Assembly: GCA_027487555.1 (NCBI GenBank)
Contig: JAIYDI010000029.1
Coordinates: forward strand, 186,001-250,000
Direction of reading: 5' to 3'
DNA length: 64,000 nucleotides
From: Hyphomicrobiales bacterium
GTDB taxonomy: Bacteria; Pseudomonadota; Alphaproteobacteria; Rhizobiales; Devosiaceae
Position numbers and translations under genes: made by a program. Positions 1 through 64,000 of the stretch are shown here, in pieces. The notes under the pieces are model-generated. The model was not told the origin of the DNA, ran no database searches, and was given only the letters and a program-made list of their open reading frames with translations. Within the stretch, counting starts at the first letter, position 1, and the number at the start of each line of letters is the position of its first letter.

Positions 1-145
1 CAGCGGTCGTCAGTCGGCGTCATCTCCCAACGGATTGTCGTCCGGGAGGCGCCAACGCGACGCGGAACATAAAGGAAACCCCTTGGGAGTCAATGCGTTT
101 TGTCCGAGCGATGAAGGCGTGCGAGAAATCTCCCCACACATCAAG
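1..145. other. Unresolved left edge of window
   Basis: No complete gene can be assigned here. A plus-strand frame open from base 1 and ending at a TAA near base 70 (about 23 codons) has GC-rich third positions like the neighbouring genes, so it could be the last residues of a gene lying to the left. It is too short to identify. The longer track ORFs here are low-complexity shadows of the phosphoesterase gene. Confidence 0.25.
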
Positions 146-1057
146 CTATTCCGAAGTCTTGCCCAGGTCCAACAGCAGGATTTCCGGCCAGCAACCGACG
201 CGGACGGGAACACCCGTAACCCCGAGCCCCTTCGAGACGATCAAGTGCCGTCCTTCGACTGCGAAGTGACCCGCGGGGAAACGCTTGGAACCGGACGACG
301 CCGAGACGGGGCGCCAGCCGAGAAGATCGATCTGCCCGCCATGGGTATGGCCGCTCAAACTGAGGCTCACCCGATCGTCGAGCTTTGAAAAGATATCGGG
401 TTCGTGCGCGAGGAGGATCACCGCGTCTTCCGCGGGAATTTGTCTCAGCGTCTTGTCGATATCATGAAGACCCTGCAGGCGTTTGCGTCCATAGGCGGCG
501 CCAGCGAGCAAGGCGAGCTGGTCCGCGAGACCAGCAACCCAGAACGCCTTGCCATCCTTGGTCAGGCGCTTCGAAGCATTGATCAGCACCGGAATGCCTG
601 CCGCCCGCAGCGCCTTCGCCATATGCGGCTCTATGGTGGGGTCTTTCTGGACGGCGCGGTCCGCCCAGTAGTCGTGATTGCCGAGTATCGCGAAGACGCC
701 GAGAGGCGCCGTTAGGGGGACAAGGCGCGCCGCCACCGCCTCCGGTTCGACATGAGCGGTCACAAAGCGGGTGGTGCCAAGATAGTCGCCCATCAGCACG
801 ATGATGTCTGCGCCCAATGCGTTGGTCTGCTCGACGATTGCGCTGATGCGATCGGCGGACATCCATGGGTCACAGGCATGGATATCAGCGATGACAGCAA
901 CTGAGAGCTTCAGGCCCTCCGGCCATCTCGGTGGAACGAGGCTGTAGCGGGTGACGCGCGGCCGACCGAGCACTTCGGTAAGTGCGTAAGCAGGGGCGGA
1001 AAGGGCGGTAAGCAGCAGCCAGCCGAAAGACTTCAGTATCGTTCGACGCCTGATCAA
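146..1057 (-). CDS. Exported metallophosphoesterase
   Basis: This calcineurin-like phosphoesterase of 303 aa is predicted to hydrolyse phosphoester bonds at a dinuclear metal centre. Family metal-ligand motifs appear in order: IADIHA (about residue 56), GDYLG (about 90), GNHDYW (about 126), an AHEPD segment and SGHTHGGQ near the C terminus. The N terminus RRRTILKSF, followed by a hydrophobic stretch and APAYA, resembles a Tat or Sec signal peptide, so it probably acts outside the cytoplasm or at the membrane face. It resembles the YkuE/YaeI group, whose members act on membrane lipids or UDP-sugar lipids, but the substrate cannot be read from sequence. It lies 65 bp downstream of parE on the same strand and could be cotranscribed with it. 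Confidence 0.85.
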   Translation of the reverse strand: MIRRRTILKSFGWLLLTALSAPAYALTEVLGRPRVTRYSLVPPRWPEGLKLSVAVIADIHACDPWMSADRISAIVEQTNALGADIIVLMGDYLGTTRFVTAHVEPEAVAARLVPLTAPLGVFAILGNHDYWADRAVQKDPTIEPHMAKALRAAGIPVLINASKRLTKDGKAFWVAGLADQLALLAGAAYGRKRLQGLHDIDKTLRQIPAEDAVILLAHEPDIFSKLDDRVSLSLSGHTHGGQIDLLGWRPVSASSGSKRFPAGHFAVEGRHLIVSKGLGVTGVPVRVGCWPEILLLDLGKTSE

Positions 1058-1122
1058 GTCTTGCCCTCCACAGTAACTCGACCTGATCGGGCGATTGTGG
1101 CGCAGCCAAGGTGAAGTCCGCC

Positions 1123-3159
1123 CTATATATCCAGGTCTTTGACGAAGGCGGCGTTTTCCTGAATAAAGTCGAAACGGGCCTCGGGCCGGTTGCCCATCAG
1201 GCGTTCGAAAGCAGACTTCGTGTCCTCGCGGTCCTGACGCACTTTCACCTGGAGAAGCGTGCGGGTCTTCTTGTCCATCGTGGTTTCGCGCAGGTGCTGA
1301 TACGGCATTTCGCCCAGGCCCTTGAAGCGGGTGATATCGGGCTTCTTGCTCTTGAACTCCGTTTCCAGCAGCCGGTCGCGCTGAAGCTCGTTCATCGCAT
1401 AAGCGACCTTGGGTCCCGCCGTCAGCCGGAACAGCGGCGGCATGGCGAGATAGAGATGGCCGCCATCAATAAGCCGCGGCATCTCTTGGAAGAAGAACGT
1501 CATCAGCAGCGACGCGATATGCGCGCCGTCGACATCGGCGTCTGTCATCAAGATGATCTTGTCGTAGCGCAGGTCGTCCTCGCTGTAACGGCTTCCGGTG
1601 CCGCAACCCAGCGCCTGGATGAGGTCTGCGATGGCTTGACTTGCCTGAATCTTGTCTCGTGATGCGCCAGCGACGTTGAGGATCTTGCCGCGCAGCGGAA
1701 GCACCGCCTGACTCGCGCGGTCGCGCGCCTGCTTGGCGCTGCCACCTGCCGAGTCGCCTTCAACGAGGAAGATTTCAGCGCCCTGGGCCGCCGATTGGGT
1801 GCAGTCGGCCAGCTTTCCCGGCAGCCGCAGCTTTCGGGTCGCCGATTGCCGGTCGATCTCCTTTTCCTTGCGGCGGCGGAGGCGTTCCTCGGCGCGCTCG
1901 ACCGCCCAGTCGAGCAGCTTGCCCGCCTGGTTGGGTGAGGCCGCCAGCCAATGGTCGAACGCATCGCGAAGGGCATTGTCTACAATGCGTGTCGCTTCTG
2001 CCGAAGAGAGCTTGTCCTTGGTCTGGCCAACGAATTCCGGTTCGCGGACGAAGACCGACAGCATTGCCGAGCACTGCACCAAAACGTCATCTGCTGTAAG
2101 GACCGCCGCGCGCTTGTTGCCGGTGAGCTCGGCATAGCTGCGCAAGCCGCGCAGCAGCGCCACGCGCAGGCCCTGTTCGTGGGTGCCGCCATCGCCTGTT
2201 GGGATAGTGTTGCAGTAGGAGTTGATGAAGCCGTCTCCCAGGCACCAGGCAATCGCCCATTCGACAGCGCCGTTGGTGCCGGGCTTGCCCACGATGCCCG
2301 AGAAGATCTCGTCGACGATGCGCGGTTCGCCTTCAATCCGGGCGGCGAGGAAGTCCTTGAGGCCGCCGGGGAAATGGAAGATCGCACTCGCTGGAACATC
2401 CTCCTTGGCGAGGCTTTCGTCACAGCTCCAGCGGATTTCCACGCCACCGAACAGATAGGCCTTCGAGCGCGTCATCTTGAACAGACGCTGTGGTGAGAAG
2501 CTAGCGCCTTCGCCAAAAATCTGCGCGTCAGGGTGGAAGCGGGTGGTCGTTCCGCGGCGGTTCTGCACCTTGCCGACGGTTTCCACACCGCCCAGCGGCT
2601 TGCCGCGCGAGAAGCGTTGGCGGTAGAGCACCTGCTCGCGCGCCACCTCGACCACCAGATCGTCGGAGAGCGCGTTCACAACCGACGCGCCAACGCCATG
2701 CAGCCCGCCCGAGGTCTCATAGGCCTTGGAGTCGAACTTCCCGCCGGCATGCAGCGTCGTCATGATGATTTCGAGTGTCGATCGGCCTGGGAACTTTGGG
2801 TGGTTCTCCACCGGGATGCCGCGGCCATTGTCGGTCACCGTCAGATAGCCGGTATCGCTCAGGTGCACTTCGATGCGGTTTGCGTGACCTGCTATGGCCT
2901 CGTCCATTGAGTTGTCGATCACCTCGGCGAACAGATGGTGCAGCGCATTGGCATCGGTGCCGCCGATATACATTCCCGGTCGACGCCGGACGGGCTCAAG
3001 GCCTTCGAGAACCTCGATGTCTGCGGCGGAGTAGGACGAGGGTGCAGTTGCTGACGGAGTTGCGGGCGGCGGTGTGTTTGCAACCGGTGCGGCTGGCGCG
3101 GCGCGGCGCGGCTGTGGCGCTTGGTCGGGTGTGCCGAACAGGTCTTCGATCGCAGCCAT
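1123..3159 (-). CDS. parE: DNA topoisomerase IV subunit B (ParE)
   Basis: This is the ATPase subunit of topoisomerase IV, which unlinks daughter chromosomes together with ParC. It is about 678 aa, normal for alphaproteobacterial ParE. The GHKL ATPase motifs are clear: EVIDNSMDEA, DNGRGIPV and GGLHGVGASVVNAL. The TOPRIM domain follows with FLVEGDSAGGSAK and DADVDGAH, and the C-terminal zone ends in the usual RPEARFDFI segment. A Pro/Ala-rich N-terminal tail of about 45 residues precedes the ATPase domain. I chose the ATG at 3159 over the track start at 3198 because GGAGG lies just upstream of it. GyrB was considered, but the protein lacks the extra insertion and longer length of typical GyrB and matches ParE better. 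Confidence 0.95.
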   Translation of the reverse strand: MAAIEDLFGTPDQAPQPRRAAPAAPVANTPPPATPSATAPSSYSAADIEVLEGLEPVRRRPGMYIGGTDANALHHLFAEVIDNSMDEAIAGHANRIEVHLSDTGYLTVTDNGRGIPVENHPKFPGRSTLEIIMTTLHAGGKFDSKAYETSGGLHGVGASVVNALSDDLVVEVAREQVLYRQRFSRGKPLGGVETVGKVQNRRGTTTRFHPDAQIFGEGASFSPQRLFKMTRSKAYLFGGVEIRWSCDESLAKEDVPASAIFHFPGGLKDFLAARIEGEPRIVDEIFSGIVGKPGTNGAVEWAIAWCLGDGFINSYCNTIPTGDGGTHEQGLRVALLRGLRSYAELTGNKRAAVLTADDVLVQCSAMLSVFVREPEFVGQTKDKLSSAEATRIVDNALRDAFDHWLAASPNQAGKLLDWAVERAEERLRRRKEKEIDRQSATRKLRLPGKLADCTQSAAQGAEIFLVEGDSAGGSAKQARDRASQAVLPLRGKILNVAGASRDKIQASQAIADLIQALGCGTGSRYSEDDLRYDKIILMTDADVDGAHIASLLMTFFFQEMPRLIDGGHLYLAMPPLFRLTAGPKVAYAMNELQRDRLLETEFKSKKPDITRFKGLGEMPYQHLRETTMDKKTRTLLQVKVRQDREDTKSAFERLMGNRPEARFDFIQENAAFVKDLDI

Positions 3160-3383
3160 GAAACCTCCGTCGGGTGCGCCGATTCGCACCACATCCAACC
3201 TAGCATGTCTGGGCTTTCTTCGGGTTTAGCCGGCATTAGCGAAGGAAAACAGGCGCTGTCAACGCAGTGAACGAAAAATGAACAGATTGCTCGTTCCTGG
3301 TTCATCGAGGCGGGTCGACAGTCGTTGACGCCACCTTGGCGCCACGCTTCCACCCGAAAGCTGCCACCGACTTGAACGCTGGT

Positions 3384-3409
3384 TGAATGCCCCAGTCTGC
3401 GTGCATTCA
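3384..3409. promoter_or_regulatory. Inverted repeat upstream of secreted protein gene
   Basis: TGAATGC and GCATTCA form a perfect 7-bp inverted repeat with a 12-bp spacer, about 70 bp before the start of the secreted protein at 3479. It lies in the 319-bp stretch between the divergent parE and that gene. No other gene is visible in the stretch. A role as operator is inference; no cognate regulator can be named. Confidence 0.3.
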
Positions 3410-3478
3410 CCGTGGGACCCTTATGCTCCTGTTTCGCTACCCGAACTGGCGGAACACCAAACAGCAAGGAGCCATCCG

Positions 3479-3949
3479 ATGTTCTCAACTGCAACCCTCA
3501 AGCGTGCCGGCCGCGCGCTGGTCATTGCCGCCGCTCTCGGCGCCACCGGACTTGCTACTGCGCCCGTGCAGGCGGCCTCGCAACCGTCGCTGAGTTTTCA
3601 GTTTGGCATCGGCAATGACGGCAGCATCATCACCTTCGGCAATGACCGCGCCCCCCGCGGGTCTGCCCCCATCAAGAAATGCCTGACCAATCGGCAGATC
3701 GAACGTGGCCTTGAGCGGCACGGTTTTGACGACGCCGATGTCATCCGCAACCTCTCGAAGACGCGTGTGCTGGTGCATGCGGAATGGGGCCGCTACGATT
3801 ACAATCTCAAGGTGAACCGTTGCTCCGGCAAGGTCTTTGACATTGAGAGGATCCGTCGTGCGCCGCGTCCGGACCACTTCTGGCCCGATCACGGATGGGA
3901 CAACCACAACCGCTTCAGATTCCAGTTCCGATACGAGTCACCAAACTAA
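3479..3949 (+). CDS. Small secreted protein with PepSY-like C-terminal region
   Basis: This exported protein of 156 aa has unknown function. Residues 1-33 form a signal peptide (basic start, hydrophobic AAALGATGLATA core, PVQAAS cleavage region). The mature part has a short variable segment and then a conserved block from KKCLTNRQIERGL to CSGKVFDIERIRR. That block reads like the small bacterial proteins with a PepSY-type fold, with two cysteines 47 residues apart that could form a disulfide. The C-terminal tail is rich in His, Trp and Phe. I chose the ATG at 3479 because AAGGAG precedes it and it begins exactly at the signal peptide; the track start at 3383 adds an unlikely extension. The next gene is a paralogue. 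Confidence 0.75.
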   Translation: MFSTATLKRAGRALVIAAALGATGLATAPVQAASQPSLSFQFGIGNDGSIITFGNDRAPRGSAPIKKCLTNRQIERGLERHGFDDADVIRNLSKTRVLVHAEWGRYDYNLKVNRCSGKVFDIERIRRAPRPDHFWPDHGWDNHNRFRFQFRYESPN

Positions 3950-4018
3950 AGCCGATTTGGTTGGGCAGCCCATGCTCGTCCATTTGTGATCCATCATCGA
4001 CCTTTGTGGAGGCATCTG

Positions 4019-4333
4019 ATGAAAAGCGCACGTCTAGTTTCTGCAGCGCTTGCGGCGCTGATTGCCGGAACCGCAATGCCTGCCATGGCAGACACGCATA
4101 TGCGCTTCGGTCTCTGGCCTCATGGCTGGGCCCACAAGACCATCTGTATCGAACTCACGGATTATCAGATCCGCACGGCGATCAAGGCCAGGGGTTACGA
4201 CAATGTGTACCTGAATGTACGCAGTGACCGCCGCATACAAGTTCGCGCCACCCGCAATGGATGGGTATACCTGCTAAGTGTGAATACTTGCACCGGTTCT
4301 GTCGTCGATCGACACCGTCTGCGTCGCGGATAA
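4019..4333 (+). CDS. Small secreted protein, paralogue of the preceding gene
   Basis: This exported protein of 104 aa has unknown function. A signal peptide covers about residues 1-22 (ending AMPAMADT). The mature part is essentially one domain: CIELTDYQIRTAIKARGYD, then a stretch with V-x-R strands, then VNTCTGSVVDRHRLRRG. It aligns by eye with the C-terminal block of the upstream gene, with both cysteines at almost the same spacing (48 residues against 47) and the same C-x-G-x-V ending. The ATG at 4019 follows GGAGG and is preferred over the track start. The pair probably arose by tandem duplication; a shared transcript ending at the terminator just downstream is likely. Confidence 0.7.
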   Translation: MKSARLVSAALAALIAGTAMPAMADTHMRFGLWPHGWAHKTICIELTDYQIRTAIKARGYDNVYLNVRSDRRIQVRATRNGWVYLLSVNTCTGSVVDRHRLRRG

Positions 4334-4355
4334 CTGTAAATGCGGAAGTTAATTT

Positions 4356-4392
4356 GCCGCCCGGGGTTGCAAGACCTCGGGCGGTTCTTTTT
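4356..4392 (+). terminator. Rho-independent terminator
   Basis: GCCGCCCGG and CTCGGGCGG form a GC-rich stem around a short loop, followed by a TTCTTTTT tract. It stands 23 bp after the stop of the second secreted-protein gene and fits a classical intrinsic terminator for that pair. Confidence 0.8.
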
Positions 4393-4490
4393 GGTGCGCC
4401 ACGTAAAGACTTCGTAAGGAGTTCCGAAAAGGTTTCTTAAGCCTGAGCCGCTAGGGTCTAGGCATACGGTTTCAAGTCTGGAGTAGCCGT

Positions 4491-4664
4491 ATGCGTACCA
4501 GTGTCGCCGATAGCGTTGTGTATCCTGGCGCTGTTCGCGCGGTACCACGTTCAAGCAGATGGCTGCAGGCCGGATTTAAGAGTTTTGCGTACCGGCTTGC
4601 CCATCTCGCTTTGCCACGCCCCGCGATCATAGCGGCTGTCGCGGCGCTGTTTTATCTCGCCTGA
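4491..4664 (+). CDS. Possible 57-aa small protein with C-terminal hydrophobic helix
   Basis: This unlisted short ORF begins with an ATG preceded by GGAG at a spacing of about 7 bases. The peptide is basic in its first half (RAVPRSSRW, KSFAYR) and ends with a hydrophobic run (PAIIAAVAALFYLA) that could be a membrane helix. It stops 9 bp before the convergent end of the next gene and starts about 100 bp after the preceding terminator, so the spacing suits an independent small gene. I do not recognise a family, and chance cannot be excluded. Confidence 0.35.
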   Translation: MRTSVADSVVYPGAVRAVPRSSRWLQAGFKSFAYRLAHLALPRPAIIAAVAALFYLA

Positions 4665-4673
4665 CCCGAAGCC

Positions 4674-6029
4674 CTACGATTTCCGCTCTGGCGGCTCGGC
4701 GGAGCCGCGGGCGAATGCTTCCGCGAATATGGCCTCCACAGTATCCGGCGTCAGCCTTGGCGGAGGCATCTTGGGAAGCGGTTTGCCTGCGCGAGTCTGC
4801 GAAGAACGATCGGCGGCTTGCGCTCCTGAGCCCTGCTCGATTGCTGCGGCCGCTGCATTGTCAAGTTCCGCTTCGTTGGGCGCTGGCGGCTGAGCGATCG
4901 CAGGCTCCACGATCGCGCGCTTTTCCTCCAGTACAATCGGTCCGACCGGTTCAGCCAGAGCCGGAGTAGCAGCCGGGGCAGGTGCAGGAGCTTGAGCTGC
5001 TTTTGACGCTGGAGCCGGTTTAGACGCCGGAGCCGGCTGTCGTGTGGGGGGTGCTGTCTCGATCTCGGCAGCGGCGACAATCGACGGCATCGCAGCAGGC
5101 TCGATTGCTGCCTGTGCCGCTGCTGGCCGGTCGACTGCAGCCTCCGGCAACACAGCAGGACCCTCGAAAGGTACGGTGATTTCTGTAAAGGGGCGCCGTT
5201 GCTGTGGACGTGCGGGGCGCGCTGTGCCGTCCGTCTTTGGCAGCAAGGGCCGGAAGTTTGTCGGGGCCTTGCTCCCTTCACTGGAAGCGCGGGGCGCTGT
5301 CGACTTGAGCGGAGCAATTGAAACCGGCGCGGGGCGTGTGGCGGGGATGGCTGGCGCAGGGCGTTCAGGCGGCGTTTGTGCTTTGGCACGTGCGGCTGCG
5401 GGAAGCGGCCGTGGCGGCGGGGCAGGGCGCCGTATAGCGAGGGGCTCAGGCGCGGCCTGCTGGTCATCAGTCATTGCTTTTGCTGCTTCAGGGCCGACTG
5501 GAGGCGTTTCCACAGGCTCTGGTGTGTCCATGGCGGGCGCAGCAACTGGTGCGGCTGGCAGGGCGGGCGGAGGTGTCGTTCCAACCGGTGCGTCGATGCT
5601 CGGCACGAAAGCGTCGACCGCCATCGGCGCGGCAACCTTCGGCAGATCTGTCAGATCCAATACAAGCGTAGGCTCCCGGCTGGCGCGAACGTCCGCTGCT
5701 GCCGCCTCGGGAGGCAGGCCGAAGTCAGGCTCGTGACGGGGCGTTTCTTCAAATTGTGGCTCGATCATCCGCGCATTGTCACGCGCCGTGCCGCGTGGCG
5801 GTGCATGGTCAAGATCGCGCTCAAATGGGCTGGTATCGATATCCGCCAGCCGAATGGCCTGCGGAACCTGCGTGGGAACCGAGGGTCGAGCCCTTCGGGC
5901 CTCGCCTTGTCGGCGCTGCCGGGTGATAGCGCGCCTGTCGGCAATCGATACCGCAACAAGAGCCAGCATCGCCACTGCGAGACCGACACCGGTGCCGGCG
6001 AGAAACCAAAAAAGAGAATCACCGCTCAT
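4674..6029 (-). CDS. Pro/Ala-rich membrane-anchored protein of unknown function
   Basis: The protein of about 451 aa has one N-terminal transmembrane segment (FWFLAGTGVGLAVAMLALVAV, residues 7-27) followed by a basic stop-transfer stretch (RQRRQGEARR). The rest is a long low-complexity region dominated by Pro, Ala, Thr and Glu, and a short more ordered C-terminal end (PRLTPDTVEAIFAEAFARG). The arrangement suggests an inner-membrane anchored, largely disordered cytoplasmic protein, but no catalytic motif is visible. I chose the ATG at 6029 (protein begins MSGDSLF) because the longer track start adds a charged tail before the membrane helix. It faces the ABC-F gene divergently. No function is claimed. 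Confidence 0.65.
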   Translation of the reverse strand: MSGDSLFWFLAGTGVGLAVAMLALVAVSIADRRAITRQRRQGEARRARPSVPTQVPQAIRLADIDTSPFERDLDHAPPRGTARDNARMIEPQFEETPRHEPDFGLPPEAAAADVRASREPTLVLDLTDLPKVAAPMAVDAFVPSIDAPVGTTPPPALPAAPVAAPAMDTPEPVETPPVGPEAAKAMTDDQQAAPEPLAIRRPAPPPRPLPAAARAKAQTPPERPAPAIPATRPAPVSIAPLKSTAPRASSEGSKAPTNFRPLLPKTDGTARPARPQQRRPFTEITVPFEGPAVLPEAAVDRPAAAQAAIEPAAMPSIVAAAEIETAPPTRQPAPASKPAPASKAAQAPAPAPAATPALAEPVGPIVLEEKRAIVEPAIAQPPAPNEAELDNAAAAAIEQGSGAQAADRSSQTRAGKPLPKMPPPRLTPDTVEAIFAEAFARGSAEPPERKS

Positions 6030-6460
6030 ATAAAGTCCCGAAAAAAGCCGGTCATCGCGCTCGCGCGCCGCCCGCGTCTCGCGCAACCGATGAGAAACAG
6101 CTTCATTCGCCGCCGGCTCCGGGGCGCGGTTCCAGCGTCTAGGACTAAAGCGTATAGGGCCACAGCGGGTCTTTGGCTATCGGCCGCACGCACTCATGCG
6201 CAACTTGCTGCACTGGCGCGCTGCGACATTTGGAGTTAAGGTTATCTGGTTTTCAGTACCCGAGCGACGAGGAGGGGCCCGATGTACACGCGACCCCATC
6301 TGACTTTCGGACCTGAATGGGCCCTGCAGCAGACGTTGCAGGGCTGACCGCAACGGTTCGGAACCATATTCCTTGAACGTCCGGTCTGCCCGTCACCGCC
6401 AGTCCTTTGGGCTGGTACTTGATTTGGCGCAACAGCGCCGCCTGTGACGAGATCCAAAAC
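6030..6460 (+). promoter_or_regulatory. 431-bp divergent intergenic region with hairpin-rich leader of the ABC-F gene
   Basis: No credible gene lies here; the track ORFs are low-quality overlaps. The right half contains three possible hairpins on the way to the ABC-F start: GCCCTGCA/TGCAGGGC (6321-6344), CCAG/CTGG (about 6400-6416) and GGCGC/GCGCC (6426-6439). The last ends 21 bases before the ATG. Such a folded leader could control expression by attenuation, as known for some antibiotic-responsive ABC-F genes, but this is inference and I see no clear leader peptide. Confidence 0.35.
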
Positions 6461-7975
6461 ATGTCGCTGATTTCCCTCAGGGCCCTGAGCCTCACGCTGG
6501 GCAAACCCCTGTTCCAAAACCTCGATTTCACCCTGAATCCCCGGGACCGGGTTGGGCTCGTCGCCCAGAACGGTGCGGGCAAGACGTCGCTGATGCGCGT
6601 GCTTCTGGGCGAGCTCGACGCGACTTCCGGCGAGGTGACGCGTGCTCGCGGCCTGCGAGTGGCTTCAGTCCCGCAGGATGTTCCCGAGCGGTTGTTGGGC
6701 TTGGACATGCGGCAGGCGGTGCTCGATGGACTGCCGCCGTCGCGGCACGACACCGACATGTGGATGGCCGATGTTGCTCTCGATGCCTTCGCGGCGCCCT
6801 ATGACATGCGCGAACGGCAGGTCAAGGCGCTGAGCGGCGGCTGGCAGCGCCTGATGCTCATTGCACGCGCCATTGTCGACGAGCCAGATTTGTTGCTGCT
6901 CGACGAACCAACGAACCATCTCGATTTGGGAAAGATTCGCTTGCTGGAGGATTGGCTCACTGGCGAGGGGCGCAACCGCGCGCTGATCGCAGCCAGCCAT
7001 GATCGCGCTTTCCTTGCGCGGGTCACAACACGCACACTGTTTCTGCGGCCCGGCGCGAGCCGCGAGTTCCCGCTGCCCTACGCCGCCGCGCGCCTTGCCC
7101 TCGACGGGGACGACAAGGCGGTGGCGGTGCAGAACGAGCGGGACCTCAGAGAAGCCGACAAACTGCGGAAGCAGGCGGCCAAGCTCACCAATATCGGCAT
7201 CAACTCGGGCAGTGACCTGCTGACGGTCAAGGCCAAGCAGTTGAAGGATCGTGCCAGTCGGATAGAGGGCGCCGTGCGCGATATGCACAAGGAGCGTTCG
7301 GGCGAGATCAGGCTGGGCAATTCCGGCACCCACGCGCGGCTGATGCTGGCGCTCGAGAACCTGGTGGTCACGACGCCAACCAGGGACAGCCTCTTCAAGA
7401 TCGAGAAGCTGCATCTGTTCCAGGCAGACCGCCTGGTCCTTCTGGGGCCGAACGGAGCCGGCAAGACGCAACTGGTGAAGCTGATTGCGGGAGCAATCGG
7501 CGCCACCGAGGGCATCGCGGGCGTGCGCGTGGCCGGCTCGCTCAGGCTCGGCTATTCCGACCAGGAACTCAGCCAGTTGCCCCAAGCCAAGTCGCCATCG
7601 GAATTCATCTCGACCGCGTTCGACCTGCCGGACCAGCGGGTGACGAGCCTGCTCGCGGCGATCGGACTTCCCGTGGAGGCACAGACCCGGCCAATCGCGC
7701 GCATGAGCCCGGGCCAGAAGGCGAGGCTCGCCCTGCTGGGGCTCAGGCTGACCGAGCCGAACTTCTACCTTTTGGACGAGCCCACCAACCATGTGGATAT
7801 CGTCGGGCGCGAGACCCTGGAAGCCGAAATCCTCGCGCATGGCGCCACCGCAGTGGTGGTATCGCATGACCGGAGCTTCATTCGCGCTGTCGGCTCGCGT
7901 TTCTTTGAAATTCGCGGGCGGAAGCTGGTGGAAGTGGACAGCCCGGAGGCGTTCTTCGCCTCGGCGGTAGCCTGA
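6461..7975 (+). CDS. ABC-F family ATPase (translation-associated, Uup-like)
   Basis: This 504-aa soluble protein has two ABC ATPase domains and no membrane segments, the layout of ABC-F proteins that bind the ribosomal E site. Domain 1 has QNGAGKTS, the signature LSGGWQR and LLLLDEPTNHLD. Domain 2 has GPNGAGKTQ, the signature MSPGQKARLAL and YLLDEPTNHVD. Between them lies a charged linker (about residues 220-300) rich in Arg and Lys, corresponding to the P-site tRNA interaction motif. It is shorter than Uup or EttA, so it may be a distinct subgroup; whether it confers drug resistance cannot be told. I chose the ATG at 6461 because homology begins there (MSLISLRALSL); the track start adds 18 unrelated residues. 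Confidence 0.88.
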   Translation: MSLISLRALSLTLGKPLFQNLDFTLNPRDRVGLVAQNGAGKTSLMRVLLGELDATSGEVTRARGLRVASVPQDVPERLLGLDMRQAVLDGLPPSRHDTDMWMADVALDAFAAPYDMRERQVKALSGGWQRLMLIARAIVDEPDLLLLDEPTNHLDLGKIRLLEDWLTGEGRNRALIAASHDRAFLARVTTRTLFLRPGASREFPLPYAAARLALDGDDKAVAVQNERDLREADKLRKQAAKLTNIGINSGSDLLTVKAKQLKDRASRIEGAVRDMHKERSGEIRLGNSGTHARLMLALENLVVTTPTRDSLFKIEKLHLFQADRLVLLGPNGAGKTQLVKLIAGAIGATEGIAGVRVAGSLRLGYSDQELSQLPQAKSPSEFISTAFDLPDQRVTSLLAAIGLPVEAQTRPIARMSPGQKARLALLGLRLTEPNFYLLDEPTNHVDIVGRETLEAEILAHGATAVVVSHDRSFIRAVGSRFFEIRGRKLVEVDSPEAFFASAVA

Positions 7976-7983
7976 GCCGGCAT

Positions 7984-8002
7984 GGGGCGCGCAGAGCGCC
8001 CC
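7984..8002. terminator. Hairpin between convergent genes
   Basis: GGGGCGC and GCGCCCC form a perfect 7-bp stem with a 5-base loop, directly between the ABC-F stop and the stop of the convergent SRPBCC gene. The T tract is minimal, so it may act as a weak bidirectional terminator. Confidence 0.5.
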
Positions 8003-8530
8003 TTACGCCCCCATCTCCAACAATTGATCTGCAAGACGGTTGAACCCAGTTGCCACTGTCGTCGCAAAGCCGCGCTTCACATCGCCGTCGCGTTCGGCGA
8101 TAGTCTGGAACTGAACCAGAACCGAGACTTCGGTGTCGGGCCCGGCACCCGCAAGGCTGACTGTGGTGACCGTGCGCGGTGTTGGCAGCTCCGCGATGGG
8201 GCCTGCCCAACCTACGGGACAATCGCGATAGACGAACCGCTCGGGTGCGCGGATATCGAGGTAGATTGAGCTGAAAGTGAATGTCTTGCGGTCCGGGTAG
8301 GTCCACTCTGTGAGCCAGACACCGCCTGCCTGCAGGTCGACTGTGACGCGGATCGCAACGCCACGCGGCCCCCAAAAGCGGGCCAAGTGTGGGGGCTCCG
8401 TAAAGCAGCGCCAGATCAGTTGCCGTGGTGCGCGAAACACCCGCGAAATCCTGATGATGGGTTCGGAGTCCGGCGTTTCTACCATGGTGCCGGATGAGTC
8501 CGCCGGAAGGTGCGGAAGCGTGTGTGTCAT
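8003..8530 (-). CDS. AHSA1/SRPBCC domain protein
   Basis: This 175-aa cytoplasmic protein carries a START-like SRPBCC fold of the Activator-of-Hsp90 (AHSA1) type, which forms a deep hydrophobic ligand pocket. The typical opening IIRISRVFRAPRQLIWRCFT and the FWGPRG motif are present, followed by the GGVWLTEWTYPDRK strand pair and the C-terminal helix (GFATTVATGFNRLADQL). It is the last gene of an operon that begins with an ArsR regulator and alternates hydrolase and SRPBCC genes. Family members are often encoded beside ArsR repressors in bacteria. Ligand and reaction are unknown. Confidence 0.85.
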   Translation of the reverse strand: MTHTLPHLPADSSGTMVETPDSEPIIRISRVFRAPRQLIWRCFTEPPHLARFWGPRGVAIRVTVDLQAGGVWLTEWTYPDRKTFTFSSIYLDIRAPERFVYRDCPVGWAGPIAELPTPRTVTTVSLAGAGPDTEVSVLVQFQTIAERDGDVKRGFATTVATGFNRLADQLLEMGA

Positions 8531-8538
8531 GCTTTCCC

Positions 8539-9438
8539 TCAGGTCCGGTTCTGGTCAATGAACGGCGAGACAAGTGCCGGCAAGGCAGGAGACATAAAGA
8601 TGTCGTAGTGGGTGGCGCCGGGGATAACCGCGAAACGGTTTCGGTTCATGCCGGAGCGATCCCAGCCGGCATCCTGCCTGCCGCCGCCGAGCAGCTCGAA
8701 CAAGTGGGCGGCCTTGGAGATGCGGATGCTGTCCCAATCGCCGACGACGACAAGGGTGGGGGCGGTGATGCTGGGGAGTTCGGCGGCCCAGTCGAAATCC
8801 TGGCCGACAAGCGCGGCGACCTCGCGGACCGCGGCCGGCCAGGTGTCGGCGCCGCCGGGGGCGACGGCGACATAGCCCTGGTACATGGGCGAACCCTTCA
8901 TGCCTTCGGCCGTGGCGTCCGGGTTGGCGGCGATGCCGAGCATGCCGTGCTGGTTGAAATCGTGCCAGTTGTCGAAGGCGTAGGCTGTCGAGATCAGCAC
9001 CAGATGCTCGACGACCTCGGGGTGGTCGATGGCGAGGCGGAGGGCGACGCCGCCGCCGAGCGAATAGCCCATGACGTCGGCCTTCTCAAAACCCAGGAAC
9101 TTGATCAGTTCGGCGATGTCGGTGGCCATGGCGGGAAACGTCATGGGGCGGCCGAGCGGGCCGGTGCCGCCATGCGCCTGGATGTCGACGCCGATCACCT
9201 GCCGACCCTTTGCAAGTTCCGGGAGGATCGGCGCGAACATGCCGATGGAGCCGAAGCCGCCATGGATGAGGATCAGCGGTTTGCCCTCGCCATAGACTTC
9301 GCAGTGGATGTTGACGCCGTTGACGGGGGCTAGGCCGGAGGTGCTGGGGGTGAGCATGGCGGGACTTTCGGCGAGAGCGGGGAGGGTTGTGGCGAGGGTC
9401 ACCAGAATGGCGGCGGCGAGCAAGTGTCTTCGGTGCAT
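8539..9438 (-). CDS. Exported alpha/beta-hydrolase
   Basis: This alpha/beta-hydrolase of 299 aa has an N-terminal signal peptide (LLAAAILVTLATTLPALAES), so it is probably periplasmic. The oxyanion-hole segment LILIHGGFGS, the nucleophile elbow GYSLGGGVA (Ser near residue 137) and a late ATHYDIF segment that could hold the catalytic His are visible; VVGDWD may hold the acid. Substrate is unknown; candidates are small esters or lactones. It lies 8 bp upstream of the SRPBCC gene at 8003 and belongs to the ArsR-led operon. The other hydrolase in the operon lacks a signal peptide, so the two probably act in different compartments. Confidence 0.85.
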   Translation of the reverse strand: MHRRHLLAAAILVTLATTLPALAESPAMLTPSTSGLAPVNGVNIHCEVYGEGKPLILIHGGFGSIGMFAPILPELAKGRQVIGVDIQAHGGTGPLGRPMTFPAMATDIAELIKFLGFEKADVMGYSLGGGVALRLAIDHPEVVEHLVLISTAYAFDNWHDFNQHGMLGIAANPDATAEGMKGSPMYQGYVAVAPGGADTWPAAVREVAALVGQDFDWAAELPSITAPTLVVVGDWDSIRISKAAHLFELLGGGRQDAGWDRSGMNRNRFAVIPGATHYDIFMSPALPALVSPFIDQNRT

Positions 9439-9528
9439 CTGTTGATCCTTTCGGGCAGCCGATCGCGTGGCGCGGTTGGCGCGCAGCGAAACGGCAGTGT
9501 GAGTGAAGTCAGGCGGGCAGGGGGGTGA

Positions 9529-10017
9529 TCAGGTGAGCGCCTCCAGGTGGGCGGCGAGGCGGTCGTAGCTTTCGAGCGTGCCCTGGGCAAAGCCGCGGCG
9601 CATGGCGGCATCGCGCTGCTCGGGGGTTTCGAAGGCGGCCACCAGCGTGAGGGTTGTGACCCCGTTCGCTTCGGTGAAGGTCAGGGTGCGGACGAAACTG
9701 GGCGGCGGGTTGTTGCCCCAGACTTCGCCCTGCGGGGCGGCGTTGCGATAGACGATGCGGCCTGGCGGCTCGATCTCGAGGAAGGTGCTGTTCGTGGGGT
9801 ACTCGCGGCCATCGGGGCTACGCATGACGTGGTGCCAGTTGCCGCCGACGCGGAAATCGAGCTGGCAGACCGGGTTGGTAAAACCCTTCGGACCCCACCA
9901 TTGTGCGAGGTGGAACGGATCGGCGAACATTTTCCAGACCAGGGCGCGCGGCGCGGCGAACACCCGCGTGATGCTGAGGGTCGGTTCTGATGGTGAAAGT
10001 TCGACGAGCGGTTCCAT
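9529..10017 (-). CDS. AHSA1/SRPBCC domain protein (second copy in operon)
   Basis: This 162-aa protein has the same fold as the 8003-8530 product. It opens with LSITRVFAAPRALVWKMFAD and HLAQWWGPKGF, followed by FRVGGNWHHVM strands and a C-terminal helix (QGTLESYDRLAAHLEAL). The arginine and WGPKG motif typical of AHSA1-like proteins are present. It sits 12 bp downstream of a cytoplasmic hydrolase gene. The two SRPBCC proteins of the operon are clearly related but far from identical, so the duplication is not recent. Confidence 0.85.
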   Translation of the reverse strand: MEPLVELSPSEPTLSITRVFAAPRALVWKMFADPFHLAQWWGPKGFTNPVCQLDFRVGGNWHHVMRSPDGREYPTNSTFLEIEPPGRIVYRNAAPQGEVWGNNPPPSFVRTLTFTEANGVTTLTLVAAFETPEQRDAAMRRGFAQGTLESYDRLAAHLEALT

Positions 10018-10029
10018 GGTCGATCCGGA

Positions 10030-10836
10030 TCAGGCGAAGAAGGTCTTGATGAGCGGCGCGATGGATGTCGGCTTGACCATGTGGTTCTCGCCTTCGAGCT
10101 CGCCATGACGGGCGTTGGGCAACGCGGCGGCGATGGCTTTCTGGGCGTTGCGCATCCAGGTCTCGCTCTTGGTCCCGCCGACTACCATGGCCGGCTGGGT
10201 AAGGCGCGACCAGCTGCCGGGGGCGATAGGCTTGCCGTACTGGAAGGGGCCGGTGAGGGCGGTGTCGTATGTCAGCGTCGGGGCAACGATCTTCATGGTC
10301 TTCCAGAACGGCATCAGCCGCATCATGAAGACGGCGAAGGCGGGGAGGCCGACGCCCTTGCGCATGAAGTGCACCAGCATGCCGGAGCGGTCGTCGGCCT
10401 TGGCGAGGCGCTCGATGGTTTCGACATAGCCGGCGGGCAGGCGGCGGGTGTCGTCGGTGATGAAGGGGGCCTCGTAGAGGAAGAGCCGCTTGATCGCCGG
10501 CGTGCGGTTGGCGGTTTCGAGCGCCAGCGCCGCGCCCGAGGAGATGCCATAGACGAACACCTCAGTGCCGGCGGCGGTAACCAGGGCCTGCAGGTCCTCG
10601 ATCTCGCGGTCGATGGCATAGGGTTTTGTGTCGCCGCTCTCGCCGCGCCCGCGCCGGTCGTAGGTATAGACGGTGAAGCGGTCCCTCAACGCTTCGGCGA
10701 GCGGACGGGCCGGGCCGGAGGCGCGGTAGCAGAGTGCGCCATCGACGAGGATGAGCGCTGGCCCGGCTCCGATGCGCTCGTAGGCGATATGGGTTCCGTC
10801 GGCGGATGTGCAGAACTCGGTCATGCTGGGTGTCAT
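10030..10836 (-). CDS. Cytoplasmic alpha/beta-hydrolase
   Basis: This 268-aa alpha/beta-hydrolase has no signal peptide. Visible features are the N-terminal strand (TEFCTSADGTHIAYERIG), the oxyanion-hole LILVDGALC segment, YTYDRRGRGES, the nucleophile elbow YGISSGAAL (Ser near residue 108) and a late GENHMVKP with the probable catalytic His. A usual substrate cannot be assigned. It is the first structural gene after the ArsR repressor gene, with a 27-bp gap, and precedes an SRPBCC gene. The ATG at 10824 (four codons later) is an alternative start. Confidence 0.85.
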   Translation of the reverse strand: MTPSMTEFCTSADGTHIAYERIGAGPALILVDGALCYRASGPARPLAEALRDRFTVYTYDRRGRGESGDTKPYAIDREIEDLQALVTAAGTEVFVYGISSGAALALETANRTPAIKRLFLYEAPFITDDTRRLPAGYVETIERLAKADDRSGMLVHFMRKGVGLPAFAVFMMRLMPFWKTMKIVAPTLTYDTALTGPFQYGKPIAPGSWSRLTQPAMVVGGTKSETWMRNAQKAIAAALPNARHGELEGENHMVKPTSIAPLIKTFFA

Positions 10837-10863
10837 CCTGTAACGTGGCAGAGCTTTCGGGCG

Positions 10864-11211
10864 TCAGGTCTTTGGCGCGTCCGGATCGGCAGCCTGCAAC
10901 TCGGCGAGATACGCGTCGAGCCGATCGAGGCTTTCGTCCCAGAATTGCCGGTAGGCATCAAGAAAGGTCGCGAGTTCCTTCATCGGCGCGGCTTCCAGCC
11001 GGCACGGGCGCCATTGCGCATCCTTTCCGCGGCTGACAAGGCCCGCCTGCTCGAGCACCTTGATGTGCTTGCTGACGGCAGCAAAGCTCATCTCGAAGGG
11101 CTCGGCCAGTTGCGTGACCGATGCCTCACCGGATGCAAGCCGAGCCAGTATGGCGCGCCGTGTTGGGTCTGCGAGGGCGGAAAGCGTGCCGCTGAGCGAG
11201 TCGGTCGCCAT
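10864..11211 (-). CDS. ArsR-family transcriptional repressor
   Basis: This 115-aa winged-helix regulator is the first gene of the SRPBCC/hydrolase operon. The helix-turn-helix is clear (SVTQLAEPFEMSFAAVSKHIKVLEQAGLV), followed by the wing (SRGKDAQWRPCRLEAAPM). There is no CxC metal-binding motif in the recognition helix, so it is probably of the non-metal subgroup commonly found next to AHSA1-domain genes. The C-terminal helix (FWDESLDRLDAYLAELQA) would give dimerisation. Two matching palindromes stand just upstream of its start, so it likely represses its own operon. The inducer is unknown. Confidence 0.88.
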   Translation of the reverse strand: MATDSLSGTLSALADPTRRAILARLASGEASVTQLAEPFEMSFAAVSKHIKVLEQAGLVSRGKDAQWRPCRLEAAPMKELATFLDAYRQFWDESLDRLDAYLAELQAADPDAPKT

Positions 11212-11229
11212 GACTATCCCAATCCGTAT

Positions 11230-11283
11230 TCAACTGATGAGTTGAGTACATCAGCTGAACCTGATAGTCAACCGGTTGGTTGA
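11230..11283. promoter_or_regulatory. Paired ArsR-type operators upstream of the ArsR operon
   Basis: Two 16-bp perfect inverted repeats share one pattern: TCAACTGATGAGTTGA (11230-11245) and TCAACCGGTTGGTTGA (11268-11283), each with 6-bp arms and a 4-bp centre. They are 38 bp apart centre to centre and lie 19-72 bp before the arsR start. TCAAC...GTTGA palindromes fit ArsR-family operators, so this is very likely the autoregulatory promoter region. Confidence 0.7.
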
Positions 11284-11425
11284 ATACGAAGCTCGTCGAG
11301 CCGGCGTCACGAGCCGACCCGTTTGGCGCCAGGACGAAGCGTCGCTGAGCCGTCGTTTCGGAAAGACTCCGTAAAACGATCCGCTGCTATAGTGGCCGGT
11401 GTTGTGGGGCCCAGGGGGCACAGAC

Positions 11426-12100
11426 TTGGTCGACGTGCAGAAGACGAAGCCAGCCAGCGAACTCGAGGGGCGTTTCATTGGCGACCTCTATGGCAGCTGT
11501 GTCTTTCCGAGCCGGACCAAGGATGAGGCTGTCGTACATGCGTTTCATGCCCGCAGCGTTTCAACACGGCAGGCGGTGGTGAGTGCGGATGTCGATGTGT
11601 CCCGCGGTGAGCCTGTGGCGCTGCGCTTCGATACACTCGGCATCAGGCACGGCGAGATCGAACGGGTGTTCAAGGGCGGCTTCGTCGTGCGGTTTCCAGA
11701 GGCCGAGGCGGTCGACGACACGCTCACCAAGAGCATTGACTGGCTGAAGCTCAAGAGCCGCGGCAAGATCGCCGAACGCCGGCGGCACAAACGTGTGTTA
11801 CCGCGCGAGGGCGCTGCCAAGCTGGTGCTCGGCACCGATCACATTGTCGGTTGTACCATCCAGGACATGTCGCAATCTGGCGCAGCTGTGCTTTGTGACG
11901 ACGTGCCTGCGATCGGCCGGCTCGTTGCAGTCGGTTCGGTCCCTGGACGTGTCGTTCGGCATTTCCCCGGCGGCTTTGGCATGCAGTTCGTCGAAATACA
12001 GTCGCTCGAGACTGTCGAGGCGTTGATGACATTGCGGAATGCGGCCGAAAAGAGCCTTGCGGCCCGCCGCCTAACCCAAACCGTGAAGCGGCTCGGCTGA
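11426..12100 (+). CDS. PilZ-domain protein, possible tandem PilZ
   Basis: This protein of about 224 aa has a C-terminal PilZ domain, the common c-di-GMP receptor fold. The motif pair is visible as RRRHKR (about residue 119) and DMSQSGA (about 150), close to the consensus RxxxR and D/N-x-S-x-x-G. The N-terminal half (RFIGDLYGSCVFPSRTKDE to GFVVRFPEAEA) has a similar strand pattern without the motifs and may be a degenerate first PilZ domain. I prefer the TTG at 11426, which follows AGGGGG by 7 bases, over the GTG at 11399; this is uncertain. It stands alone, convergent with the DUF808 gene 5 bp away. Confidence 0.7.
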   Translation: MVDVQKTKPASELEGRFIGDLYGSCVFPSRTKDEAVVHAFHARSVSTRQAVVSADVDVSRGEPVALRFDTLGIRHGEIERVFKGGFVVRFPEAEAVDDTLTKSIDWLKLKSRGKIAERRRHKRVLPREGAAKLVLGTDHIVGCTIQDMSQSGAAVLCDDVPAIGRLVAVGSVPGRVVRHFPGGFGMQFVEIQSLETVEALMTLRNAAEKSLAARRLTQTVKRLG

Positions 12101-12105
12101 ACGCC

Positions 12106-13089
12106 TCAGGCAGCCGCTTTCTTCGGCAGAACGCGCCGGATGGTCTTCCAAATTGGTTTGAGTACAAACTGCGTAAGCGGGATCAGCAGCGCGCCCAGTG
12201 TGATGCCGATGGTGAAATCTGCGAGAATCACCACCAGTTCCTCCGCCAGTGCCGCAATTGCTGGCAACGCGTCGCCAACCGCATGCGCCATACCTTCGAT
12301 AAAGTGCTCGATGCCTTCGAAGCCGAAACCGGCCAATCCGTGGACGACAATGCCGCCGCCGACCCATACCATCGCTGCCGTGCCGACAACCGAGAGTATC
12401 TGCATGACCCAGGGCATGGCTTTGAGAATGCCGCGCCCTGCCGCCCGTCCCAAGCCGGTGCGCGCGTTCTGCGCCAGGGCCAGGCCGAAATCGTCGGCTT
12501 TCACGATGATGGCAACCGCACCATACACAAGTAGCGTGATGCCTATGCCGACTACGGCGAGCACGGCAGCCTTCTCGGCAAAGGGCAGATCAGGCAGGGC
12601 GCCAAGGGCTATCGTCATGATTTCAGCCGAGAGGATGAAGTCTGTCTGGATCGCACCCGAAATTCGGGATTTCTCAAGGGCCTCGGGCGTTTCGGGCTCC
12701 TCTGTATCGTGTTCGAGCCCGTGCGCTTCGTGCGGCATCAGCCAGGCATAGACCTTCTCGGCCCCTTCGAAGCAGAGGTAGAGCCCGCCGAGCATCAACA
12801 GCGGTGAGACGAGCCACGGCGCAAAAAGGCTGAGCGCCAGCGCCGCCGGCAGCAGGATCAGCAGCTTGTTGCGAATAGAGCCGAGTGCGATCTTGCCGAC
12901 GATCGGGAGTTCGCGGTTGGCCGCGAAGCCAGCAATGTAGTTCGGCGTCACCGCAGTGTCGTCGATGACGGCGCCGGCCGCCTTCAGGCCGGCTTTCGCT
13001 GCCTGGCCCGCAACATCATCGATAGAGGCTGCGGCGACCTTCGCCAGTGCCGTCACATCGTCTAGAAGGCCGAGTAGTCCGATGCTCAT
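12106..13089 (-). CDS. DUF808 (YedI-type) inner-membrane protein
   Basis: This 327-aa membrane protein matches the DUF808 family by its opening MSIGLLGLLDDVTALAKVAAASIDDV and the segment GLKAAGAVIDDTAVTPNYIAGF. The family block KIALGSIRNKLLILLPAALAL precedes the first helix, and several further hydrophobic segments follow (LLMLGGLYLCFEGAEK, AVLAVVGIGITLLVYGAVA, ILSVVGTAAMVWVGGGIVVHG, FTIGITLGALLIPL). Function is unknown in the family. The ATG at 13089 is preferred because it is the usual family start; the track adds 16 residues. Confidence 0.9.
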   Translation of the reverse strand: MSIGLLGLLDDVTALAKVAAASIDDVAGQAAKAGLKAAGAVIDDTAVTPNYIAGFAANRELPIVGKIALGSIRNKLLILLPAALALSLFAPWLVSPLLMLGGLYLCFEGAEKVYAWLMPHEAHGLEHDTEEPETPEALEKSRISGAIQTDFILSAEIMTIALGALPDLPFAEKAAVLAVVGIGITLLVYGAVAIIVKADDFGLALAQNARTGLGRAAGRGILKAMPWVMQILSVVGTAAMVWVGGGIVVHGLAGFGFEGIEHFIEGMAHAVGDALPAIAALAEELVVILADFTIGITLGALLIPLTQFVLKPIWKTIRRVLPKKAAA

Positions 13090-13206
13090 GTAAGAATCTC
13101 GCGTGTTCGCCACCACAATGCCAGTGAGGTCGCACAATGCAAACAGTGGTGGCTAGGTTCTTGCGCGATTGCGCAGTAAAGCAGCGCCGACAAACAGGAG
13201 TATGAC

Positions 13207-13875
13207 GTGCTGCCATGGGTTGAACTGGGCCGGGCCAAAGTGCCGGGCGGCGACGAGTTCCGGCTGATGCAGCGGGGCGACGAGTTCACCATATTCGCCG
13301 GCACTATCGGGCTGATGGGCAGCCGGCAATCCGGCTCGGAGGAGGTGATGGCCGATATCGCCTTTGCTCGCGTCGGCGGCAGGGCAAAGGCACGGGTGCT
13401 GATCGGCGGGCTCGGCATGGGATTCACCCTCAGGCGGGTGTTGGCAAAGTTCGGCGCCGATGCCGAAATCGTAGTGGCGGAACTGGTGCCCGAGATCGTC
13501 AGCTGGGCGCGCGGGCCACTGGCCGGCCTGCATGGCACAAGCCTCGACGATCCGCGCGTGACGCTGAAGCTGGGCGATGTCGGCAACGTCATGGCAGCGG
13601 ACGCGCAGAAGTTCGACGCCATCCTGCTCGATGTCGACAACGGCCCCGAGGGCCTGTCGCGGCCGGGCAATGACCGGCTCTATTCTGCCGGCGGTATTTC
13701 GGCAGCCAAGGCGGCGCTGCGGCCCGGCGGTATGGCGGCGATCTGGTCGGTGGCGCCCGATCCGAAATTCACCAAGCGGCTCGGCCAATCCGGCATGAAG
13801 GTGGAGGAGTTGAAGGCCCGCGCCCATGGCGGCAAGGGCGCGCGGCACGTCATCTGGGTGGCGACGCGGGGCTAA
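13207..13875 (+). CDS. Spermidine-synthase-like class I methyltransferase-fold protein
   Basis: The 222-aa protein has a Rossmann fold of the spermidine synthase/SAM-binding type. The nucleotide-binding motif appears as VLIGGLGMGFTLRRVL, the acidic strand end as VVAELVPEIVSWARG and the catalytic-site strand as DAILLDVDNGPEGL. The N-terminal beta region (DEFRLMQRGDEFTIFAGTIGLMGSR) is typical of this group. It is shorter than true spermidine synthases, so it may be a truncated-type homologue with a different reaction. It starts at a GTG with AGGAG 7 bases upstream. It overlaps no neighbour and is convergent with the nuclease/HEPN gene, whose stop is adjacent. Confidence 0.75.
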   Translation: MLPWVELGRAKVPGGDEFRLMQRGDEFTIFAGTIGLMGSRQSGSEEVMADIAFARVGGRAKARVLIGGLGMGFTLRRVLAKFGADAEIVVAELVPEIVSWARGPLAGLHGTSLDDPRVTLKLGDVGNVMAADAQKFDAILLDVDNGPEGLSRPGNDRLYSAGGISAAKAALRPGGMAAIWSVAPDPKFTKRLGQSGMKVEELKARAHGGKGARHVIWVATRG

Positions 13876-14538
13876 TCATTCCGCAGCAGTGGCTGGGGCT
13901 TCAAGTGACCGAACCAGATTGCGGGCAATTCGCTGGGTCGCCTTCCGTAGGTCCGGCGTCACCTGCGCGTCCAGATCGCCGTGGATCAGGCGGTTCCTCA
14001 GGTTGGCGGCTCTTCGCAGGATATCGGCTTCGTTTGGGCTCACATGCCCCTCGGAGGCGAGGAGTTCCACAACCCTCCCAGGAGACTGCGGTCGCCGCGT
14101 CTGGTCCGGAGAGAGAATTCGAGCAATAGCTTCGAGAACAGGCCAGAGCATCACAAACGCGCCGGGATCGCTTTCATTCATCCCCTCGATACTCGCCAGT
14201 GTGTCCCGCACCCTGCCTTTCGATGTAGGCACTAAGGTCGGTGGAGCTACGCCAGCGTACAAGACGTCCAGACGCCATCCACTCCTGCCCGCCAAGAGCG
14301 GCCTGACTGCCTCAATCTTTCTTTGGGCATCGGTTTGCCCCTTGTACAGAACCTCCACTAGGATGTTGTCTGACGAACTGCCAGGAGCGGCCAGCAAAAC
14401 TGCATCCGGCCGATAGCTTCCAAGGAACTCGGGGAGTTCCACACCGTGAGGGTTCTTGAGCAGGCGGTAGCCTTGCGAAGTCCACTTGGATGCGTAGCGC
14501 TCAAGTGCGTCATCTTCTTCGCGTGTCAACTCGGTCAT
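13876..14538 (-). CDS. Putative nuclease-like protein with HEPN-type motif
   Basis: I do not firmly recognise this 220-aa protein. The N-terminal half (about 1-100) has a strand pattern RPDAVLL...NILVEVLYKG that resembles a PD-(D/E)xK-type restriction-endonuclease core (Asp45, Glu62, Lys66), although the ExK spacing is not canonical. The C-terminal half is helical and contains RNRLIHG at 181-187, which fits the R-x4-H motif of HEPN ribonuclease domains. It may belong to the AHJR-like REase group, but that rests on memory of the pattern. The start codon overlaps the stop of the upstream RusA-like gene (ATGA), indicating coupled translation and a joint role in nucleic-acid processing. Confidence 0.6.
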   Translation of the reverse strand: MTELTREEDDALERYASKWTSQGYRLLKNPHGVELPEFLGSYRPDAVLLAAPGSSSDNILVEVLYKGQTDAQRKIEAVRPLLAGRSGWRLDVLYAGVAPPTLVPTSKGRVRDTLASIEGMNESDPGAFVMLWPVLEAIARILSPDQTRRPQSPGRVVELLASEGHVSPNEADILRRAANLRNRLIHGDLDAQVTPDLRKATQRIARNLVRSLEAPATAAE

Positions 14539-14951
14539 AAACGAATGTCCTCCAGAGGCACCTCGTCCACCCTGATATAAACCGTTGGCTCCCCACTTAC
14601 CATGGCAGCAAGAAGAACAGGACTTGGATCGGCAAAGGTCACGACTGCCATCGGATGGATTCTCTGTGCAACTACCCGGTCAAAGAGTGCGTCGTCGACG
14701 ACAACGTTGGGTCGCAGGCCGTCAAGTATCGGCTTTATTCTGTTGTCCACATCGCCTTGAAGCGGTTCGGCAGGGAAGTAAAACACAGAGACTGCGAGCC
14801 TTGCTGCGTCAAAGGCCCAGCTTTCCGGCGGAATTGCCGCTCTGGCGGCTGCCCTTACACGATCTTGCCATTCCTTCTTTGACCTTGCGCTACCCTGAAG
14901 ACTTACCGGAATTCCAACAACGAAGAACTCCAGAGGCAAATCCGGCCACAT
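14535..14951 (-). CDS. RusA-family Holliday-junction resolvase-like protein
   Basis: This 138-aa protein matches the RusA endonuclease family. The hallmark GDVDNRIKPILDGL lies at residues 66-79, with Asp67, Asp69 and Lys73 in the same D-x-D-x3-K spacing as catalytic Asp70, Asp72 and Lys76 of E. coli RusA. A further acidic pair (VVDDALF, 86-87) stands near the place of Asp91. The N-terminal FFVVGIPVSLQGS is also typical. RusA proteins cut four-way junctions and are usually of phage origin, so this gene is a probable mobile acquisition. No other phage gene is visible. It is translationally coupled to the HEPN-type gene that follows. Confidence 0.78.
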   Translation of the reverse strand: MWPDLPLEFFVVGIPVSLQGSARSKKEWQDRVRAAARAAIPPESWAFDAARLAVSVFYFPAEPLQGDVDNRIKPILDGLRPNVVVDDALFDRVVAQRIHPMAVVTFADPSPVLLAAMVSGEPTVYIRVDEVPLEDIRL

Positions 14952-14995
14952 AGCAAACCCTCATATGCTCCGTCCACGCTAGTTGCGCTCATCAC

Positions 14996-15027
14996 AAAAA
15001 GAAAGGGCCCCATCGGGGCCCTTCCAA
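14996..15027 (-). terminator. Rho-independent terminator of glnA
   Basis: On the minus strand, GAAGGGCCCC-GATG-GGGCCC is followed by TTTCTTTTT. This is a perfect GC-rich hairpin with a T tract, 23 bp after the glnA stop. It also separates glnA from the RusA-like gene. Confidence 0.85.
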
Positions 15028-15049
15028 TTCATGACAATCGATCCGGCGA

Positions 15050-16459
15050 CTAGGCCGAGTAGTACATTTCGTACTCGACCGGGTGCGGGGTGTGCTCGAA
15101 CTTGATGACTTCCGTCATCTTCAGCTCGATATAGCTGTCGATCTGGTCGTCGGTGAACACGCCGCCGGCCTTGAGGAAGTCGCGGTCCTTGTCGAGGTTC
15201 TCGAGCGCTTCGCGGAGCGAGCCGCAAACGGTCGGGATCATCTTCAGTTCTTCCTTCGGCAGCTCGTACAGATCCTTGTCCATCGGGTCGCCCGGGTGGA
15301 TCTTGTTCTTGATGCCGTCGAGGCCGGCCATCAGCATGGCGGCAAAGCCGAGATAGGGGTTCGCCAGCGGATCGGGGAAGCGCACTTCGACGCGCTTGGC
15401 CTTCGGCGACTGGCCGAAGGGGATACGGCAGGAGGCCGAGCGGTTGCGCGCCGAGTAGGCGAGCAGCACGGGGGCTTCGAAGCCGGGCACCAGACGCTTG
15501 TAGGAGTTTGTGGTCGGGTTGGTGAAGGCGTTGATGGCCTTGGCGTGCTTGATGATGCCGCCGATGTAGTAGAGCGCGTCCATCGACAGGCCGGCATACT
15601 GGTCACCAGCGAAGAGCGGCTTGCCGTCCTTCCAGATCGACTGGTGGCAGTGCATGCCCGAACCGTTATCGCCATAAACCGGCTTCGGCATGAAGGTCAC
15701 GGTCTTGCCGTAGGCCTGGGCGACCTGCTGGATCACGTACTTGTAGATCTGCACCGAGTCGGCTGCCTTGATGATCGGGCAGAACTTGATGCCGAGTTCG
15801 TGCTGGGCAGACGCCACTTCGTGGTGGTGCTTTTCGATCGGCACGCCCATGGCGCCCATGGCTGCGAGCATTTCGCCGCGCATGTCCTGGGCGGTATCCA
15901 GCGGCGGAACCGGGAAATAGCCCTTCTTCAGGCCGATATGGTGGCCGTTATTGCCGGATTCGTACTCGGTGTCGTTGTTGGTCGGCAGTTCCGAGTGGTC
16001 GACCGAGAACCCGACCTTGTAGGTGGTGTTCGAATAGCGGACGTCGTCGAAAATGAAGAATTCGGGCTCGGGGCCGAAATAGACGCTGTCGCCGATCCCG
16101 AGCTCCTTGACGTAGGCCTCGGCCTTCTTGGCTGTGGTGCGGGGGTCGCGCTCATAGGGCTGGTACGTCAGCGGGTCGAGCACGTCGCAATTGATGGCGA
16201 GGGTTGAGGCCGAAAAGAACGGATCCATATAGGCCGAATCCGGATCGGGCATCAGCACCATGTCGGACTCGTTGATGGCCTTCCAGCCGGCAATCGAGGA
16301 ACCGTCGAACATGGTGCCTTCTTCGAACAGGTCTTCGTCGACCATGGTCACGTCGAAAGTCACGTGCTGCAGCTTGCCGCGCATGTCGGTGAAGCGCAGA
16401 TCGACATACTTGATGTCCTCATCCTTGATCTTCTTGAGGATGTCGCTCGCAGTGGTCAT
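15050..16459 (-). CDS. glnA: Glutamine synthetase type I
   Basis: This 469-aa protein makes glutamine from glutamate, ammonia and ATP, and forms the dodecamer of bacterial GS I. Family signatures are present: [18 protein letters not shown], the ATP-site [10 protein letters not shown], the glutamate-site flap region [16 protein letters not shown], the NRSASCRIP segment and the adenylylation region [10 protein letters not shown] with the target Tyr. It therefore should be controlled by GlnE adenylylation. It lies 58 bp downstream of glnB, the usual glnBA order in alphaproteobacteria, and has its own terminator. The start is the ATG giving [14 protein letters not shown]. Confidence 0.97.
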
Positions 16460-16517
16460 TCAGTTCCCCTGTATAGGTCTCGGTTACTTAGGGCGGGCAG
16501 GACGCGCGGCTGGCGCC

Positions 16518-16856
<339 letters not shown>

Positions 16857-17097
16857 TCAGGCCTCCACTATGGCACCGGTCAGTGCCGAACCCTCGTATG
16901 CAGGGGGCGTGCCAGCGCGCATTGGCGCGAAAAAACCGTTTGCAGCGAATGCGTTATCCAGCGAAACAAACACACCCTGATCAGCATGGCAACAGGGCGC
17001 AGTATGTTTTGTGGGCAAGTTGCACATTTTGTGAGCAGGTCTGCGCCAAAGCGTTGGCAGGGTGGGTTTCCCTACGGCCAGATTGCCCGACAATCGC

Positions 17098-18132
17098 TCA
17101 GCGCACGTCCATTGCGTCGCTGCCGCCCGCTACGAACTCCATCGGCCAGACCTTGTGCACTATGCCCCTGGGATAGACGTCTGCGAAGGCTGGCATCGAC
17201 GCCAGCAGCGACTCTCCGAGGCCGACCCCAAGGTCGCGCAGTGACAGGCGGAAGCAACTCAGCCGGGGTGTAAGGAAGCTGGCCAGTGGGGATTCCCGAA
17301 AGCCGATGATAGCGAGGTCCTTGCCTGGCGCGAGGCCCTCCTCCTGGAGGCGCCGATATACGCCGACGGCCATGAATTCGTAAATGAGTATCAGCGCCGT
17401 AGGTCGATCGGGCAGGGTCAGCAGGTCGTGGGCGATGTGGTAGCCGCCCTGATCGGATGATGCGGCCCTGAGCACGAGCTGCGGATCGTATGCCAGACCG
17501 TGGCGCGCGAGTGCAGCCCGATAGGCATCATGAAAGACGAAACCAAGGTTGATGTCATTTCCCGGCATGCCGACGGCGATGCGTCGATGTCCCTTGGCGA
17601 CCAATCGATCCACCGACCGCAGCGCGTAGCCTTCGAAATCGAGGTCAAGCCAGGCATAGTCGTCGGGCATGGCCGACCGGCCCAGGGAAATGAACGGAAT
17701 CTGCGCCTTCTGCAGCAGTTCTATGCGCGGTTCCTTACGGTGGGTCGCTGAAATGATCAGGGCATCCGCGATGCGGCGCGCCACCATGCGCTGCAGATAC
17801 TGGTGCGGATCCTCGACGGTGGAGCAGGGGAGCACGATCAGGTCGAGATGATGGCGGGACAGCACGATCTGCACGCCATCGAACACGCCAAGGAAGAAAT
17901 TGTCGAGGTTGCCGGCGACGTCATTGCCGGACTCGATCATGAAGCCGACGGCATTGGTTGTACCCTGGCGCAGGCTTCGGCCCGACTGGTTTGGCACATA
18001 GCCGAGAGCCGCCGCTGCCTCTAGCACGCGACTGCGGGTCTCCGGGTTGACATCCGGCTTGCCATTCAGTGCGCGCGACACCGTCCCGATCGAGAGGTGC
18101 AGATGATCCGCCAATTCCCGGATTCCGGCCAT
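17098..18132 (-). CDS. LacI-family regulator of the sugar island
   Basis: This 344-aa repressor has an N-terminal LacI helix-turn-helix (IRELADHLHLSIGTVSRALNGKP, then the hinge helix region GYVPNQSGRSLRQG) and a periplasmic-binding-protein-like effector domain (GFMIESGNDVAGN, VDRLVAKGHRRIAVG, ALILIYEFMAVGVYRRL). It is divergent from the Gfo/Idh gene and the following ABC genes, and two GTAAACGTTT-type boxes occur in between, so it most likely represses that operon and responds to its sugar. I chose the ATG at 18132, which follows GGGGGA; the track start adds 11 residues. Confidence 0.88.
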   Translation of the reverse strand: MAGIRELADHLHLSIGTVSRALNGKPDVNPETRSRVLEAAAALGYVPNQSGRSLRQGTTNAVGFMIESGNDVAGNLDNFFLGVFDGVQIVLSRHHLDLIVLPCSTVEDPHQYLQRMVARRIADALIISATHRKEPRIELLQKAQIPFISLGRSAMPDDYAWLDLDFEGYALRSVDRLVAKGHRRIAVGMPGNDINLGFVFHDAYRAALARHGLAYDPQLVLRAASSDQGGYHIAHDLLTLPDRPTALILIYEFMAVGVYRRLQEEGLAPGKDLAIIGFRESPLASFLTPRLSCFRLSLRDLGVGLGESLLASMPAFADVYPRGIVHKVWPMEFVAGGSDAMDVR

Positions 18133-18226
18133 GGTTCCCCCATAAGCGCTTCCCCACGCTACCAAGGGTCTACCTCAGGTGAGCGACTGGGCGCCATGTC
18201 AATTTAGATCAGGGCGTTGCATTGGC

Positions 18227-18291
18227 AAAAAACGTTTACGGAACGCTATTGACAGAAAACGGCACGGCACAATAGCCTCGTAAACGTTTTC
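18227..18291 (+). promoter_or_regulatory. Divergent promoter with two LacI-type operators
   Basis: Two inverted half-sites occur: AAAAAACGTTTACGG (18227-18241) and CGTAAACGTTTTCGG (18279-18293), about 51 bp apart. Between them lies a TTGACA -35 candidate (18249-18254) with a weak -10 near 18271. The boxes match the general CGTTTAC-type LacI operator, and the layout fits repression by looping or blocking of the Gfo/Idh-ABC operon. The arrangement is visible; the regulator link is inference from position. Confidence 0.65.
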
Positions 18292-18351
18292 GGCAGCTAT
18301 GCTGACCTGTCGCAGAGCAGGCAGTTTCTGGCGTGTCGTGGAGGAGTTTTC

Positions 18352-19386
18352 ATGAGTTTTCGCGTCGTTCTGGCCGGGTGCGGAGCTATGTCCAAGGGCT
18401 GGCTCAAGGCCCTGCGCGATACGCCTGCCCTGCACGGGCAGGTGGAAATCGTTGGGCTCGTCGACTTGAACCCTGCAGCGGCCGAGGGGCTGCAGGCCGA
18501 GTTCGCGCTGTCGTCGGCGATCACCGGTACAGATTTAGGTGCCGTGCTCGATGCGACGAAGTCCGACATCGTGTTCGACGTCGTGATCCCCGGCGGACGG
18601 CATTCGGTGGTCAAGACAGCGCTTGCCCATGGCTGTCACGTGCTGAGTGAAAAGCCGATGGCAGCTAGCCTAGACGAGGCGCGCGATCTCGTCGCTGCCG
18701 CCAAGTCGGCCGGTCGCATCCACGCGATCGTGCAGAACCGCCGTTACAACGATGGCATAAGGCGCATAAGGGCTACGCTCGACAGCGGCATGCTCGGCAC
18801 GCTCAATGCCATTCATTGCGATTTCTTCGTAGGCGCGCATTTCGGCGGCTTCCGTGAAGACATGGACCACGTGCTGCTTGTCGACATGGCGATCCATACA
18901 CTCGACGCAGCGCGCTATCTCGCAGGGCGGCACCCAACCGCGGTCTATTGCCTCGAAGGCAACCCGCGCTCGTCATGGTACCGGCACGGTTCGGTTGCCA
19001 ACGCGATCTTCGAGTTTGGGCCCGAGCTGATCTTCACCTATCGCGGCTCATGGAGTGCCGAGGGCGCCAATACCAGTTGGGACAGCGACTGGCGCCTCGT
19101 CGGCTCGAAGGGCACGCTGCTCTGGGATGGGGAGGGCGGGTTCGAACTCAACCTCGTTGCTGGCAGCGAGGGATTCTTCCGCCCGCTGGAGCCGGCAGCG
19201 GTCGCGCAGCCGCATGACCAGCAACAGACGCTCGGCCATGCCAGTGTGCTTATCGAATTTCTCGATGCGCTCCGCACAGGGCGCGCACCGGAAACCGTCT
19301 CATCAGACAATTTCAAGAGTCTCGCCATGGTGTTCGCCGCGATCGAAAGCGCCGGCCGCCGCGAGCGCGTCGCCATCAGCCTCTAG
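18352..19386 (+). CDS. Gfo/Idh/MocA-family sugar oxidoreductase
   Basis: This 344-aa NAD(P)-dependent dehydrogenase probably acts on a sugar or inositol-like ring. The dinucleotide fold opens with VVLAGCGAMSKGWLKAL, and the family EKP motif appears as VLSEKPMAA (about 100-108). The C-terminal beta-sheet domain contains HCDFFVGAHFGGFREDMDHVLLVDMAIHTLDAARYLAG, with the region that holds the catalytic Lys/His motif. It is the first gene of the LacI-controlled operon and precedes an isomerase gene by 11 bp. The ATG follows GGAGG at 18341-18345. Confidence 0.88.
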   Translation: MSFRVVLAGCGAMSKGWLKALRDTPALHGQVEIVGLVDLNPAAAEGLQAEFALSSAITGTDLGAVLDATKSDIVFDVVIPGGRHSVVKTALAHGCHVLSEKPMAASLDEARDLVAAAKSAGRIHAIVQNRRYNDGIRRIRATLDSGMLGTLNAIHCDFFVGAHFGGFREDMDHVLLVDMAIHTLDAARYLAGRHPTAVYCLEGNPRSSWYRHGSVANAIFEFGPELIFTYRGSWSAEGANTSWDSDWRLVGSKGTLLWDGEGGFELNLVAGSEGFFRPLEPAAVAQPHDQQQTLGHASVLIEFLDALRTGRAPETVSSDNFKSLAMVFAAIESAGRRERVAISL

Positions 19387-19397
19387 GAAGCCCGCAC

Positions 19398-20336
19398 GTG
19401 TCCAACCCGGCCAAATCCATTCGCATCGGCACCATGATCTCGGCTTCGTCCGGCAAGGCGCCGGAGAACATCGCCAAGATCGTCGGCCTCGGCTTCGAGA
19501 GCTTCGAGCCGTTCTTCTGGCAGACGACCAATGGTCAGGACCTTGCTGAACTCGGCAAGCGCTGCCGTGACGCGATCGGCGATCGCGACATCACCATGTC
19601 CACGCTCGGGATGTTCGGCAATCCGCTCGAGGAGCAGCCGATGGATCTCGAGACCTTCGCGGGGTGGGAGGCCTGCATCGACAATGCTCACCATTTCGGC
19701 GCGACCTGCGTTGCGGGATTCACCGGGCGGGTGCGGGGCAAGCCGCTGACCGACAGCCTGCCGCGCTACAAGCAAATTTGGAGCGAGCTGGGCAAGCGCG
19801 CCGCCGACAAGGGCATCAAGATCGCCTTCGAGAACTGTGCCATGGACGGCAACTGGGCCACCGGCGACTGGAACATCGCGCATAACCCGGATGCGTGGGA
19901 GCTGATCTTCAACGAGACCCCGGACGAGCATTTCGGCCTCGAATGGGAGCCCTGCCACCAGCTCGTCTACCTGATCGATCCGCTGCCGCAGATCCGCAAG
20001 TGGGCGCACAAGTTCTTCCACGTGCACGGCAAGGACGCGACTGTCCGCTGGGACGTGATCCGCGAGCACGGCATCTTCGGCAAGGAGAAGTTCGTGTTCA
20101 TGCGCACCCCGGGCTTCGGGGACAGCAACTGGACCGATGTGATCTCCGAGTTGCGTCTCGCCGGTTGGTCCGGCTCGATCGACATCGAGGGCTGGCACGA
20201 TCCGGTCTATCGCGACGCGCTCGAAATGACTGGGCAGGTCCGCGCGCTCAACTATCTCAAGCAGAGCCGAGGTGGCGACTTCATCGATTATGACTCGCTC
20301 TATGGCGGCGGCGATCCCTCGCTTGTGAAGAGCTGA
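19398..20336 (+). CDS. Sugar phosphate isomerase/epimerase family protein
   Basis: This 312-aa TIM-barrel protein is of the AP-endonuclease-2/xylose-isomerase-like group, which interconverts ketoses or dehydro-sugars. Visible elements are GTMISASSGKAPENIAKIVGLGFESFEPF, the metal-site segments AFENCAMDG, GLEWEPCHQ and FHVHGKDAT, and the late SIDIEGWHDP. It starts with GTG after AGGAAG. It is placed between the dehydrogenase and the ABC binding protein genes, so it likely rearranges the sugar the dehydrogenase produces. The exact substrate cannot be read. A terminator-like hairpin separates it from the binding protein. Confidence 0.85.
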   Translation: MSNPAKSIRIGTMISASSGKAPENIAKIVGLGFESFEPFFWQTTNGQDLAELGKRCRDAIGDRDITMSTLGMFGNPLEEQPMDLETFAGWEACIDNAHHFGATCVAGFTGRVRGKPLTDSLPRYKQIWSELGKRAADKGIKIAFENCAMDGNWATGDWNIAHNPDAWELIFNETPDEHFGLEWEPCHQLVYLIDPLPQIRKWAHKFFHVHGKDATVRWDVIREHGIFGKEKFVFMRTPGFGDSNWTDVISELRLAGWSGSIDIEGWHDPVYRDALEMTGQVRALNYLKQSRGGDFIDYDSLYGGGDPSLVKS

Positions 20337-20360
20337 TTTCCTGCCCTCGCCGTGTGGGTC

Positions 20361-20408
20361 GCGAACCGACGCCGGTGGTCTGGGACATAGAGATCGGTTC
20401 GCCTTTTT
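20361..20408 (+). terminator. Terminator-like hairpin before ABC binding-protein gene
   Basis: GCGAACCG (20361-20368) and CGGTTCGC (20395-20402) form a perfect 8-bp stem with a 26-base loop, followed by CTTTTT. The T run is directly followed by the ribosome-binding sequence GGGAGGAAAGG of the binding-protein gene at 20421. The site could attenuate transcription from the dehydrogenase-isomerase pair or protect the downstream transcript end. Confidence 0.5.
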
Positions 20409-20420
20409 GGGAGGAAAGGT

Positions 20421-21686
20421 ATGATTAAACTCACGACTCTTGCGCTTGCGGCGGCTTCGACGCTTGCGCTTCTGGGCGGGATTGCACAGGCGCAAGACAA
20501 AACCTTCAACATCTGGTGGTTCGAAGGCGCCGACAGCGCGCAGGGCATCGCCTGGGCCAAGGCTCTCGACGAATTCAAGGCAGCGCATCCGGATGTAACG
20601 GTCAATTTCGAGCAGAAGACGTTTGCCCAGCTGCAGCAGTCGGGCAGCATGATCCTCAACTCGAACGAAGCGCCGGACGTCCTGCAGTATAACAAGGGCA
20701 ATGCCACCGCGGGTCTGGTGGCAAGCCAGGGGCTGCTGACCAATCTCGACGACTATGTTGTCAGCCAAGGCTGGGACAAGATCCTCAACGAAGGCGATTT
20801 CGTTCTCAGCCGGTATGACGAGAGGGGCATCTATGGCTCCGGCCCCGTGTGGGGCATTCCGGCGAATGGCGAATATGTCTCGGCCTTCTACAATATCGAC
20901 ATGTTCGAAAAGGCCGGCCTCATGGTTCCCACCTCGATAGAGGAGTGGGAAGCGGCCATGGACACGTTCCAGAAGCAGGGCGTGACACCACTGGCGCTCG
21001 GCGGAGTCGACACGAGCGGCCAGCACCTGCTTGCGTCGCTGGCCTATACGCAGGCAGACGATACCTGGATCCAGAACTATCAGGGCCTCAAGGAGCCGCT
21101 CGATGGCGCGCCCTTCCTCTATGCCGCCCAGAAGCTCGTCGACTGGGTCGGTAAGGGCTATATCAGCAAGGACTCCACGGGCATGAAGGACCCGGATGCC
21201 GCGCTGCTGTTCACCTCGGGCAAGGCGCCGATCTATGTGTCCGGCACCTGGAACCTGGGCGGCTTCTCAGCGACCATCAAGGACTTCAAATGGGGCCAGT
21301 TCATCATACCGACGCCCAAATACTCTGTCGGCTCGACCGGTAACCTCTGGGTGATCCCGACTGGTGCCAAGAACAAGGACCTTGCCGCAGAGTGGATCAG
21401 CCTGACCCTGTCGCCCAAGTATCAGACTGAAATGGCCAATGCCGGAGGCGTTGCCATTGCGGCAGATCCCGCAACGATCACCAACCCGGTGGGCAAGAAC
21501 GCCGTCGAGGTCTTCAAGCAGATTTCCGACAAGAACGGCCTCGGCTTCTACCCGGATTGGCCAGTGCCCGGCTTCTACGATGTGCTCAACCAGAAGGATA
21601 CGGGCCTGTTCCAGGGCTCGCTGACCGCCGAACAGTTCGTCGAGGAGATCAAGCAGGTCTATGACGACGCGCAGGCGAACCAATAA
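20421..21686 (+). CDS. ABC sugar-binding protein, family 1
   Basis: This 421-aa periplasmic binding protein of family 1 carries sugars to an ABC importer. The signal peptide is LTTLALAAASTLALLGGIAQAQ. The mature part shows the usual pattern NIWWFEGADSAQGIAWAKALDEFKAAHPDVTV, the central PDVLQYNKGN, and the late segments LFTSGKAPIYVSGTWNL and IPTGAKNKDLAAEWI. The start follows GGGAGGAAAGG. It precedes two permease genes; there is no ATPase gene in the operon. A binding preference for an oligosaccharide or sugar alcohol is possible, but the ligand cannot be named. Confidence 0.93.
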   Translation: MIKLTTLALAAASTLALLGGIAQAQDKTFNIWWFEGADSAQGIAWAKALDEFKAAHPDVTVNFEQKTFAQLQQSGSMILNSNEAPDVLQYNKGNATAGLVASQGLLTNLDDYVVSQGWDKILNEGDFVLSRYDERGIYGSGPVWGIPANGEYVSAFYNIDMFEKAGLMVPTSIEEWEAAMDTFQKQGVTPLALGGVDTSGQHLLASLAYTQADDTWIQNYQGLKEPLDGAPFLYAAQKLVDWVGKGYISKDSTGMKDPDAALLFTSGKAPIYVSGTWNLGGFSATIKDFKWGQFIIPTPKYSVGSTGNLWVIPTGAKNKDLAAEWISLTLSPKYQTEMANAGGVAIAADPATITNPVGKNAVEVFKQISDKNGLGFYPDWPVPGFYDVLNQKDTGLFQGSLTAEQFVEEIKQVYDDAQANQ

Positions 21687-21705
21687 GCGCCAGCGCTGAC
21701 ATCAT

Positions 21706-21738
21706 CCGGGTCGCCGCACGGGAGGTGTGGCGGCCCGG
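21706..21738 (+). terminator. Hairpin between binding-protein and permease genes
   Basis: CCGGGTCGCCGCAC and GTGTGGCGGCCCGG pair over 14 bases with G-U wobbles around a 5-base loop. It lies between the binding-protein stop and the first permease start. It has no T tract, so it is likely an RNA stabiliser or attenuator rather than a full terminator. Confidence 0.55.
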
Positions 21739-21756
21739 TCCAAAGAGGAGGGGACC

Positions 21757-22665
21757 ATGGCAGCGGCACTACCTGCCTTTCACAGCCGTCGCGGCTATTA
21801 TCTCTATCTATTGCCCGGTACGATCGGTCTGACGCTGATTGTGCTCATTCCGCAGATCGCGAACTTCGTGCTGAGCTTCACGGCATGGAAGGGTGTCGGT
21901 ACCCCGCGCTGGGTGGGCCTGCAGAACTATCAACGGTTGCTGACCGATGACCAGTTCTGGGGGTCGATGTGGAACACCCTGCTGTTCATGGTCTCCATGA
22001 CGCTGATCCCGGTCGTGATCGGGCTGATCCTCGCCTCGGTGCTCTTCGACTATATACGTGACCAATTCGGCGAGCGGCTTTCGAGCCTGTTCCGTGCCGG
22101 CTTCTATCTTCCGCAGATCCTCCCGGTGACTGCGGCGGGTGTGCTGTGGGGTTGGATTCTCAGTCCGATCGGTATCGTCAATTCCGTTCTCGAAGCCCTG
22201 GGCCTCGGTGCCCTGACGCAGAACTGGATCGGCGATGCATCCTTTGCATTGCCCGCCGTGTCGCTCATGATCGTCTGGATCCAGGTGGGGTATTGCCTCG
22301 TCGTGTTCATGGCCGGGCTGTCACGCATCGATCCGGCGCTTTACGAAGCCGCGCAACTCGATGGCGCCGGCTGGTGGCAGCGTTTCTTCTCGATCACAAT
22401 TCCGATGCTGGCCCCGGAGATCTTCGTGGTCGTTCTGACCACGCTGATCCATGCCCTCAAGGTGTTTGCGCCCATCTTCGTGCTCACCGTGGGCGGGCCG
22501 GACAATGCGACCATGGTACCGTCCTATCTCACGTACTACCACTTCTTCACAACGCAACGGGTCGGCTACGCCGCGGCGATCGCGACGGTGCAGATGATCC
22601 TGACTATGGGGCTTGCGGTGATCTTCCTGCGCTTCCAGGCGAGACAGTCAGAGGCGAGGGGCTGA
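21757..22665 (+). CDS. ABC sugar permease, MalF/UgpA-type
   Basis: This 302-aa inner-membrane permease has six hydrophobic stretches, beginning YYLYLLPGTIGLTLIVLIPQIANFVL. The coupling-helix EAA loop is recognisable as EAAQLDGAGWWQRFFSITIPML. It forms the channel with the following permease and receives sugar from the upstream binding protein. The ATG at 21757 is chosen because AGGAGGGG is 4 bases upstream; the track start adds 10 residues. Gene spacing to the second permease is 3 bp. Confidence 0.93.
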   Translation: MAAALPAFHSRRGYYLYLLPGTIGLTLIVLIPQIANFVLSFTAWKGVGTPRWVGLQNYQRLLTDDQFWGSMWNTLLFMVSMTLIPVVIGLILASVLFDYIRDQFGERLSSLFRAGFYLPQILPVTAAGVLWGWILSPIGIVNSVLEALGLGALTQNWIGDASFALPAVSLMIVWIQVGYCLVVFMAGLSRIDPALYEAAQLDGAGWWQRFFSITIPMLAPEIFVVVLTTLIHALKVFAPIFVLTVGGPDNATMVPSYLTYYHFFTTQRVGYAAAIATVQMILTMGLAVIFLRFQARQSEARG

Positions 22666-22668
22666 TCC

Positions 22669-23562
22669 ATGGCAAACCAGGGTGTTGTCAAGAGTGCCGC
22701 CATGGGTGCGCCGAAACCTGTTTCGAGGCGCGGCCGCAAGCAAAGGGGAGCAGTCCGCTGGCTGGTTCTGGCGCTCATGCTGGCGCTGCTTGCACTGACA
22801 CTGTTTCCGTTCGTCCTCGCGCTCATCAATGCCGTGAAGACCGGGCCGGATTATGCGGCCAATGGGCCGCTCTCCATTCCAACCAGCATTCAGTTCGACG
22901 CTCTCGCGAAGTTCTGGGATATGGCGGATTATTCGCGCAAGCTGCTCAACAGCACGTTGATCAGCGCGGGCGTCTCGGTGCTGGCAGTGCTGCTCAGCCT
23001 GCTCAGCGCCTACGCACTGGGCATCGGCGAGGTGCGCGGGTCGAGCGTCATTCTCGCCATGCTGCTGCTCGGCACAATGGTGCCGCAGGAGTCGATCGTC
23101 TATCCGATCTACTATATGGCGAAAGCCGTCGGCCTCTACGACACGCAACTGGCAGTGATCATTGTCATTGCGGTGCTGCAGAGCGCGTTCGGCACCTATC
23201 TGCTCGCGTCGGTGATGAGCACTTTCCCGCGCGAGATCCTCGAGGCGGCGGAAATCGACGGCGCGTCGCGTTGGGAAATCCTGATCAATGTCGTCGTGCC
23301 GATCATGCGACCGACGCTGATGGTTCTGGGGACGTTCTTTTTCATCTGGACCTGGAATGAGTTCCTGATCCCTGTCGTGATGCTGGTTTCGAACGACAAC
23401 CAGACCGTGTCGGTGGCAATGGGCCTCACCCGCGGGCAGAACCTGTCGGATCCGATTTTGCAGGCGGCCGCCTCACTGCTTGGCATTGCGCCGACGGTGA
23501 TCTTCTTCTTGATCTTCCAGCGCACGCTCACGCGGGGAGTCGCCGCCGGCGCAGTCAAGTAG
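22669..23562 (+). CDS. ABC sugar permease, MalG/UgpE-type
   Basis: This 297-aa inner-membrane permease partners the preceding one. A basic N-terminal tail (RRGRKQRGAVRW) leads to the first helix, and the EAA loop reads EAAEIDGASRWEILINVVVPIM. The C-terminal end (IFQRTLTRGVAAGAVK) is typical of this type. The operon then ends without an ATPase gene, so the importer must borrow one. The multi-sugar ATPase encoded at 49803 in this window, or one elsewhere in the genome, is a candidate. Confidence 0.93.
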   Translation: MANQGVVKSAAMGAPKPVSRRGRKQRGAVRWLVLALMLALLALTLFPFVLALINAVKTGPDYAANGPLSIPTSIQFDALAKFWDMADYSRKLLNSTLISAGVSVLAVLLSLLSAYALGIGEVRGSSVILAMLLLGTMVPQESIVYPIYYMAKAVGLYDTQLAVIIVIAVLQSAFGTYLLASVMSTFPREILEAAEIDGASRWEILINVVVPIMRPTLMVLGTFFFIWTWNEFLIPVVMLVSNDNQTVSVAMGLTRGQNLSDPILQAAASLLGIAPTVIFFLIFQRTLTRGVAAGAVK

Positions 23563-23586
23563 ACACCTCGACCGGCAGAGTTCGGC

Positions 23587-23715
23587 TCAAATGGTCCGTG
23601 CCCGGTCGCTGCGGTGCGGACCAGGGCCAAAGGCGATGGTGTCCAACACACTCACCAATCGGGGCAGGGTATTCGGCCGGTCGGCAAGCAGCTCGACGGT
23701 GATCCGCGGGTTCAT
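23587..23715 (-). pseudogene. Short ORF coupled to XRE-cupin gene, possible remnant
   Basis: This 42-codon ORF begins with an ATG that overlaps the stop of the XRE-cupin gene (ATGA). The first residues, ITVELLADRPNTLPRLVSVL, look like the beginning of a GNAT acetyltransferase, a common partner of XRE-cupin regulators, but the frame stops after 42 codons and only the end of the convergent permease gene follows. It is probably a truncated remnant; a real small peptide cannot be excluded. Confidence 0.3.
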
Positions 23716-24326
23716 TCGCTGAGCGGCGCGACAATCCGCGAGCAGACCCACAGAATGGTCGCGGCTGCGTCGCCGGTCGACACCACGGCATGACCCATGG
23801 TGCTGTCGAAATAGCAGCTATCGCCAGCCTCGAGCACCATCGGCGAATAGTGCTCGGTATTGAGCGTGATGCGCCCATCGAGCACGAAAATGAACTCCTC
23901 GCCCTCATGGCTGACGAGGTTAGGGAAGTCCTTCAGGTCGTTTGCCTTGATTGTAGCCAGCATCGGCACGAACTGCTTTCGCCTGACATCGGCGCAAAGC
24001 ATCTCATAGTCGTATTGGGCAATGGACTGGCGCACGCCCTGGCCATGCCGCGTCACGGTCAATCGCCCAGTGCTCTGGCGGCGCTGGCCAGCGAACAGGT
24101 CGGTGATGTCTATGCCCAGTCCGTCCGCCAACCGCTGCATCGTGTCATAGGTGGGCGACATCTGGCCGTTCTCGATCTTCGAGAGCGCCGAGGAGGAGAT
24201 ATCGCTACGTTTGCCCAGCTCGGACAGTGTGAGCCCGGCCTCCCGTCGCAACCGCCGCACGATAGTCGACAGCGGCTCGGTCGGCGACACTTGCGGGAGT
24301 TCAGGGCTTGCGCTGAGATCGGCCAT
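23712..24326 (-). CDS. XRE-family regulator with cupin sensor domain
   Basis: The 204-aa protein joins an N-terminal Cro/C1-type helix-turn-helix (LTLSELGKRSDISSSALSKIENGQMSP) to a C-terminal cupin domain (GEEFIFVLDGRITL, VLEAGDSCYFDSTMGHAVVSTGD). Such proteins often control amino-acid or polyamine catabolism and may bind a small ligand in the cupin pocket. It is 15 bp after the Ldh2-type gene on the same strand and divergent from the Dpp/Hyu operon, so it is a likely regulator of both. The ATG at 24326 is preferred; the track begins one codon earlier at a GTG. Confidence 0.88.
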   Translation of the reverse strand: MADLSASPELPQVSPTEPLSTIVRRLRREAGLTLSELGKRSDISSSALSKIENGQMSPTYDTMQRLADGLGIDITDLFAGQRRQSTGRLTVTRHGQGVRQSIAQYDYEMLCADVRRKQFVPMLATIKANDLKDFPNLVSHEGEEFIFVLDGRITLNTEHYSPMVLEAGDSCYFDSTMGHAVVSTGDAAATILWVCSRIVAPLSE

Positions 24327-24341
24327 CACATCAATCCAGGT

Positions 24342-25409
24342 TCAGCCCGGCGAAGTGGCGGAACGTTTGTTCTGGTGCTGAAAATCGTCCGGAGCGCTGC
24401 GGCCCCATTCCGTTCCGGTTAGTGTCGAAATATCCGCAAGTAAAGCGTCGGAGACCCAAATGCCCAGCTCTTCCGAACGGGCACGGGCGGCATAGCGCCG
24501 ATCTCCCGGCAAGCGCGCGCCCTGCGCGGCTATGTCGGCGAACATCGCCTCTGCAGCTGCGCTCCCATCCACCGTTGCTCCAGTCGCGAAGCGCGCCAGA
24601 TCGAAGGCAATGACAATTTCGCCGTGCCGCGGAGCCAAGCCCTCGCCGCCGTCTTCTGCCAGCGCGTCCCGGCTCAGGAGGTCGCCAACGAGAGACGCCG
24701 CAAGAAGCTCGACCATTGCAGCCAATGCCGATCCCTTGTGGCCGCCAAAGGGCAGCATGGCGCCCGCCAGGATCGCCGCCGGATCGTTCGTCGCGTTGCC
24801 ATCCGCATCCAGGCCCCAGCCTGGAACTGCGGCCTTGCCCTCGCGACGGTGCAGTTCGATCTCGCCGCGGGCGATTTCGCTCGTCGCGAAATCGAAGACA
24901 AAGGGCGCGCGCCCGGGGCGCGGCCAGGAAAAGGCGATCGGGTTCGTGCCGAACACCGGGCGTGTGCCACCCGCCGGCGCCATCCAGGCATGGTTCGGCG
25001 TCATGGCCAGCGCCGAGAGACCTTCCCTCGCAAGGGGCTCCACCTCCGGCCAGAGTGCTGAGAGATGCAGACAGTTGCGGATGGCGAGCGCCGCAATCCC
25101 TTGGGATCGCGCTGCTTCGACCAGTATTGGCATGGCGAGATGGAAGGCGTAGGGCGCGAAGCTATCTGCGGCGTCGGCCAGAACGATACCCGGCGCCACA
25201 CGCCTTATCTTTGGCTCGTTACGGCCCCAGGTCGGCTTCTCGCGCATCGATCGGATCACGCCGAGCAAACGGTAGATCCCATGCGAAAAGCTCTCGTCAC
25301 GCTGCGCGTCAACCATCGCCTGCGCCACGATCTGCGCCTCTGCGGCGATCATCCCTTCCGCCCTCAGGCTCGCGCTGACCTGGCTCAGCAGATGATCATA
25401 GGAAAACAA
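24342..25409 (-). CDS. Ldh2-family oxidoreductase (malate/lactate or cyclic-imine reductase type)
   Basis: This NAD(P)-dependent reductase belongs to the malate/L-lactate dehydrogenase 2 superfamily, which includes delta-1-piperideine-2-carboxylate and pyrroline-2-carboxylate reductases. Motifs include AVVDAQ-like VDAQRDESFSHGIYRL with the family Ser-His pair, IRNCLHLSALWPEVEPLA, PVFGTNPIAFSWP and FGGHKGSALAAMVELLAA. In the context of hydantoinase genes, an imine or 2-oxo acid is a plausible substrate. The start is uncertain. The track start at 25547 overlaps an inverted repeat, and the first 46 residues do not look like the family. A TTG at 25409 gives the usual length of about 355 aa, while ATG 25526 is an alternative. 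Confidence 0.82.
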   Translation of the reverse strand: MFSYDHLLSQVSASLRAEGMIAAEAQIVAQAMVDAQRDESFSHGIYRLLGVIRSMREKPTWGRNEPKIRRVAPGIVLADAADSFAPYAFHLAMPILVEAARSQGIAALAIRNCLHLSALWPEVEPLAREGLSALAMTPNHAWMAPAGGTRPVFGTNPIAFSWPRPGRAPFVFDFATSEIARGEIELHRREGKAAVPGWGLDADGNATNDPAAILAGAMLPFGGHKGSALAAMVELLAASLVGDLLSRDALAEDGGEGLAPRHGEIVIAFDLARFATGATVDGSAAAEAMFADIAAQGARLPGDRRYAARARSEELGIWVSDALLADISTLTGTEWGRSAPDDFQHQNKRSATSPG

Positions 25410-25538
25410 GCTGCCGCCGTGAATTTCCGCGATCCCCGTCTGGTTTTGCTCAGCCCCGATCCATTCGCGGACTTGGCGAAAGGCCTGTCTGGCAACGCTT
25501 TTTGGGCACTTCGCCCACCCAGGCATACTAGGAATTTC

Positions 25539-25559
25539 ATTCTCCAAAAGAAAGAGAAT
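25539..25559. promoter_or_regulatory. Inverted repeat in divergent Ldh2/Dpp promoter region
   Basis: ATTCTC and GAGAAT form a perfect 6-bp inverted repeat with a 9-bp A-rich spacer, in the AT-rich zone between the Ldh2-family gene and the peptide-binding protein gene. It is a candidate site for the XRE-cupin regulator. Its position also argues against the longest Ldh2 start. Confidence 0.4.
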
Positions 25560-25703
25560 TCACTATCGGAAAATTCCTTTGTCTTGCTGCCGGTTTCCTG
25601 CTTAGCTGCGACCCGTGACAGTTGATGGATGCGTCAAGCAGGCGGCCAATTCCCGTGGTGCAACAGGGGAGTGGATCAGCCGGCGGACCAGAAAGGGATG
25701 CAA

Positions 25704-27302
25704 ATGAAAGGGCTTACGACCGCCTTGCTGGCTTCGGTGACGATGCTTGCATTGAGCTGCGCCACACCGGCCTTCGCCGAGCGTGTGCTCAGGCTAGACG
25801 AGGCGCCGATCGGGGAAATCGATCCGGCGAAGGGCACCGACTATGCGGATACGGTGCTATCAATCAACATCTATGACACGCTGGTCTACCCCAAGCAGGG
25901 TGGCCCGGGCGTGCAGCCGCTGCTGGCGACTGAGTGGTCCATCGACGGGCTGAACTACACGTTCAAGCTCAGGGATGGGGTGAAGTTCCATTCCGGCAAC
26001 CCGCTCACGGCGGAAGATGTCGTGTTCTCATACAACCGCCTGATGGCTTTGCAGCAGGGCTTCGCAAGCCTGTTCCAAGACCGCGTGGCCTCGGTCGAGG
26101 CGGTCGATCCGCTCACCGTGAAGTTCACGTTGAAAGAGGCTTACGCCCCGTTCCTCGCCGCGCTTGTCCGGCTGTCGGTCGTCGACAAGGCCCTGGTGAT
26201 GGCGAACCTTGCCGACGGGCCACACGGTGAGTTCAAGGACTATGGCAGCGCGTACCTCTCCGCAAATGATGCAGGGTCGGGCGCCTACAAGGTGACCGGG
26301 CAGAACCCGCAGTCAGAAACCACCATGGCGAAGTTCGACGGCTATTTCCTGCCGTTTGCCGAGAATGCCCCGGACACGGTGCGCTATCGCTACGGACTCG
26401 AAGCATCGACTGTCCGTCAGCTGATCTCCCGCGGCGAACATGACATTGCCGATCTCTGGCTGCCGCCGGAAGTGATTAAGGCGATGGTCGAGGAAGGCTC
26501 GGTGCATCTGGCGCTCGAGCCCGGCGCAACCGGCGAGTACATCAAGCTGAACACGCAGCGGGCGCCGCTCGACGACGTGCATTGCCGTCTCGCGCTCACC
26601 CACGCCTTCGACTATGAGACGTCGAACCAGCTGCTGAAGGTCAACGATGAGGCGGCCCTTGGTGTCTCGATGAATGGTGCCCTGCCTTCGGGCCTGCTGG
26701 GTCACAATCCGGCGGATCCGCCATTCGTCAAGGACATGGAGAAGGCAAAGGCCGAACTTGCGCAGTGCAAGTACAAGCCCGGCGACTACCCGCTGGATAT
26801 TGCGTGGATTGCCGAAGTGCCGGCCCGCGAACGCGTGGCGCTGCTCATGCAGGCGGCGTTCACAGAACTGGGCTTCACGGTAAATGTTACGCGTACGCCT
26901 TGGGCGCTGGTGTCCGAGCAGGTGACACAGCCACCGACAGCGCCACATGCGGTCGAAATCGCAGTCGCCGCCGTAACGCCTGATCCCGACTCGTTGCTCT
27001 TCAACATGTACTCGTCCACCGTTCCGCCCACCTGGATGTCGGCCGAGCACCTGAAGGATGACGAAGTCGACAAGCTGCTCATCGCTGGTCGTACCGAGAC
27101 GGACGAAGCCAAGCGCGGGGAGATCTACAGCCAGTTGAACAAGCGTCTGCGCGATCTGGCGCCCGCGATCTTCGCCTACGAGTTCACCGGTGTCTATGCG
27201 GTGCGCAATGGCGTGGAGGTGCACAACCTCAAGGACGCAACGACCCGCTACTCGCCCGCCAGCTTCTCGATGCTGTTCAAGGACATAAGCGTCAACGAGT
27301 GA
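25704..27302 (+). CDS. ABC peptide-binding protein, family 5 (DppA/OppA-type)
   Basis: This 532-aa periplasmic binding protein of family 5 captures peptides, opines or related compounds. The signal peptide is LTTALLASVTMLALSCATPAFAE. Family features include NIYDTLVYPKQGGPGVQPLLATEWS, the motif GLNYTFKLRDGVKFHSGNPLTAEDVVFSYNR, and the late domain ending SFSMLFKDI. It is the first gene of the operon carrying the Dpp-type transporter and two hydantoinase pairs. ATG 25704 is chosen because AAAGGG stands 6 bases upstream and the signal peptide starts there; the track start lies 25 codons earlier. Confidence 0.93.
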   Translation: MKGLTTALLASVTMLALSCATPAFAERVLRLDEAPIGEIDPAKGTDYADTVLSINIYDTLVYPKQGGPGVQPLLATEWSIDGLNYTFKLRDGVKFHSGNPLTAEDVVFSYNRLMALQQGFASLFQDRVASVEAVDPLTVKFTLKEAYAPFLAALVRLSVVDKALVMANLADGPHGEFKDYGSAYLSANDAGSGAYKVTGQNPQSETTMAKFDGYFLPFAENAPDTVRYRYGLEASTVRQLISRGEHDIADLWLPPEVIKAMVEEGSVHLALEPGATGEYIKLNTQRAPLDDVHCRLALTHAFDYETSNQLLKVNDEAALGVSMNGALPSGLLGHNPADPPFVKDMEKAKAELAQCKYKPGDYPLDIAWIAEVPARERVALLMQAAFTELGFTVNVTRTPWALVSEQVTQPPTAPHAVEIAVAAVTPDPDSLLFNMYSSTVPPTWMSAEHLKDDEVDKLLIAGRTETDEAKRGEIYSQLNKRLRDLAPAIFAYEFTGVYAVRNGVEVHNLKDATTRYSPASFSMLFKDISVNE

Positions 27303-27310
27303 CGCGATGC

Positions 27311-27379
27311 GGGCGGGGCCTCCGGCCCTGCCCATTTCCGCCGGCAGGCGAGGTTTGACCCGTCTCGCCATGCCGGCGG
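27311..27379 (+). terminator. Two tandem hairpins between binding-protein and permease genes
   Basis: Hairpin 1 is GGGCGGGGCC-TCC-GGCCCTGCCC (27311-27333). Hairpin 2 has arms CCGCCGGC-A-GGCGAG (27338-27352) and CTCGCC-AT-GCCGGCGG (27364-27379), a 14-bp interrupted stem. They occupy most of the gap after the peptide-binding gene. No T tract follows, so stabilisation of the upstream mRNA or partial attenuation is likelier than full termination. Confidence 0.6.
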
Positions 27380-27433
27380 CACCAGTTTCCTGTCCAGACC
27401 GCCGGGTTTCAGGGCGGCCCCGAGGATCCGTTC

Positions 27434-28468
27434 TTGCCGAAACTGTTGCTCACATTTCTGCGCCGCGTCGGTACCTCACTGATCGTGCTGTTCGGCGTAT
27501 CGATCCTGATCTTCGGGATCGCGCGCATAATGCCGGGTGATCCGGCCCGTATTGCGCTTGGTCCGAATGCGACGCAGCAGCAGGTTGAGGCGCTGCGCGA
27601 GGCGCGGCACCTCAACGATCCGATCCATGAGCAGTATTTCTACTTCGTCCGAGAACTCTTGCATGGTGACCTCGGCGTCTCGCTCTACACCAAGCGACCG
27701 GTAACCACTGATGTTGCTCAATTCTTGCCTTCGTCGCTGGAACTGGTCTTTGCCTCCGGCCTGCTTATGGTGGTGCTCGGTATTCCGCTGGGCCTTCTGA
27801 CGGCCCGCTACCAGGGGCGCTGGCCTGACCATGCCGGGCGGCTGATGAGCGTCATAGCGGTGTGTACTCCGGCCTTCGTCTGGGGCGTCATCCTGCAACT
27901 GCTGTTTGCCTATTTCGTGCCGATCTTCCCGATCGAAGGGCAGTTGAGCAGTGCGATGAAGCCGCCGCCGACTGTCACAGGCTTTCTGACCGTCGACTCC
28001 ATCCTTGCGGGCAACATGCCGACCTTGGCGAACGCGCTATATCATCTGGTGCTGCCGGCTCTCGCGCTGGCGCTCGCCGCCATCGGGCAGACGGCGCGGC
28101 TCACCCGCTCGAGCATGATCGAGATCTACCGCAAACCCTATGTCGAGATGTCGCGCGCCTATGGCTTCTCTGAGCGCAAGATCGCCACGCGCTATGCGTT
28201 CCGACCGGCACTGATCCCGACCCTGACAGTGCTTGGGCTCGATTTCGCGGCGCTGCTCGCCAACGCGTTTCTGGTCGAGCGGGTGTTCGGCTGGCCGGGG
28301 CTCTCGCGCTATGGCGTCGAGGTGATCCTGCGTAAGGATCTGGATGCCATAGTCGGCACGGTACTGATCATCGCTGCCTTGTTCCTCATCTGCAACCTGA
28401 TTGTGGATCTGCTCGTCTCGATCATCAACCCGCGCATCCGCCTCGCTGAAAAGAGGGCTGGCTCATGA
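27434..28468 (+). CDS. ABC peptide permease, DppB-type
   Basis: This 344-aa membrane permease of the Dpp/Opp class has the family start LLLTFLRRVGTSLIVLFGVSILIFGIARIMPGDPAR and the segment LHGDLGVSLYTKRPV typical of DppB. The EAA-type coupling loop is visible around SRAYGFSERKIATRYAFRPAL. It probably starts at TTG 27434; no strong ribosome-binding site is seen. It pairs with the overlapping next gene to form the channel. The 131-bp gap upstream contains two hairpins. Confidence 0.92.
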   Translation: MPKLLLTFLRRVGTSLIVLFGVSILIFGIARIMPGDPARIALGPNATQQQVEALREARHLNDPIHEQYFYFVRELLHGDLGVSLYTKRPVTTDVAQFLPSSLELVFASGLLMVVLGIPLGLLTARYQGRWPDHAGRLMSVIAVCTPAFVWGVILQLLFAYFVPIFPIEGQLSSAMKPPPTVTGFLTVDSILAGNMPTLANALYHLVLPALALALAAIGQTARLTRSSMIEIYRKPYVEMSRAYGFSERKIATRYAFRPALIPTLTVLGLDFAALLANAFLVERVFGWPGLSRYGVEVILRKDLDAIVGTVLIIAALFLICNLIVDLLVSIINPRIRLAEKRAGS

Positions 28469-29313
28469 GTGCGCGCCCACGCTCGGCGGCGCTGGAGAGC
28501 TTCCGTTCCAACCCCATCTCGCTGTTTGGCCTTGCGCTCGTCGCCTTCTGCGTGCTTGCGGCGATCTTTGCGCCATGGGTGACGCCGTATCCGACCCATG
28601 TCGGGCCGATCGGCGATTTCGCCGCGATCAACGCGGCTCCGTCGGCCAAGCACTGGTTCGGCACCGACACGATCGGGCGAGACATCTTCACCCGCGTCAT
28701 CTTTGGCTATCGGTTGTCGCTCACCATGGCGGTGCTGGTGCTGGCGATCTCGGTGCCGATCGGCGTCGTGCTCGGACTCGTCGCCGGGTATGTTGGCGGC
28801 TGGGTGGAATACGTCATCATGCGGCTCACCGATGTGTTCCTTGCTATTCCACCGCTCGTCCTTGCCATGTCGATCATGGGCTTCCTGCCGCCCACGCTGA
28901 CCAACGCGATGCTCGCCGTCACGGCGATGTGGTGGCCCTGGTACACCCGGCTTGTCTACAATGTCGTTCGTGCCGAGGCGCGCGAGGGCTATGTTCTGGC
29001 CGCCGAAGTTGTCGGTGCGTCCGTGCCTCACATCCTGTTCCGCGAGATACTGCCCAATTGCGTGCCGCCCGTGCTCACCAAGATCACGCTCGATATCGGC
29101 TTTGTGGTGCTGATGGTTGCGTCGCTGAGTTTCCTCGGCCTCGGTGTGCAGCCGCCGACGCCGGACCTCGGCTCGATGGTAGCCGACGGCGCCAAGTATA
29201 TGCCCGATGCGTGGTGGCTGACCATTTTTCCCGCCCTTTCGATCATGGTGCTGGTGCTGGGGTTCAATCTCCTCGGCGATGGGCTGCGCGAAGCCTTCGA
29301 CGCGGAGGTTTGA
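28465..29313 (+). CDS. ABC peptide permease, DppC-type
   Basis: This 282-aa permease pairs with the DppB-type protein. The first helix is ISLFGLALVAFCVLAAIFAPWVTPY, with the DppC-type motif HWFGTDTIGRDIFTRVIFGYRLSL following. The EAA loop is LAAEVVGASVPHILFREILPNCVPPVL. Its ATG overlaps the stop of the previous gene (ATGA), indicating coupled translation. It ends 1 bp before the ATPase gene start. Confidence 0.93.
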   Translation: MSARPRSAALESFRSNPISLFGLALVAFCVLAAIFAPWVTPYPTHVGPIGDFAAINAAPSAKHWFGTDTIGRDIFTRVIFGYRLSLTMAVLVLAISVPIGVVLGLVAGYVGGWVEYVIMRLTDVFLAIPPLVLAMSIMGFLPPTLTNAMLAVTAMWWPWYTRLVYNVVRAEAREGYVLAAEVVGASVPHILFREILPNCVPPVLTKITLDIGFVVLMVASLSFLGLGVQPPTPDLGSMVADGAKYMPDAWWLTIFPALSIMVLVLGFNLLGDGLREAFDAEV

Positions 29314-29314
29314 A

Positions 29315-30205
29315 ATGGCAGAAGAGAGCGTCCTCACTATCTCCGACCTCAGCCTCACCTTCGGCAAAGGCCGAGCAGCGAGCCAAGTGCTGAATAGCAT
29401 TTCCCTGCATGTGAAGCGCGGTGAGAAGGTTGCACTCGTTGGGGAAAGCGGTTCCGGCAAGTCCGTGACTGCGCGGCTCGCAATGGGCCTGCTGCAGTCG
29501 AACAAGACGACGATCAGTGGCCATATCGATGTTGCTGGGCTTGATGCCACGCAAGGTGGTGCGGCCATTGCGGCGGCTCGCGGTCGGCGTGTCACCATGA
29601 TCTTCCAGGATCCGACCTCGGCGCTCAATCCGGTGTTTCGGGTTGGTCGCATCTTCCGCGAGGTGCAGCGTACCGGCGACGAAAGCCTCACTCCAGCGGA
29701 AATGGATCGGCGGTCGGCCGAGGCGCTGAAGGCGGTGTCGATCCCGGATCCGGCGCGATGCCTGCAATCCTACCCGTTCCAGCTCTCGGGCGGCATGAAC
29801 CAGCGCGTCTTGATCGCCATGGCGCTGATCAACGATCCGTCGCTGCTGATCGCTGACGAGCCCGGTACCGCGCTCGATGTCACCGTACAGGCACAGACAC
29901 TAGCGCTGATGCACGACCTGACCCAGCGCAAGGGCACCGCCGTGCTTTTCATTTCGCACAATCTCGGCGTGGTTCGCGAGTTCGCCGACCGGGTATACGT
30001 CATCTATCGTGGCCGGATCGTCGAGCATGCTACGACGGCGCAGCTCTTTTCCGATCCGCGCCACCCCTATACGCGCGCGCTGTTGCAGGCGGTGCCGAAG
30101 ATCGTGAAGACCGGCCTGCCGGAACTGCCCGAGACGAGCCCTAGTTTCCTCGATCCGCTGATCGTGCATCCAGGCTGCGGCGAGCCCGGGACGGTGCCTG
30201 CATGA
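29315..30205 (+). CDS. ABC peptide ATPase, DppD-type
   Basis: The 296-aa ATPase powers peptide import together with the next gene. It has Walker A GESGSGKSV, Q-loop FQDPTSALNPVFRVG, signature LSGGMNQRV, Walker B LLIADEPGTALDV and the switch His in SHNLGVV. The C-terminal oligopeptide-transporter tail (VPKIVKTGLPELPETSPSFLDPLI) is shorter than usual. ATG 29315 is chosen over the longer track start because homology begins at MAEESVLTISDL. Confidence 0.92.
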   Translation: MAEESVLTISDLSLTFGKGRAASQVLNSISLHVKRGEKVALVGESGSGKSVTARLAMGLLQSNKTTISGHIDVAGLDATQGGAAIAAARGRRVTMIFQDPTSALNPVFRVGRIFREVQRTGDESLTPAEMDRRSAEALKAVSIPDPARCLQSYPFQLSGGMNQRVLIAMALINDPSLLIADEPGTALDVTVQAQTLALMHDLTQRKGTAVLFISHNLGVVREFADRVYVIYRGRIVEHATTAQLFSDPRHPYTRALLQAVPKIVKTGLPELPETSPSFLDPLIVHPGCGEPGTVPA

Positions 30206-31020
30206 GCACGCTCCTCGATATCCAGGGCATCGGCAAGACTTTCGCATCAGACGGACACTCGGTCCGGGCGCTCGACGATGTCTCGCTCGAAGTGCGTCGT
30301 GGCGAGTGCCATGCCATAGTTGGCGAGTCCGGTTCGGGCAAATCGACGCTCGCCAATCTGATCCTTGGGATACTCGCCCCTAGCGAGGGCCGGATGGTGT
30401 TCGATGGCACTGAGCTGCCGGGCCGACGACTGGCCGAGCATCGCCGCCGCATCCAGCTGGTGCAACAAAACCCTTTGTCTTCGCTCAATCCGCGACGGAA
30501 GGTTGGCGCCTCGATCCGGCTTCCGCTCGATGTGCATAAGCTCGGCACACCGTCTGAACGCAAGTCGCGGGTCGAAAGCCTGTTGGTCGAAGTCGGGCTC
30601 GAGCCCGAGATGGCCCGGCGCTCGCCATCCTCGCTCTCCGGTGGACAACGGCAGCGCGTCGCGATTGCTCGCGCACTTGCCGCCGATCCGGACCTGATCG
30701 TGCTCGACGAGCCGACCTCGGCACTGGACGTGCTGGTGCAGGCGAGGGTGCTGGCGCTGCTCGACAAGCTGAGGCGCGAGCGTGGCCTCACCTATGTTTT
30801 CATCACCCACGACCTTGCGGTGGTGCGCGCACTGGCAGACCGGATCAGCGTCTTTGCGTCCGGCAAGCTCGTTGAGAGCGGAGCGGTCGACGATATCTTC
30901 GCCAATCCGAGGGCCAGCTTTACCCGCAACCTGATTTCGGCCGTACCGGTTGTCACCGAGGAAGAGGCGGCCTTGCGCGAACTCGCCCGACAGGGCGGCC
31001 TGCCGGGTCCAGGGCCATGA
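30202..31020 (+). CDS. ABC peptide ATPase, DppF-type
   Basis: The 272-aa ATPase is the second nucleotide-binding subunit of the importer. It shows Walker A GESGSGKST, VQQNPLSSLNPRRKVG, signature LSGGQRQRV, Walker B LIVLDEPTSALDV and ITHDLAVV. Its start overlaps the stop of the DppD gene (ATGA). The short C-terminal tail ends just after the conserved SAVPV segment. The hydantoinase genes follow after a 31-bp gap that contains GGGGAGA. Confidence 0.92.
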   Translation: MSTLLDIQGIGKTFASDGHSVRALDDVSLEVRRGECHAIVGESGSGKSTLANLILGILAPSEGRMVFDGTELPGRRLAEHRRRIQLVQQNPLSSLNPRRKVGASIRLPLDVHKLGTPSERKSRVESLLVEVGLEPEMARRSPSSLSGGQRQRVAIARALAADPDLIVLDEPTSALDVLVQARVLALLDKLRRERGLTYVFITHDLAVVRALADRISVFASGKLVESGAVDDIFANPRASFTRNLISAVPVVTEEEAALRELARQGGLPGPGP

Positions 31021-31051
31021 CCACAAACATGACTATAGGGGAGACCTGAAC

Positions 31052-33130
31052 ATGGCTGCCAGCTTGCGTGTCGCGACCGATGTGGGCGGTACTTTCACCG
31101 ATCTCGTTACTTTCTCGATCGATGCCGATGGCAGGCAGGTGATCCGCACCGCCAAGGCCGATACGACGCCGCCCAATTTCGAAAGGGGCGTACTCGATGT
31201 CATGGCGAAGGCGGGTGTCGCGCCGAGCGATGTGGCGTTCTTCGCGCATGGAACGACCGTGGTCATCAACGCATTGACCGAGCGTCGGGGCGTCAAGACG
31301 GGGCTCGTTACCACGCGCGGTTTCCGCGATATCCTCGAGATCGCGCGTGGCAACCGCCCGGACTTCTTCAACCTGGCCTATGACAAACCCGAGCCTTTCG
31401 TGCCGCGCCATCTCCGCCTTGAGATCGGCGGGCGGATGACCTATCGCGGCCAGGAAAGCGAGGCGCTGGACCTCTCTGAACTCGATGCGATCATTGCCGG
31501 GTTCCGCGCGCATGGCGTTGAAGCCATTGCCGTGTGCCTGCTCCATGCCTATGCCAACCCTGCTCATGAGCAGGCCGTCGCCGAGCAGCTGCGGGTGTTG
31601 ATGCCCGAGGCGAGCGTGGTCGCCTCGCACCAGATCACCCGCGAATGGCGCGAGTACGAACGCACCAACACCACTGTGCTTTCAGCCTATGTGCAGCCCA
31701 TCGCAGAGGCCTATCTGAATGGGCTCAAGGATGCCATGGTCGCAGGCGGCTTTGCCGGTCAGCTCTATGTCATGCAGTCCAATTGTGGCGTCGACAGCCT
31801 CGAAGCCACCAGCCGTATCCCGATCACGATGGTCGAGTCCGGACCAGCCTCGGGCTTCTGGGGCGCCGCGGAACTGGGCCGGCTGATCGGTGAGCCCAAT
31901 GTGCTCGCACTCGATATCGGCGGTACGACGGCGAAGTGCTCGCTGATCGAGAACGCGCAGGTGCGCATCAAGACCGACTACTGGATCGAGCGCAGCCGCG
32001 AGACCTCCGGCTATCCCGTGATGGTGCCGGTGGTCGACCTGGTCGAGATCGGCAATGGCGGCGGGTCGATCGCGTGGGTCGATGAATATACCCGGCTGCA
32101 TGTCGGGCCGCGCTCGGCTGGCGCCATGCCCGGCCCTGCGTCCTACGGTCGTGGTGGCACCAAGGCGACGACGACGGACGCGAACCTTGCCCTGGGCCGC
32201 ATCGACCCCAACTATTTCTGTGGCGGCACGATCACTGCCGACATGACGGCGGTGAATACCTCGCTCGATGAGCTTGCCCAGAAGCTCGGCGTCGACCGCA
32301 TCGAGGCGGCGCGCGGCATCGTGCGGATCGCCAACAACAACATGGTCAACGCGTTGAAGCTGGTGTCGCTCAATCGCGGTTACGACCCGCGCGATTTCAC
32401 ACTCGTCGCATTCGGTGGTGGCGGCGCCATGCATGCCGTTGCGCTGGCCACTGAACTCGGCTGCCCGAAGGTCGTCATCCCGCGCGGCGCGTCGGTGTTT
32501 TCCGCCTGGGGCATGGTGATGAGCGATTTGCGGCGAGACTATTTCGTCACCCGGCTGATTGGTGGCGGCGAGACGGCGCCGGCCGAAATCTCCGCGCTGG
32601 TTGCGGAAGTCGCGGCGAATGCCCGCCAGCAATTCGCAGCCGAGAATGTCTCGGCCGACCAGCTAAAACTCGTGGCGCTGCTCAAATGCCGCTATCAAAA
32701 CCAGGAGCATTCGGTCGAAGTCGACGTGACCGTTGGATCCTTCGATGCGGCAGCGCATGCCGCGCTCACCGCGAAGTTTCATGACATGTACGAGCGCGAG
32801 TACACCTATCGGCTGGACGCGCCGGTGGAAGTGGTGGGGCTGCACATGGTAGCCTCCGCCGAAGTCGGCAAGCTGGAATTGGGAAAGCTGCCGGTTACCG
32901 GTGCCCTGCTTGCCTCAGCGGTCAAGGGGCGGCGGCAGGTCGACTACGCCACCGACGGGGTGCATGACGCCACAATCTACGACAGCGAAAAGCTGGAGCC
33001 CGGCATGAGCTTTACGGGCCCGGCGATCATCGAGGATCCGGGCACCACTATCGTCATCCACCCGGGCAATGCCGTGGCGATCGACCCCTATGGCAATACC
33101 ATCATCACGCTGCGCGCAGGGGAGAACTGA
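31052..33130 (+). CDS. hyuA: Hydantoinase/oxoprolinase subunit A (HyuA), first copy
   Basis: This 692-aa subunit has the ATP-binding ASKHA-type fold of the hydantoinase/oxoprolinase family, which opens cyclic amides (hydantoins, 5-oxoproline and related rings) with ATP. The N-terminal phosphate motif is TDVGGTFTDLV, followed by FAHGTTVVINALTERRG and GFRDILEIARGNRPDFFNL. The second domain has ALDIGGTTAKCSLIEN and ends in DPGTTIVIHPG-type strands. It makes a complex with the HyuB protein of the next gene. ATG 31052 follows GGGGAGA; the track start at 30950 overlaps the ATPase gene. Substrate cannot be inferred beyond a cyclic amide. Confidence 0.92.
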   Translation: MAASLRVATDVGGTFTDLVTFSIDADGRQVIRTAKADTTPPNFERGVLDVMAKAGVAPSDVAFFAHGTTVVINALTERRGVKTGLVTTRGFRDILEIARGNRPDFFNLAYDKPEPFVPRHLRLEIGGRMTYRGQESEALDLSELDAIIAGFRAHGVEAIAVCLLHAYANPAHEQAVAEQLRVLMPEASVVASHQITREWREYERTNTTVLSAYVQPIAEAYLNGLKDAMVAGGFAGQLYVMQSNCGVDSLEATSRIPITMVESGPASGFWGAAELGRLIGEPNVLALDIGGTTAKCSLIENAQVRIKTDYWIERSRETSGYPVMVPVVDLVEIGNGGGSIAWVDEYTRLHVGPRSAGAMPGPASYGRGGTKATTTDANLALGRIDPNYFCGGTITADMTAVNTSLDELAQKLGVDRIEAARGIVRIANNNMVNALKLVSLNRGYDPRDFTLVAFGGGGAMHAVALATELGCPKVVIPRGASVFSAWGMVMSDLRRDYFVTRLIGGGETAPAEISALVAEVAANARQQFAAENVSADQLKLVALLKCRYQNQEHSVEVDVTVGSFDAAAHAALTAKFHDMYEREYTYRLDAPVEVVGLHMVASAEVGKLELGKLPVTGALLASAVKGRRQVDYATDGVHDATIYDSEKLEPGMSFTGPAIIEDPGTTIVIHPGNAVAIDPYGNTIITLRAGEN

Positions 33131-33131
33131 G

Positions 33132-34790
33132 ATGGCTGCGATCCACGACCCAGTCACCTTCGAGATCATCCAGAATTCGCTTGCCGCCGTGTCGGACGAA
33201 ATGTTCGCCGCCATGCGCAAGACCGCGATGAGCGCCATCATCTACGAAGTGCTCGACATGGGCACTGGCATCACCGATGCCGTGGGCGAAATCGCTTCGT
33301 CGGGCGCCGGCATCCCGGCCTTTGTCGGCGTGCTCGACAAATCGGTGAAGGCCATCCTCAAGCGCCACCCGCTCGAGAGCATCAAACCGGGCGATCTCTT
33401 TGCCACCAATGATCCGTTCTACGGCGGCGTCACGCATCTGAACGACGTGATCCTCGCGATGCCGGTTTTCGCTGGCGACACGATCATCGCGTGGACGGCC
33501 AACATCGCGCACTGGAACGACATGGGCGGCATGGTGCCGGGTGGTATGTCAACCGATGCCTATGAGCTGTTCCAGGAAGGCCTGCGGCTGCCGGCGGTGA
33601 AGCTCATTTCCGAAGGCGTGCCGAACCAGGCGCTGATGGATGTGATGGTGGTCAACTCGCGCCTGCCGGATTTCCTCAAGGGCGACATGTGGGCCGGCAT
33701 AGCGGCGGCCCGCCTCGGCGATCGGCGGCTGAAGGAACTGGCGACGAAGTATGGGCGCGACACCTTCATCGCCGCCATGGCCAATTTCATGGATTACGGC
33801 GAGCAGCGTACGCTGGCTGGTCTGCGCGCATTGCCCAAAGGCACATATTCATTTGCCGAGGAGCAGGATGACGGACTGATCTACAAGGTCTCGATAGAGA
33901 TCACCGAGGACAAATTCATCGTCGACCTGACCGACAACCCGGACCAGGTGAAAGGCCCGACCAATGCCAGCGTCGACGGGGTGATGATCGCGGCGCAGAT
34001 GGCGCTGAAGGCGGTTACCGATCCGTCGCTCACCGCCAATGGCGGCACATTCCGGCCCATTGTGCTCAAGACACGGCACGGCTCGGTGTTCGACCCCAAG
34101 GAGCCGGCGGCGCACGGCTTCTACTACGAGGTCGAGATGCGGGTGTTCGACGTCATGCTGCGTTGCCTCGCGCAGGCCATGCCGGACCATATGGCGGCGG
34201 GGCATTTCGCCTCGATCTGCGGCACAGTGATCGGCGGACCGCATCCCGATACCGGGCGCTTCTTCACGATTGTCGAACCTCAGATGGGTGGTTGGGGCGC
34301 GCGCAAGGGCCGTGATGGCAACAGCGCTATCTTCTCGGGGTTCCACGGCGAGACCTTCAACTGCCCGGCTGAAATCGCGGAGGCGCGCTATGGGCTCGAT
34401 GTGCGGTGCCTCGAGCTCAACCCGCTGCCGGGCGGCGAGGGGCAGTGGCGCGGCGGACGCGGCATCAGGCTCGACTATGTGGCGCGTGCCGACAACAATT
34501 TCCTCACTGTTGGCTATTCGCGTGCCCGCATCCTGCCATGGGGCGTAGCCGGTGGCCGCGACGGTACCGGGAACTATGTGGAAGTGATCCGAACCTCGGG
34601 CGAGGTGACTAAGCACGCCTTTGCCACTGGTGTGGTGCTCAATACAGGCGATGTGGTGCGGGTGCAGACATCATGCGGCGCCGGCTACGGCCCGCCGTCA
34701 GAGCGCGCCCCGGAGTCCATCAGGGCCGATCTGCTGGACGGCTACCTTACGCCTGAACGTGCCGAGGAGGTCTACGGCTTCAAGCCGTAG
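33132..34790 (+). CDS. hyuB: Hydantoinase/oxoprolinase subunit B (HyuB), first copy
   Basis: This 552-aa subunit B completes the ATP-dependent amidohydrolase. Family motifs are DPVTFEIIQNSLAAVSDEMFAAMRKTA, FATNDPFYGGVTHLNDVILAMPVF, WTANIAHWNDMGG and PGGEGQWRGGRGIRL near the end. The ATG lies 1 bp after the HyuA stop, and GGGGAG is present, so the two proteins are coupled. The pair lies next to a similar second pair, suggesting two related substrates or steps. Confidence 0.92.
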   Translation: MAAIHDPVTFEIIQNSLAAVSDEMFAAMRKTAMSAIIYEVLDMGTGITDAVGEIASSGAGIPAFVGVLDKSVKAILKRHPLESIKPGDLFATNDPFYGGVTHLNDVILAMPVFAGDTIIAWTANIAHWNDMGGMVPGGMSTDAYELFQEGLRLPAVKLISEGVPNQALMDVMVVNSRLPDFLKGDMWAGIAAARLGDRRLKELATKYGRDTFIAAMANFMDYGEQRTLAGLRALPKGTYSFAEEQDDGLIYKVSIEITEDKFIVDLTDNPDQVKGPTNASVDGVMIAAQMALKAVTDPSLTANGGTFRPIVLKTRHGSVFDPKEPAAHGFYYEVEMRVFDVMLRCLAQAMPDHMAAGHFASICGTVIGGPHPDTGRFFTIVEPQMGGWGARKGRDGNSAIFSGFHGETFNCPAEIAEARYGLDVRCLELNPLPGGEGQWRGGRGIRLDYVARADNNFLTVGYSRARILPWGVAGGRDGTGNYVEVIRTSGEVTKHAFATGVVLNTGDVVRVQTSCGAGYGPPSERAPESIRADLLDGYLTPERAEEVYGFKP

Positions 34791-34863
34791 GTCAACGTAA
34801 CCGCTGGGGTGGGTCTGCTGCGTCATGCTGCTGGTCGCCTCGAAACACCAACAGGAGGCCAAA

Positions 34864-36891
34864 GTGGCAACCCGCATCGGCGTCGATATCGGCGGCACGT
34901 TCACCGATCTCGTCTACTATGTCGAAGAAACCGGCGAGACCTTCGAAGGCAAGGTGCCCACGGTGCCGCATGCGCCCGAAGAGGGCGTCGTGCATGCCGT
35001 CAAGGCACATGTGCCGCCCGAGGTGATCGAGAATGCAGCGTTCTTTCTGCATGGCACGACCGTTGGGCTCAACGCGCTGCTCGAGCGCCGTGGCTCGGTT
35101 GTCGGCCTCATCACTACCGAGGGCTTCCGTGATGTGCTCGAAATCCGTCGCGGTGACCGGGCGGAAATGTACAACCTGTTCTGGAAACAGCCGGAGCCGC
35201 TGGTGCCGCGCCACCGCCGCATCGGCGTGCCCGAGCGTGTCATGGCGACGGGCGAAGTCTACAAGCCGCTCGACGAAGACGCGGTGCGCGCGGCGCTGAA
35301 GCTGCAGGTCGCAGACAATGTCGACGCCATCGCCGTCTGCCTGCTCAACGCCTTTGCCAACCCGGCGCATGAATTGCGCATCGAGGCCATTCTCCGCGAA
35401 GAGGGCTATGCGGGCGGCATATCGCTAAGTCACCGGATTTCCGGCGAGTTTCGCGAGTACGAGCGCACCTCCACCACGGTGATCGACGCTTTCGTGCGCG
35501 GCCGCATGGCCAACTATCTGCAGCGGCTCGATGGACGGTTGCGCGAGCTTGGCTTCAAGGGCGCATCACTGATCACACGCTCTGGCTCGGGCTCGATGAC
35601 GTTCGCCGAGGCTGAGGCGCGGCCGTTCGAGACCATCATGTCGGGCCCGGTTGGCGGCGCCCATGGGGCATCCGAACTGGCCCAGGACCTCGGCATCGAC
35701 GCGCTGATCACGGCGGACGTCGGCGGTACCAGCTTCGATACCGCGCTGGTGCTGCATGGCGCGCCGCAGGTGCTTTACGAAGGGTCGATCGATGGCATGC
35801 CTGTGCAGACGCCGTGGGTGGATGTGCGTTCGATCGGCGCCGGTGGCGGTTCGATCGCGCATGTCGATCTGGGCGGGCTGATGCGCGTCGGTCCGCAATC
35901 GGCGGGTGCCGTGCCCGGGCCCGCGGCCTATCGCAAGGGTGGCACTGAGCCCACCATGACCGATGCTGCGCTCTATCTCGGCATGCTCGGGCCCGGCCGG
36001 CTCGCGTCCGGGATCGAACTCGATGTGGCGGCGGCGGAAGCGGCGCTGAAGCGCGTTGGCGAGAAGCTCGGGCAGGACGTCGAGGCGACCGCCATCGGGG
36101 TCATGCGTATCGCGGCTGCCGCCATGGGCGGAGCCATGCGCGAGGTGACGGTGGAGCAGGGGCTCGACCCGCGTGGCATGGTGCTGCTCCCGTTCGGTGG
36201 CGCTGGTCCGCTCATGGCAGCGCTGCTCGCCGACGAACTGCGCATGAACACAATCGTCGTGCCGCCCTTTGCCGGCAATTTCTCCGCCTGGGGCCTGCTT
36301 GGCGCCGACATGGTGCAGTCCTCCGCGCGGACCCGCGTGATGGATCTCGATGAGGCCGGTCTTGTCGCTTCTGGAGGCATCCTGGCGCAGTTGTTCAGCG
36401 AGATTTCGAGCCGAACCGATGCCCGCACCGATGGGGTGAAGAGCGCGAAGCTGGACCTGCGCTACAAGGGGCAGGAGCACACGCTTTCCGTAGATGTGCC
36501 GCTCGATGGCAAAGGCGCTTTCGCGCTTTCGGCCGAACAGGTGGCGGAACTGTTCATCGCTGCCTATCTCACCACCTTCGGCAGCCGCCTGCCGGCCAAG
36601 GTCGAGATCGTCGCGACGCGCGCAACATATCGCGTGCATCTGCCAAAGCGGCAGCAGAAGCATATCGTTACAACGGGTACGGGTACGGGTGCGGTGACCG
36701 AGACCATCAGCGCGTGGAGCTTCCTCAACAAGCGCCGCATGAGCTTTGACATCGTCGCACGCGAGGCGATCGGCACCGAACTGCGCGGCCCTGCCATCGT
36801 CACCGAAGCCACCTCCACCCTCTATGTGGATGACGGCTGGGTCGTCAGTAATGGCGGCCACGGCGAACTCGTCCTCAAGCGAAAGGTATGA
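34864..36891 (+). CDS. hyuA: Hydantoinase/oxoprolinase subunit A (HyuA), second copy
   Basis: This 675-aa protein has the same architecture as the first HyuA: GVDIGGTFTDLVYYVEE at the N terminus, FFLHGTTVGLNALLERRG, GFRDVLEIRRGDRAEMYNLFWKQPEPLVPRH, then TADVGGTSFDTALVL in the second domain. A GTG at 34864 with CAGGAGG upstream is the best start. Near the C terminus (residues about 604-611) a short repeat GTGTGTGAV arises from a GGGTAC-type DNA repeat and looks like a flexible insert. The two HyuA copies are clearly homologous but diverged throughout. Confidence 0.9.
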   Translation: MATRIGVDIGGTFTDLVYYVEETGETFEGKVPTVPHAPEEGVVHAVKAHVPPEVIENAAFFLHGTTVGLNALLERRGSVVGLITTEGFRDVLEIRRGDRAEMYNLFWKQPEPLVPRHRRIGVPERVMATGEVYKPLDEDAVRAALKLQVADNVDAIAVCLLNAFANPAHELRIEAILREEGYAGGISLSHRISGEFREYERTSTTVIDAFVRGRMANYLQRLDGRLRELGFKGASLITRSGSGSMTFAEAEARPFETIMSGPVGGAHGASELAQDLGIDALITADVGGTSFDTALVLHGAPQVLYEGSIDGMPVQTPWVDVRSIGAGGGSIAHVDLGGLMRVGPQSAGAVPGPAAYRKGGTEPTMTDAALYLGMLGPGRLASGIELDVAAAEAALKRVGEKLGQDVEATAIGVMRIAAAAMGGAMREVTVEQGLDPRGMVLLPFGGAGPLMAALLADELRMNTIVVPPFAGNFSAWGLLGADMVQSSARTRVMDLDEAGLVASGGILAQLFSEISSRTDARTDGVKSAKLDLRYKGQEHTLSVDVPLDGKGAFALSAEQVAELFIAAYLTTFGSRLPAKVEIVATRATYRVHLPKRQQKHIVTTGTGTGAVTETISAWSFLNKRRMSFDIVAREAIGTELRGPAIVTEATSTLYVDDGWVVSNGGHGELVLKRKV

Positions 36892-38615
36892 ATGCCATGC
36901 TCAAGCACGATATCGTCGTCCACAAGGCAGGCAAGGCCAGCGCTGGCCCCGTCGCTGATGCCGACCCGATCACCACCGAGGTGGTGCGGCACGCGCTCAA
37001 CTCCGCTGCCAACCAGATGAAGCGGGCGTTGGTGCGCACGGCGTTCTCGCCGGTGATCTACGAAGTGCTGGATTTTGCCGTCGCAATCTATGACCGCGAC
37101 TTGCGGCTTCTCGCGCAGGCGCCGTCGCTGCCGATGTTCATGGGTACCCTCAACTTCTGCGTCGACGAGGCGGTGAAGGCCGTCGGCGGGGTCGACAATC
37201 TCCATGACGGCGACATCATCATCTATAACTGGCCCTACGGCACAGGCTCGCATCCGCAGGATCTGGCGGTTGTCATGCCGGCCTTCTCGAAGGGCGAACT
37301 CATCGGCTATTCCTGCATCAAGGGGCACTGGCTCGATATCGCCGGCAAGGACCCGTACTGCACCGATACGGTCGACGTGTACCAGGAAGGCACGATCTAT
37401 CCGGGCGTCAAGATCGTCAGCCGCGGTGTGATGAATGACGAAATCTACCGTATCATCCTTGCCAATTCGCGCGTGCCGAAGATGATCGCCGGCGATCTCA
37501 ACGCCGAGATCGTCGGAGTGCGCACCGGCAATGCCGCTTTCATCGAAGTCGTCGAGCGCTTCGGGCTCGAGGAGTTCACCAAGGCGGTCGAGCAGATGTT
37601 CGACCATGGCGAGCGCGTCGTGCGCTCGTATTTCGAGAAGATCCCCGATGGCCGCTATGTCGGGCAGGGCATGATGGACGACAACGGCATCGAGGGGAAG
37701 CTGATCCCTTTCGAAGTCGTCGTCGAGGTGTCCGGCGGCAATGTGCGGCTGGATTTTTCCAACTCGCCCGACCAGCAGGTGGGGCCGGTGAACTGCCCGG
37801 TGCCGTCGACCATTTCAACCAGTCGCGTCGCCATTTCCATGCTTGCCGGCATGGGCGAGGCGCCGAACGAAGGGCATTTCCGCGCGATCGAAGTGGTGAC
37901 CCGGCCGGGCACCATGTTCCACCCGCTGCCGCCCGCGCCGTGCTTCCTCTATGGCTGGCCCGCGCTGCAGGCAATCGAGGTGGTGTACAACGCCATCTCC
38001 AAGGCGGTGCCGACGGCCGTGCCGGCAATGAGCGGCGGCTGCATCGCATCGCTGGTGCATTGGGGTACGCGCGAAGCCACGGGTGAGCCCTGGGCCGATG
38101 GCGCGCCGCATCCGGTCGGGCAGGGCGCGTGGAAGGGCGGCGATGGCGGCACCATGCTGCATATCGCTGAATCCGCCACGCGTTTCTCGCCGGTCGAAGT
38201 GTGGGAATCGCGCAACCCGTGGGTCGTGGAGAAAATGGAACTTGCGACCGATTCCTGCGGTCCGGGCGAGTATCGCGGCGGTCCGGGCGTCGATTTCCAC
38301 TTCCGCATGCTTGAGGACACCTATGTGACGACCGCGGTCGAGCGGACCAAGACGCCGCCGTGGGGGCTCGAAGGCGGAGGTACCGGCCGGCCGAATGGTG
38401 CAGCAGTCATTACGCCCACAGGCGAGGTGATCGACAAGCCGAAGGCCACCCGACTATCGGCGCAGAAAGGCGGCCTCATCCGGCTCAATACTGGCGGCGG
38501 CGGTGGATATGGGGACCCGAAGCTCAGGTCGGTGGAAGCCGTGCAGAAAGACTTGAAGGCCGGCTACATCACCGAGGCTTTCGCGCGGGCACACTATCCG
38601 CAGGCATTCGAGTAG
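36888..38615 (+). CDS. hyuB: Hydantoinase/oxoprolinase subunit B (HyuB), second copy
   Basis: This 575-aa subunit B shows DPITTEVVRHALNSAANQMKRALVRTAFSPVIYE, IIYNWPYGTGSHPQDLAVVMPAF, SCIKGHWLDIAGKD and DSCGPGEYRGGPGVDFHF. Its ATG overlaps the HyuA stop, indicating coupled translation. It terminates the operon and is followed within 4 bp by a hairpin. It resembles the N-methylhydantoinase/acetone-carboxylase-like subunit B group, but the substrate is not given by the sequence. Confidence 0.9.
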   Translation: MNAMLKHDIVVHKAGKASAGPVADADPITTEVVRHALNSAANQMKRALVRTAFSPVIYEVLDFAVAIYDRDLRLLAQAPSLPMFMGTLNFCVDEAVKAVGGVDNLHDGDIIIYNWPYGTGSHPQDLAVVMPAFSKGELIGYSCIKGHWLDIAGKDPYCTDTVDVYQEGTIYPGVKIVSRGVMNDEIYRIILANSRVPKMIAGDLNAEIVGVRTGNAAFIEVVERFGLEEFTKAVEQMFDHGERVVRSYFEKIPDGRYVGQGMMDDNGIEGKLIPFEVVVEVSGGNVRLDFSNSPDQQVGPVNCPVPSTISTSRVAISMLAGMGEAPNEGHFRAIEVVTRPGTMFHPLPPAPCFLYGWPALQAIEVVYNAISKAVPTAVPAMSGGCIASLVHWGTREATGEPWADGAPHPVGQGAWKGGDGGTMLHIAESATRFSPVEVWESRNPWVVEKMELATDSCGPGEYRGGPGVDFHFRMLEDTYVTTAVERTKTPPWGLEGGGTGRPNGAAVITPTGEVIDKPKATRLSAQKGGLIRLNTGGGGGYGDPKLRSVEAVQKDLKAGYITEAFARAHYPQAFE

Positions 38616-38618
38616 ATC

Positions 38619-38640
38619 GGGGCCGCCTGCGAGCGGCCCC
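38619..38640. terminator. Hairpin between the Hyu operon and the convergent hydrolase gene
   Basis: GGGGCCGC (38619-38626) and GCGGCCCC (38633-38640) form a perfect 8-bp stem with a 6-base loop, 3 bp after the HyuB stop. There is no strong T tract on either strand. It probably works as a shared terminator or stabiliser for the convergent genes. Confidence 0.55.
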
Positions 38641-38647
38641 GCCTTGA

Positions 38648-39577
38648 TCAGCTGTTCAACATCAGTTGGTAGCCCGCCGGAACGTGGCGGAAACCGTTGC
38701 CGGCAGCTTCGACAAAGCCAAGCGCTGGGAAGGGCAGGTGGTAGCCGATGAAGGGCACCTTGTCGGTGGCGAGCATGCCAAGCACCTTGCGCCGGGTAGC
38801 GGCTGCCGCCGGTTTATCGGCGTCGAAACGCACCTCCCAATCGGGGTTGGCGAGCGACCACACAGCGTGGTTGGCAAGATCCGCCGTGACGACAACGCGC
38901 TGGCCTGCGCTTTCGATGTTGTAGACGAAGTGCCCGGGCGTATGCCCGAATGCCGACATGGCCGTGACGCCAGAGACGGCCGCGCCACCATCGTCGAGGA
39001 AGGTGAAACGATCGGCGATGGGACGTATCACCTTGTCGTAATTCTCGTTTCCGGCGCCCGCCCAGTGATTGTTTTCGATCGCACCGGTCACATATCGCGC
39101 GTTCGGATACGTTAGCGCGCCCTCGTTGAGCAGGCCGCCGATATGGTCACCATGCATGTGGGTGATGACGACCACGTCGACCTGCTCGGCGCTGTAGCCG
39201 GCTGCGGTCAGCGCCGCCAGCGTGCCGGCTGCCGAGATCCCAGCGTCAAACAACACCAGTTCCTTCCCTGTGTTCACAAGGGTCGGGGTGAAAAAATTCT
39301 GCGATCGGTTTGCCGGTATAAACGCAGCAGCCGAGGCGGCGGCGAACTCTTCCGGTGTGACGTTGAGCCCGAAGGTCTTTTGCGGCTCCTCGTTGACACT
39401 GGTGCCGGCCTGCAGTGCCGTGATCTCGAATTCACCAAGCTTGAAACGGTAATGGATCGGGGTCGATGCGCCTTTCATTTCGGCAGCGGCCTGTGCCCGA
39501 GTTGTTCCCAACGCGCTGGCGATGGGCAGGACCGCGCCCATCATCAGGGTCGCGCGGCGTGAAAGCTGAAAAGGCAT
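38648..39577 (-). CDS. Exported metallo-beta-lactamase-fold hydrolase
   Basis: This 309-aa metallohydrolase has a Tat-like signal peptide (LSRRATLMMGAVLPIASALG...AQA). The zinc motif HMHGDHIGG is clear (about residue 143), with further ligands in SAFGHTPGHFVYN, VVTADLANHAVW and the late FIGYHLPFPALG. This pattern is common to lactonases, arylsulfatase-like and other MBL-fold hydrolases. It stands alone on the minus strand; the ATG at 39577 is preceded by GGAGGA. A quorum-signal lactonase role is possible but not shown. Confidence 0.85.
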   Translation of the reverse strand: MPFQLSRRATLMMGAVLPIASALGTTRAQAAAEMKGASTPIHYRFKLGEFEITALQAGTSVNEEPQKTFGLNVTPEEFAAASAAAFIPANRSQNFFTPTLVNTGKELVLFDAGISAAGTLAALTAAGYSAEQVDVVVITHMHGDHIGGLLNEGALTYPNARYVTGAIENNHWAGAGNENYDKVIRPIADRFTFLDDGGAAVSGVTAMSAFGHTPGHFVYNIESAGQRVVVTADLANHAVWSLANPDWEVRFDADKPAAAATRRKVLGMLATDKVPFIGYHLPFPALGFVEAAGNGFRHVPAGYQLMLNS

Positions 39578-39728
39578 GTCGTCCTCCATTGCATAACGTC
39601 CTTTACAAATACGCTGAGGCGTAGACGATGGCCCATCACGCCGCGATCACAGTCCGGTGGGCGGAGGAACCTGCGTACAGTTGTATCCTATGCTTCAATC
39701 GGCGCGGACAGGCGGCTAAGCTTGGATG

Positions 39729-40184
39729 ATGACTGCGCCCCGAATCCTCATCGATGCCGATGCTTGCCCGGTGAAGGAAGAGGTCACCCGGGTCGGCTCG
39801 CGCCATGGCATCGAGATGGTCTTCGTAGCGAATTCGGGCCTCAGACCATCGCGCGATCCGCTGATCCGTAACGTCTTGGTGCCGCCAGGCGCCGACGTCG
39901 CCGACGACTGGATCGCGGATGCTGCTCTCGCCTCCGACGTCGTCATCACCGCCGATATCCCCCTCGCCAGCCGCGCACTCGCCAAGTGCGCGACGGTACT
40001 TGGGCCCACCGGCCGGCCGTTCACCGAGGCCTCAATCGGCATGGCGCTCGCCATGCGCGAGCTGAACCAGCACCTGAGGGAAACCGGTGAAAGCCGCGGG
40101 CTCAATGCCGGTTTCACTGCCAAGGACCGCAGCCGGTTCCTGCAGGCGCTCGATGAAGCCGTGGTGCGGCTGAAGCGGGGTTAG
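39729..40184 (+). CDS. YaiI/YqxD-family (UPF0178) protein
   Basis: This 151-aa cytoplasmic protein matches the UPF0178 family by its start [15 protein letters not shown], the central [27 protein letters not shown] and the end segment [22 protein letters not shown]. The fold has a conserved Asp-rich pocket (DADACPV) that suggests a nuclease-like or PIN-type metal site. Cellular role is unknown. It may start at ATG 39726 or 39729. It stands between two minus-strand groups and overlaps the end of the MaoC gene by 4 bp. Confidence 0.88.
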
Positions 40185-40624
40185 CCCCGCCGCTGCGCCA
40201 GATAGACATGGTCGCAGGCGAGCACGGTTTCGCCGCGCTGGTTGATGACCCGCACCTCTTCGATGATGCGGCCATAGTGCGGACGCTTCGGGTCTGGCTC
40301 CAACCCCGAGATGGTGAGTTCGGTGTGGATGGTGTCGCCGATGAAGACCGGTTTGGGGAAGCGCAGCCGCTCGAACCCGTAAGTGAAAGCGAGCGGATTG
40401 ATCTCGCTTGCCGTAAGCCCGATGCCGATGGCGAAGGTCATGGTGCCATGGGCGATGCGCTGGCCGAACTCGGTATTCTTCATGAACTCGGCGTCCATGT
40501 GATGCGGGAAGAAATCCCCCGTATGGCCCGCATGCACGACGAAATCGGTTTCGGTGATGGTGCGGCCCGAGGTTTTTCGCACCTCGCCCAACTGGTAGTC
40601 CTCGAAGTGGCGGGGCCGCTCCAT
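40181..40624 (-). CDS. MaoC-family dehydratase/hydratase
   Basis: This 147-aa hot-dog-fold protein belongs to the MaoC/R-specific enoyl-CoA hydratase family. The catalytic region is [14 protein letters not shown], with the Asp-His pair, followed by [15 protein letters not shown]. It likely adds water to, or removes it from, an acyl-CoA. It is the last gene of the minus-strand IclR cluster, and its start overlaps the stop of the binding-protein-like gene, so it is part of the acyl-CoA module. Another MaoC-type gene lies three genes upstream. Confidence 0.85.
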
Positions 40625-41739
40625 CAGAAGCTCTCCTCGTAGAGGCGATCGAGATCGGCGACGATCGCCGCGGGCGGCTCACCCGAACGCAGGCCGGCAT
40701 TGATCCGCTTGCTCGCCTTGTCCTGGAACGCCATGTAGCCGTGATGGCGCGGGCGGACATAGGCGCGCTCGAGCGTCAAGCGCGTGTCGCGGTAGAAACC
40801 GTGGACCGGTGCGTTGACCGCCTCCGACTCCCAGCTTGAGGCGTGGCCGGGCTGCCCGCCCGATTGCGCATAAAGCGAGGCCTGCACCGCTTCGGACGAA
40901 ACCCAATAGGCGTAGTCCATGGCCGCCGCGACATTCTTCGAGAATGCCGAAACGGCAATGCCGGTACCGCCCAGCGCGGAGCCGCGATGATCGGCAACCG
41001 GGATGTTGCCGAATTGCAGCCGTTTGGTGCGGAAGCCGTCGCGGGCATAGCTGACATAGCCATAGCCGAGCGGCATCAGGGCGAGGTCGCCGCTATCGGC
41101 TGCGAGCAGTTCCGAGGCCGCAATCGGGTCCATATCGAAGCATTTGGCGTCGATATGCGCTGTCACCGCGGCCAGCATTTCCAGCGCTTCAGCGCCGACC
41201 TTCGGATCGACGAAGCGACCGCGCTCGGTGTTGCACGGCGCGCCGAGGCTGGCGGTGAGGGTGAAGAAGCTCATCAGGCTGTGCGGCGGCAGCAGCGGCA
41301 GTACCACCTTTCCATCCACGGCCAGCGCCACCACTTCGCCCCACGACTTCGGCGGCGTCGCGAGCCGATCCGGACGCCAGCCCATCACTTGCGCAGCGGC
41401 ATCAATGGGGAAAGCCCATTGGTGGCCAGCATAATTGTAGCTCTCGTAGGACCGGCCAACCGTGCCCTTGGCGATGACGGCGCGGTCAGCATCACGGCCC
41501 GGCACATCGAGCGCGGCGAGGCAGTTCTGCGCGGTGACTTCGCCCACATGCGGATGGTCGATGACGATCAGGTCGTAGCGGCGTGCCAGGTCCTGCACCG
41601 GATAGGCCTCGAAGTCCTGAAGGCTGCGTTTCTCCCAGGTGATCTCCACTCCGCTGCGCTTCAGCCATTCGGCCGCGGTGGCGACCATGGGATCGTAGCC
41701 GCGTGGGTGGCTCCAGGTCATGCCGAGCAGTTTCGTCAC
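40624..41739 (-). CDS. Family-1 binding-protein-like protein without signal peptide
   Basis: The 371-aa protein has the two-lobed fold of ABC family-1 binding proteins ([67 protein letters not shown]). However, its start ([17 protein letters not shown]) has no signal peptide, and the ATG lies inside the stop region of the upstream CaiB-type gene (overlap). It appears to be cytoplasmic. It might bind or deliver a CoA-linked substrate or act as a sensor; this is inference. No permease gene is next to it. A start in another frame that would add a signal peptide is not visible. Confidence 0.8.
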
Positions 41740-42896
41740 AGCCCGAACTCCTTGCGGATACTGTCGCTGTGCTCGCCGATCAGCGGCGCCGCACGGTTGG
41801 TGGAGGGGCGTACGCCATTGATGCGGAGCGGCGCGCGCGTCGTGCGAATGGTGACATCGTCATCGCGCGTCACGGTCTGCAGCATGTCTAGCGCCTTGAA
41901 GCCTTCGCTCGCCACCAGTTCATCCCAGGTCAGCACTTTGGCGCACCATATGTCCGCCGGCTCGAGGATGGCGAGCCAATGCGCTGTGGATTTGCCTGAT
42001 ACATGGGCCGCGATTATGCGCTTGATGGTGTCGCGCTCGGAGAACCAGCTTTTCGGCTTGTCGCTATAGGCGCCGAGTTCGCTGAGGCCGAACAGATCGG
42101 CGAGCTTGCCGATCGGGGTCATGGCGATGGCGAGCCAACCATCCGCCGTCTGGTAGACGCCATAGGGTGCCGAGAGATAGGCATGCGCGGAGCGGAATTC
42201 TGAGCGTCGCGGCAGGCGCTGGCCATCGTTGAGATATGCAGTCAGCGCCTCGAACTGGAAATCGACCAGCGCCTCGAGGAGGCTCGTTTCCACATGCGCG
42301 CCATGGCCGGAAATGCCGCGCCGCACGAGGCTCGCGAGTATGCCCTGGCACGCCGCCGCGCCCGCGAGCATATCGGCAACCGCGAGCCCGAAGGGCACCG
42401 GGCCCTGTCCGTCGTCGCCATTGAGCCACATCAGCCCGGCGCGCGCCTGTGCCAGCAAGTCCTGTCCCGGCCGCTCGACCCACGGCCCTTCGAGGCCATA
42501 GCCGGTAATCGAGGCATAGACGATGCGCGGGTTGAGCGCGCTCACCGCCTTGTAGTCGAGCCCGAGCCGCTCGATGACGCCGGGCCGGAAATTCTGCAGC
42601 ACCACATCGGCCTTGGTCAGCAGTTTCCTCAGCGCGGCGAGGTCGCTCGGGTTCTTCAGGTCGAGCGCGAGACTTTCCTTGGACCGGTTGATCGCGTGGA
42701 AGTTGGTGGAATCGCCACCGATCTCGGTATCCGTCAGGTATAGGCGTCGGCTCAAATCGCCGCCATCCGGCCGCTCGATCTTGATGACGCGCGCGCCCAG
42801 ATCCTGCAATCGCAGCGACGCGTAGGGGCCGGACAGGAACTGGCAGAGATCGATGACGATGAGGCCGGAAAGCGGCAGTTCTGGTTCTTCGGACAT
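41736..42896 (-). CDS. CaiB/BaiF family CoA-transferase
   Basis: This 386-aa protein belongs to the class III CoA-transferases, which move CoA between carboxylic acids via an aspartyl intermediate. It opens with LPLSGLIVIDLCQFLSGPYASLRLQDLGARVIKIERPDGGDLSR. The conserved Asp is likely in RPGQDLLAQARAGLMWLNG (about residue 144), followed by LAVADMLAGAAACQGILASLVRR. In this context it could activate a sugar-derived keto or unsaturated acid. It overlaps the upstream MaoC gene by one base and its neighbour downstream by 4 bases. Confidence 0.9.
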   Translation of the reverse strand: MSEEPELPLSGLIVIDLCQFLSGPYASLRLQDLGARVIKIERPDGGDLSRRLYLTDTEIGGDSTNFHAINRSKESLALDLKNPSDLAALRKLLTKADVVLQNFRPGVIERLGLDYKAVSALNPRIVYASITGYGLEGPWVERPGQDLLAQARAGLMWLNGDDGQGPVPFGLAVADMLAGAAACQGILASLVRRGISGHGAHVETSLLEALVDFQFEALTAYLNDGQRLPRRSEFRSAHAYLSAPYGVYQTADGWLAIAMTPIGKLADLFGLSELGAYSDKPKSWFSERDTIKRIIAAHVSGKSTAHWLAILEPADIWCAKVLTWDELVASEGFKALDMLQTVTRDDDVTIRTTRAPLRINGVRPSTNRAAPLIGEHSDSIRKEFGL

Positions 42897-43456
42897 CAGG
42901 CTTTCTCGGTCTTCCCCACCCAGTCGGCTGGGTTCCTGTATTTCACGGTCTGCAGGTGCTCGCAGTAGAGCACCAGTTCGCCTTCGCCCTTGAACACCTC
43001 GTAGCTCGCCCGGATCAGGCCGAGCCCGGCATATTTCGGCCGTTTCTCAAGGTTGGTGCGAATGGTGTAGATGGTGTCGCCGATGAACGTCGGCTTGATG
43101 AAGCGCAGCTTGTCGTAGCCATAGCTGAAGGCGTTGATGCAGTTGGTGGCGACGAGCCCCAGCCCCGCCGAAAACACGAAGGCACCGGCGACGAGCCGCT
43201 TGCCGAACTGGCCTTCGCTGGTGGCGAATATGTCATCGGCCACATAGGGATGCATGTCGGTGACGAGCGCGTTGAATTGCATCGACTCGCCCTCGGATAT
43301 CGTGCGTCGCAGCGAGCGGATTTTGTGCCCCACCTCGAAATCCTCGTAGAACCAGTTCTCGGCATTCCACACCGGCAGGCGGGCATGGTCCTCGGGCATG
43401 GTCTTCGGATGAGTGGAATGCACGCCGACGGTGGGCGCGAAGGGCGTGTCGCTCAT
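42896..43456 (-). CDS. MaoC-family hydratase (mesaconyl-CoA hydratase-like)
   Basis: This 186-aa hot-dog-fold protein begins with a leader and then [30 protein letters not shown], followed by the family core [14 protein letters not shown] and [22 protein letters not shown]. The catalytic Asp-His region ([11 protein letters not shown]) is less canonical than in the other MaoC copy. Length and order fit the mesaconyl-CoA hydratase type. It overlaps both neighbours, so it is a tightly coupled part of the CoA module. Confidence 0.82.
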
Positions 43457-44532
43457 GGCGAGGTCCTTACCGGTGTCGCTGGACGTGCGGCGGACTCAAA
43501 GGCTGCCTCGGCCAGCGCCATGGTGTGCCAAGCATCTTCGACAGACGTGATGAGCCTGTCGTCCTCGCCGGCAGCAAAGCGCTGCAGATTGCTCATTGTG
43601 CCAATGAAGGCATGCGGGAACCACCTGCCCGTAAGCGGCACCTCTTTCCAATCGCCGCCCATGCGGGTGATCCAGAGTTCATCCGGCTCGCCTTCGGGAT
43701 AGTTGAGCAGCAGCCCGAGCTTGACCATCGCCGCGCCCTCGGTGCCCTCGAAGCGGAAGCTCGCATCCTGAAATTTCCGGCCGAAATCATGGTTGTGGTT
43801 GATCGAGAAGGTGACGCGCTGGTCGGCCGCGTAGTCGAGGATCGCGGTGGTGCGGGTCTGCGCGAGGTCGGTCGAGGGGTGGCCGAGGGTGCGCGCGTGC
43901 ACGCCCACCGGGTTGCCGAGCACGGCGCGGAGCGTATCGAGGTAGTGGATCGAGTGCACGGCGATTTCGACACGCGGCATGCCCTTAAGGAACGGGAACA
44001 GGTGCCAGGGTGTCACGAGGTTGAGATGCACCTCGACATCGACCAGCCGGCCGAGCCAGCCGCGCTCGAGCGCGTCAGCCACCGCCAGCATCATCGGCGA
44101 GAAGCGGAGCTGGAAGTTCACCGCGGCCTTCAGGCTCTTCTGCCGCGCGAGGTGCAAAATCGCTGTTGCTTCGGCGAGGTCGCGGCCCATCGGCTTCTGA
44201 AGCAGCACCGCAGCGCCATCCGGCAGCCTGGGCAGCACATCGAGATGCGCGCCGGGCGGCAAAGCGAGGTCGTAGACCGCGCCCGGGACCGCAATTGCTT
44301 CTTCCAGTGTCGCAAAGGCCTGCGTGTCCCAGCGCCCTGCGACCAACTGCGCTCGGGCCGCATCGAGATCGTAGACGCCTGCAACCGGCAGACCTGCCAG
44401 CCTATAGGCCGGCAAATGGGCATCGTTGATGATGCCACCCGCCCCGATGATCACGATCGGGCGCGGCGCATGCGGCGCCGGCCAACTCTGGCGGAGCGCC
44501 ATCACATCGATGGGGACGGGCTCAGTCGACAT
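43453..44532 (-). CDS. Gfo/Idh/MocA-family oxidoreductase
   Basis: This dehydrogenase of about 359 aa has the NAD(P) fold starting at [23 protein letters not shown], the EKP-type motif as [13 protein letters not shown] and the C-terminal sheet domain ([43 protein letters not shown]). It likely oxidises a sugar to a lactone. I chose the ATG at 44532 (MSTEPVPID); the longer track ORF overlaps the mutarotase gene in another frame. It overlaps the mutarotase end by 11 bp. This position, between mutarotase and CoA module, fits the second step of deoxy-sugar oxidation. Confidence 0.85.
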
Positions 44533-44851
44533 GGAACACTTCGGGCAGGTCGGCCCACCACTCACCATCCTTGCGGGTCTCGAGCGGCGCCTGCATCGGC
44601 ATGCACACAGCCCACCATTCCTGCGTCTTCGGGTCAGCCGCCATGGCCGCCATATCGGCGGCGTAGTCGGTGCCATGGTACTCGAAGTAGGCGAACAGCA
44701 GGTTTTCCGGCTGCTTGAGGAAAATCGAGTAGTTGCGGATATTGGAGTTGGCAATCTGCTTCAGCACCTCCGGCCAGACGGCCGCGTGGATGCGGGTATA
44801 TTCGGCGATGGCGTCGGGATGGAGCCCGATCACCGATCCGTAGCGCTTCAT
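44522..44851 (-). CDS. rhaM: L-rhamnose mutarotase family protein
   Basis: This 109-aa protein matches RhaM/YiiL, which interconverts anomers of L-rhamnose and related deoxy-sugars. Conserved features are EYTRIHAAVWPEVL, NYSIFL, ENLLFAYFEYHG, the EWWAVC Trp pair and the ending LPEVFHVD. It is not listed separately in the ORF track because it lies within a longer frame. The ATG at 44851 overlaps the amidohydrolase stop. Its presence points to L-rhamnose, L-fucose or a similar sugar as the cluster substrate. Confidence 0.85.
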   Translation of the reverse strand: MKRYGSVIGLHPDAIAEYTRIHAAVWPEVLKQIANSNIRNYSIFLKQPENLLFAYFEYHGTDYAADMAAMAADPKTQEWWAVCMPMQAPLETRKDGEWWADLPEVFHVD

Positions 44852-45693
44852 GATGGTTTCCCCTCCAGCTTGTAGATGCGTTCGGCGTTGCTGTGGAACA
44901 GCTTCGCTTGTTCGTCGGTACTTGCGCCCGACACGATATCCCGGATTGCGACCACCCAGCGCGTCAGGTTGCCGGTTAGCGTCACCACCGGAAAATCCGA
45001 GCCCCATACGACGCGATCCCAGCCGAAGCTGTCGATGACGTGCTCGACAAAGGGGCGCAGGTCCGCAACTGTCCAGTCGGGCTTGGCATAGGCCGCTATG
45101 CCTGAGATCTTTGCGGCCACATTTGGCAGCTCCGCCAGCCGCTTGATGTCGGCGCGCCACGGGTCGAGTGCCTTGCCCGCGACATCCGGCACGCCGCAAT
45201 GATCGAGTACGAACTGCGTATCCGGGCACTTGGCGACAAGTTCGCGTCCGACCGGCAATTGCCGGGCCAGCACGCAGAGATCGAAGGGCAGGGCGGCCTT
45301 GCCCAGTAGTTGCATGTTCGCGACGAACGGCGCCGACTGGCTCAGTTCATCCGGCGAGGTGTGGAGGATGCGGCGGATACCCTTGAGGCCGTGGATGCTC
45401 CGTAGCCGCTCGAGATAGGCGGGGAAATCCGGGCTTTCCGGTCGCGCCGGGGCAATGGCGCCGACAATGCGCGGGTGCAGCCCAGCTACAAAGCGTGTCT
45501 CGGCCTCCATGTCAGGCTCGGCGACGTCCACTTCCATATGCAGCGCGGCTTCTATGCCGAGTGGGCCGGCTTCGGCGAAATAGTCCTCGGCTTTCCAGTC
45601 GCGGTCGAGCGGTGGGGCTGCCGCCAGCCAGGGGTAGGCGAAGCGGGATTTGTAGACGAGGTGCAGGTGGGTATCGACTATCCGCATCTTCAT
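44848..45693 (-). CDS. Amidohydrolase-2 family protein, lactonase-like
   Basis: This 281-aa TIM-barrel metal-dependent hydrolase resembles the L-fuconolactonase group. It begins RIVDTHLHLVYKSRFAYPWL (the HxH metal motif), has VLDHCGVPDVAGKALDPWRADIKRLAELPNVAAKISG and ends with VVWGSDFPVVTL, which holds the catalytic Asp. It probably opens the sugar lactone made by the Gfo/Idh enzyme. ATG 45693 follows GAGGAGC; the track start is 31 codons further out. It lies 7 bp after the IclR regulator gene. Confidence 0.88.
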   Translation of the reverse strand: MKMRIVDTHLHLVYKSRFAYPWLAAAPPLDRDWKAEDYFAEAGPLGIEAALHMEVDVAEPDMEAETRFVAGLHPRIVGAIAPARPESPDFPAYLERLRSIHGLKGIRRILHTSPDELSQSAPFVANMQLLGKAALPFDLCVLARQLPVGRELVAKCPDTQFVLDHCGVPDVAGKALDPWRADIKRLAELPNVAAKISGIAAYAKPDWTVADLRPFVEHVIDSFGWDRVVWGSDFPVVTLTGNLTRWVVAIRDIVSGASTDEQAKLFHSNAERIYKLEGKPS

Positions 45694-45700
45694 TTGCTCC

Positions 45701-46474
45701 TCACTTTGCCGCGACGCGATGGCGTTCGGAGACTTCGCGGCTGGCGCTGCGCAACAGGCCCAGCGCCGTATCGCGGTCCGGCGCATCGACCGCGTCGAGC
45801 CGCTGGGTATAGGGGCAGGTCAGCGCCGCGATGACCGTGCCCAAGGGTCCGAAGATCGGTACCGACAGGTTGGTGACGCCGGCGATCTGCAGGCTCTGCA
45901 TCGCCTCGCAGCCCTGTTCACGCACCTGGACGAGGCGGGTTTCGAGATCCGGCGTCAGCACTTCGGCGGCGCGTGTTACCGGGTCTTCAAGCATCAGTTC
46001 CCGTTCCTCCGGTGTCGCGTGAGCGAGGAATACGTGGCCCGAACCGGTGTTCACGAGGCTGATGCGCGAGCCCACCCGAATCGAAACGTTCCAGTACCCG
46101 GGCCCGTCGACCTGGGCGACGACGACGAGGATGTTACGATCATAGACGACCAGGTGCACGGCCTGCTGGGCGTCGCGGGCAAACGTCCGCAGCACCGGCA
46201 TTGACTGGTTCACCAGACGCCCAACAGGGGGCGTCATGTGCGCCAGTTCGAACAGCTTCAAGGTTAATTCATAGCGGTCGCCGTCGCGGCGCACGTAGTT
46301 GCGCCGCACCAGGCGGTCGAGCATCCGGTAGATCTCATTAGGCGTCCGATCCAGCGATTTCGCGATCTCTGCCTGGCTCAGGCCCTCGGAACTCGACGCT
46401 AAAAGCTCAAGAATATCCAAGCCTTTATCCAGCGCGGGTGCTCGATACTTATCGAGTTCGTCGACCTGGCTCAC
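45701..46474 (-). CDS. IclR-family transcriptional regulator
   Basis: This 257-aa regulator has an N-terminal winged helix (KGLDILELLASSSEGLSQAEIAKSLDRTPNEIYRMLDRLVRRNYV) and the IclR effector domain (VNQSMPVLRTFARDAQQAVHLVVYDRNILVV to LSVPIFGPLGTVIAALTCPY). It is first in the minus-strand cluster and divergent from the ABC importer, so it probably controls both arms. A GTG at 46474 with GGGAGGA 5 bases upstream is preferred over the track start at 46489. The effector is probably the imported sugar or a derived acid. Confidence 0.88.
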   Translation of the reverse strand: MSQVDELDKYRAPALDKGLDILELLASSSEGLSQAEIAKSLDRTPNEIYRMLDRLVRRNYVRRDGDRYELTLKLFELAHMTPPVGRLVNQSMPVLRTFARDAQQAVHLVVYDRNILVVVAQVDGPGYWNVSIRVGSRISLVNTGSGHVFLAHATPEERELMLEDPVTRAAEVLTPDLETRLVQVREQGCEAMQSLQIAGVTNLSVPIFGPLGTVIAALTCPYTQRLDAVDAPDRDTALGLLRSASREVSERHRVAAK

Positions 46475-46493
46475 CCTCAGTCCTCCCAAAGCA

Positions 46494-46535
46494 TGCTTAC
46501 CAACCCGTTGACGTGGGCTGCGTCGTCTGCTTACC
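46494..46535 (+). promoter_or_regulatory. Divergent promoter with direct repeats, IclR cluster
   Basis: An 8-bp direct repeat TGCTTACC occurs at 46494-46501 and 46528-46535, 34 bp apart. A TTGACG -35 candidate (46508-46513) with a 17-bp spacer places the -10 region on the second repeat. This lies between the IclR gene and the binding-protein gene, so the repeats are candidate IclR contact sites. Confidence 0.4.
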
Positions 46536-46614
46536 TACGAATAGACTTTTCACATATGGATGATCAAGGGGCGTTTCGCTCTGATGTGAAAGGGATCTGA
46601 GGGAGGAAACCTGA

Positions 46615-47943
46615 ATGACGAAAAACCTGTGGCGGGCGCTGCTTGCGTCCAGCGCCCTCGTTCTGCTCGGCGGTGCCGCGCTGGCCGAGGATTTCGACTA
46701 TGGGAAGTTCGAGGGCTATACGCTGAAGGTGAAGCTGATCGGCGGCACCCAGTACGAGAAGCTCTACACACGCCTTCCGGAGTGGGAAAAACTCACTGGC
46801 GCGAAGGTCGAGATCGTCTCGTCGAAGAATCACTTCGAGCTCGACCGCGAGATCAAGCAGGACATCGCGTCCGGCTCGATTGCCTGGTGCGTGGGGTCCA
46901 ACCACACGAGCTTTGCACCTCAATATGGCGATCTCTACATCGATCTGAAGGAGTTCATTTCGCAGGGCGAGCTCGACAAATACGTCCCTGGTACGCTCGC
47001 CTCGGCCATGGTCGATGGCCGTCTCGTACAGCTGCCGCGCGTTACCGACGTGTCGAACCTCTACTACCGGAAGAGTCTCTATGAGGACCCGGCCAAGCAG
47101 GCCGCCTATAAGGAGAAGTTCGGCACCGATCTTGCGCCGCCGAAGACCTATGACGAGTGGAAGCAGCAGATCATCTTCTTTGCCGATCCTCCGAACCTCT
47201 ATGGCACGGCTTTCGCGGGCAAGGACGAAGGGCTCTCGGGCCGCTTCATGGAACTGCTGCGCGCCAATGGCGGCGACGTGTTCGATGAAAGCTGGAAGCC
47301 GATCTTCAATTCCGAGGCCGGCGTCGCCGCCGTGCAGTGGTTCAAGGACATCTACGATGCCAAAGCCGTACCCGCAGGCACGGTGAATTACACCTGGGAC
47401 GATATCGGGCAGGCCATGGCGGCCGGGCAGCTCGCGACTGACCTCGATTGGCCGGGCTTTGCCGGGTACTATTCCGATCCGGCATCCTCGAAGATCGCTG
47501 CTGAGCTTGGCTTCGCTACCGCTCCCGTCGGCTCGTCGGGCAAGCGCGGCGGCTGGTCCGGCTCGCACTCGTTCTCGGTCACTCAGGCTTGCGACAACAA
47601 GCCGGCTGCAGTGTCGCTCGCGGTGTTCCTCACCAATGATGAGAGCGCGATGATGGAAGCTCAGGCCGGCAATCTGCCGACCCGTTCCAAGACCTTCGAC
47701 GAGGTGAAGACCTGGTTCGTTGACAACGGCAAGCCGCAGATGGCCGAGATGTTCAACGCTTGGCAGGGCTCTCTCGCAGAGGCGCGCACGCCACCGCTGA
47801 TCGCGCAGTGGATCGAAGTGTCGAATGTCATCTGGCCTGCCGTGCAGGCCGCCATCGTCGGCGAGAAGACCGCGCAGGCCGCCCTCGACGACGCTGCCGC
47901 GCAAGCGACCATAATCATGCAGGATGCAGGCCTACTCAAGTAA
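46615..47943 (+). CDS. ABC sugar-binding protein, family 1
   Basis: This 442-aa periplasmic binding protein has a signal peptide (LLASSALVLLGGAALAED). The mature part shows YTLKVKLIGGTQYEKLYTRLPEWEKLTGAKVEIV, the hinge region and LFLTNDESAMMEAQAGNLPTRSKTFDEV near the C terminus. It delivers the cluster sugar to the permeases at 48039 and 48938. A ribosome-binding GAGGGAGGAAA stands upstream. A hairpin separates it from the first permease gene. Confidence 0.92.
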   Translation: MTKNLWRALLASSALVLLGGAALAEDFDYGKFEGYTLKVKLIGGTQYEKLYTRLPEWEKLTGAKVEIVSSKNHFELDREIKQDIASGSIAWCVGSNHTSFAPQYGDLYIDLKEFISQGELDKYVPGTLASAMVDGRLVQLPRVTDVSNLYYRKSLYEDPAKQAAYKEKFGTDLAPPKTYDEWKQQIIFFADPPNLYGTAFAGKDEGLSGRFMELLRANGGDVFDESWKPIFNSEAGVAAVQWFKDIYDAKAVPAGTVNYTWDDIGQAMAAGQLATDLDWPGFAGYYSDPASSKIAAELGFATAPVGSSGKRGGWSGSHSFSVTQACDNKPAAVSLAVFLTNDESAMMEAQAGNLPTRSKTFDEVKTWFVDNGKPQMAEMFNAWQGSLAEARTPPLIAQWIEVSNVIWPAVQAAIVGEKTAQAALDDAAAQATIIMQDAGLLK

Positions 47944-47963
47944 GCCTAGCCCCCTCATGCACG

Positions 47964-47994
47964 ACGGCGGTCCGGCCATCCGGGCTGCCGCCGT
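47964..47994 (+). terminator. Hairpin between binding-protein and permease genes
   Basis: ACGGCGG (47964-47970) and CCGCCGT (47988-47994) form an outer stem with an inner CCGG/CCGG pair, after the binding-protein stop; GAGTTTTC follows shortly after. It resembles the other binding-protein/permease hairpins of the window and could act as a weak terminator or mRNA stabiliser. Confidence 0.55.
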
Positions 47995-48038
47995 GCCGAG
48001 TTTTCGGCCGCCTCTGGCCGCTCACCACCCGGATTGCG

Positions 48039-48941
48039 ATGAACTTCCTACGCTTGCCCCGCGCCACGCCCTACCTGCTGCTGCTTCCGGCGATCGTTGT
48101 GATCCTTGGTGTGGTGCTGGTGCCGCTCGTCGTTTCATTCTGGACGAGCTTTACGCCCTACAATCTCACGAAGCCCGCGACGCTGTTCCAGTTCGTGGGC
48201 TTAAGAAACTACGAGCGCCTGCTCGGCAATGCCGATTTCTGGTGGGCCTTCGGTCGCACGATCCTGTTTATCACCATCGCGCTCAACCTCGAGATGGTGC
48301 TCGGCCTCGGGCTTGCGCTCCTGATCAACAAGGTCACCTGGGGCCAGCGGACGCTCCGCACCATCATGATGTTTCCCATGATGTTCTCGCCCATCCTCGT
48401 GGGCTTCCAGTTCAAATACCTGTTCAACGACGCAGTGGGCCTGGTGAACAACGCGCTGTTTGATCTCGGCATCATCCAGCAGCCTATTCCCTGGCTTGTC
48501 GATGGGTCGCTCGCCCCGCTCACCATCATCCTTGCGGAAGTCTGGATGTCGACTTCGGTCTTCGCGATCCTGCTGCTCGCCGGCCTGATGGCGCTCCCCA
48601 AGGAGCCGATCGAGGCCGCGAAGGTCGATGGCTGCAACCCGTGGCAGGTGTTCCGCCACATCACGCTGCCTTTCCTCATGCCCTTCGTCTACATCGCCAT
48701 GACCATTCGGTCGCTGGATGTGGCGCGCGCCTATGACATGGTCCGCATCATGACCAATGGCGGGCCCGCCGGACGCACAGAACTGCTTTGGACACTGATG
48801 ACCCGCACCGGCTACAACAACAGCCAAATGGGTATGGCCAACGCCATGGGCTACGTCTCGATCCTGACGTCCATCCTCTTCACCTACTATTTCTATCGCA
48901 AGCTGGTCTCGGCGCGCGCCTTCATGGGAGGCGCCCAGTGA
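48039..48941 (+). CDS. ABC sugar permease, MalF/UgpA-type
   Basis: This 300-aa permease starts FLRLPRATPYLLLLPAIVVILGVVLVPLVVSFWTSF, has six hydrophobic segments and the EAA loop EAAKVDGCNPWQVFRHITLPFLM. The start at ATG 48039 has no strong ribosome-binding site, and the preceding hairpin may tie its expression to the binding protein. The track frame extends far upstream, overlapping the binding-protein gene; that extension is not credible. It overlaps the next permease by 4 bases. Confidence 0.88.
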   Translation: MNFLRLPRATPYLLLLPAIVVILGVVLVPLVVSFWTSFTPYNLTKPATLFQFVGLRNYERLLGNADFWWAFGRTILFITIALNLEMVLGLGLALLINKVTWGQRTLRTIMMFPMMFSPILVGFQFKYLFNDAVGLVNNALFDLGIIQQPIPWLVDGSLAPLTIILAEVWMSTSVFAILLLAGLMALPKEPIEAAKVDGCNPWQVFRHITLPFLMPFVYIAMTIRSLDVARAYDMVRIMTNGGPAGRTELLWTLMTRTGYNNSQMGMANAMGYVSILTSILFTYYFYRKLVSARAFMGGAQ

Positions 48942-49798
48942 GCGCCGGATCGATCGAACGGCCCTGGCAGCGCTGGGCCATCCGCATCGGCGTGTTCATC
49001 GCCATGCTTATCCTCGTCTTGCCCGGTGCCTGGGTGGTGCTCACCGCTTTCCGGCCAAATATCGAAGTGCTGGCGCGGCCTGCCGTCTGGATTCCGCAGA
49101 ACCTGACGCTGCACAATTTCCTCGGCATATTCGGTCGGCTCGATACGCAGCAGGGCCTGCCGGTGGCCAACTACTTCATCAACTCCATGGTGATCTCGGT
49201 GACGTCTACCGTGGTTGCCATCGCGGTGGGGATGATGGGCGGCTATGCCTTTGCGCGATACCGCTTCCGCGGCAAGGCCGCGCTGTTCCTCGGTTTCATG
49301 CTGAGCCGCACCGTCCCGGGTGTGGCCCTGAGCCTGCCGCTTTTCATTCTGTGGTCGCGGCTCGGGCTTATCGACACCAGCGTCGGTCTGATCATAGTCT
49401 ATATGGCGGTGAACATTCCCTTCACCATCTGGCTGACAGACGGGTTCTTCCGGCAGATTCCGGTCGATCTTTCCGAGGCCGCGCAGATCGATGGCTGCAC
49501 GCGATGGCAGGCATTCTGGAAGGTCGAGTTCCCGCTTGCTCGTTCTGGCCTCGCATCTGCGGCCATCTTCGCTTTCCTCACCTCGTGGAACGAGTACGCA
49601 CTCGCCAGCCAGTTGACCCGCACCACGGCCAGCAAGACCATGCCGGTGGGGCTCATGGATTTCACCGCGCAGTTTACCGTGGACTGGACCGGCATGAGCG
49701 CCATGGCGGTGCTGATCATCGTGCCGGCGCTGGTGCTCACCTTCATCGTTCAGAAGCATCTGATCGCCGGGCTGACGTTCGGCGGAGTCAAGGGATAG
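48938..49798 (+). CDS. ABC sugar permease, MalG/UgpE-type
   Basis: This 286-aa permease is the partner of the preceding one. The first helix is [26 protein letters not shown], and the EAA loop reads [22 protein letters not shown]. It starts at a GTG overlapping the previous stop (GTGA), with GGGAGG 7 bases upstream; the longer track start is not supported. The ATPase gene follows after 4 bp. Confidence 0.92.
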
Positions 49799-49802
49799 TC
49801 AA

Positions 49803-50885
49803 GTGGCCGAAGTTCGCCTCGAAAAGGTCGTCAAGCGCTATGGCAAGCTCGAGATCGTCCATGGCATCGACCTCGCCGTCGCCCATAACGAGTTCGTCGT
49901 GCTGGTTGGGCCGTCTGGATGTGGCAAGTCCACAACGCTTCGCATGATCGCCGGGCTCGAGGAGATCTCGGGCGGCACGATCCGCATCGGCGACCGGGTC
50001 GTGAATGAGCTGCCCCCGCGCTCGCGCAACATCTCCATGGTGTTCCAGTCCTACGCGCTCTATCCGCACATGAGTGTGCGCGAGAATCTCGGTTTCGGGC
50101 TCAAGATCGCAGGGCAGGGCGAGGACGAGATCAAGAAACGCGTCGATGAAGCCGCCGAGATCCTCGGCCTCGGCGAATTGCTCGACAGGCTGCCGCAGCA
50201 CCTGTCGGGCGGTCAGCGCCAGCGCGTCGCAATGGGTCGCGCGATCGTTAGGCACCCAGATGTGTTCTTGTTCGACGAGCCGCTCTCCAATCTCGATGCC
50301 AAACTGCGCGGACAAATGCGCGTCGAAATCAAGAAGCTCCACCAGCGGGTGAAGACCACGGTCATCTATGTCACTCACGACCAGGTCGAGGCGATGACGC
50401 TCGCCGACCGCATCGTCATCATGCGCGATGGTCATGTCGAGCAGGTCGGCACGCCGTCCGAGGTCTTCGAGCGCCCCGTCAATACTTTCGTCGCCGGGTT
50501 CATCGGCTCGCCGCCAATGAACCTGATCGAGGCTGTGGTGACCACCGGCAAGGCGCGCCTCGCCGATGGCATTGAGGTTCCCCTGCCGCCCGATGCGCGT
50601 GTCAGCGAAGGGTTACCCATCGTGCTTGGGTTCCGGCCAGAAAGCTTCGCGCCGCGCGGTCATTCTCTTCACGCAGACGCACGGGCGCTGAGCCTAAGCC
50701 GCACTGTTGTCATCGCCGAACCGCTCGGTACCGAAACCATCCTGTTCACTACACTTGGCGGCAAGGACGTCCAGGGCAAGATGCTTGCGCCGCGACCAGT
50801 TTCTCCTGGCGAACAGCTGGAATTCACCCTCGATCTCGATAGGTTGCATGTTTTCGACCATGCCTCGGGAGTGACACTCAGATGA
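49803..50885 (+). CDS. ABC ATPase, UgpC/MalK-type
   Basis: This 360-aa ATPase powers sugar import. It has Walker [11 protein letters not shown]-loop [13 protein letters not shown], signature [16 protein letters not shown], Walker [16 protein letters not shown], the switch His in VTHDQ and a C-terminal TOBE domain (about residue 240 onwards). ATPases of this type often serve several importers, so it could also power the importer at 20.4-23.6 kb that lacks one. The next gene overlaps its stop by 4 bases. Confidence 0.94.
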
Positions 50886-51988
50886 GCCGTATCGAACGTG
50901 TCGAAGTGCTGATGGTGGACCTCAAGCCCAAGGTGAAACGGGTCGACGCCATCCAGTCCTTCGTCTCGCAGGAAACTCCAATCGTTCGGGTCACCGATAT
51001 CGATGGCGTCACAGGTACGGGCTACAGCTATACGATCGGCACCGGCGGTCATTCGGTGATCGAACTCCTGAAGCGCACGCTTGTCCCGGCGATCATCGGT
51101 CGCGAGGCGATGGAGATCGAGCGCATCTGGCGCGATCTGCTGTTTCTCACTCATGCCACGACGACCGGTGCCATCACGTCGATCGCGCTTGCCGCCATAG
51201 ACACCGCGCTGTGGGACCTGAAGGCGCGGAAGCTCGGCCTGCCGCTGCATATTCTCGCAGGAGGCGCGCAGGAGGAGATCCCGCTCTATACGACCGAAGG
51301 CGGCTGGCTTCACCTGTCCACCGAGGCACTGGTCGAGGATGCGCTGCGCGCCAAGGCTGATGGTTTCGGCGGCTGCAAGCTCAAGGTCGGCCGGCCCCTG
51401 CACGAGGATGTGGCGCGGATTTCCGCCGTGCGCGAGGCGGTGGGGCCGGGCTTCGAGATTTTCACCGATGCCAACCAGCGCTTCGCGGTCGACGAAGCGA
51501 TCCGCCGCGCGCGGGCCTACGAGAAGCTCGATATCGGCTGGTTCGAGGAGCCGCTGACCGCCGAGGATATCTCGGGGCATTCCCGGCTTGTCGCCAGTAC
51601 GTCGATCCCCATCGCCGTGGGTGAGAGCCTCTACAGCGCTATGCATTTCCGCGAATACCTTGAGCGGCATGCCTGCTCGGTCGTGCAGGTTGATGTCGGC
51701 CGCATCGGCGGCATCACGCCCTGGCTCAAGGTCGCGCATATGGCCGAGGCGTTCAATATCGCCGTATGTCCGCATTTCCTTATGGAACTGCATGTGGCGC
51801 TCTGCGCTGCGGTGCCGAATGCGCGCTGGGTCGAGTACATACCGCAACTCGATGAACTCACAGGCGACCGGATGCAGATCCGCAAAGGCCACGCCATTCC
51901 ATCGCCAAAACCGGGGCTCGGTATCGACTGGGATTTCGACGCTATCGCGGCGATGACAGTGGCGGGGTCGCAATCGATACATCTCTGA
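50882..51988 (+). CDS. Enolase-superfamily sugar-acid dehydratase (MR/MLE type)
   Basis: This 368-aa protein belongs to the mandelate racemase/muconate lactonising subgroup that dehydrates sugar acids. The catalytic K-x-K occurs in [10 protein letters not shown] (about residue 164), metal ligands in [21 protein letters not shown] and VGESLYS, and a His in [10 protein letters not shown]. It is probably the dehydratase that turns the sugar acid from the lactonase into a 2-keto-3-deoxy acid. The ATG overlaps the ATPase stop. Which acid (fuconate, rhamnonate, talarate or another) cannot be decided. Confidence 0.9.
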
Positions 51989-52067
51989 CATATGCGCGTC
52001 ACCGGGGCTTCATCGGCACCGGCTAGGAGGCGGCAATCCAGCCCGCCAACTCAGCCGAGAGCCTGCC

Positions 52068-52874
52068 ATGACCCTGAAGTTCCTTGTGATGAGCGACCTG
52101 CACCTGATGCCGCCGGGCGAGACATCGATGACGCTCGATACCGGCGCGCGGCTCGAGCAGGCGGTAGAAAGTGTGATGGCGCGCTATTCTGATTTTGATT
52201 TCTGCATTCTCGCCGGCGACCTCGCGGATCGCGGGCAGGCCGCGGCCTATGAGCGGCTGCAGGCAATCATAAAGCGCATGCCGATCCCGACCTACATCAC
52301 GCTCGGCAATCATGACGACCGCCCCACCTTCCTCCAGGTTTTCGGCGTGGACTTTGCCCATGCCGAAACCGGCAAGGTCGACAAAGCCTTCGATCACGAG
52401 GGCTACCGGATCATCATGCTCGATTCGTCGGAGCCCGGCCGCGTCGATGGCGCTTTGTCGCCGGCGCAGATCGATTGGCTGCGCGCCTGCCTGATGGAAG
52501 CCCTCGATCGGCCTGTGATCGTTGTCCTCCACCACAACGCCAATGCCCTGCACATTTCGTCTGACAGTATCCGCATGCTCGAGCCCGATGCGTTTATCGC
52601 GGCGCTTAAGACGCATCCGGATGTGCGGCAGGTTATTGCCGGACACGTGCACCTCACCTCGACGGCGTTCTGGCGAGGCCTCAGCTTCACGACGCTGGCA
52701 GGCGGCCATTATTCCGTGGGCTTCAATGTCGATCAGCCTGAGCGCCCGTTCCGCCGCACTACTGGCCCGGGCCAGATGGCTGTGGTCGTCGGCACCGAGG
52801 AGCGGACGACCGTGCTTTTCGAGGATTTCATCGACGGCAATGACGAGATCGTATTGGCCCACGCCGCCGAGTAA
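52068..52874 (+). CDS. Class III metallophosphoesterase (CpdA-like phosphodiesterase)
   Basis: This 268-aa cytoplasmic phosphodiesterase shows the metal motifs FLVMSDLHLMPPG, ILAGDLADRG, LGNHDDRPTF, VVLHHNA and VIAGHVHLTS. It resembles cAMP and glycerophosphodiester phosphodiesterases of the CpdA/GpdQ group. Its place at the end of the importer operon suggests hydrolysis of an imported phosphodiester or of a signal nucleotide. The 80-bp gap upstream contains no obvious strong promoter. The start has no strong ribosome-binding site. Confidence 0.87.
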   Translation: MTLKFLVMSDLHLMPPGETSMTLDTGARLEQAVESVMARYSDFDFCILAGDLADRGQAAAYERLQAIIKRMPIPTYITLGNHDDRPTFLQVFGVDFAHAETGKVDKAFDHEGYRIIMLDSSEPGRVDGALSPAQIDWLRACLMEALDRPVIVVLHHNANALHISSDSIRMLEPDAFIAALKTHPDVRQVIAGHVHLTSTAFWRGLSFTTLAGGHYSVGFNVDQPERPFRRTTGPGQMAVVVGTEERTTVLFEDFIDGNDEIVLAHAAE

Positions 52875-52921
52875 AGCGCAGCAGACAGCTTTGAGGTTGT
52901 CCATCCGGCCAAGATAGAGAA

Positions 52922-52960
52922 AGGCCTCGGTCTGCCTGTGTCTGGCAGGAGCCGAGGCCT
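52922..52960 (-). terminator. Long hairpin between convergent genes
   Basis: AGGCCTCGG (52922-52930) and CCGAGGCCT (52952-52960) form a 9-bp perfect stem, with an inner CTGCC/GGCAG stem and a short loop. On the minus strand it is followed by CTTTCTCTATCTT, a T-rich tract, so it is a likely terminator for the DUF465 gene and may also stop the phosphoesterase transcript. Confidence 0.65.
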
Positions 52961-53054
52961 CGCTACGCCATCAGTCCAGATGCTTGGCGGCACCGGTCGC
53001 GCTTCGGAAAGGGGCCCGCCCTCACGGGTCCAGTCCCGGAGGCGCTCCCTCACA

Positions 53055-53297
53055 TCAGTGCGCTGTCTTCAGCGCTCTGGCGATGGCATCCTTGATGGCG
53101 AGACGCTGCTTCCGCAGAGCGGTCTCCGCCTCGTCGGTGATGGCATCCAGCCGTGTTTCGGCGCGGTGCACCTTGTCGTTCACCGCGTCATATTCGACGA
53201 GCAGTTCAGCAAACCTGACATCCTTGGCCTTCAGCGCATGGATGGCGTCGAGATCGCTCGGGAATTCCTCGTGCAGGGTGTGGGGCGTATTGGACAT
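53055..53297 (-). CDS. DUF465 (YdcH-type) small coiled protein
   Basis: This 80-aa protein matches the DUF465 family by its helix-turn-helix-like pair of long helices: ELLVEYDAVNDKVHRAETRL and ALRKQRLAIKDAIARAL, with the typical LHEEFPSDLDAIHALKAKDVRF start. It is all-helical, with no membrane segment or catalytic motif. Function in the family is unknown. ATG 53297 with GGAGC upstream is preferred over the track start. Confidence 0.88.
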   Translation of the reverse strand: MSNTPHTLHEEFPSDLDAIHALKAKDVRFAELLVEYDAVNDKVHRAETRLDAITDEAETALRKQRLAIKDAIARALKTAH

Positions 53298-53391
53298 GTC
53301 GCGCTCCTGTTCGCTTGATGAACCCAGCATGGCCCGGCTCGCTGGCGCGTGCCTTGATCGGGATCAAGCGGGCGTGCCGCTCGGGCAGGGG

Positions 53392-54795
53392 TCAGGACAG
53401 ATGCAAGTCGACAAAGCCGAGAATGGTTCCAGTCTCGGTGGGGCGCGATGTATCCACCCGCAACACCGGCCCAAGCGACATCGGCTCGGCGCGCGCCGCT
53501 AGGATCGCTAGCTCTTCGGCATATTCGGCGCCGGGATGGCCGGGCAGCCGCTCTCCGGAGCGGTCGCGGTAGCGACGTGCGATCAGCTCTGGCGAGGCGC
53601 TGCACCATATCTCGACGATTTCCGTCACGCCGCCCTTCTTTATCAGTTCGAGCAGAAGCTCTTTCGGCTGGAAGCCGAACCAGGCGTCCACAACGAATGT
53701 CGATCCCGCAGGCGCCGAGCCCATCACATCGAAGATAGCGCGATAGCTGGCCCGCCCGAGCACGCGGTTGAAGGGGCGGTCCACCGTCCCGATTTCCGCG
53801 AGGAACGGGTTCTTGATTGTATCGAGTGCGAGCAGAGGCCAGCGCTTCATGGCCGATATCAGCGCGGCGACAGTGCTCTTGCCGCTCGCCGGCACCCCAT
53901 TGACCATCACGATCCGATTGCCGCGCGGGCGAGTGCGCAGCGCAGCCAGTCCTGCGCCGATCACGCCTGCCGCATCGCCGAGAGTCGCGGCAACAACCGG
54001 GCACTCATACCAGGTTTCCCCTTTCGGCAGCAGCGAAAGTGCCTCCGCCGCCTCGCGGCCAAGCCCACCACCGAGAATGACCCGATCCGGGTCGAGGGTC
54101 GCGACGAGCGTGTCGACGGCGCGTTGCAGAGGCCGTGCCCAGTCCGAAAGCACGGCGCGCGCCGTGGCATCGCCGGCCTGGGCCCGGCCGATCAAGTGCT
54201 CCGCGCGGGTCCCGGTCGGGAAGCCGTAATGCGCTATATGCCCGCCCAATGCCGTGCCCGAACTCAGCGTCTCAACGCAGCCACGTCCTCCGCAGAGGCA
54301 TTGCGGGCCCTCGGGATCGACCACCACGTGACCCAGTTGCCCTGCGGTGGCCCGTCCGCGCAGCACCTTGCCATCCATCATGATGCCACCGCCAATGCCG
54401 GTACCGATGGTGAGCAGCACGAGGTTCCCGGCGCCTTTGCCGGCCCCGATTGCCGCTTCCGCGGTGAGCGCCATGCTGGCATCGTTGTCGAGAACGACCT
54501 TCCGGCCGGTCCGCGCGGTGATGGCCTCCGCCACATCACGCCCTGACAGATCCACATACCCGCCGGAGAGCACGCGATTGGCCGCTGTATCGACTCGACC
54601 CGGCACACCTATGCCGATAGCCGCCACGCCGGGTGCATCTACTAGATCGACAAGCGCGATCAGCCGCGTAATGACGGCATCGGGGTCAGAACTGCTCGCC
54701 TCACGGGCCTCGGCCTCGACCACTCCGGTCGTCGAAATGCGTGCGGCTCGAAGATGCGTGCCGCCAATATCAATTCCGATTGCCGTGCGCACCAT
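53392..54795 (-). CDS. ROK-family sugar kinase fused to a C-terminal P-loop kinase domain
   Basis: This 467-aa fusion is unusual. Residues 1-287 are a complete ROK kinase: GIDIGGTHLRAARI, VLDNDASMAL (catalytic Asp), TIGTGIGGGI and the zinc motif GHVVVDPEGPQCLCGGRGCVE. Residues about 290-467 form a second domain with a Walker A motif NGVPASGKSTVAAL (299-312) and a later VVDAWFGFQPKELL and CSASPELIARRYRDR, like small-molecule P-loop kinases. So the protein may phosphorylate a sugar at two sites or in two steps. It starts 4 bp downstream of the aldolase gene. The track start is 20 codons earlier and lies within the aldolase. Confidence 0.85.
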   Translation of the reverse strand: MVRTAIGIDIGGTHLRAARISTTGVVEAEAREASSSDPDAVITRLIALVDLVDAPGVAAIGIGVPGRVDTAANRVLSGGYVDLSGRDVAEAITARTGRKVVLDNDASMALTAEAAIGAGKGAGNLVLLTIGTGIGGGIMMDGKVLRGRATAGQLGHVVVDPEGPQCLCGGRGCVETLSSGTALGGHIAHYGFPTGTRAEHLIGRAQAGDATARAVLSDWARPLQRAVDTLVATLDPDRVILGGGLGREAAEALSLLPKGETWYECPVVAATLGDAAGVIGAGLAALRTRPRGNRIVMVNGVPASGKSTVAALISAMKRWPLLALDTIKNPFLAEIGTVDRPFNRVLGRASYRAIFDVMGSAPAGSTFVVDAWFGFQPKELLLELIKKGGVTEIVEIWCSASPELIARRYRDRSGERLPGHPGAEYAEELAILAARAEPMSLGPVLRVDTSRPTETGTILGFVDLHLS

Positions 54796-54799
54796 CGCC

Positions 54800-55714
54800 T
54801 CAGGCGGCGGCTGCTGCGGTACTGCGATGGCGCGCGATAACCGCCTGGATCTCACGCAGCCGGGGTACAGCCAGCGTTTCGAGCTTCTGGCGCGTCACGG
54901 TGCGGTCGAGCGAGATACAATCCTTCCACAGCGCGCGGCCGGCGATGACGCCCGATGCACCGTTGGCCATCGCAATATCGACCTGCGCAAGAAATGTTTC
55001 GTGGTTCACGCCGGCAGAGAGGACGGCCCAAGGCACGCTGCCCGAGATACGAGTGACTTCGGCGCAGGCCTCCGCCGAGCCGGGGAAGGGAATCTTCAGT
55101 ACTTTGGAGCCATGGTCGAGACATATCTGCGAGCCGCCGACGATGAGCTCACCCTGCTTTGCCTTGTAGGCGTCGTCGCTTTCCCCCTCGAGCTGGTAGG
55201 TCAGGAACTCGACGACCAGTAGCAGGTCCTCCCGGCCAAAATCCGTGACAACGTCGTCGAGGATGCGGAGGTTGTGCGCATTCGCAGCAGGCGTGTCCGA
55301 ACGCAGATAAATCATGATCTTGCCGCCGGTTGCGCCAAGCTTCCGCACCCTGCGCGCCGTGATGCCATCGACCAGCTTCGACAAGCGGTAACCTTCAGGT
55401 GACGTATCCCATCCGGAGGCATCAAGTCCGATCAGCAATGCGGTGTGCCGGTCGAGCACGCCATGGTCGACCAGTTGCGGCACCGCACAGATCGGGTCGA
55501 CGAGAACGCAGGAGGCCTTTGAGGCAAGATATCGGGTGATATCGGCCTTGGTATTGCCGAGCACATCGTTGCTGATCTGCTTCTGGACCTCGGGATCGGC
55601 GGAGAGCAAGGTGCGCATGCCGCCGCGCTGGTCGCAGGCGATCACCATCATCGCGCCGTCGTCGGCGCAGATCTGCTGGTAGCCGCGCCGCTCGGCCGTG
55701 GTCATGGCAGTCAT
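54800..55714 (-). CDS. Class I aldolase of the LacD/YihT family
   Basis: This 304-aa TIM-barrel protein resembles tagatose-1,6-bisphosphate aldolase (LacD) and sulfofructose-1-phosphate aldolase (YihT). Features are MMVIACDQRGGMRTLL at the N terminus, CVLVDPICAVPQL, a probable Schiff-base Lys in VLKIPFPGS (about residue 196) and the late WAVLSAGVNHETFLAQVDIAMANGASGVIAGRALWK, which matches both families closely. It would cleave a phosphorylated ketose into two three-carbon compounds. It precedes the fused ROK/P-loop kinase gene, so the two likely work together. ATG 55714 follows GGGAGA by 5 bases. Confidence 0.85.
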   Translation of the reverse strand: MTAMTTAERRGYQQICADDGAMMVIACDQRGGMRTLLSADPEVQKQISNDVLGNTKADITRYLASKASCVLVDPICAVPQLVDHGVLDRHTALLIGLDASGWDTSPEGYRLSKLVDGITARRVRKLGATGGKIMIYLRSDTPAANAHNLRILDDVVTDFGREDLLLVVEFLTYQLEGESDDAYKAKQGELIVGGSQICLDHGSKVLKIPFPGSAEACAEVTRISGSVPWAVLSAGVNHETFLAQVDIAMANGASGVIAGRALWKDCISLDRTVTRQKLETLAVPRLREIQAVIARHRSTAAAAA

Positions 55715-55816
55715 GGTGTTCTCCCATCGCGATCGCCGGCGTTGCCAAGGCAGGGGCGCCGCGTGCTAAGTTCTATCTGCTGCTCGCTGTATCATGTTGC
55801 AGAAAGGAATTTCAAG

Positions 55817-56758
55817 CTGTCGCTTCCGTTGTCGTCCGATCGGGCCGCCACCCGGGCTTTGCTGCATAGTGTCGCCAAGATGCACTACGAGGCCGATCTC
55901 AGCCAGGTCGATATCGCCAAGCGAATCGGCGTGTCGACGGCGACCGTGTCACGACTTTTACAGCGGGCTCGTGCCGAAGGCATCGTGCGCATCGAGATCG
56001 CTGACCTGGTCTCCTCTGACGATCTCGCGACACAGTTGACGGAGCGCCTTGGACTGAAACGCGCTGCCGTGGTTGAGGCGCCGGTCAATACTGCCCTGTC
56101 CGCACTTGCCGCTCCCGCGGGTACAATGCTGCTCGAGGCGGGGCTGCGCGCCGGGTCGGTGTTGGCGCTCGGGTGGGGCAGGGCCATCGCTGCGGTCGTC
56201 GCGGCAGGATTGCCAGCCATTCCGGGTGTGATAACCGTCCCTGCGACCGGTGGGATGCAGCAGCATGCGCCGCACTTCCAGGTCAACGAGTTTGTCCGGC
56301 GCGCCGCCGAGCAGACGGGCGGTACGCCGCATTTCGTCCACGCCCCATACCTGCCCTCAGCGCAGACACGGGACGCGTTTCTATCTGATGCGGCCATCGC
56401 AGACAGCGTTGCACTATGGGACAGGATCGACGTGGCGATAGTTGGCGTCGGTCTGCCGCATGCTGTCAATTCGCCTGAGGCCAGCGCCGCCACCCCAGAC
56501 GAGCAGGCGCTGCATGATGCGGCTGGCGACGTGATCCGGCACTATTTCGATGCAAATGGATGTCTCATCGAGTGGGAAGGCGAAAGCCGAATGATCGCGG
56601 TGTCCCCCGCGCAGCTCCGCCGCGTGCCGCTGGTCATCGGCGTGGCGGTTGGCGCCAACAAGGCCGCCGCCATCCTTGGCGCAGTGCGTGCCGGGTTCAT
56701 CAGCGCGCTCGTCACCGACATTCGAACGGCGGAAGCTGTGCTGGCTGCGGCGACATAG
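55817..56758 (+). CDS. SorC-family sugar-responsive regulator
   Basis: This protein of about 313 aa has an N-terminal helix-turn-helix (ALLHSVAKMHYEADLSQVDIAKRIGVSTATVSRLLQRARAEGIV) and a C-terminal SorC sugar-binding domain (LRAGSVLALGWGRAIAAVV, ATGGMQQ, VDVAIVGVGLP). It is divergent from the aldolase-kinase pair and upstream of the importer, so it probably controls both by binding a phosphorylated sugar. The start is uncertain. AAAGGA stands 8 bases before a CTG at 55817, while the track begins at TTG 55742 with residues unlike the family. Confidence 0.8.
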   Translation: MSLPLSSDRAATRALLHSVAKMHYEADLSQVDIAKRIGVSTATVSRLLQRARAEGIVRIEIADLVSSDDLATQLTERLGLKRAAVVEAPVNTALSALAAPAGTMLLEAGLRAGSVLALGWGRAIAAVVAAGLPAIPGVITVPATGGMQQHAPHFQVNEFVRRAAEQTGGTPHFVHAPYLPSAQTRDAFLSDAAIADSVALWDRIDVAIVGVGLPHAVNSPEASAATPDEQALHDAAGDVIRHYFDANGCLIEWEGESRMIAVSPAQLRRVPLVIGVAVGANKAAAILGAVRAGFISALVTDIRTAEAVLAAAT

Positions 56759-57110
56759 TTCTGAGCATTGGCAGTGCCAAAGTTTCAGTGCGTAAAGTTT
56801 CTGCTTATCGCGCTTTAAGCGATTGACACTCTTTATGGGCGGGCGCCATTCTCCATCCTGGGTGATGCAGGGACAAACCTTGCGCGTCCATCGCGGCGTA
56901 TGTTGCCGCGACAGGGAGTAGTGGGACTTCGAGACAAACGGCTTTGCCGGGCACCCGTTCTCGGGACGGTTTTTCTCGCCCTTCAGCCTGACGAAATGTC
57001 TTGCAGTAACAATTTGCACTTGACGGCATCGCGTCGTCCGCAGAATGATACGTTAACTGAGCAAACAAATTCGCTCAGCTGAGACTTCAGCGCTCAACAG
57101 GGAGGACACC
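56759..57110 (+). promoter_or_regulatory. 352-bp regulatory region upstream of the Rbs/Frc-type importer
   Basis: No gene is visible here. Near its right end CTGAGC (57057-57062) and GCTCAG (57073-57078) form a perfect 6-bp inverted repeat with a 10-bp AT-rich spacer, 33 bp before the binding-protein start. A CGCTT-T-AAGCG palindrome lies near 56810-56820, just before a TTGACA-like hexamer (56823-56828) whose -10 partner is poor. These are candidate SorC or LacI-family sites; assignment is inference. Confidence 0.4.
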
Positions 57111-58106
57111 ATGGAGCGTCGTTCAGTATTCAAGGCTATGGCCGCAACCGGCCTTGCCGCAGCAGTCGGCGTGGCGGTGGGCGGTGTGGCCCGCGCGCAG
57201 GACAAGAAGTATACCATCGCCCTGATCCCCGGCCTCACCACCGATGCCTTCTACATCACCATGCGCAAGGGCGCGCAGGCTGCTGCCGACGCGCTCGGCG
57301 TAGAACTGGTGTTCCAGGGCGCACCGGACTTCAACCCCGTGACCCAGGTGCCGGTGCTCGATGCGGTGATCGCACGTGCGCCATCCGCCATCCTTATCGC
57401 GCCCACCGACAAGACCCAGTTGGTCGAGCCGCTGCGCAAGGCGAATGATGCCGGTATCCCGGTCATCACCGTCGACACGTTCATCGGCACCGGCAAGTAC
57501 CAGACCGGCGCAGGCGATGCGGATTTCCCGCTGTCCTACGTCGCATCCGACAACGTGCTGGGTGGCCGCATGGCTGCACGCGCGCTCGCCAACGCTATTG
57601 GCGGCAAGGGCAAGGTTTACGTCTCGAACGTAAAGCCGGGCATCTCCACCACCGATCAGCGCGAAGAAGGCTTCAAGGCGGAAATCGCCGAGAACTTCAA
57701 GGATATCGAAGTGCTGGAAACCCAGTACAATGACAACGACGCCAACAAGGCCGCGAGCCAGCTGCAGGCGGTGTTCGCCCGCAATGCCGACCTCAAGGGC
57801 GTGTTCGGGGCCAACCTGTTCTCCGCTCTGGGTGCCGGTAACGGTGTGCAGCAGGCCGGCCAGACGGGCGCGATCAAGGTCGTCGCCTTCGATGCTCCCA
57901 CCTCGATCGTTGACAACATCAACACTGGTCTTGTCGACGTTGCCATCGCGCAGCACCCGGCCGAAATCGGCTATTTCGGCCTCGTGTCGGCCTATGCCCA
58001 CCTGACCGGGCAGTCGATCCCCGTCTCCATCGGTACCGGCTTCACGATCATCGACAAGGCGAACGTCTCTGATCCAAACGTCGCTCGCTACATCTACTCC
58101 GACTGA
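57111..58106 (+). CDS. ABC sugar-binding protein, RbsB/FrcB-type
   Basis: This 331-aa periplasmic binding protein of the ribose/fructose type has a Tat- or Sec-like signal (MERRSVFKAMAATGLAAAVGVAVGG...ARAQ). The mature fold shows YTIALIPGLTTDAFYITMRKGAQAAADALG, FNPVTQVPVLDAVIARAPSAILIAP and the late IKVVAFDAPTSIVDNINTGLVDVAIAQHP, all typical for the family. It is the first gene of the importer operon and has a good GGAGG before its ATG. A terminator-like hairpin follows. It likely binds a hexose, pentose or polyol. Confidence 0.93.
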   Translation: MERRSVFKAMAATGLAAAVGVAVGGVARAQDKKYTIALIPGLTTDAFYITMRKGAQAAADALGVELVFQGAPDFNPVTQVPVLDAVIARAPSAILIAPTDKTQLVEPLRKANDAGIPVITVDTFIGTGKYQTGAGDADFPLSYVASDNVLGGRMAARALANAIGGKGKVYVSNVKPGISTTDQREEGFKAEIAENFKDIEVLETQYNDNDANKAASQLQAVFARNADLKGVFGANLFSALGAGNGVQQAGQTGAIKVVAFDAPTSIVDNINTGLVDVAIAQHPAEIGYFGLVSAYAHLTGQSIPVSIGTGFTIIDKANVSDPNVARYIYSD

Positions 58107-58112
58107 CCTCCT

Positions 58113-58148
58113 GCCCTCCCGGTCCAGTGTCGGGAGGGCGTCTTTCTT
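58113..58148 (+). terminator. Terminator-like hairpin between binding-protein and permease genes
   Basis: GCCCTCCCG and CGGGAGGGC form a perfect 9-bp stem around a 9-base loop, followed by GTCTTTCTT. It lies 7 bp after the binding-protein stop. It would end most transcripts there, with only some reading through into the permease and ATPase genes. Confidence 0.75.
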
Positions 58149-58282
58149 GCACGCTGCATTGCATCGGGCACCGCGCTGCTGGCCGAGTTTGGCGTGGGCG
58201 CTGTCGGCCTGTTGGGCGGCCTTAGGTATATTCGGGGCCGGGGTTCGGCGCCGCGGAACGGACTGCCGCTCCAGGTGGATAG

Positions 58283-59344
58283 ATGACATCAGTTTCAACG
58301 CCGTCCGGTACGGCTTCGCACAAGGCGCCGCAGGCTGACCACGCAGCGCAGACAAAATCGCTGCTGCAGCGCATCGCCGATCTCAGGGCGTGGCTGTTCC
58401 TTGCCGCGCTGATCGCGGTCTTCGAGATCTGGGCGCGCGCCTCCTTTGGCGGAACGTTCATCCTCAACAGCTTCAACGTCCAATCAATCGCGATTTTCGC
58501 TGTGGCGCCGCTGTTGCTCGCCACCGGCCAGACCTTCGTGATCATATCGGGCGGCATCGATTTGTCGCTTGGCTTTATCATGGGCCTGGCAGCGGTGGTT
58601 TCCGCCCACACGATCAATGCGCTGACGCCTACGCTCGGGCTCGAGTTCGGAGTGCTCGGTGGCTTTCTCGTCGGCGTGCTCGTCGCGGGGGTGCCGGGTA
58701 TCATCAATGGCCTGCTGGTGTCGCGGCTGAAGGTTCCGCCCTTTATCGGTACGCTGGGGATGTTCGGCGTGGCGCGCGGGGTAGCGTTCCTGCTCGCGGG
58801 CGGCACAACTGTCCCGGTGTCGAACAGCTTCTTTGCAGCCATTGGCAACGGACGCTTCTACGGCATCCCCTACATCGTCATCATCGCGGCGATCTTCGTC
58901 GTGATCATGCATTACCTTCTGAGCCAGACGCGCTTCGGGCAGCACAATTACGCCATTGGCGCCAATGTTCAGGCGGCTCGCCGCGCCGGTATCGACATCA
59001 AGAGCCACCTGTTGAAGCTGTATATTCTCTCGGCGGCCTGTGCGGGTCTGGGCGGCGTGCTCTATTCGGCCCGGTTCAATGCCGGCGCAGCGCAAGCGGG
59101 CGAGCCGCTGCTGCTTGACTGTGTTGCGGCTGTAGTGATCGGCGGCGCCAGCCTGTTCGGTGGCTCGGGCACTATCTTTGGTACCGTCGCAGGGGCGCTC
59201 GTCATCGCCGTCATCCAGTACGGTCTCGTCTTCGTGAATGTCGAACCGTTCTGGCAATTCATCAGCGTCGGCGTCGTCATCATCATTTCCGTGCTCATCG
59301 ACCAGGCCCAACGCCGGTTCAGCGGAGGCCGCCAGGATGAATAA
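58283..59344 (+). CDS. ABC sugar permease, RbsC/FrcC-type
   Basis: This 353-aa membrane permease has a polar N-terminal tail and then about nine or ten hydrophobic segments. Family features are LLLATGQTFVIISGGIDLSLGFIMGL, GVPGIINGLLVSRLKVPPFIGTLGMFGVARG and the late VIGGASLFGGSGTIFGTVAGALVIAVIQYGL. It forms a homodimeric channel for the binding protein at 57111. Its end overlaps the ATPase start by 8 bases. Confidence 0.92.
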   Translation: MTSVSTPSGTASHKAPQADHAAQTKSLLQRIADLRAWLFLAALIAVFEIWARASFGGTFILNSFNVQSIAIFAVAPLLLATGQTFVIISGGIDLSLGFIMGLAAVVSAHTINALTPTLGLEFGVLGGFLVGVLVAGVPGIINGLLVSRLKVPPFIGTLGMFGVARGVAFLLAGGTTVPVSNSFFAAIGNGRFYGIPYIVIIAAIFVVIMHYLLSQTRFGQHNYAIGANVQAARRAGIDIKSHLLKLYILSAACAGLGGVLYSARFNAGAAQAGEPLLLDCVAAVVIGGASLFGGSGTIFGTVAGALVIAVIQYGLVFVNVEPFWQFISVGVVIIISVLIDQAQRRFSGGRQDE

Positions 59345-60086
59345 CTCCGTTCAGCCGCTCCTCGAAGTCAGCAATCTTTCCAAGCATTTCGGGGCTATCC
59401 GGGCGCTCGACGATTTCTCCATGCGTATCAATCCCGGGGAGGTTGTCGCGCTTGCGGGGGACAATGGCGCGGGCAAGACGACGCTGATCAAGACCATATC
59501 AGGCGTCTTCCGACCAACGGCCGGCGAGATCAAGCTCAAGGGCCAGCCGGTCGATTTCCAGACGCCGCAGGAGGCGCGCGACAAGGGGATCGAGACGATC
59601 TACCAGGATCTTGCGCTGGCCGATAACCTCACCATCGGCGCCAATATCTTCCTAGGGCGTGAGCCGATGAAGAAGGCCTTCGGATTCCTGCCGGTGCTGG
59701 ACCGCAAGAAGATGGCGGACGCCGCACGCGATACAATGGCCCTCCTGGATTTCCATGTGTCCCGCCTTGAGGCCCCGGTGAGCAATTTCTCGGGCGGCCA
59801 GCGGCAGGCGGTAGCCATCGGCCGGGCGGTGTACTGGGATGCGCAGATCCTCATCATGGACGAACCGACCGCCGCCCTGGGTGTTCCCGAGCAACGCAAA
59901 GTCATCCAGCTCATCCATCAGTTGAAGGCACAGGGCCGCGGCATCATTTTCATCTCGCACAATCTGCAGGATATTTTTGCAGTGTCCGACCGCATCATCG
60001 TGCTCAGGCGCGGCGTCACGGCAGGCGAGCGGAAGATTTCCGAGACCACGCATGACGAAGTCGTCAAGCTGATGGTGGGCGGCTGA
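59337..60086 (+). CDS. ABC ATPase, single-domain Rbs/Frc-type (FrcA-like)
   Basis: This 249-aa ATPase has one nucleotide-binding domain, unlike RbsA, which has two. It shows Walker A GDNGAGKTT, VDFQTPQEARDKGIETIYQDLALADNLT, signature FSGGQRQAVAIGRAVYW, Walker B LIMDEPTAALG and SHNLQDI. Single-domain ATPases of this kind are typical of the rhizobial fructose importer. ATG 59337 is preferred; the track start lies 33 codons earlier inside the permease gene. A hairpin follows. Confidence 0.92.
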   Translation: MNNSVQPLLEVSNLSKHFGAIRALDDFSMRINPGEVVALAGDNGAGKTTLIKTISGVFRPTAGEIKLKGQPVDFQTPQEARDKGIETIYQDLALADNLTIGANIFLGREPMKKAFGFLPVLDRKKMADAARDTMALLDFHVSRLEAPVSNFSGGQRQAVAIGRAVYWDAQILIMDEPTAALGVPEQRKVIQLIHQLKAQGRGIIFISHNLQDIFAVSDRIIVLRRGVTAGERKISETTHDEVVKLMVGG

Positions 60087-60113
60087 CCTTGCTGAGGCCA
60101 GGCCCTTCGGGAG

Positions 60114-60136
60114 GGGCGGCGTACCGTTCGCCGCCC
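60114..60136. terminator. Hairpin between importer and LacI gene
   Basis: GGGCGGCG (60114-60121) and CGCCGCCC (60129-60136) form an 8-bp perfect stem with a 7-base loop. It lies between the convergent ATPase and LacI genes, directly beside the LacI stop. The T tract is weak, so it may be a bidirectional, inefficient terminator. Confidence 0.6.
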
Positions 60137-61237
60137 TCAGGCCGAGGCGCGCAGAACCAGGTCGCCGTTGAGCAGCACATGGCGCGATGGCGCTGCCTCC
60201 TGGGCGTCGGCAGCCTCGATCCGCTCGAACAGCATTTCCATCGCCAGCCGCGCCATTTCCGGGGTGTTCTGCTGCACTGTGGTCAGCGGTGGCCAGATGT
60301 ACTCGGAAAAGGGCTGGTTATCGTGTCCAGCAACCCGCAGTTCGCAATCCGGCGTGATGCCGATACGGCGGCCCGCCTGCTGAAGCGCCGCCAGCACGCC
60401 GAACGCGACGCGATCGTTGCCGCAAAGGACGATCCGGGTGGGGAAGCCGCCTTCGCGCAGCAGCCGGTTGGTTTCGTCAAAGGCGTAGCGCTCAAAATCC
60501 CAGGTGGTCGAACGCTGGAGCGGAACCAGTACTGGTTCGAGCCCGCGACGCCGCATTGTCGCGATATAGGCCTCACGCCGCTCGGTGGTGTTCGAGTTCA
60601 CGCCGGGCATGTCGAAGTAGCAGGGCCGGTCGCCGAAGCGTGTGAGGTAGTCGGTGATCAACGCGATCGACTGCGCGTTGTTTGTGCCGACGAACGCCTC
60701 CTCGGCGTCGAAGGGCGCGTCGACAAAGACCACTGGATTCGCCCGTGCAATGGCCTTGATCCGGTCGCGGTGCGGGGCGTCGCCGCCCACCGGCACCATG
60801 ATCACGCCTGCTGCATTGAGCGAGGTCAGCGTTTCGATGGCCTCGGCTTCGAGCTCCGCCTTGCCGTCCGAAGAAAACACGAAGGGCAGGTAACCGGCAC
60901 TCGTTGCCTCGAGTTCCAGCCGACGGCGCAGGCCCATGTAGAACGGGTCCATCGAGTTCGGGAAGATCAGCCCGATGATCTTGGCGCGACGCCGGTTGAG
61001 GTTTACCGCGAAGAGGTTCGGGCGGAACCCGGTTTCCTTGAGGCCGACCTCGATCTTTTCGCGGACCCGCGGGCGCACCGAGCCTGGGTCCTGGAAGAAT
61101 TTCGAAACAGTCGGGCGCGACAGGCCCACAGCCTCGGCAAACTGCTCCATGGTGCGCACAGGCTTTCGGGTCATGCGGGTCGCGGGCTCCGGTCGTGGGA
61201 AAGCTGGGGTAGGGCGCGTGCTGTCGTCAAAAGCCAT
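60137..61237 (-). CDS. LacI-family regulator of the ketose kinase operon
   Basis: This repressor of about 366 aa has a helix-turn-helix (TMEQFAEAVGLSRPTVSKFFQDPGSVRPRVREKIEVGLKETGFRPN) preceded by a short variable tail, and a sugar-binding domain (IIGLIFPNSMDPFYMGLRRRLELEATSAGY, VAGHDNQPFSEYIWPPLTTVQQ). It is divergent from the PfkB-KbaZ genes and has a palindromic site in the gap, so it probably controls them and perhaps its own gene. ATG 61237 is preferred; the track begins at a GTG two codons earlier, and a later ATG at 61174 is possible. Confidence 0.87.
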   Translation of the reverse strand: MAFDDSTRPTPAFPRPEPATRMTRKPVRTMEQFAEAVGLSRPTVSKFFQDPGSVRPRVREKIEVGLKETGFRPNLFAVNLNRRRAKIIGLIFPNSMDPFYMGLRRRLELEATSAGYLPFVFSSDGKAELEAEAIETLTSLNAAGVIMVPVGGDAPHRDRIKAIARANPVVFVDAPFDAEEAFVGTNNAQSIALITDYLTRFGDRPCYFDMPGVNSNTTERREAYIATMRRRGLEPVLVPLQRSTTWDFERYAFDETNRLLREGGFPTRIVLCGNDRVAFGVLAALQQAGRRIGITPDCELRVAGHDNQPFSEYIWPPLTTVQQNTPEMARLAMEMLFERIEAADAQEAAPSRHVLLNGDLVLRASA

Positions 61238-61273
61238 CGACACATGTGCTTGTCAAACGCTTCCTTGCTGCAT

Positions 61274-61291
61274 GTAAACAAAATGCTTTAC
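61274..61291. promoter_or_regulatory. Candidate LacI operator between LacI and PfkB genes
   Basis: GTAAA (61274-61278) and TTTAC (61287-61291) form a perfect 5-bp inverted repeat with an 8-bp spacer, in the 80-bp gap between the divergent LacI and PfkB genes. It resembles other LacI-family operators and is the only clear palindrome in the gap. Confidence 0.5.
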
Positions 61292-61317
61292 CCGAGCGAG
61301 ATTTGTAAGGGGTGAAT

Positions 61318-62268
61318 ATGGCTGCCACAATCGGCTCAATGGGCGAGCTTCTTGTTGAGTTCGTATGCCTCAAGCAAGGCACGCACCACATCGTTGCCGC
61401 CACCTATGAAGGTCCGTTCCCAAGTGGTGCGCCGGCCATTTTCATCGATCAGGCGTCGCGGGTCGGAGCAAGTACGATCTTTCTGGGTGCTGTCGGTGAG
61501 GATGCCTTTGGCGAAGTACTGAAGCGGCGCCTTTCAAAGGTGGGGGTCGATATGGGCCTCGTTGCCACGATAGAGGGTGTACCGACCGGCTCGGCCTTTG
61601 TTGGCTACAGTCCCGATGGAACGCGCGATTTCGTTTTCAACATCGCGCATTCCGCTGCGGCGCGGTTCCCGACCGGCCCCGACGTGGTCGATAGGCTGAG
61701 GGCGTCGAGCCTTCGTGTCTTCCACATTTCCGGCTCGACCCTCGGCAATAGGGATATGGCGCGCGCCGCCCTCGATATCTGCCGGGCGCTGCATGCGTCC
61801 GGCGTCGCGATTTCCTTCGACCCCAATATCCGCAAGGAGCTGATGGGCGAACAGGGCTACATGGATATCGTGCGGTCCCTCACGGGTCTCGCGCGCTATT
61901 TCCTGCCCAGCGCCGAAGATGCCGAGGTGCTGTTCCCCGGCGAGGGGTTCGAGAGCTTCGCGCGACGCCTCCGCGCCGCTGGTGCCGAACATGTGGTGCT
62001 GAAGCGCGGCGCGCTTGGCTGCATGGCACTTGCGCCGGATGGCAAGGTCGTGTCCCTGCCTGCCCACGCGGTCGACGTGATCGACCCGACCGGCGCGGGC
62101 GACTGCTTCTGTGGAACCTTTGTCGCGCTCGTCACGAAGGGCCGAAGCATGGAGGACGCGCTGCGGCTCGCCAATGCGGCCGGTGCCCTTGCGGTTACGC
62201 GTCGCGGGCCGATGGAGGGCAATTCGACGCTGGCAGAGATTGCCGTTTTCCTCGGCGGTGCAGGGTGA
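61318..62268 (+). CDS. PfkB-family carbohydrate kinase
   Basis: This 316-aa kinase of the ribokinase/PfkB family phosphorylates a sugar with ATP. It opens with ATIGSMGELLVEFV, has FIDQASRVGASTIFLGAVGEDAFGEVLKRRLSKVGVD and the second signature DVIDPTGAGDCFCGTFVAL (the catalytic Asp in GAGD). In agrobacterial galactitol metabolism a PfkB kinase beside a GatZ-type protein phosphorylates tagatose, so tagatose or a similar ketose is plausible. The ATG at 61318 follows AAGGGG by 5 bases; the track start is two codons earlier. Confidence 0.9.
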   Translation: MAATIGSMGELLVEFVCLKQGTHHIVAATYEGPFPSGAPAIFIDQASRVGASTIFLGAVGEDAFGEVLKRRLSKVGVDMGLVATIEGVPTGSAFVGYSPDGTRDFVFNIAHSAAARFPTGPDVVDRLRASSLRVFHISGSTLGNRDMARAALDICRALHASGVAISFDPNIRKELMGEQGYMDIVRSLTGLARYFLPSAEDAEVLFPGEGFESFARRLRAAGAEHVVLKRGALGCMALAPDGKVVSLPAHAVDVIDPTGAGDCFCGTFVALVTKGRSMEDALRLANAAGALAVTRRGPMEGNSTLAEIAVFLGGAG

Positions 62269-63515
62269 GCGAGGTTCTCGGACAGATTGTCGCCGCCAAC
62301 CGCCAAGGCGCGCCGGTCGGCATTCCCTCCTGGTGCACGGCCCATCCGGAGACACTCTTGGCGATCTTTTCCGCCTATCGCGGCGATCAAGGGCCGATCC
62401 TCGTCGAGGCGACCTGCAATCAGGTCAACCAGGTTGGCGGCTATACCGGCATGACGCCTGCCGGCTTTCGTGCCTTCGTCACCGATCTTGCCCAGCGCGC
62501 CGGAATCGAGCCCGGCCGCCTCATCCTAGGGGGCGATCATCTCGGGCCAAATCCGTGGCGCAAGGAACCTGCTGAGATTGCTATGGCAAAGGCCTGCTCC
62601 CTTGTCGCCGCCTATGTAGGCGCCGGGTTCAGGAAGATTCATCTCGACGCGTCGATGGCCTGCGCCGATGACGGTGTGCTTTCAGAGGAAACCATCGCCG
62701 ACCGTGCCGCCGAACTCTGCGCGGTCGCTGAACAAGCCGCACCGGGCCAGCCGCTCTATGTCATTGGCACGGAGGTGCCAATCCCCGGTGGCGAGACAGC
62801 GGTACTCGACCACCTCGCTGTCACCACCCCGGAGGCGGTACAACGCACTTTCGCCCTGCACGAGTCCGCCTTCCGCATCGCCGGTGTCGCGGCAGCGCTC
62901 GACCGCGTCATTGGCATGGTGGTGCAGCCGGGCGTCGATTTCGGTAATGATCAGGTCTTTGCGTTCTCCTCCGACAGGGCAAGGCACCTTGCGGCTACGG
63001 TTCCCCTCTTGCCTGGTTTCGCCTTCGAGGCACATTCCACCGACTACCAATCCGCAGCCGGGCTCAGCGGTCTCGTCGCCGCGCATTTCCCCATACTCAA
63101 GGTCGGGCCGGAACTCACCTTCGCTTATCGGCAGGCAGTTGTCGCGCTTGCCCATATAGAAGCGGCCGTGGCGCCACCGGAGCCGTCGCGGCTCATCGAC
63201 ATTATCGAGGCCGAGATGCTGGCCTCTCCCGGCGATTGGCGCGCCTATGTCGCTCCAGGTCCGCGCGAGGCCGCGATGCGGCTTTATGGCCTCTCCGACC
63301 GGGTCCGCTACTATTGGCCTAGGCCGGCGATCCAGGCGGCGCTGGCGAAGCTGCGCGCCAATCTCGTCGCCCATCCGCCCGAGCCCGGCCTTGTGGCGCA
63401 ATATCTCGGCACGCTGGTCGACGCGTCCGTTCCGCCAGCTGAACTCATGGACCGGGCCATCGATGCCAATGTCGGCGCCGTGATCGCCAAGTACCGCGCC
63501 GCCACAGGCAGCTGA
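62265..63515 (+). CDS. kbaZ: KbaZ/GatZ-family protein (tagatose-bisphosphate aldolase subunit or tagatose-6-phosphate epimerase)
   Basis: This 416-aa protein matches the KbaZ/GatZ family: GIPSWCTAHPETLLAIFSAYRGD, VEATCNQVNQVGGYTGMTP, LILGGDHLGPNPWRKEP, AGFRKIHLDASMACADD and GFAFEAHSTDYQSA. In enteric bacteria it stabilises the class II tagatose-bisphosphate aldolase subunit KbaY/GatY; in agrobacteria a related protein is reported to be a tagatose-6-phosphate 4-epimerase. No KbaY gene is present here, which favours the second role. The GTG start overlaps the kinase stop (GTGA). Confidence 0.88.
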   Translation: MSEVLGQIVAANRQGAPVGIPSWCTAHPETLLAIFSAYRGDQGPILVEATCNQVNQVGGYTGMTPAGFRAFVTDLAQRAGIEPGRLILGGDHLGPNPWRKEPAEIAMAKACSLVAAYVGAGFRKIHLDASMACADDGVLSEETIADRAAELCAVAEQAAPGQPLYVIGTEVPIPGGETAVLDHLAVTTPEAVQRTFALHESAFRIAGVAAALDRVIGMVVQPGVDFGNDQVFAFSSDRARHLAATVPLLPGFAFEAHSTDYQSAAGLSGLVAAHFPILKVGPELTFAYRQAVVALAHIEAAVAPPEPSRLIDIIEAEMLASPGDWRAYVAPGPREAAMRLYGLSDRVRYYWPRPAIQAALAKLRANLVAHPPEPGLVAQYLGTLVDASVPPAELMDRAIDANVGAVIAKYRAATGS

Positions 63516-64000
63516 TCAGGTGTGGAGGTCGATATTGGTGAGGTCGAACTCTTCGTGATGCGCCATGGCTGCCGCCCCGATGGCGCATTCGAACGGCCCG
63601 ATCCGCGAAATCGTCAGCCGGGGCATTGGCATGCCGGGCACGATCTGCTCGGCCAAGGGCCCGGCGATCCGGTCGACGATCGGGTCGAGTAGCGGCAGCA
63701 TGGCGCCACCGATGACGATGGCATCGGGGTTGAACAAATTGGTCAGGTCGACGAGGCCGCGCAGCAGATAACTGGATAGCTCCGCGATGGCCGCCGTGGC
63801 TTCGCGATCCCCCGCCGCCAGCCGCTCCGCTACCGCGTTCGGCAGGTCGATCGACACATCGCGCTCCACCACGTCCTTGTGCGTGGCGTAGCGCTGCAGC
63901 GCCCGCAAGTTGACGAAGGTTTCAAGGCAGCCGCGCCGCCCGCAGCTGCAGAGCGGACCGTCTTCGGCAACCCGGAGGTGACCAATTTCGGCGCCAAGCC
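63516..64000 (-). CDS. ROK-family protein, 5' end beyond window
   Basis: The C-terminal part of a ROK-family kinase or regulator runs off the right edge; about 160 residues are visible. The zinc-binding signature reads GAEIGHLRVAEDGPLCSCGRRGCLETF, with the His and the CxCGxxGC ligands. Later the ELSSYLLRGLVDLTNLFNPDAIVIGGAMLPL segment is typical. The track ORF starting at 63908 is only an internal part of this gene. Whether it has a DNA-binding N terminus cannot be seen. It is convergent with kbaZ, and their stop codons are adjacent. Confidence 0.88.
   Translation of the reverse strand, partial: LGAEIGHLRVAEDGPLCSCGRRGCLETFVNLRALQRYATHKDVVERDVSIDLPNAVAERLAAGDREATAAIAELSSYLLRGLVDLTNLFNPDAIVIGGAMLPLLDPIVDRIAGPLAEQIVPGMPMPRLTISRIGPFECAIGAAAMAHHEEFDLTNIDLHT

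Follow-up and report, generated by a model that had tools for sequence, protein, structure and literature searches.

The window, by which we mean the entire stretch of 64,000 nucleotides that was analysed, carries two adjacent minus-strand genes. The first of these (53392..54795, with its ATG at 54795) encodes a 467 aa protein in which a ROK sugar kinase is fused to an AAA_33 P-loop kinase domain, and the second, located upstream (54800..55714), encodes a 304 aa class I aldolase of the DeoC/LacD type. Four nucleotides lie between the aldolase stop codon and the kinase ATG, as a previous sequence-only reading of this DNA had reported. In the NCBI annotation the fusion is labelled 'ROK family protein' only and the aldolase 'tagatose-bisphosphate aldolase'.

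Concerning the ROK domain (residues 6-283; 53947..54780, minus strand), a Pfam profile search returned PF00480 at 175 bits (E=3e-51) against a curated cut-off of 22.9, and the characteristic motifs were identified as DIGGT (DxGGT), the Asn-Asp pair N104 D105 and the zinc ligands H156, C166, C168 and C173. The DxGGT motif, N104-D105 and the zinc site, GHx(n)CxCGxxGC, are invariant in an alignment of 32 fused proteins, in agreement with the complete ROK domain, including the catalytic Asp and zinc site, that had been claimed for this protein. A ROK repressor was ruled out, as there is no N-terminal HTH match and the ATP-binding motif begins at residue 9. The nearest solved structures are the ROK glucokinases 2qm1, 3vov and 3vgk, and the ROK part fell under every equivalog cut-off in an NCBIfam profile search.

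The separate C-terminal domain with a Walker A motif, also proposed previously, could be substantiated: PF13671 (AAA_33) matches residues 296-416 (53548..53910, minus strand) at 30.4 bits when the C-terminal part is searched, and at 27.8 bits in the whole protein, narrowly over the curated cut-off of 27, with the entire domain extending to the stop codon and the sequence GVPASGKST starting at residue 300. An enteric orthologue attains just 16 bits with the same profile. An assignment as chloramphenicol phosphotransferase was rejected, its profile (PF07931) scoring 19.8-20.2 bits where the cut-off is 22. In an alignment of 115 P-loop domains derived from fused, split and standalone proteins (domain numbering plus 290 gives the numbering of the fusion), the invariant residues are the G and K of Walker A (GVPASGKS, residues 300-307; 53875..53898, minus strand), D35, K38, R50, R54, E105, W107, C108, R118, R122, R126 and H130. 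D35, which is D325 of the fusion (53821..53823, minus strand), follows strand 2 in the sequence LDTIKNPF and is, from this position, a candidate catalytic base; three of the invariant arginines (R408, R412 and R416 of the fusion; 53548..53574, minus strand) belong to the lid, and two more (R340 and R344) could serve in holding a phosphorylated substrate.

The P-loop domain, modelled alone with AlphaFold2 (pLDDT 89.6), finds its best structural match in 2rhm, a 'putative kinase' (TM 0.82), followed by O-phosphoseryl-tRNA kinase, adenylate and gluconate kinases and PFK-2, with the 6-phosphofructo-2-kinase PFKFB3 at rank 33. Model and alignment together thus describe a kinase fold with a Walker A motif, an Arg-rich lid and, behind strand 2, an invariant Asp; a lid and a catalytic base were the features on which the kinase assignment of the sequence-only reading had been made to depend. 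The model of the whole fusion consists of two confident domains (pLDDT 90.5), whose placement relative to one another is not fixed (pTM 0.65).

The aldolase scores 60.7 bits with PF01791 (curated cut-off 23.8), and DQR 28-30, E169, K207 and G259-R260 are invariant in its alignments. K207 aligns with the Schiff-base Lys of YihT and LacD, and E169 is the aligned acidic residue, so that these two positions would putatively provide class I aldolase chemistry, and the earlier class I assignment of the upstream gene is upheld. Its closest relatives in the PDB are YihT (6e-23) and LacD (7e-18); as it is slightly closer to YihT, the substrate of which carries a C1 phosphate alone, homology does not demand a bisphosphate substrate. 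The profiles for LacD tagatose-bisphosphate aldolase (TIGR01232; 54.4 bits, cut-off 432) and PRK12858 (151.5 bits, cut-off 184) were not reached by the aldolase.

A divergent gene for a SorC-family regulator (55742..56758, plus strand; PF04198, 3e-49) is kept beside the aldolase across loci. Its listed start is a TTG, the open reading frame has an N-terminal extension relative to its homologues, and the true start probably lies some 36 codons downstream. There follow, on the plus strand, genes for an ABC transporter composed of an RbsB-type sugar-binding protein (57111..58106; PF13407), an RbsC-type sugar permease (58283..59344; PF02653) and an RbsA-type ATPase with one nucleotide-binding domain (59340..60086; PF00005). 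This ATPase of approximately 248 aa (249 aa in its orthologues) replaces the usual two-domain protein of approximately 500 aa and is conserved across the clusters. A LacI-family regulator (60137..61237, minus strand), identified from gene calls and phmmer, is kept in part of the clusters. Further along the plus strand, a tagatose-kinase-like PfkB kinase (61318..62268; NF049991 at 288 bits, below the cut-off of 420) and a GatZ/KbaZ homologue (62265..63515; TIGR02810 at 484 bits, below the cut-off of 568.8) are encoded by overlapping genes and likely represent a ketose kinase and ketose-6-phosphate C4-epimerase pair. They are optional neighbours, PfkB being found in a minority of clusters. The E. 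coli GatZ and KbaZ proteins possess C4-epimerase activity on F6P/T6P (PMC11907403), and it is therefore possible that the pair in the window handles tagatose.

The window ends within a ROK-type regulator gene that follows the GatZ/KbaZ homologue and is complete in locus L012. Just past the window end (L012:2868-7199), genes for a Gfo/Idh dehydrogenase, a TIM-barrel epimerase, an alpha/beta hydrolase, a ribulose-phosphate-3-epimerase-like protein and a second ROK kinase form a conserved set which accompanies the fusion cluster in several rhizobia, and the cluster version of Rhizobium sp. SL42 includes a PdxJ-like gene, annotated as pyridoxine 5'-phosphate synthase, and a HAD hydrolase (L186:8294-9040). 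Such neighbours do not identify the sugar: PfkB and GatZ hint at tagatose, while the RPE-like, TIM-barrel and second ROK proteins hint at another ketose. Extra kinases, epimerases or dehydrogenases (PfkB, GatZ, RPE-like, second ROK) occur in 29 of the 86 ROK-type loci, whereas in the other 57 none of the accessory sugar enzymes searched for, other than ROK, P-loop kinase and aldolase, was detected. Consequently, neither gene set defines the substrate, and the ROK kinase, P-loop kinase and aldolase may constitute a complete pathway.

A scan of public genomes with the P-loop domain yielded 80 loci. Further genera of Devosiaceae carry the fusion, as do dozens of other alphaproteobacteria, among them Mesorhizobium, Rhizobium, Agrobacterium vitis, Aureimonas and Rhodobacterales. 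This recurrence, in relatives and across genera, excludes both a chance fusion and the sequencing artefact that the sequence-only reading had named as the event that would undo it. Co-occurrence with the aldolase was examined in 398 Hyphomicrobiales genomes at thresholds of E<=1e-15 for the P-loop domain and E<=1e-60 for the aldolase orthologue, and exactly the same 33 genomes were found to carry both, approximately 1-2 kb apart in each; one genome holds two of each. The association of P-loop domain and aldolase is thereby extended from a single locus to every P-loop-bearing genome of this set. Of the 119 loci, 118 have the two genes co-directional; L048, which does not, starts at a contig end. 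With regard to architecture, 68 of the 115 copies are fused to ROK, 24 are split and 23 are without ROK, the last group including L048 at its contig edge. The split form has separate, adjacent ROK and P-loop genes, frequently with a short overlap, and its 24 members form one clade (SH-aLRT 98) in a rapidly computed tree, several branches of which are long. On this tree the four architectures require four changes where the minimum is three.

Within the Enterobacterales (Rahnella, Brenneria, Serratia, Rouxiella, Hafnia, Erwinia, Sodalis and Klebsiella) the P-loop protein is a free-standing one with no ROK partner, and its operons also encode PTS EIIA, EIIB and a UlaA-like EIIC, the P-loop and EIIA genes overlapping in some enterics. 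The operons of L038 (13032-13337) and L175 (8658-8927) also encode small proteins of 89-101 aa, the L038 one being weakly TPR-like. Across the 119 loci, ROK is found in 86 and the PTS in 29, never both together, and the P-loop kinase of all 29 PTS loci is without ROK; the remaining four loci either are truncated by a contig end or have neither of the two. Since the loci are related by descent, the ratio of 86 to 29 does not amount to 115 independent events. The PTS phosphorylates its sugar during uptake, and the exchange would most simply be read as ROK acting as the first kinase where uptake is through the ABC transporter.

The aldolase is exchanged as well. A scan of 228 Enterobacterales genomes detected the P-loop kinase in eight and the class I aldolase in two of these, the other six having, in the P-loop kinase operon, a class II enzyme from the ketose-bisphosphate aldolase family, unrelated to class I. 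Among the PTS loci, seven have the class II enzyme in place of class I and keep the P-loop kinase; that of L175 scores 261 bits with TIGR00167 (cut-off 215.6). In four genomes whose EIIC is more distant, the PTS and the class II aldolase are combined with a different AAA_33 kinase (PF13671, 1e-10) that compares weakly, by profile, with the P-loop family of the fusion, and no PfkA or ROK was found in these four operons. This kinase is encoded at L214:5838-6449, with equivalents in L215-L217, and the EIIA there is fused to a PRD/Mga-type regulator. What stays constant is the pairing of a P-loop kinase with a neighbouring ketose-phosphate aldolase.

Sequence comparison thus delivers domains and motifs, gene order, co-occurrence, a split clade and the exchanges of ROK for PTS and of one aldolase class for another. 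Taken together, we consider it on balance probable that the fusion is a two-step ketose kinase, in which ROK acts before the P-loop domain phosphorylates C1 and the adjacent aldolase cleaves the bisphosphate. In this scheme, the ABC transporter would import an unphosphorylated ketose, which the ROK domain would convert to a ketose monophosphate, most likely at C6 judging from the ROK family; a second phosphate, placed most likely at C1, would come from the C-terminal AAA_33 domain, and the resulting ketose bisphosphate would be split by the class I aldolase into dihydroxyacetone phosphate (DHAP) and an aldehyde phosphate such as glyceraldehyde-3-phosphate, with the SorC protein probably acting as a sugar-phosphate-responsive regulator. 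Known ROK sugar kinases phosphorylate C6 and DHAP-releasing aldolases require a C1 phosphate, so that a C1 phosphorylation step is needed in between, for which the P-loop domain is the obvious candidate. Of the bifunctional, aldolase-coupled kinase put forward by the sequence-only reading, the coupling finds good support in the 33/33 co-occurrence, the split-gene clade and the PTS in ROK's place, and the two activities are still predicted ones; as to its alternatives of one sugar or two intermediates, a single sugar phosphorylated twice would be the best reading. More specifically, and tentatively, with our confidence about evenly divided, we propose that AAA_33 acts as a ketose-6-phosphate 1-kinase with a P-loop fold, and that with ROK a single polypeptide would convert free ketose to the 1,6-bisphosphate in an undescribed ketose pathway of plant- and soil-associated rhizobia and, with the PTS substituting for ROK, of enterobacteria. 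To our knowledge, the P-loop fold has not been described for ketose-6-phosphate 1-kinase activity.

The main rival employs the same parts in another order: ROK or the PTS would generate a ketose-1-phosphate, cleavage by the aldolase would give DHAP together with an unphosphorylated aldehyde, for instance glyceraldehyde, which the P-loop domain would then phosphorylate as an aldehyde (triose) kinase, in parallel with the fructose-1-phosphate route of the liver. It fits the 33/33 co-occurrence, the PTS-for-ROK exchange and the aldolase-class exchange equally well, and the substrate of YihT, the nearest solved aldolase relative, has no C6 phosphate. We nevertheless regard it as unlikely. Within the mechanistic argument it is disfavoured only by ROK precedent, as known ROK kinases act at C6 of hexoses or fructose, which would leave DHAP without its C1 phosphate; for the V. 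cholerae fructokinase, fructose-6-kinase activity is reported (PMC6240065). From the comparison of loci, the substitute class II aldolase belongs to a ketose-bisphosphate family, and a free aldehyde would not be expected where an intact PfkA-like kinase is present.

Such PfkA-like genes bear on the two-step ketose kinase itself. A search for PF00365 phosphofructokinases found none in the genome of the window, which is 94% complete, nor in 8 of the 12 relatives covered, so that C1 phosphorylation by PfkA would not be expected in these. In 12 PTS loci, however, a PfkA-like gene adjoins that of the P-loop kinase, and this coexistence in some enterics does not fit the C1-kinase reading. Three of these proteins (L043:11256-12248, L064:11243-12235 and L098:11236-12225) have GGGGS where PfkA has GGDGS, perhaps through decay or as an inactive or altered enzyme. 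Three more, from class II aldolase loci and compared in full, keep GGDGS and TIDND and could perform the second phosphorylation there themselves; if active, they would render the P-loop kinase of those loci redundant or otherwise employed. One such employment would be regulatory or moonlighting, the P-loop domain producing a sugar phosphate that serves as a signal, in the manner of the P-loop enzyme PFK-2 with its product fructose-2,6-bisphosphate, or modifying a PTS or pathway protein. PFKFB3 at rank 33 of the structural matches, and those enterics that possess a PfkA-like kinase and in which the P-loop and EIIA genes overlap, are consistent with this role, which we hold to be improbable given that the ROK fusion and the aldolase tie persist in genomes that have neither PTS nor PfkA and hence offer no target of this kind. 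A further reading, quite improbable in our estimation, has the two domains serving two different ketoses or epimers from one transporter, each feeding the aldolase rather than acting in series. The 29 ROK-type loci with additional sugar genes would suggest the mixed diet that it requires, whereas the 57 loci devoid of them, and a PTS that replaces ROK alone, are better accommodated by the serial order.

The sequence-only reading knew of no described pathway with this fusion, and a literature search with thin coverage of subscription papers, many of which lay outside it, likewise found no description of a ROK–AAA_33 fusion or of AAA_33 proteins with aldolases. The genes listed for the psicose locus of K. 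pneumoniae are those of a permease, ribokinase, allulose-6-P epimerase, aldolase and regulator, with no PTS or AAA_33 gene among them (PMC6020474). If true, the two-step ketose kinase would assign a function to an uncharacterised P-loop kinase subfamily, the nearest structure of which is 2rhm, and would provide a ketose bisphosphate route for bacteria without PfkA, including the organism from which the window derives. The fused, split, PTS-replaced and aldolase-swapped versions represent natural controls of one pathway.

The ROK domain shares its full extent, ATP motif, Asn-Asp pair and zinc site with the sugar kinases of PF00480 (glucokinase, fructokinase and D-allose kinase), from which it differs by its fusion to a second kinase. 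The P-loop domain resembles 2rhm (Caur_3907, an AAA_33/CPT-like putative kinase; 26% identity) in fold, Walker A, the Asp after strand 2 and an Arg lid with a GHPG motif, and its aldolase link and ROK fusion are new features. In the LacC/LacD tagatose-6-phosphate pathway, two phosphorylations, by the PTS and then a kinase, likewise precede a class I ketose-bisphosphate aldolase, although LacC is a ribokinase-fold PfkB enzyme and the second kinase here is a P-loop protein. The YihV/YihT sulfofructose branch of sulfoglycolysis follows the same logic of a kinase and a class I aldolase, but YihV is a PfkB kinase yielding a 1-phosphate only. PfkA with a class II aldolase would correspond to the same predicted reaction type on an unrelated fold. 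What is novel in the system is accordingly not its enzyme families, which are known, but their new and conserved combination, with a predicted activity.
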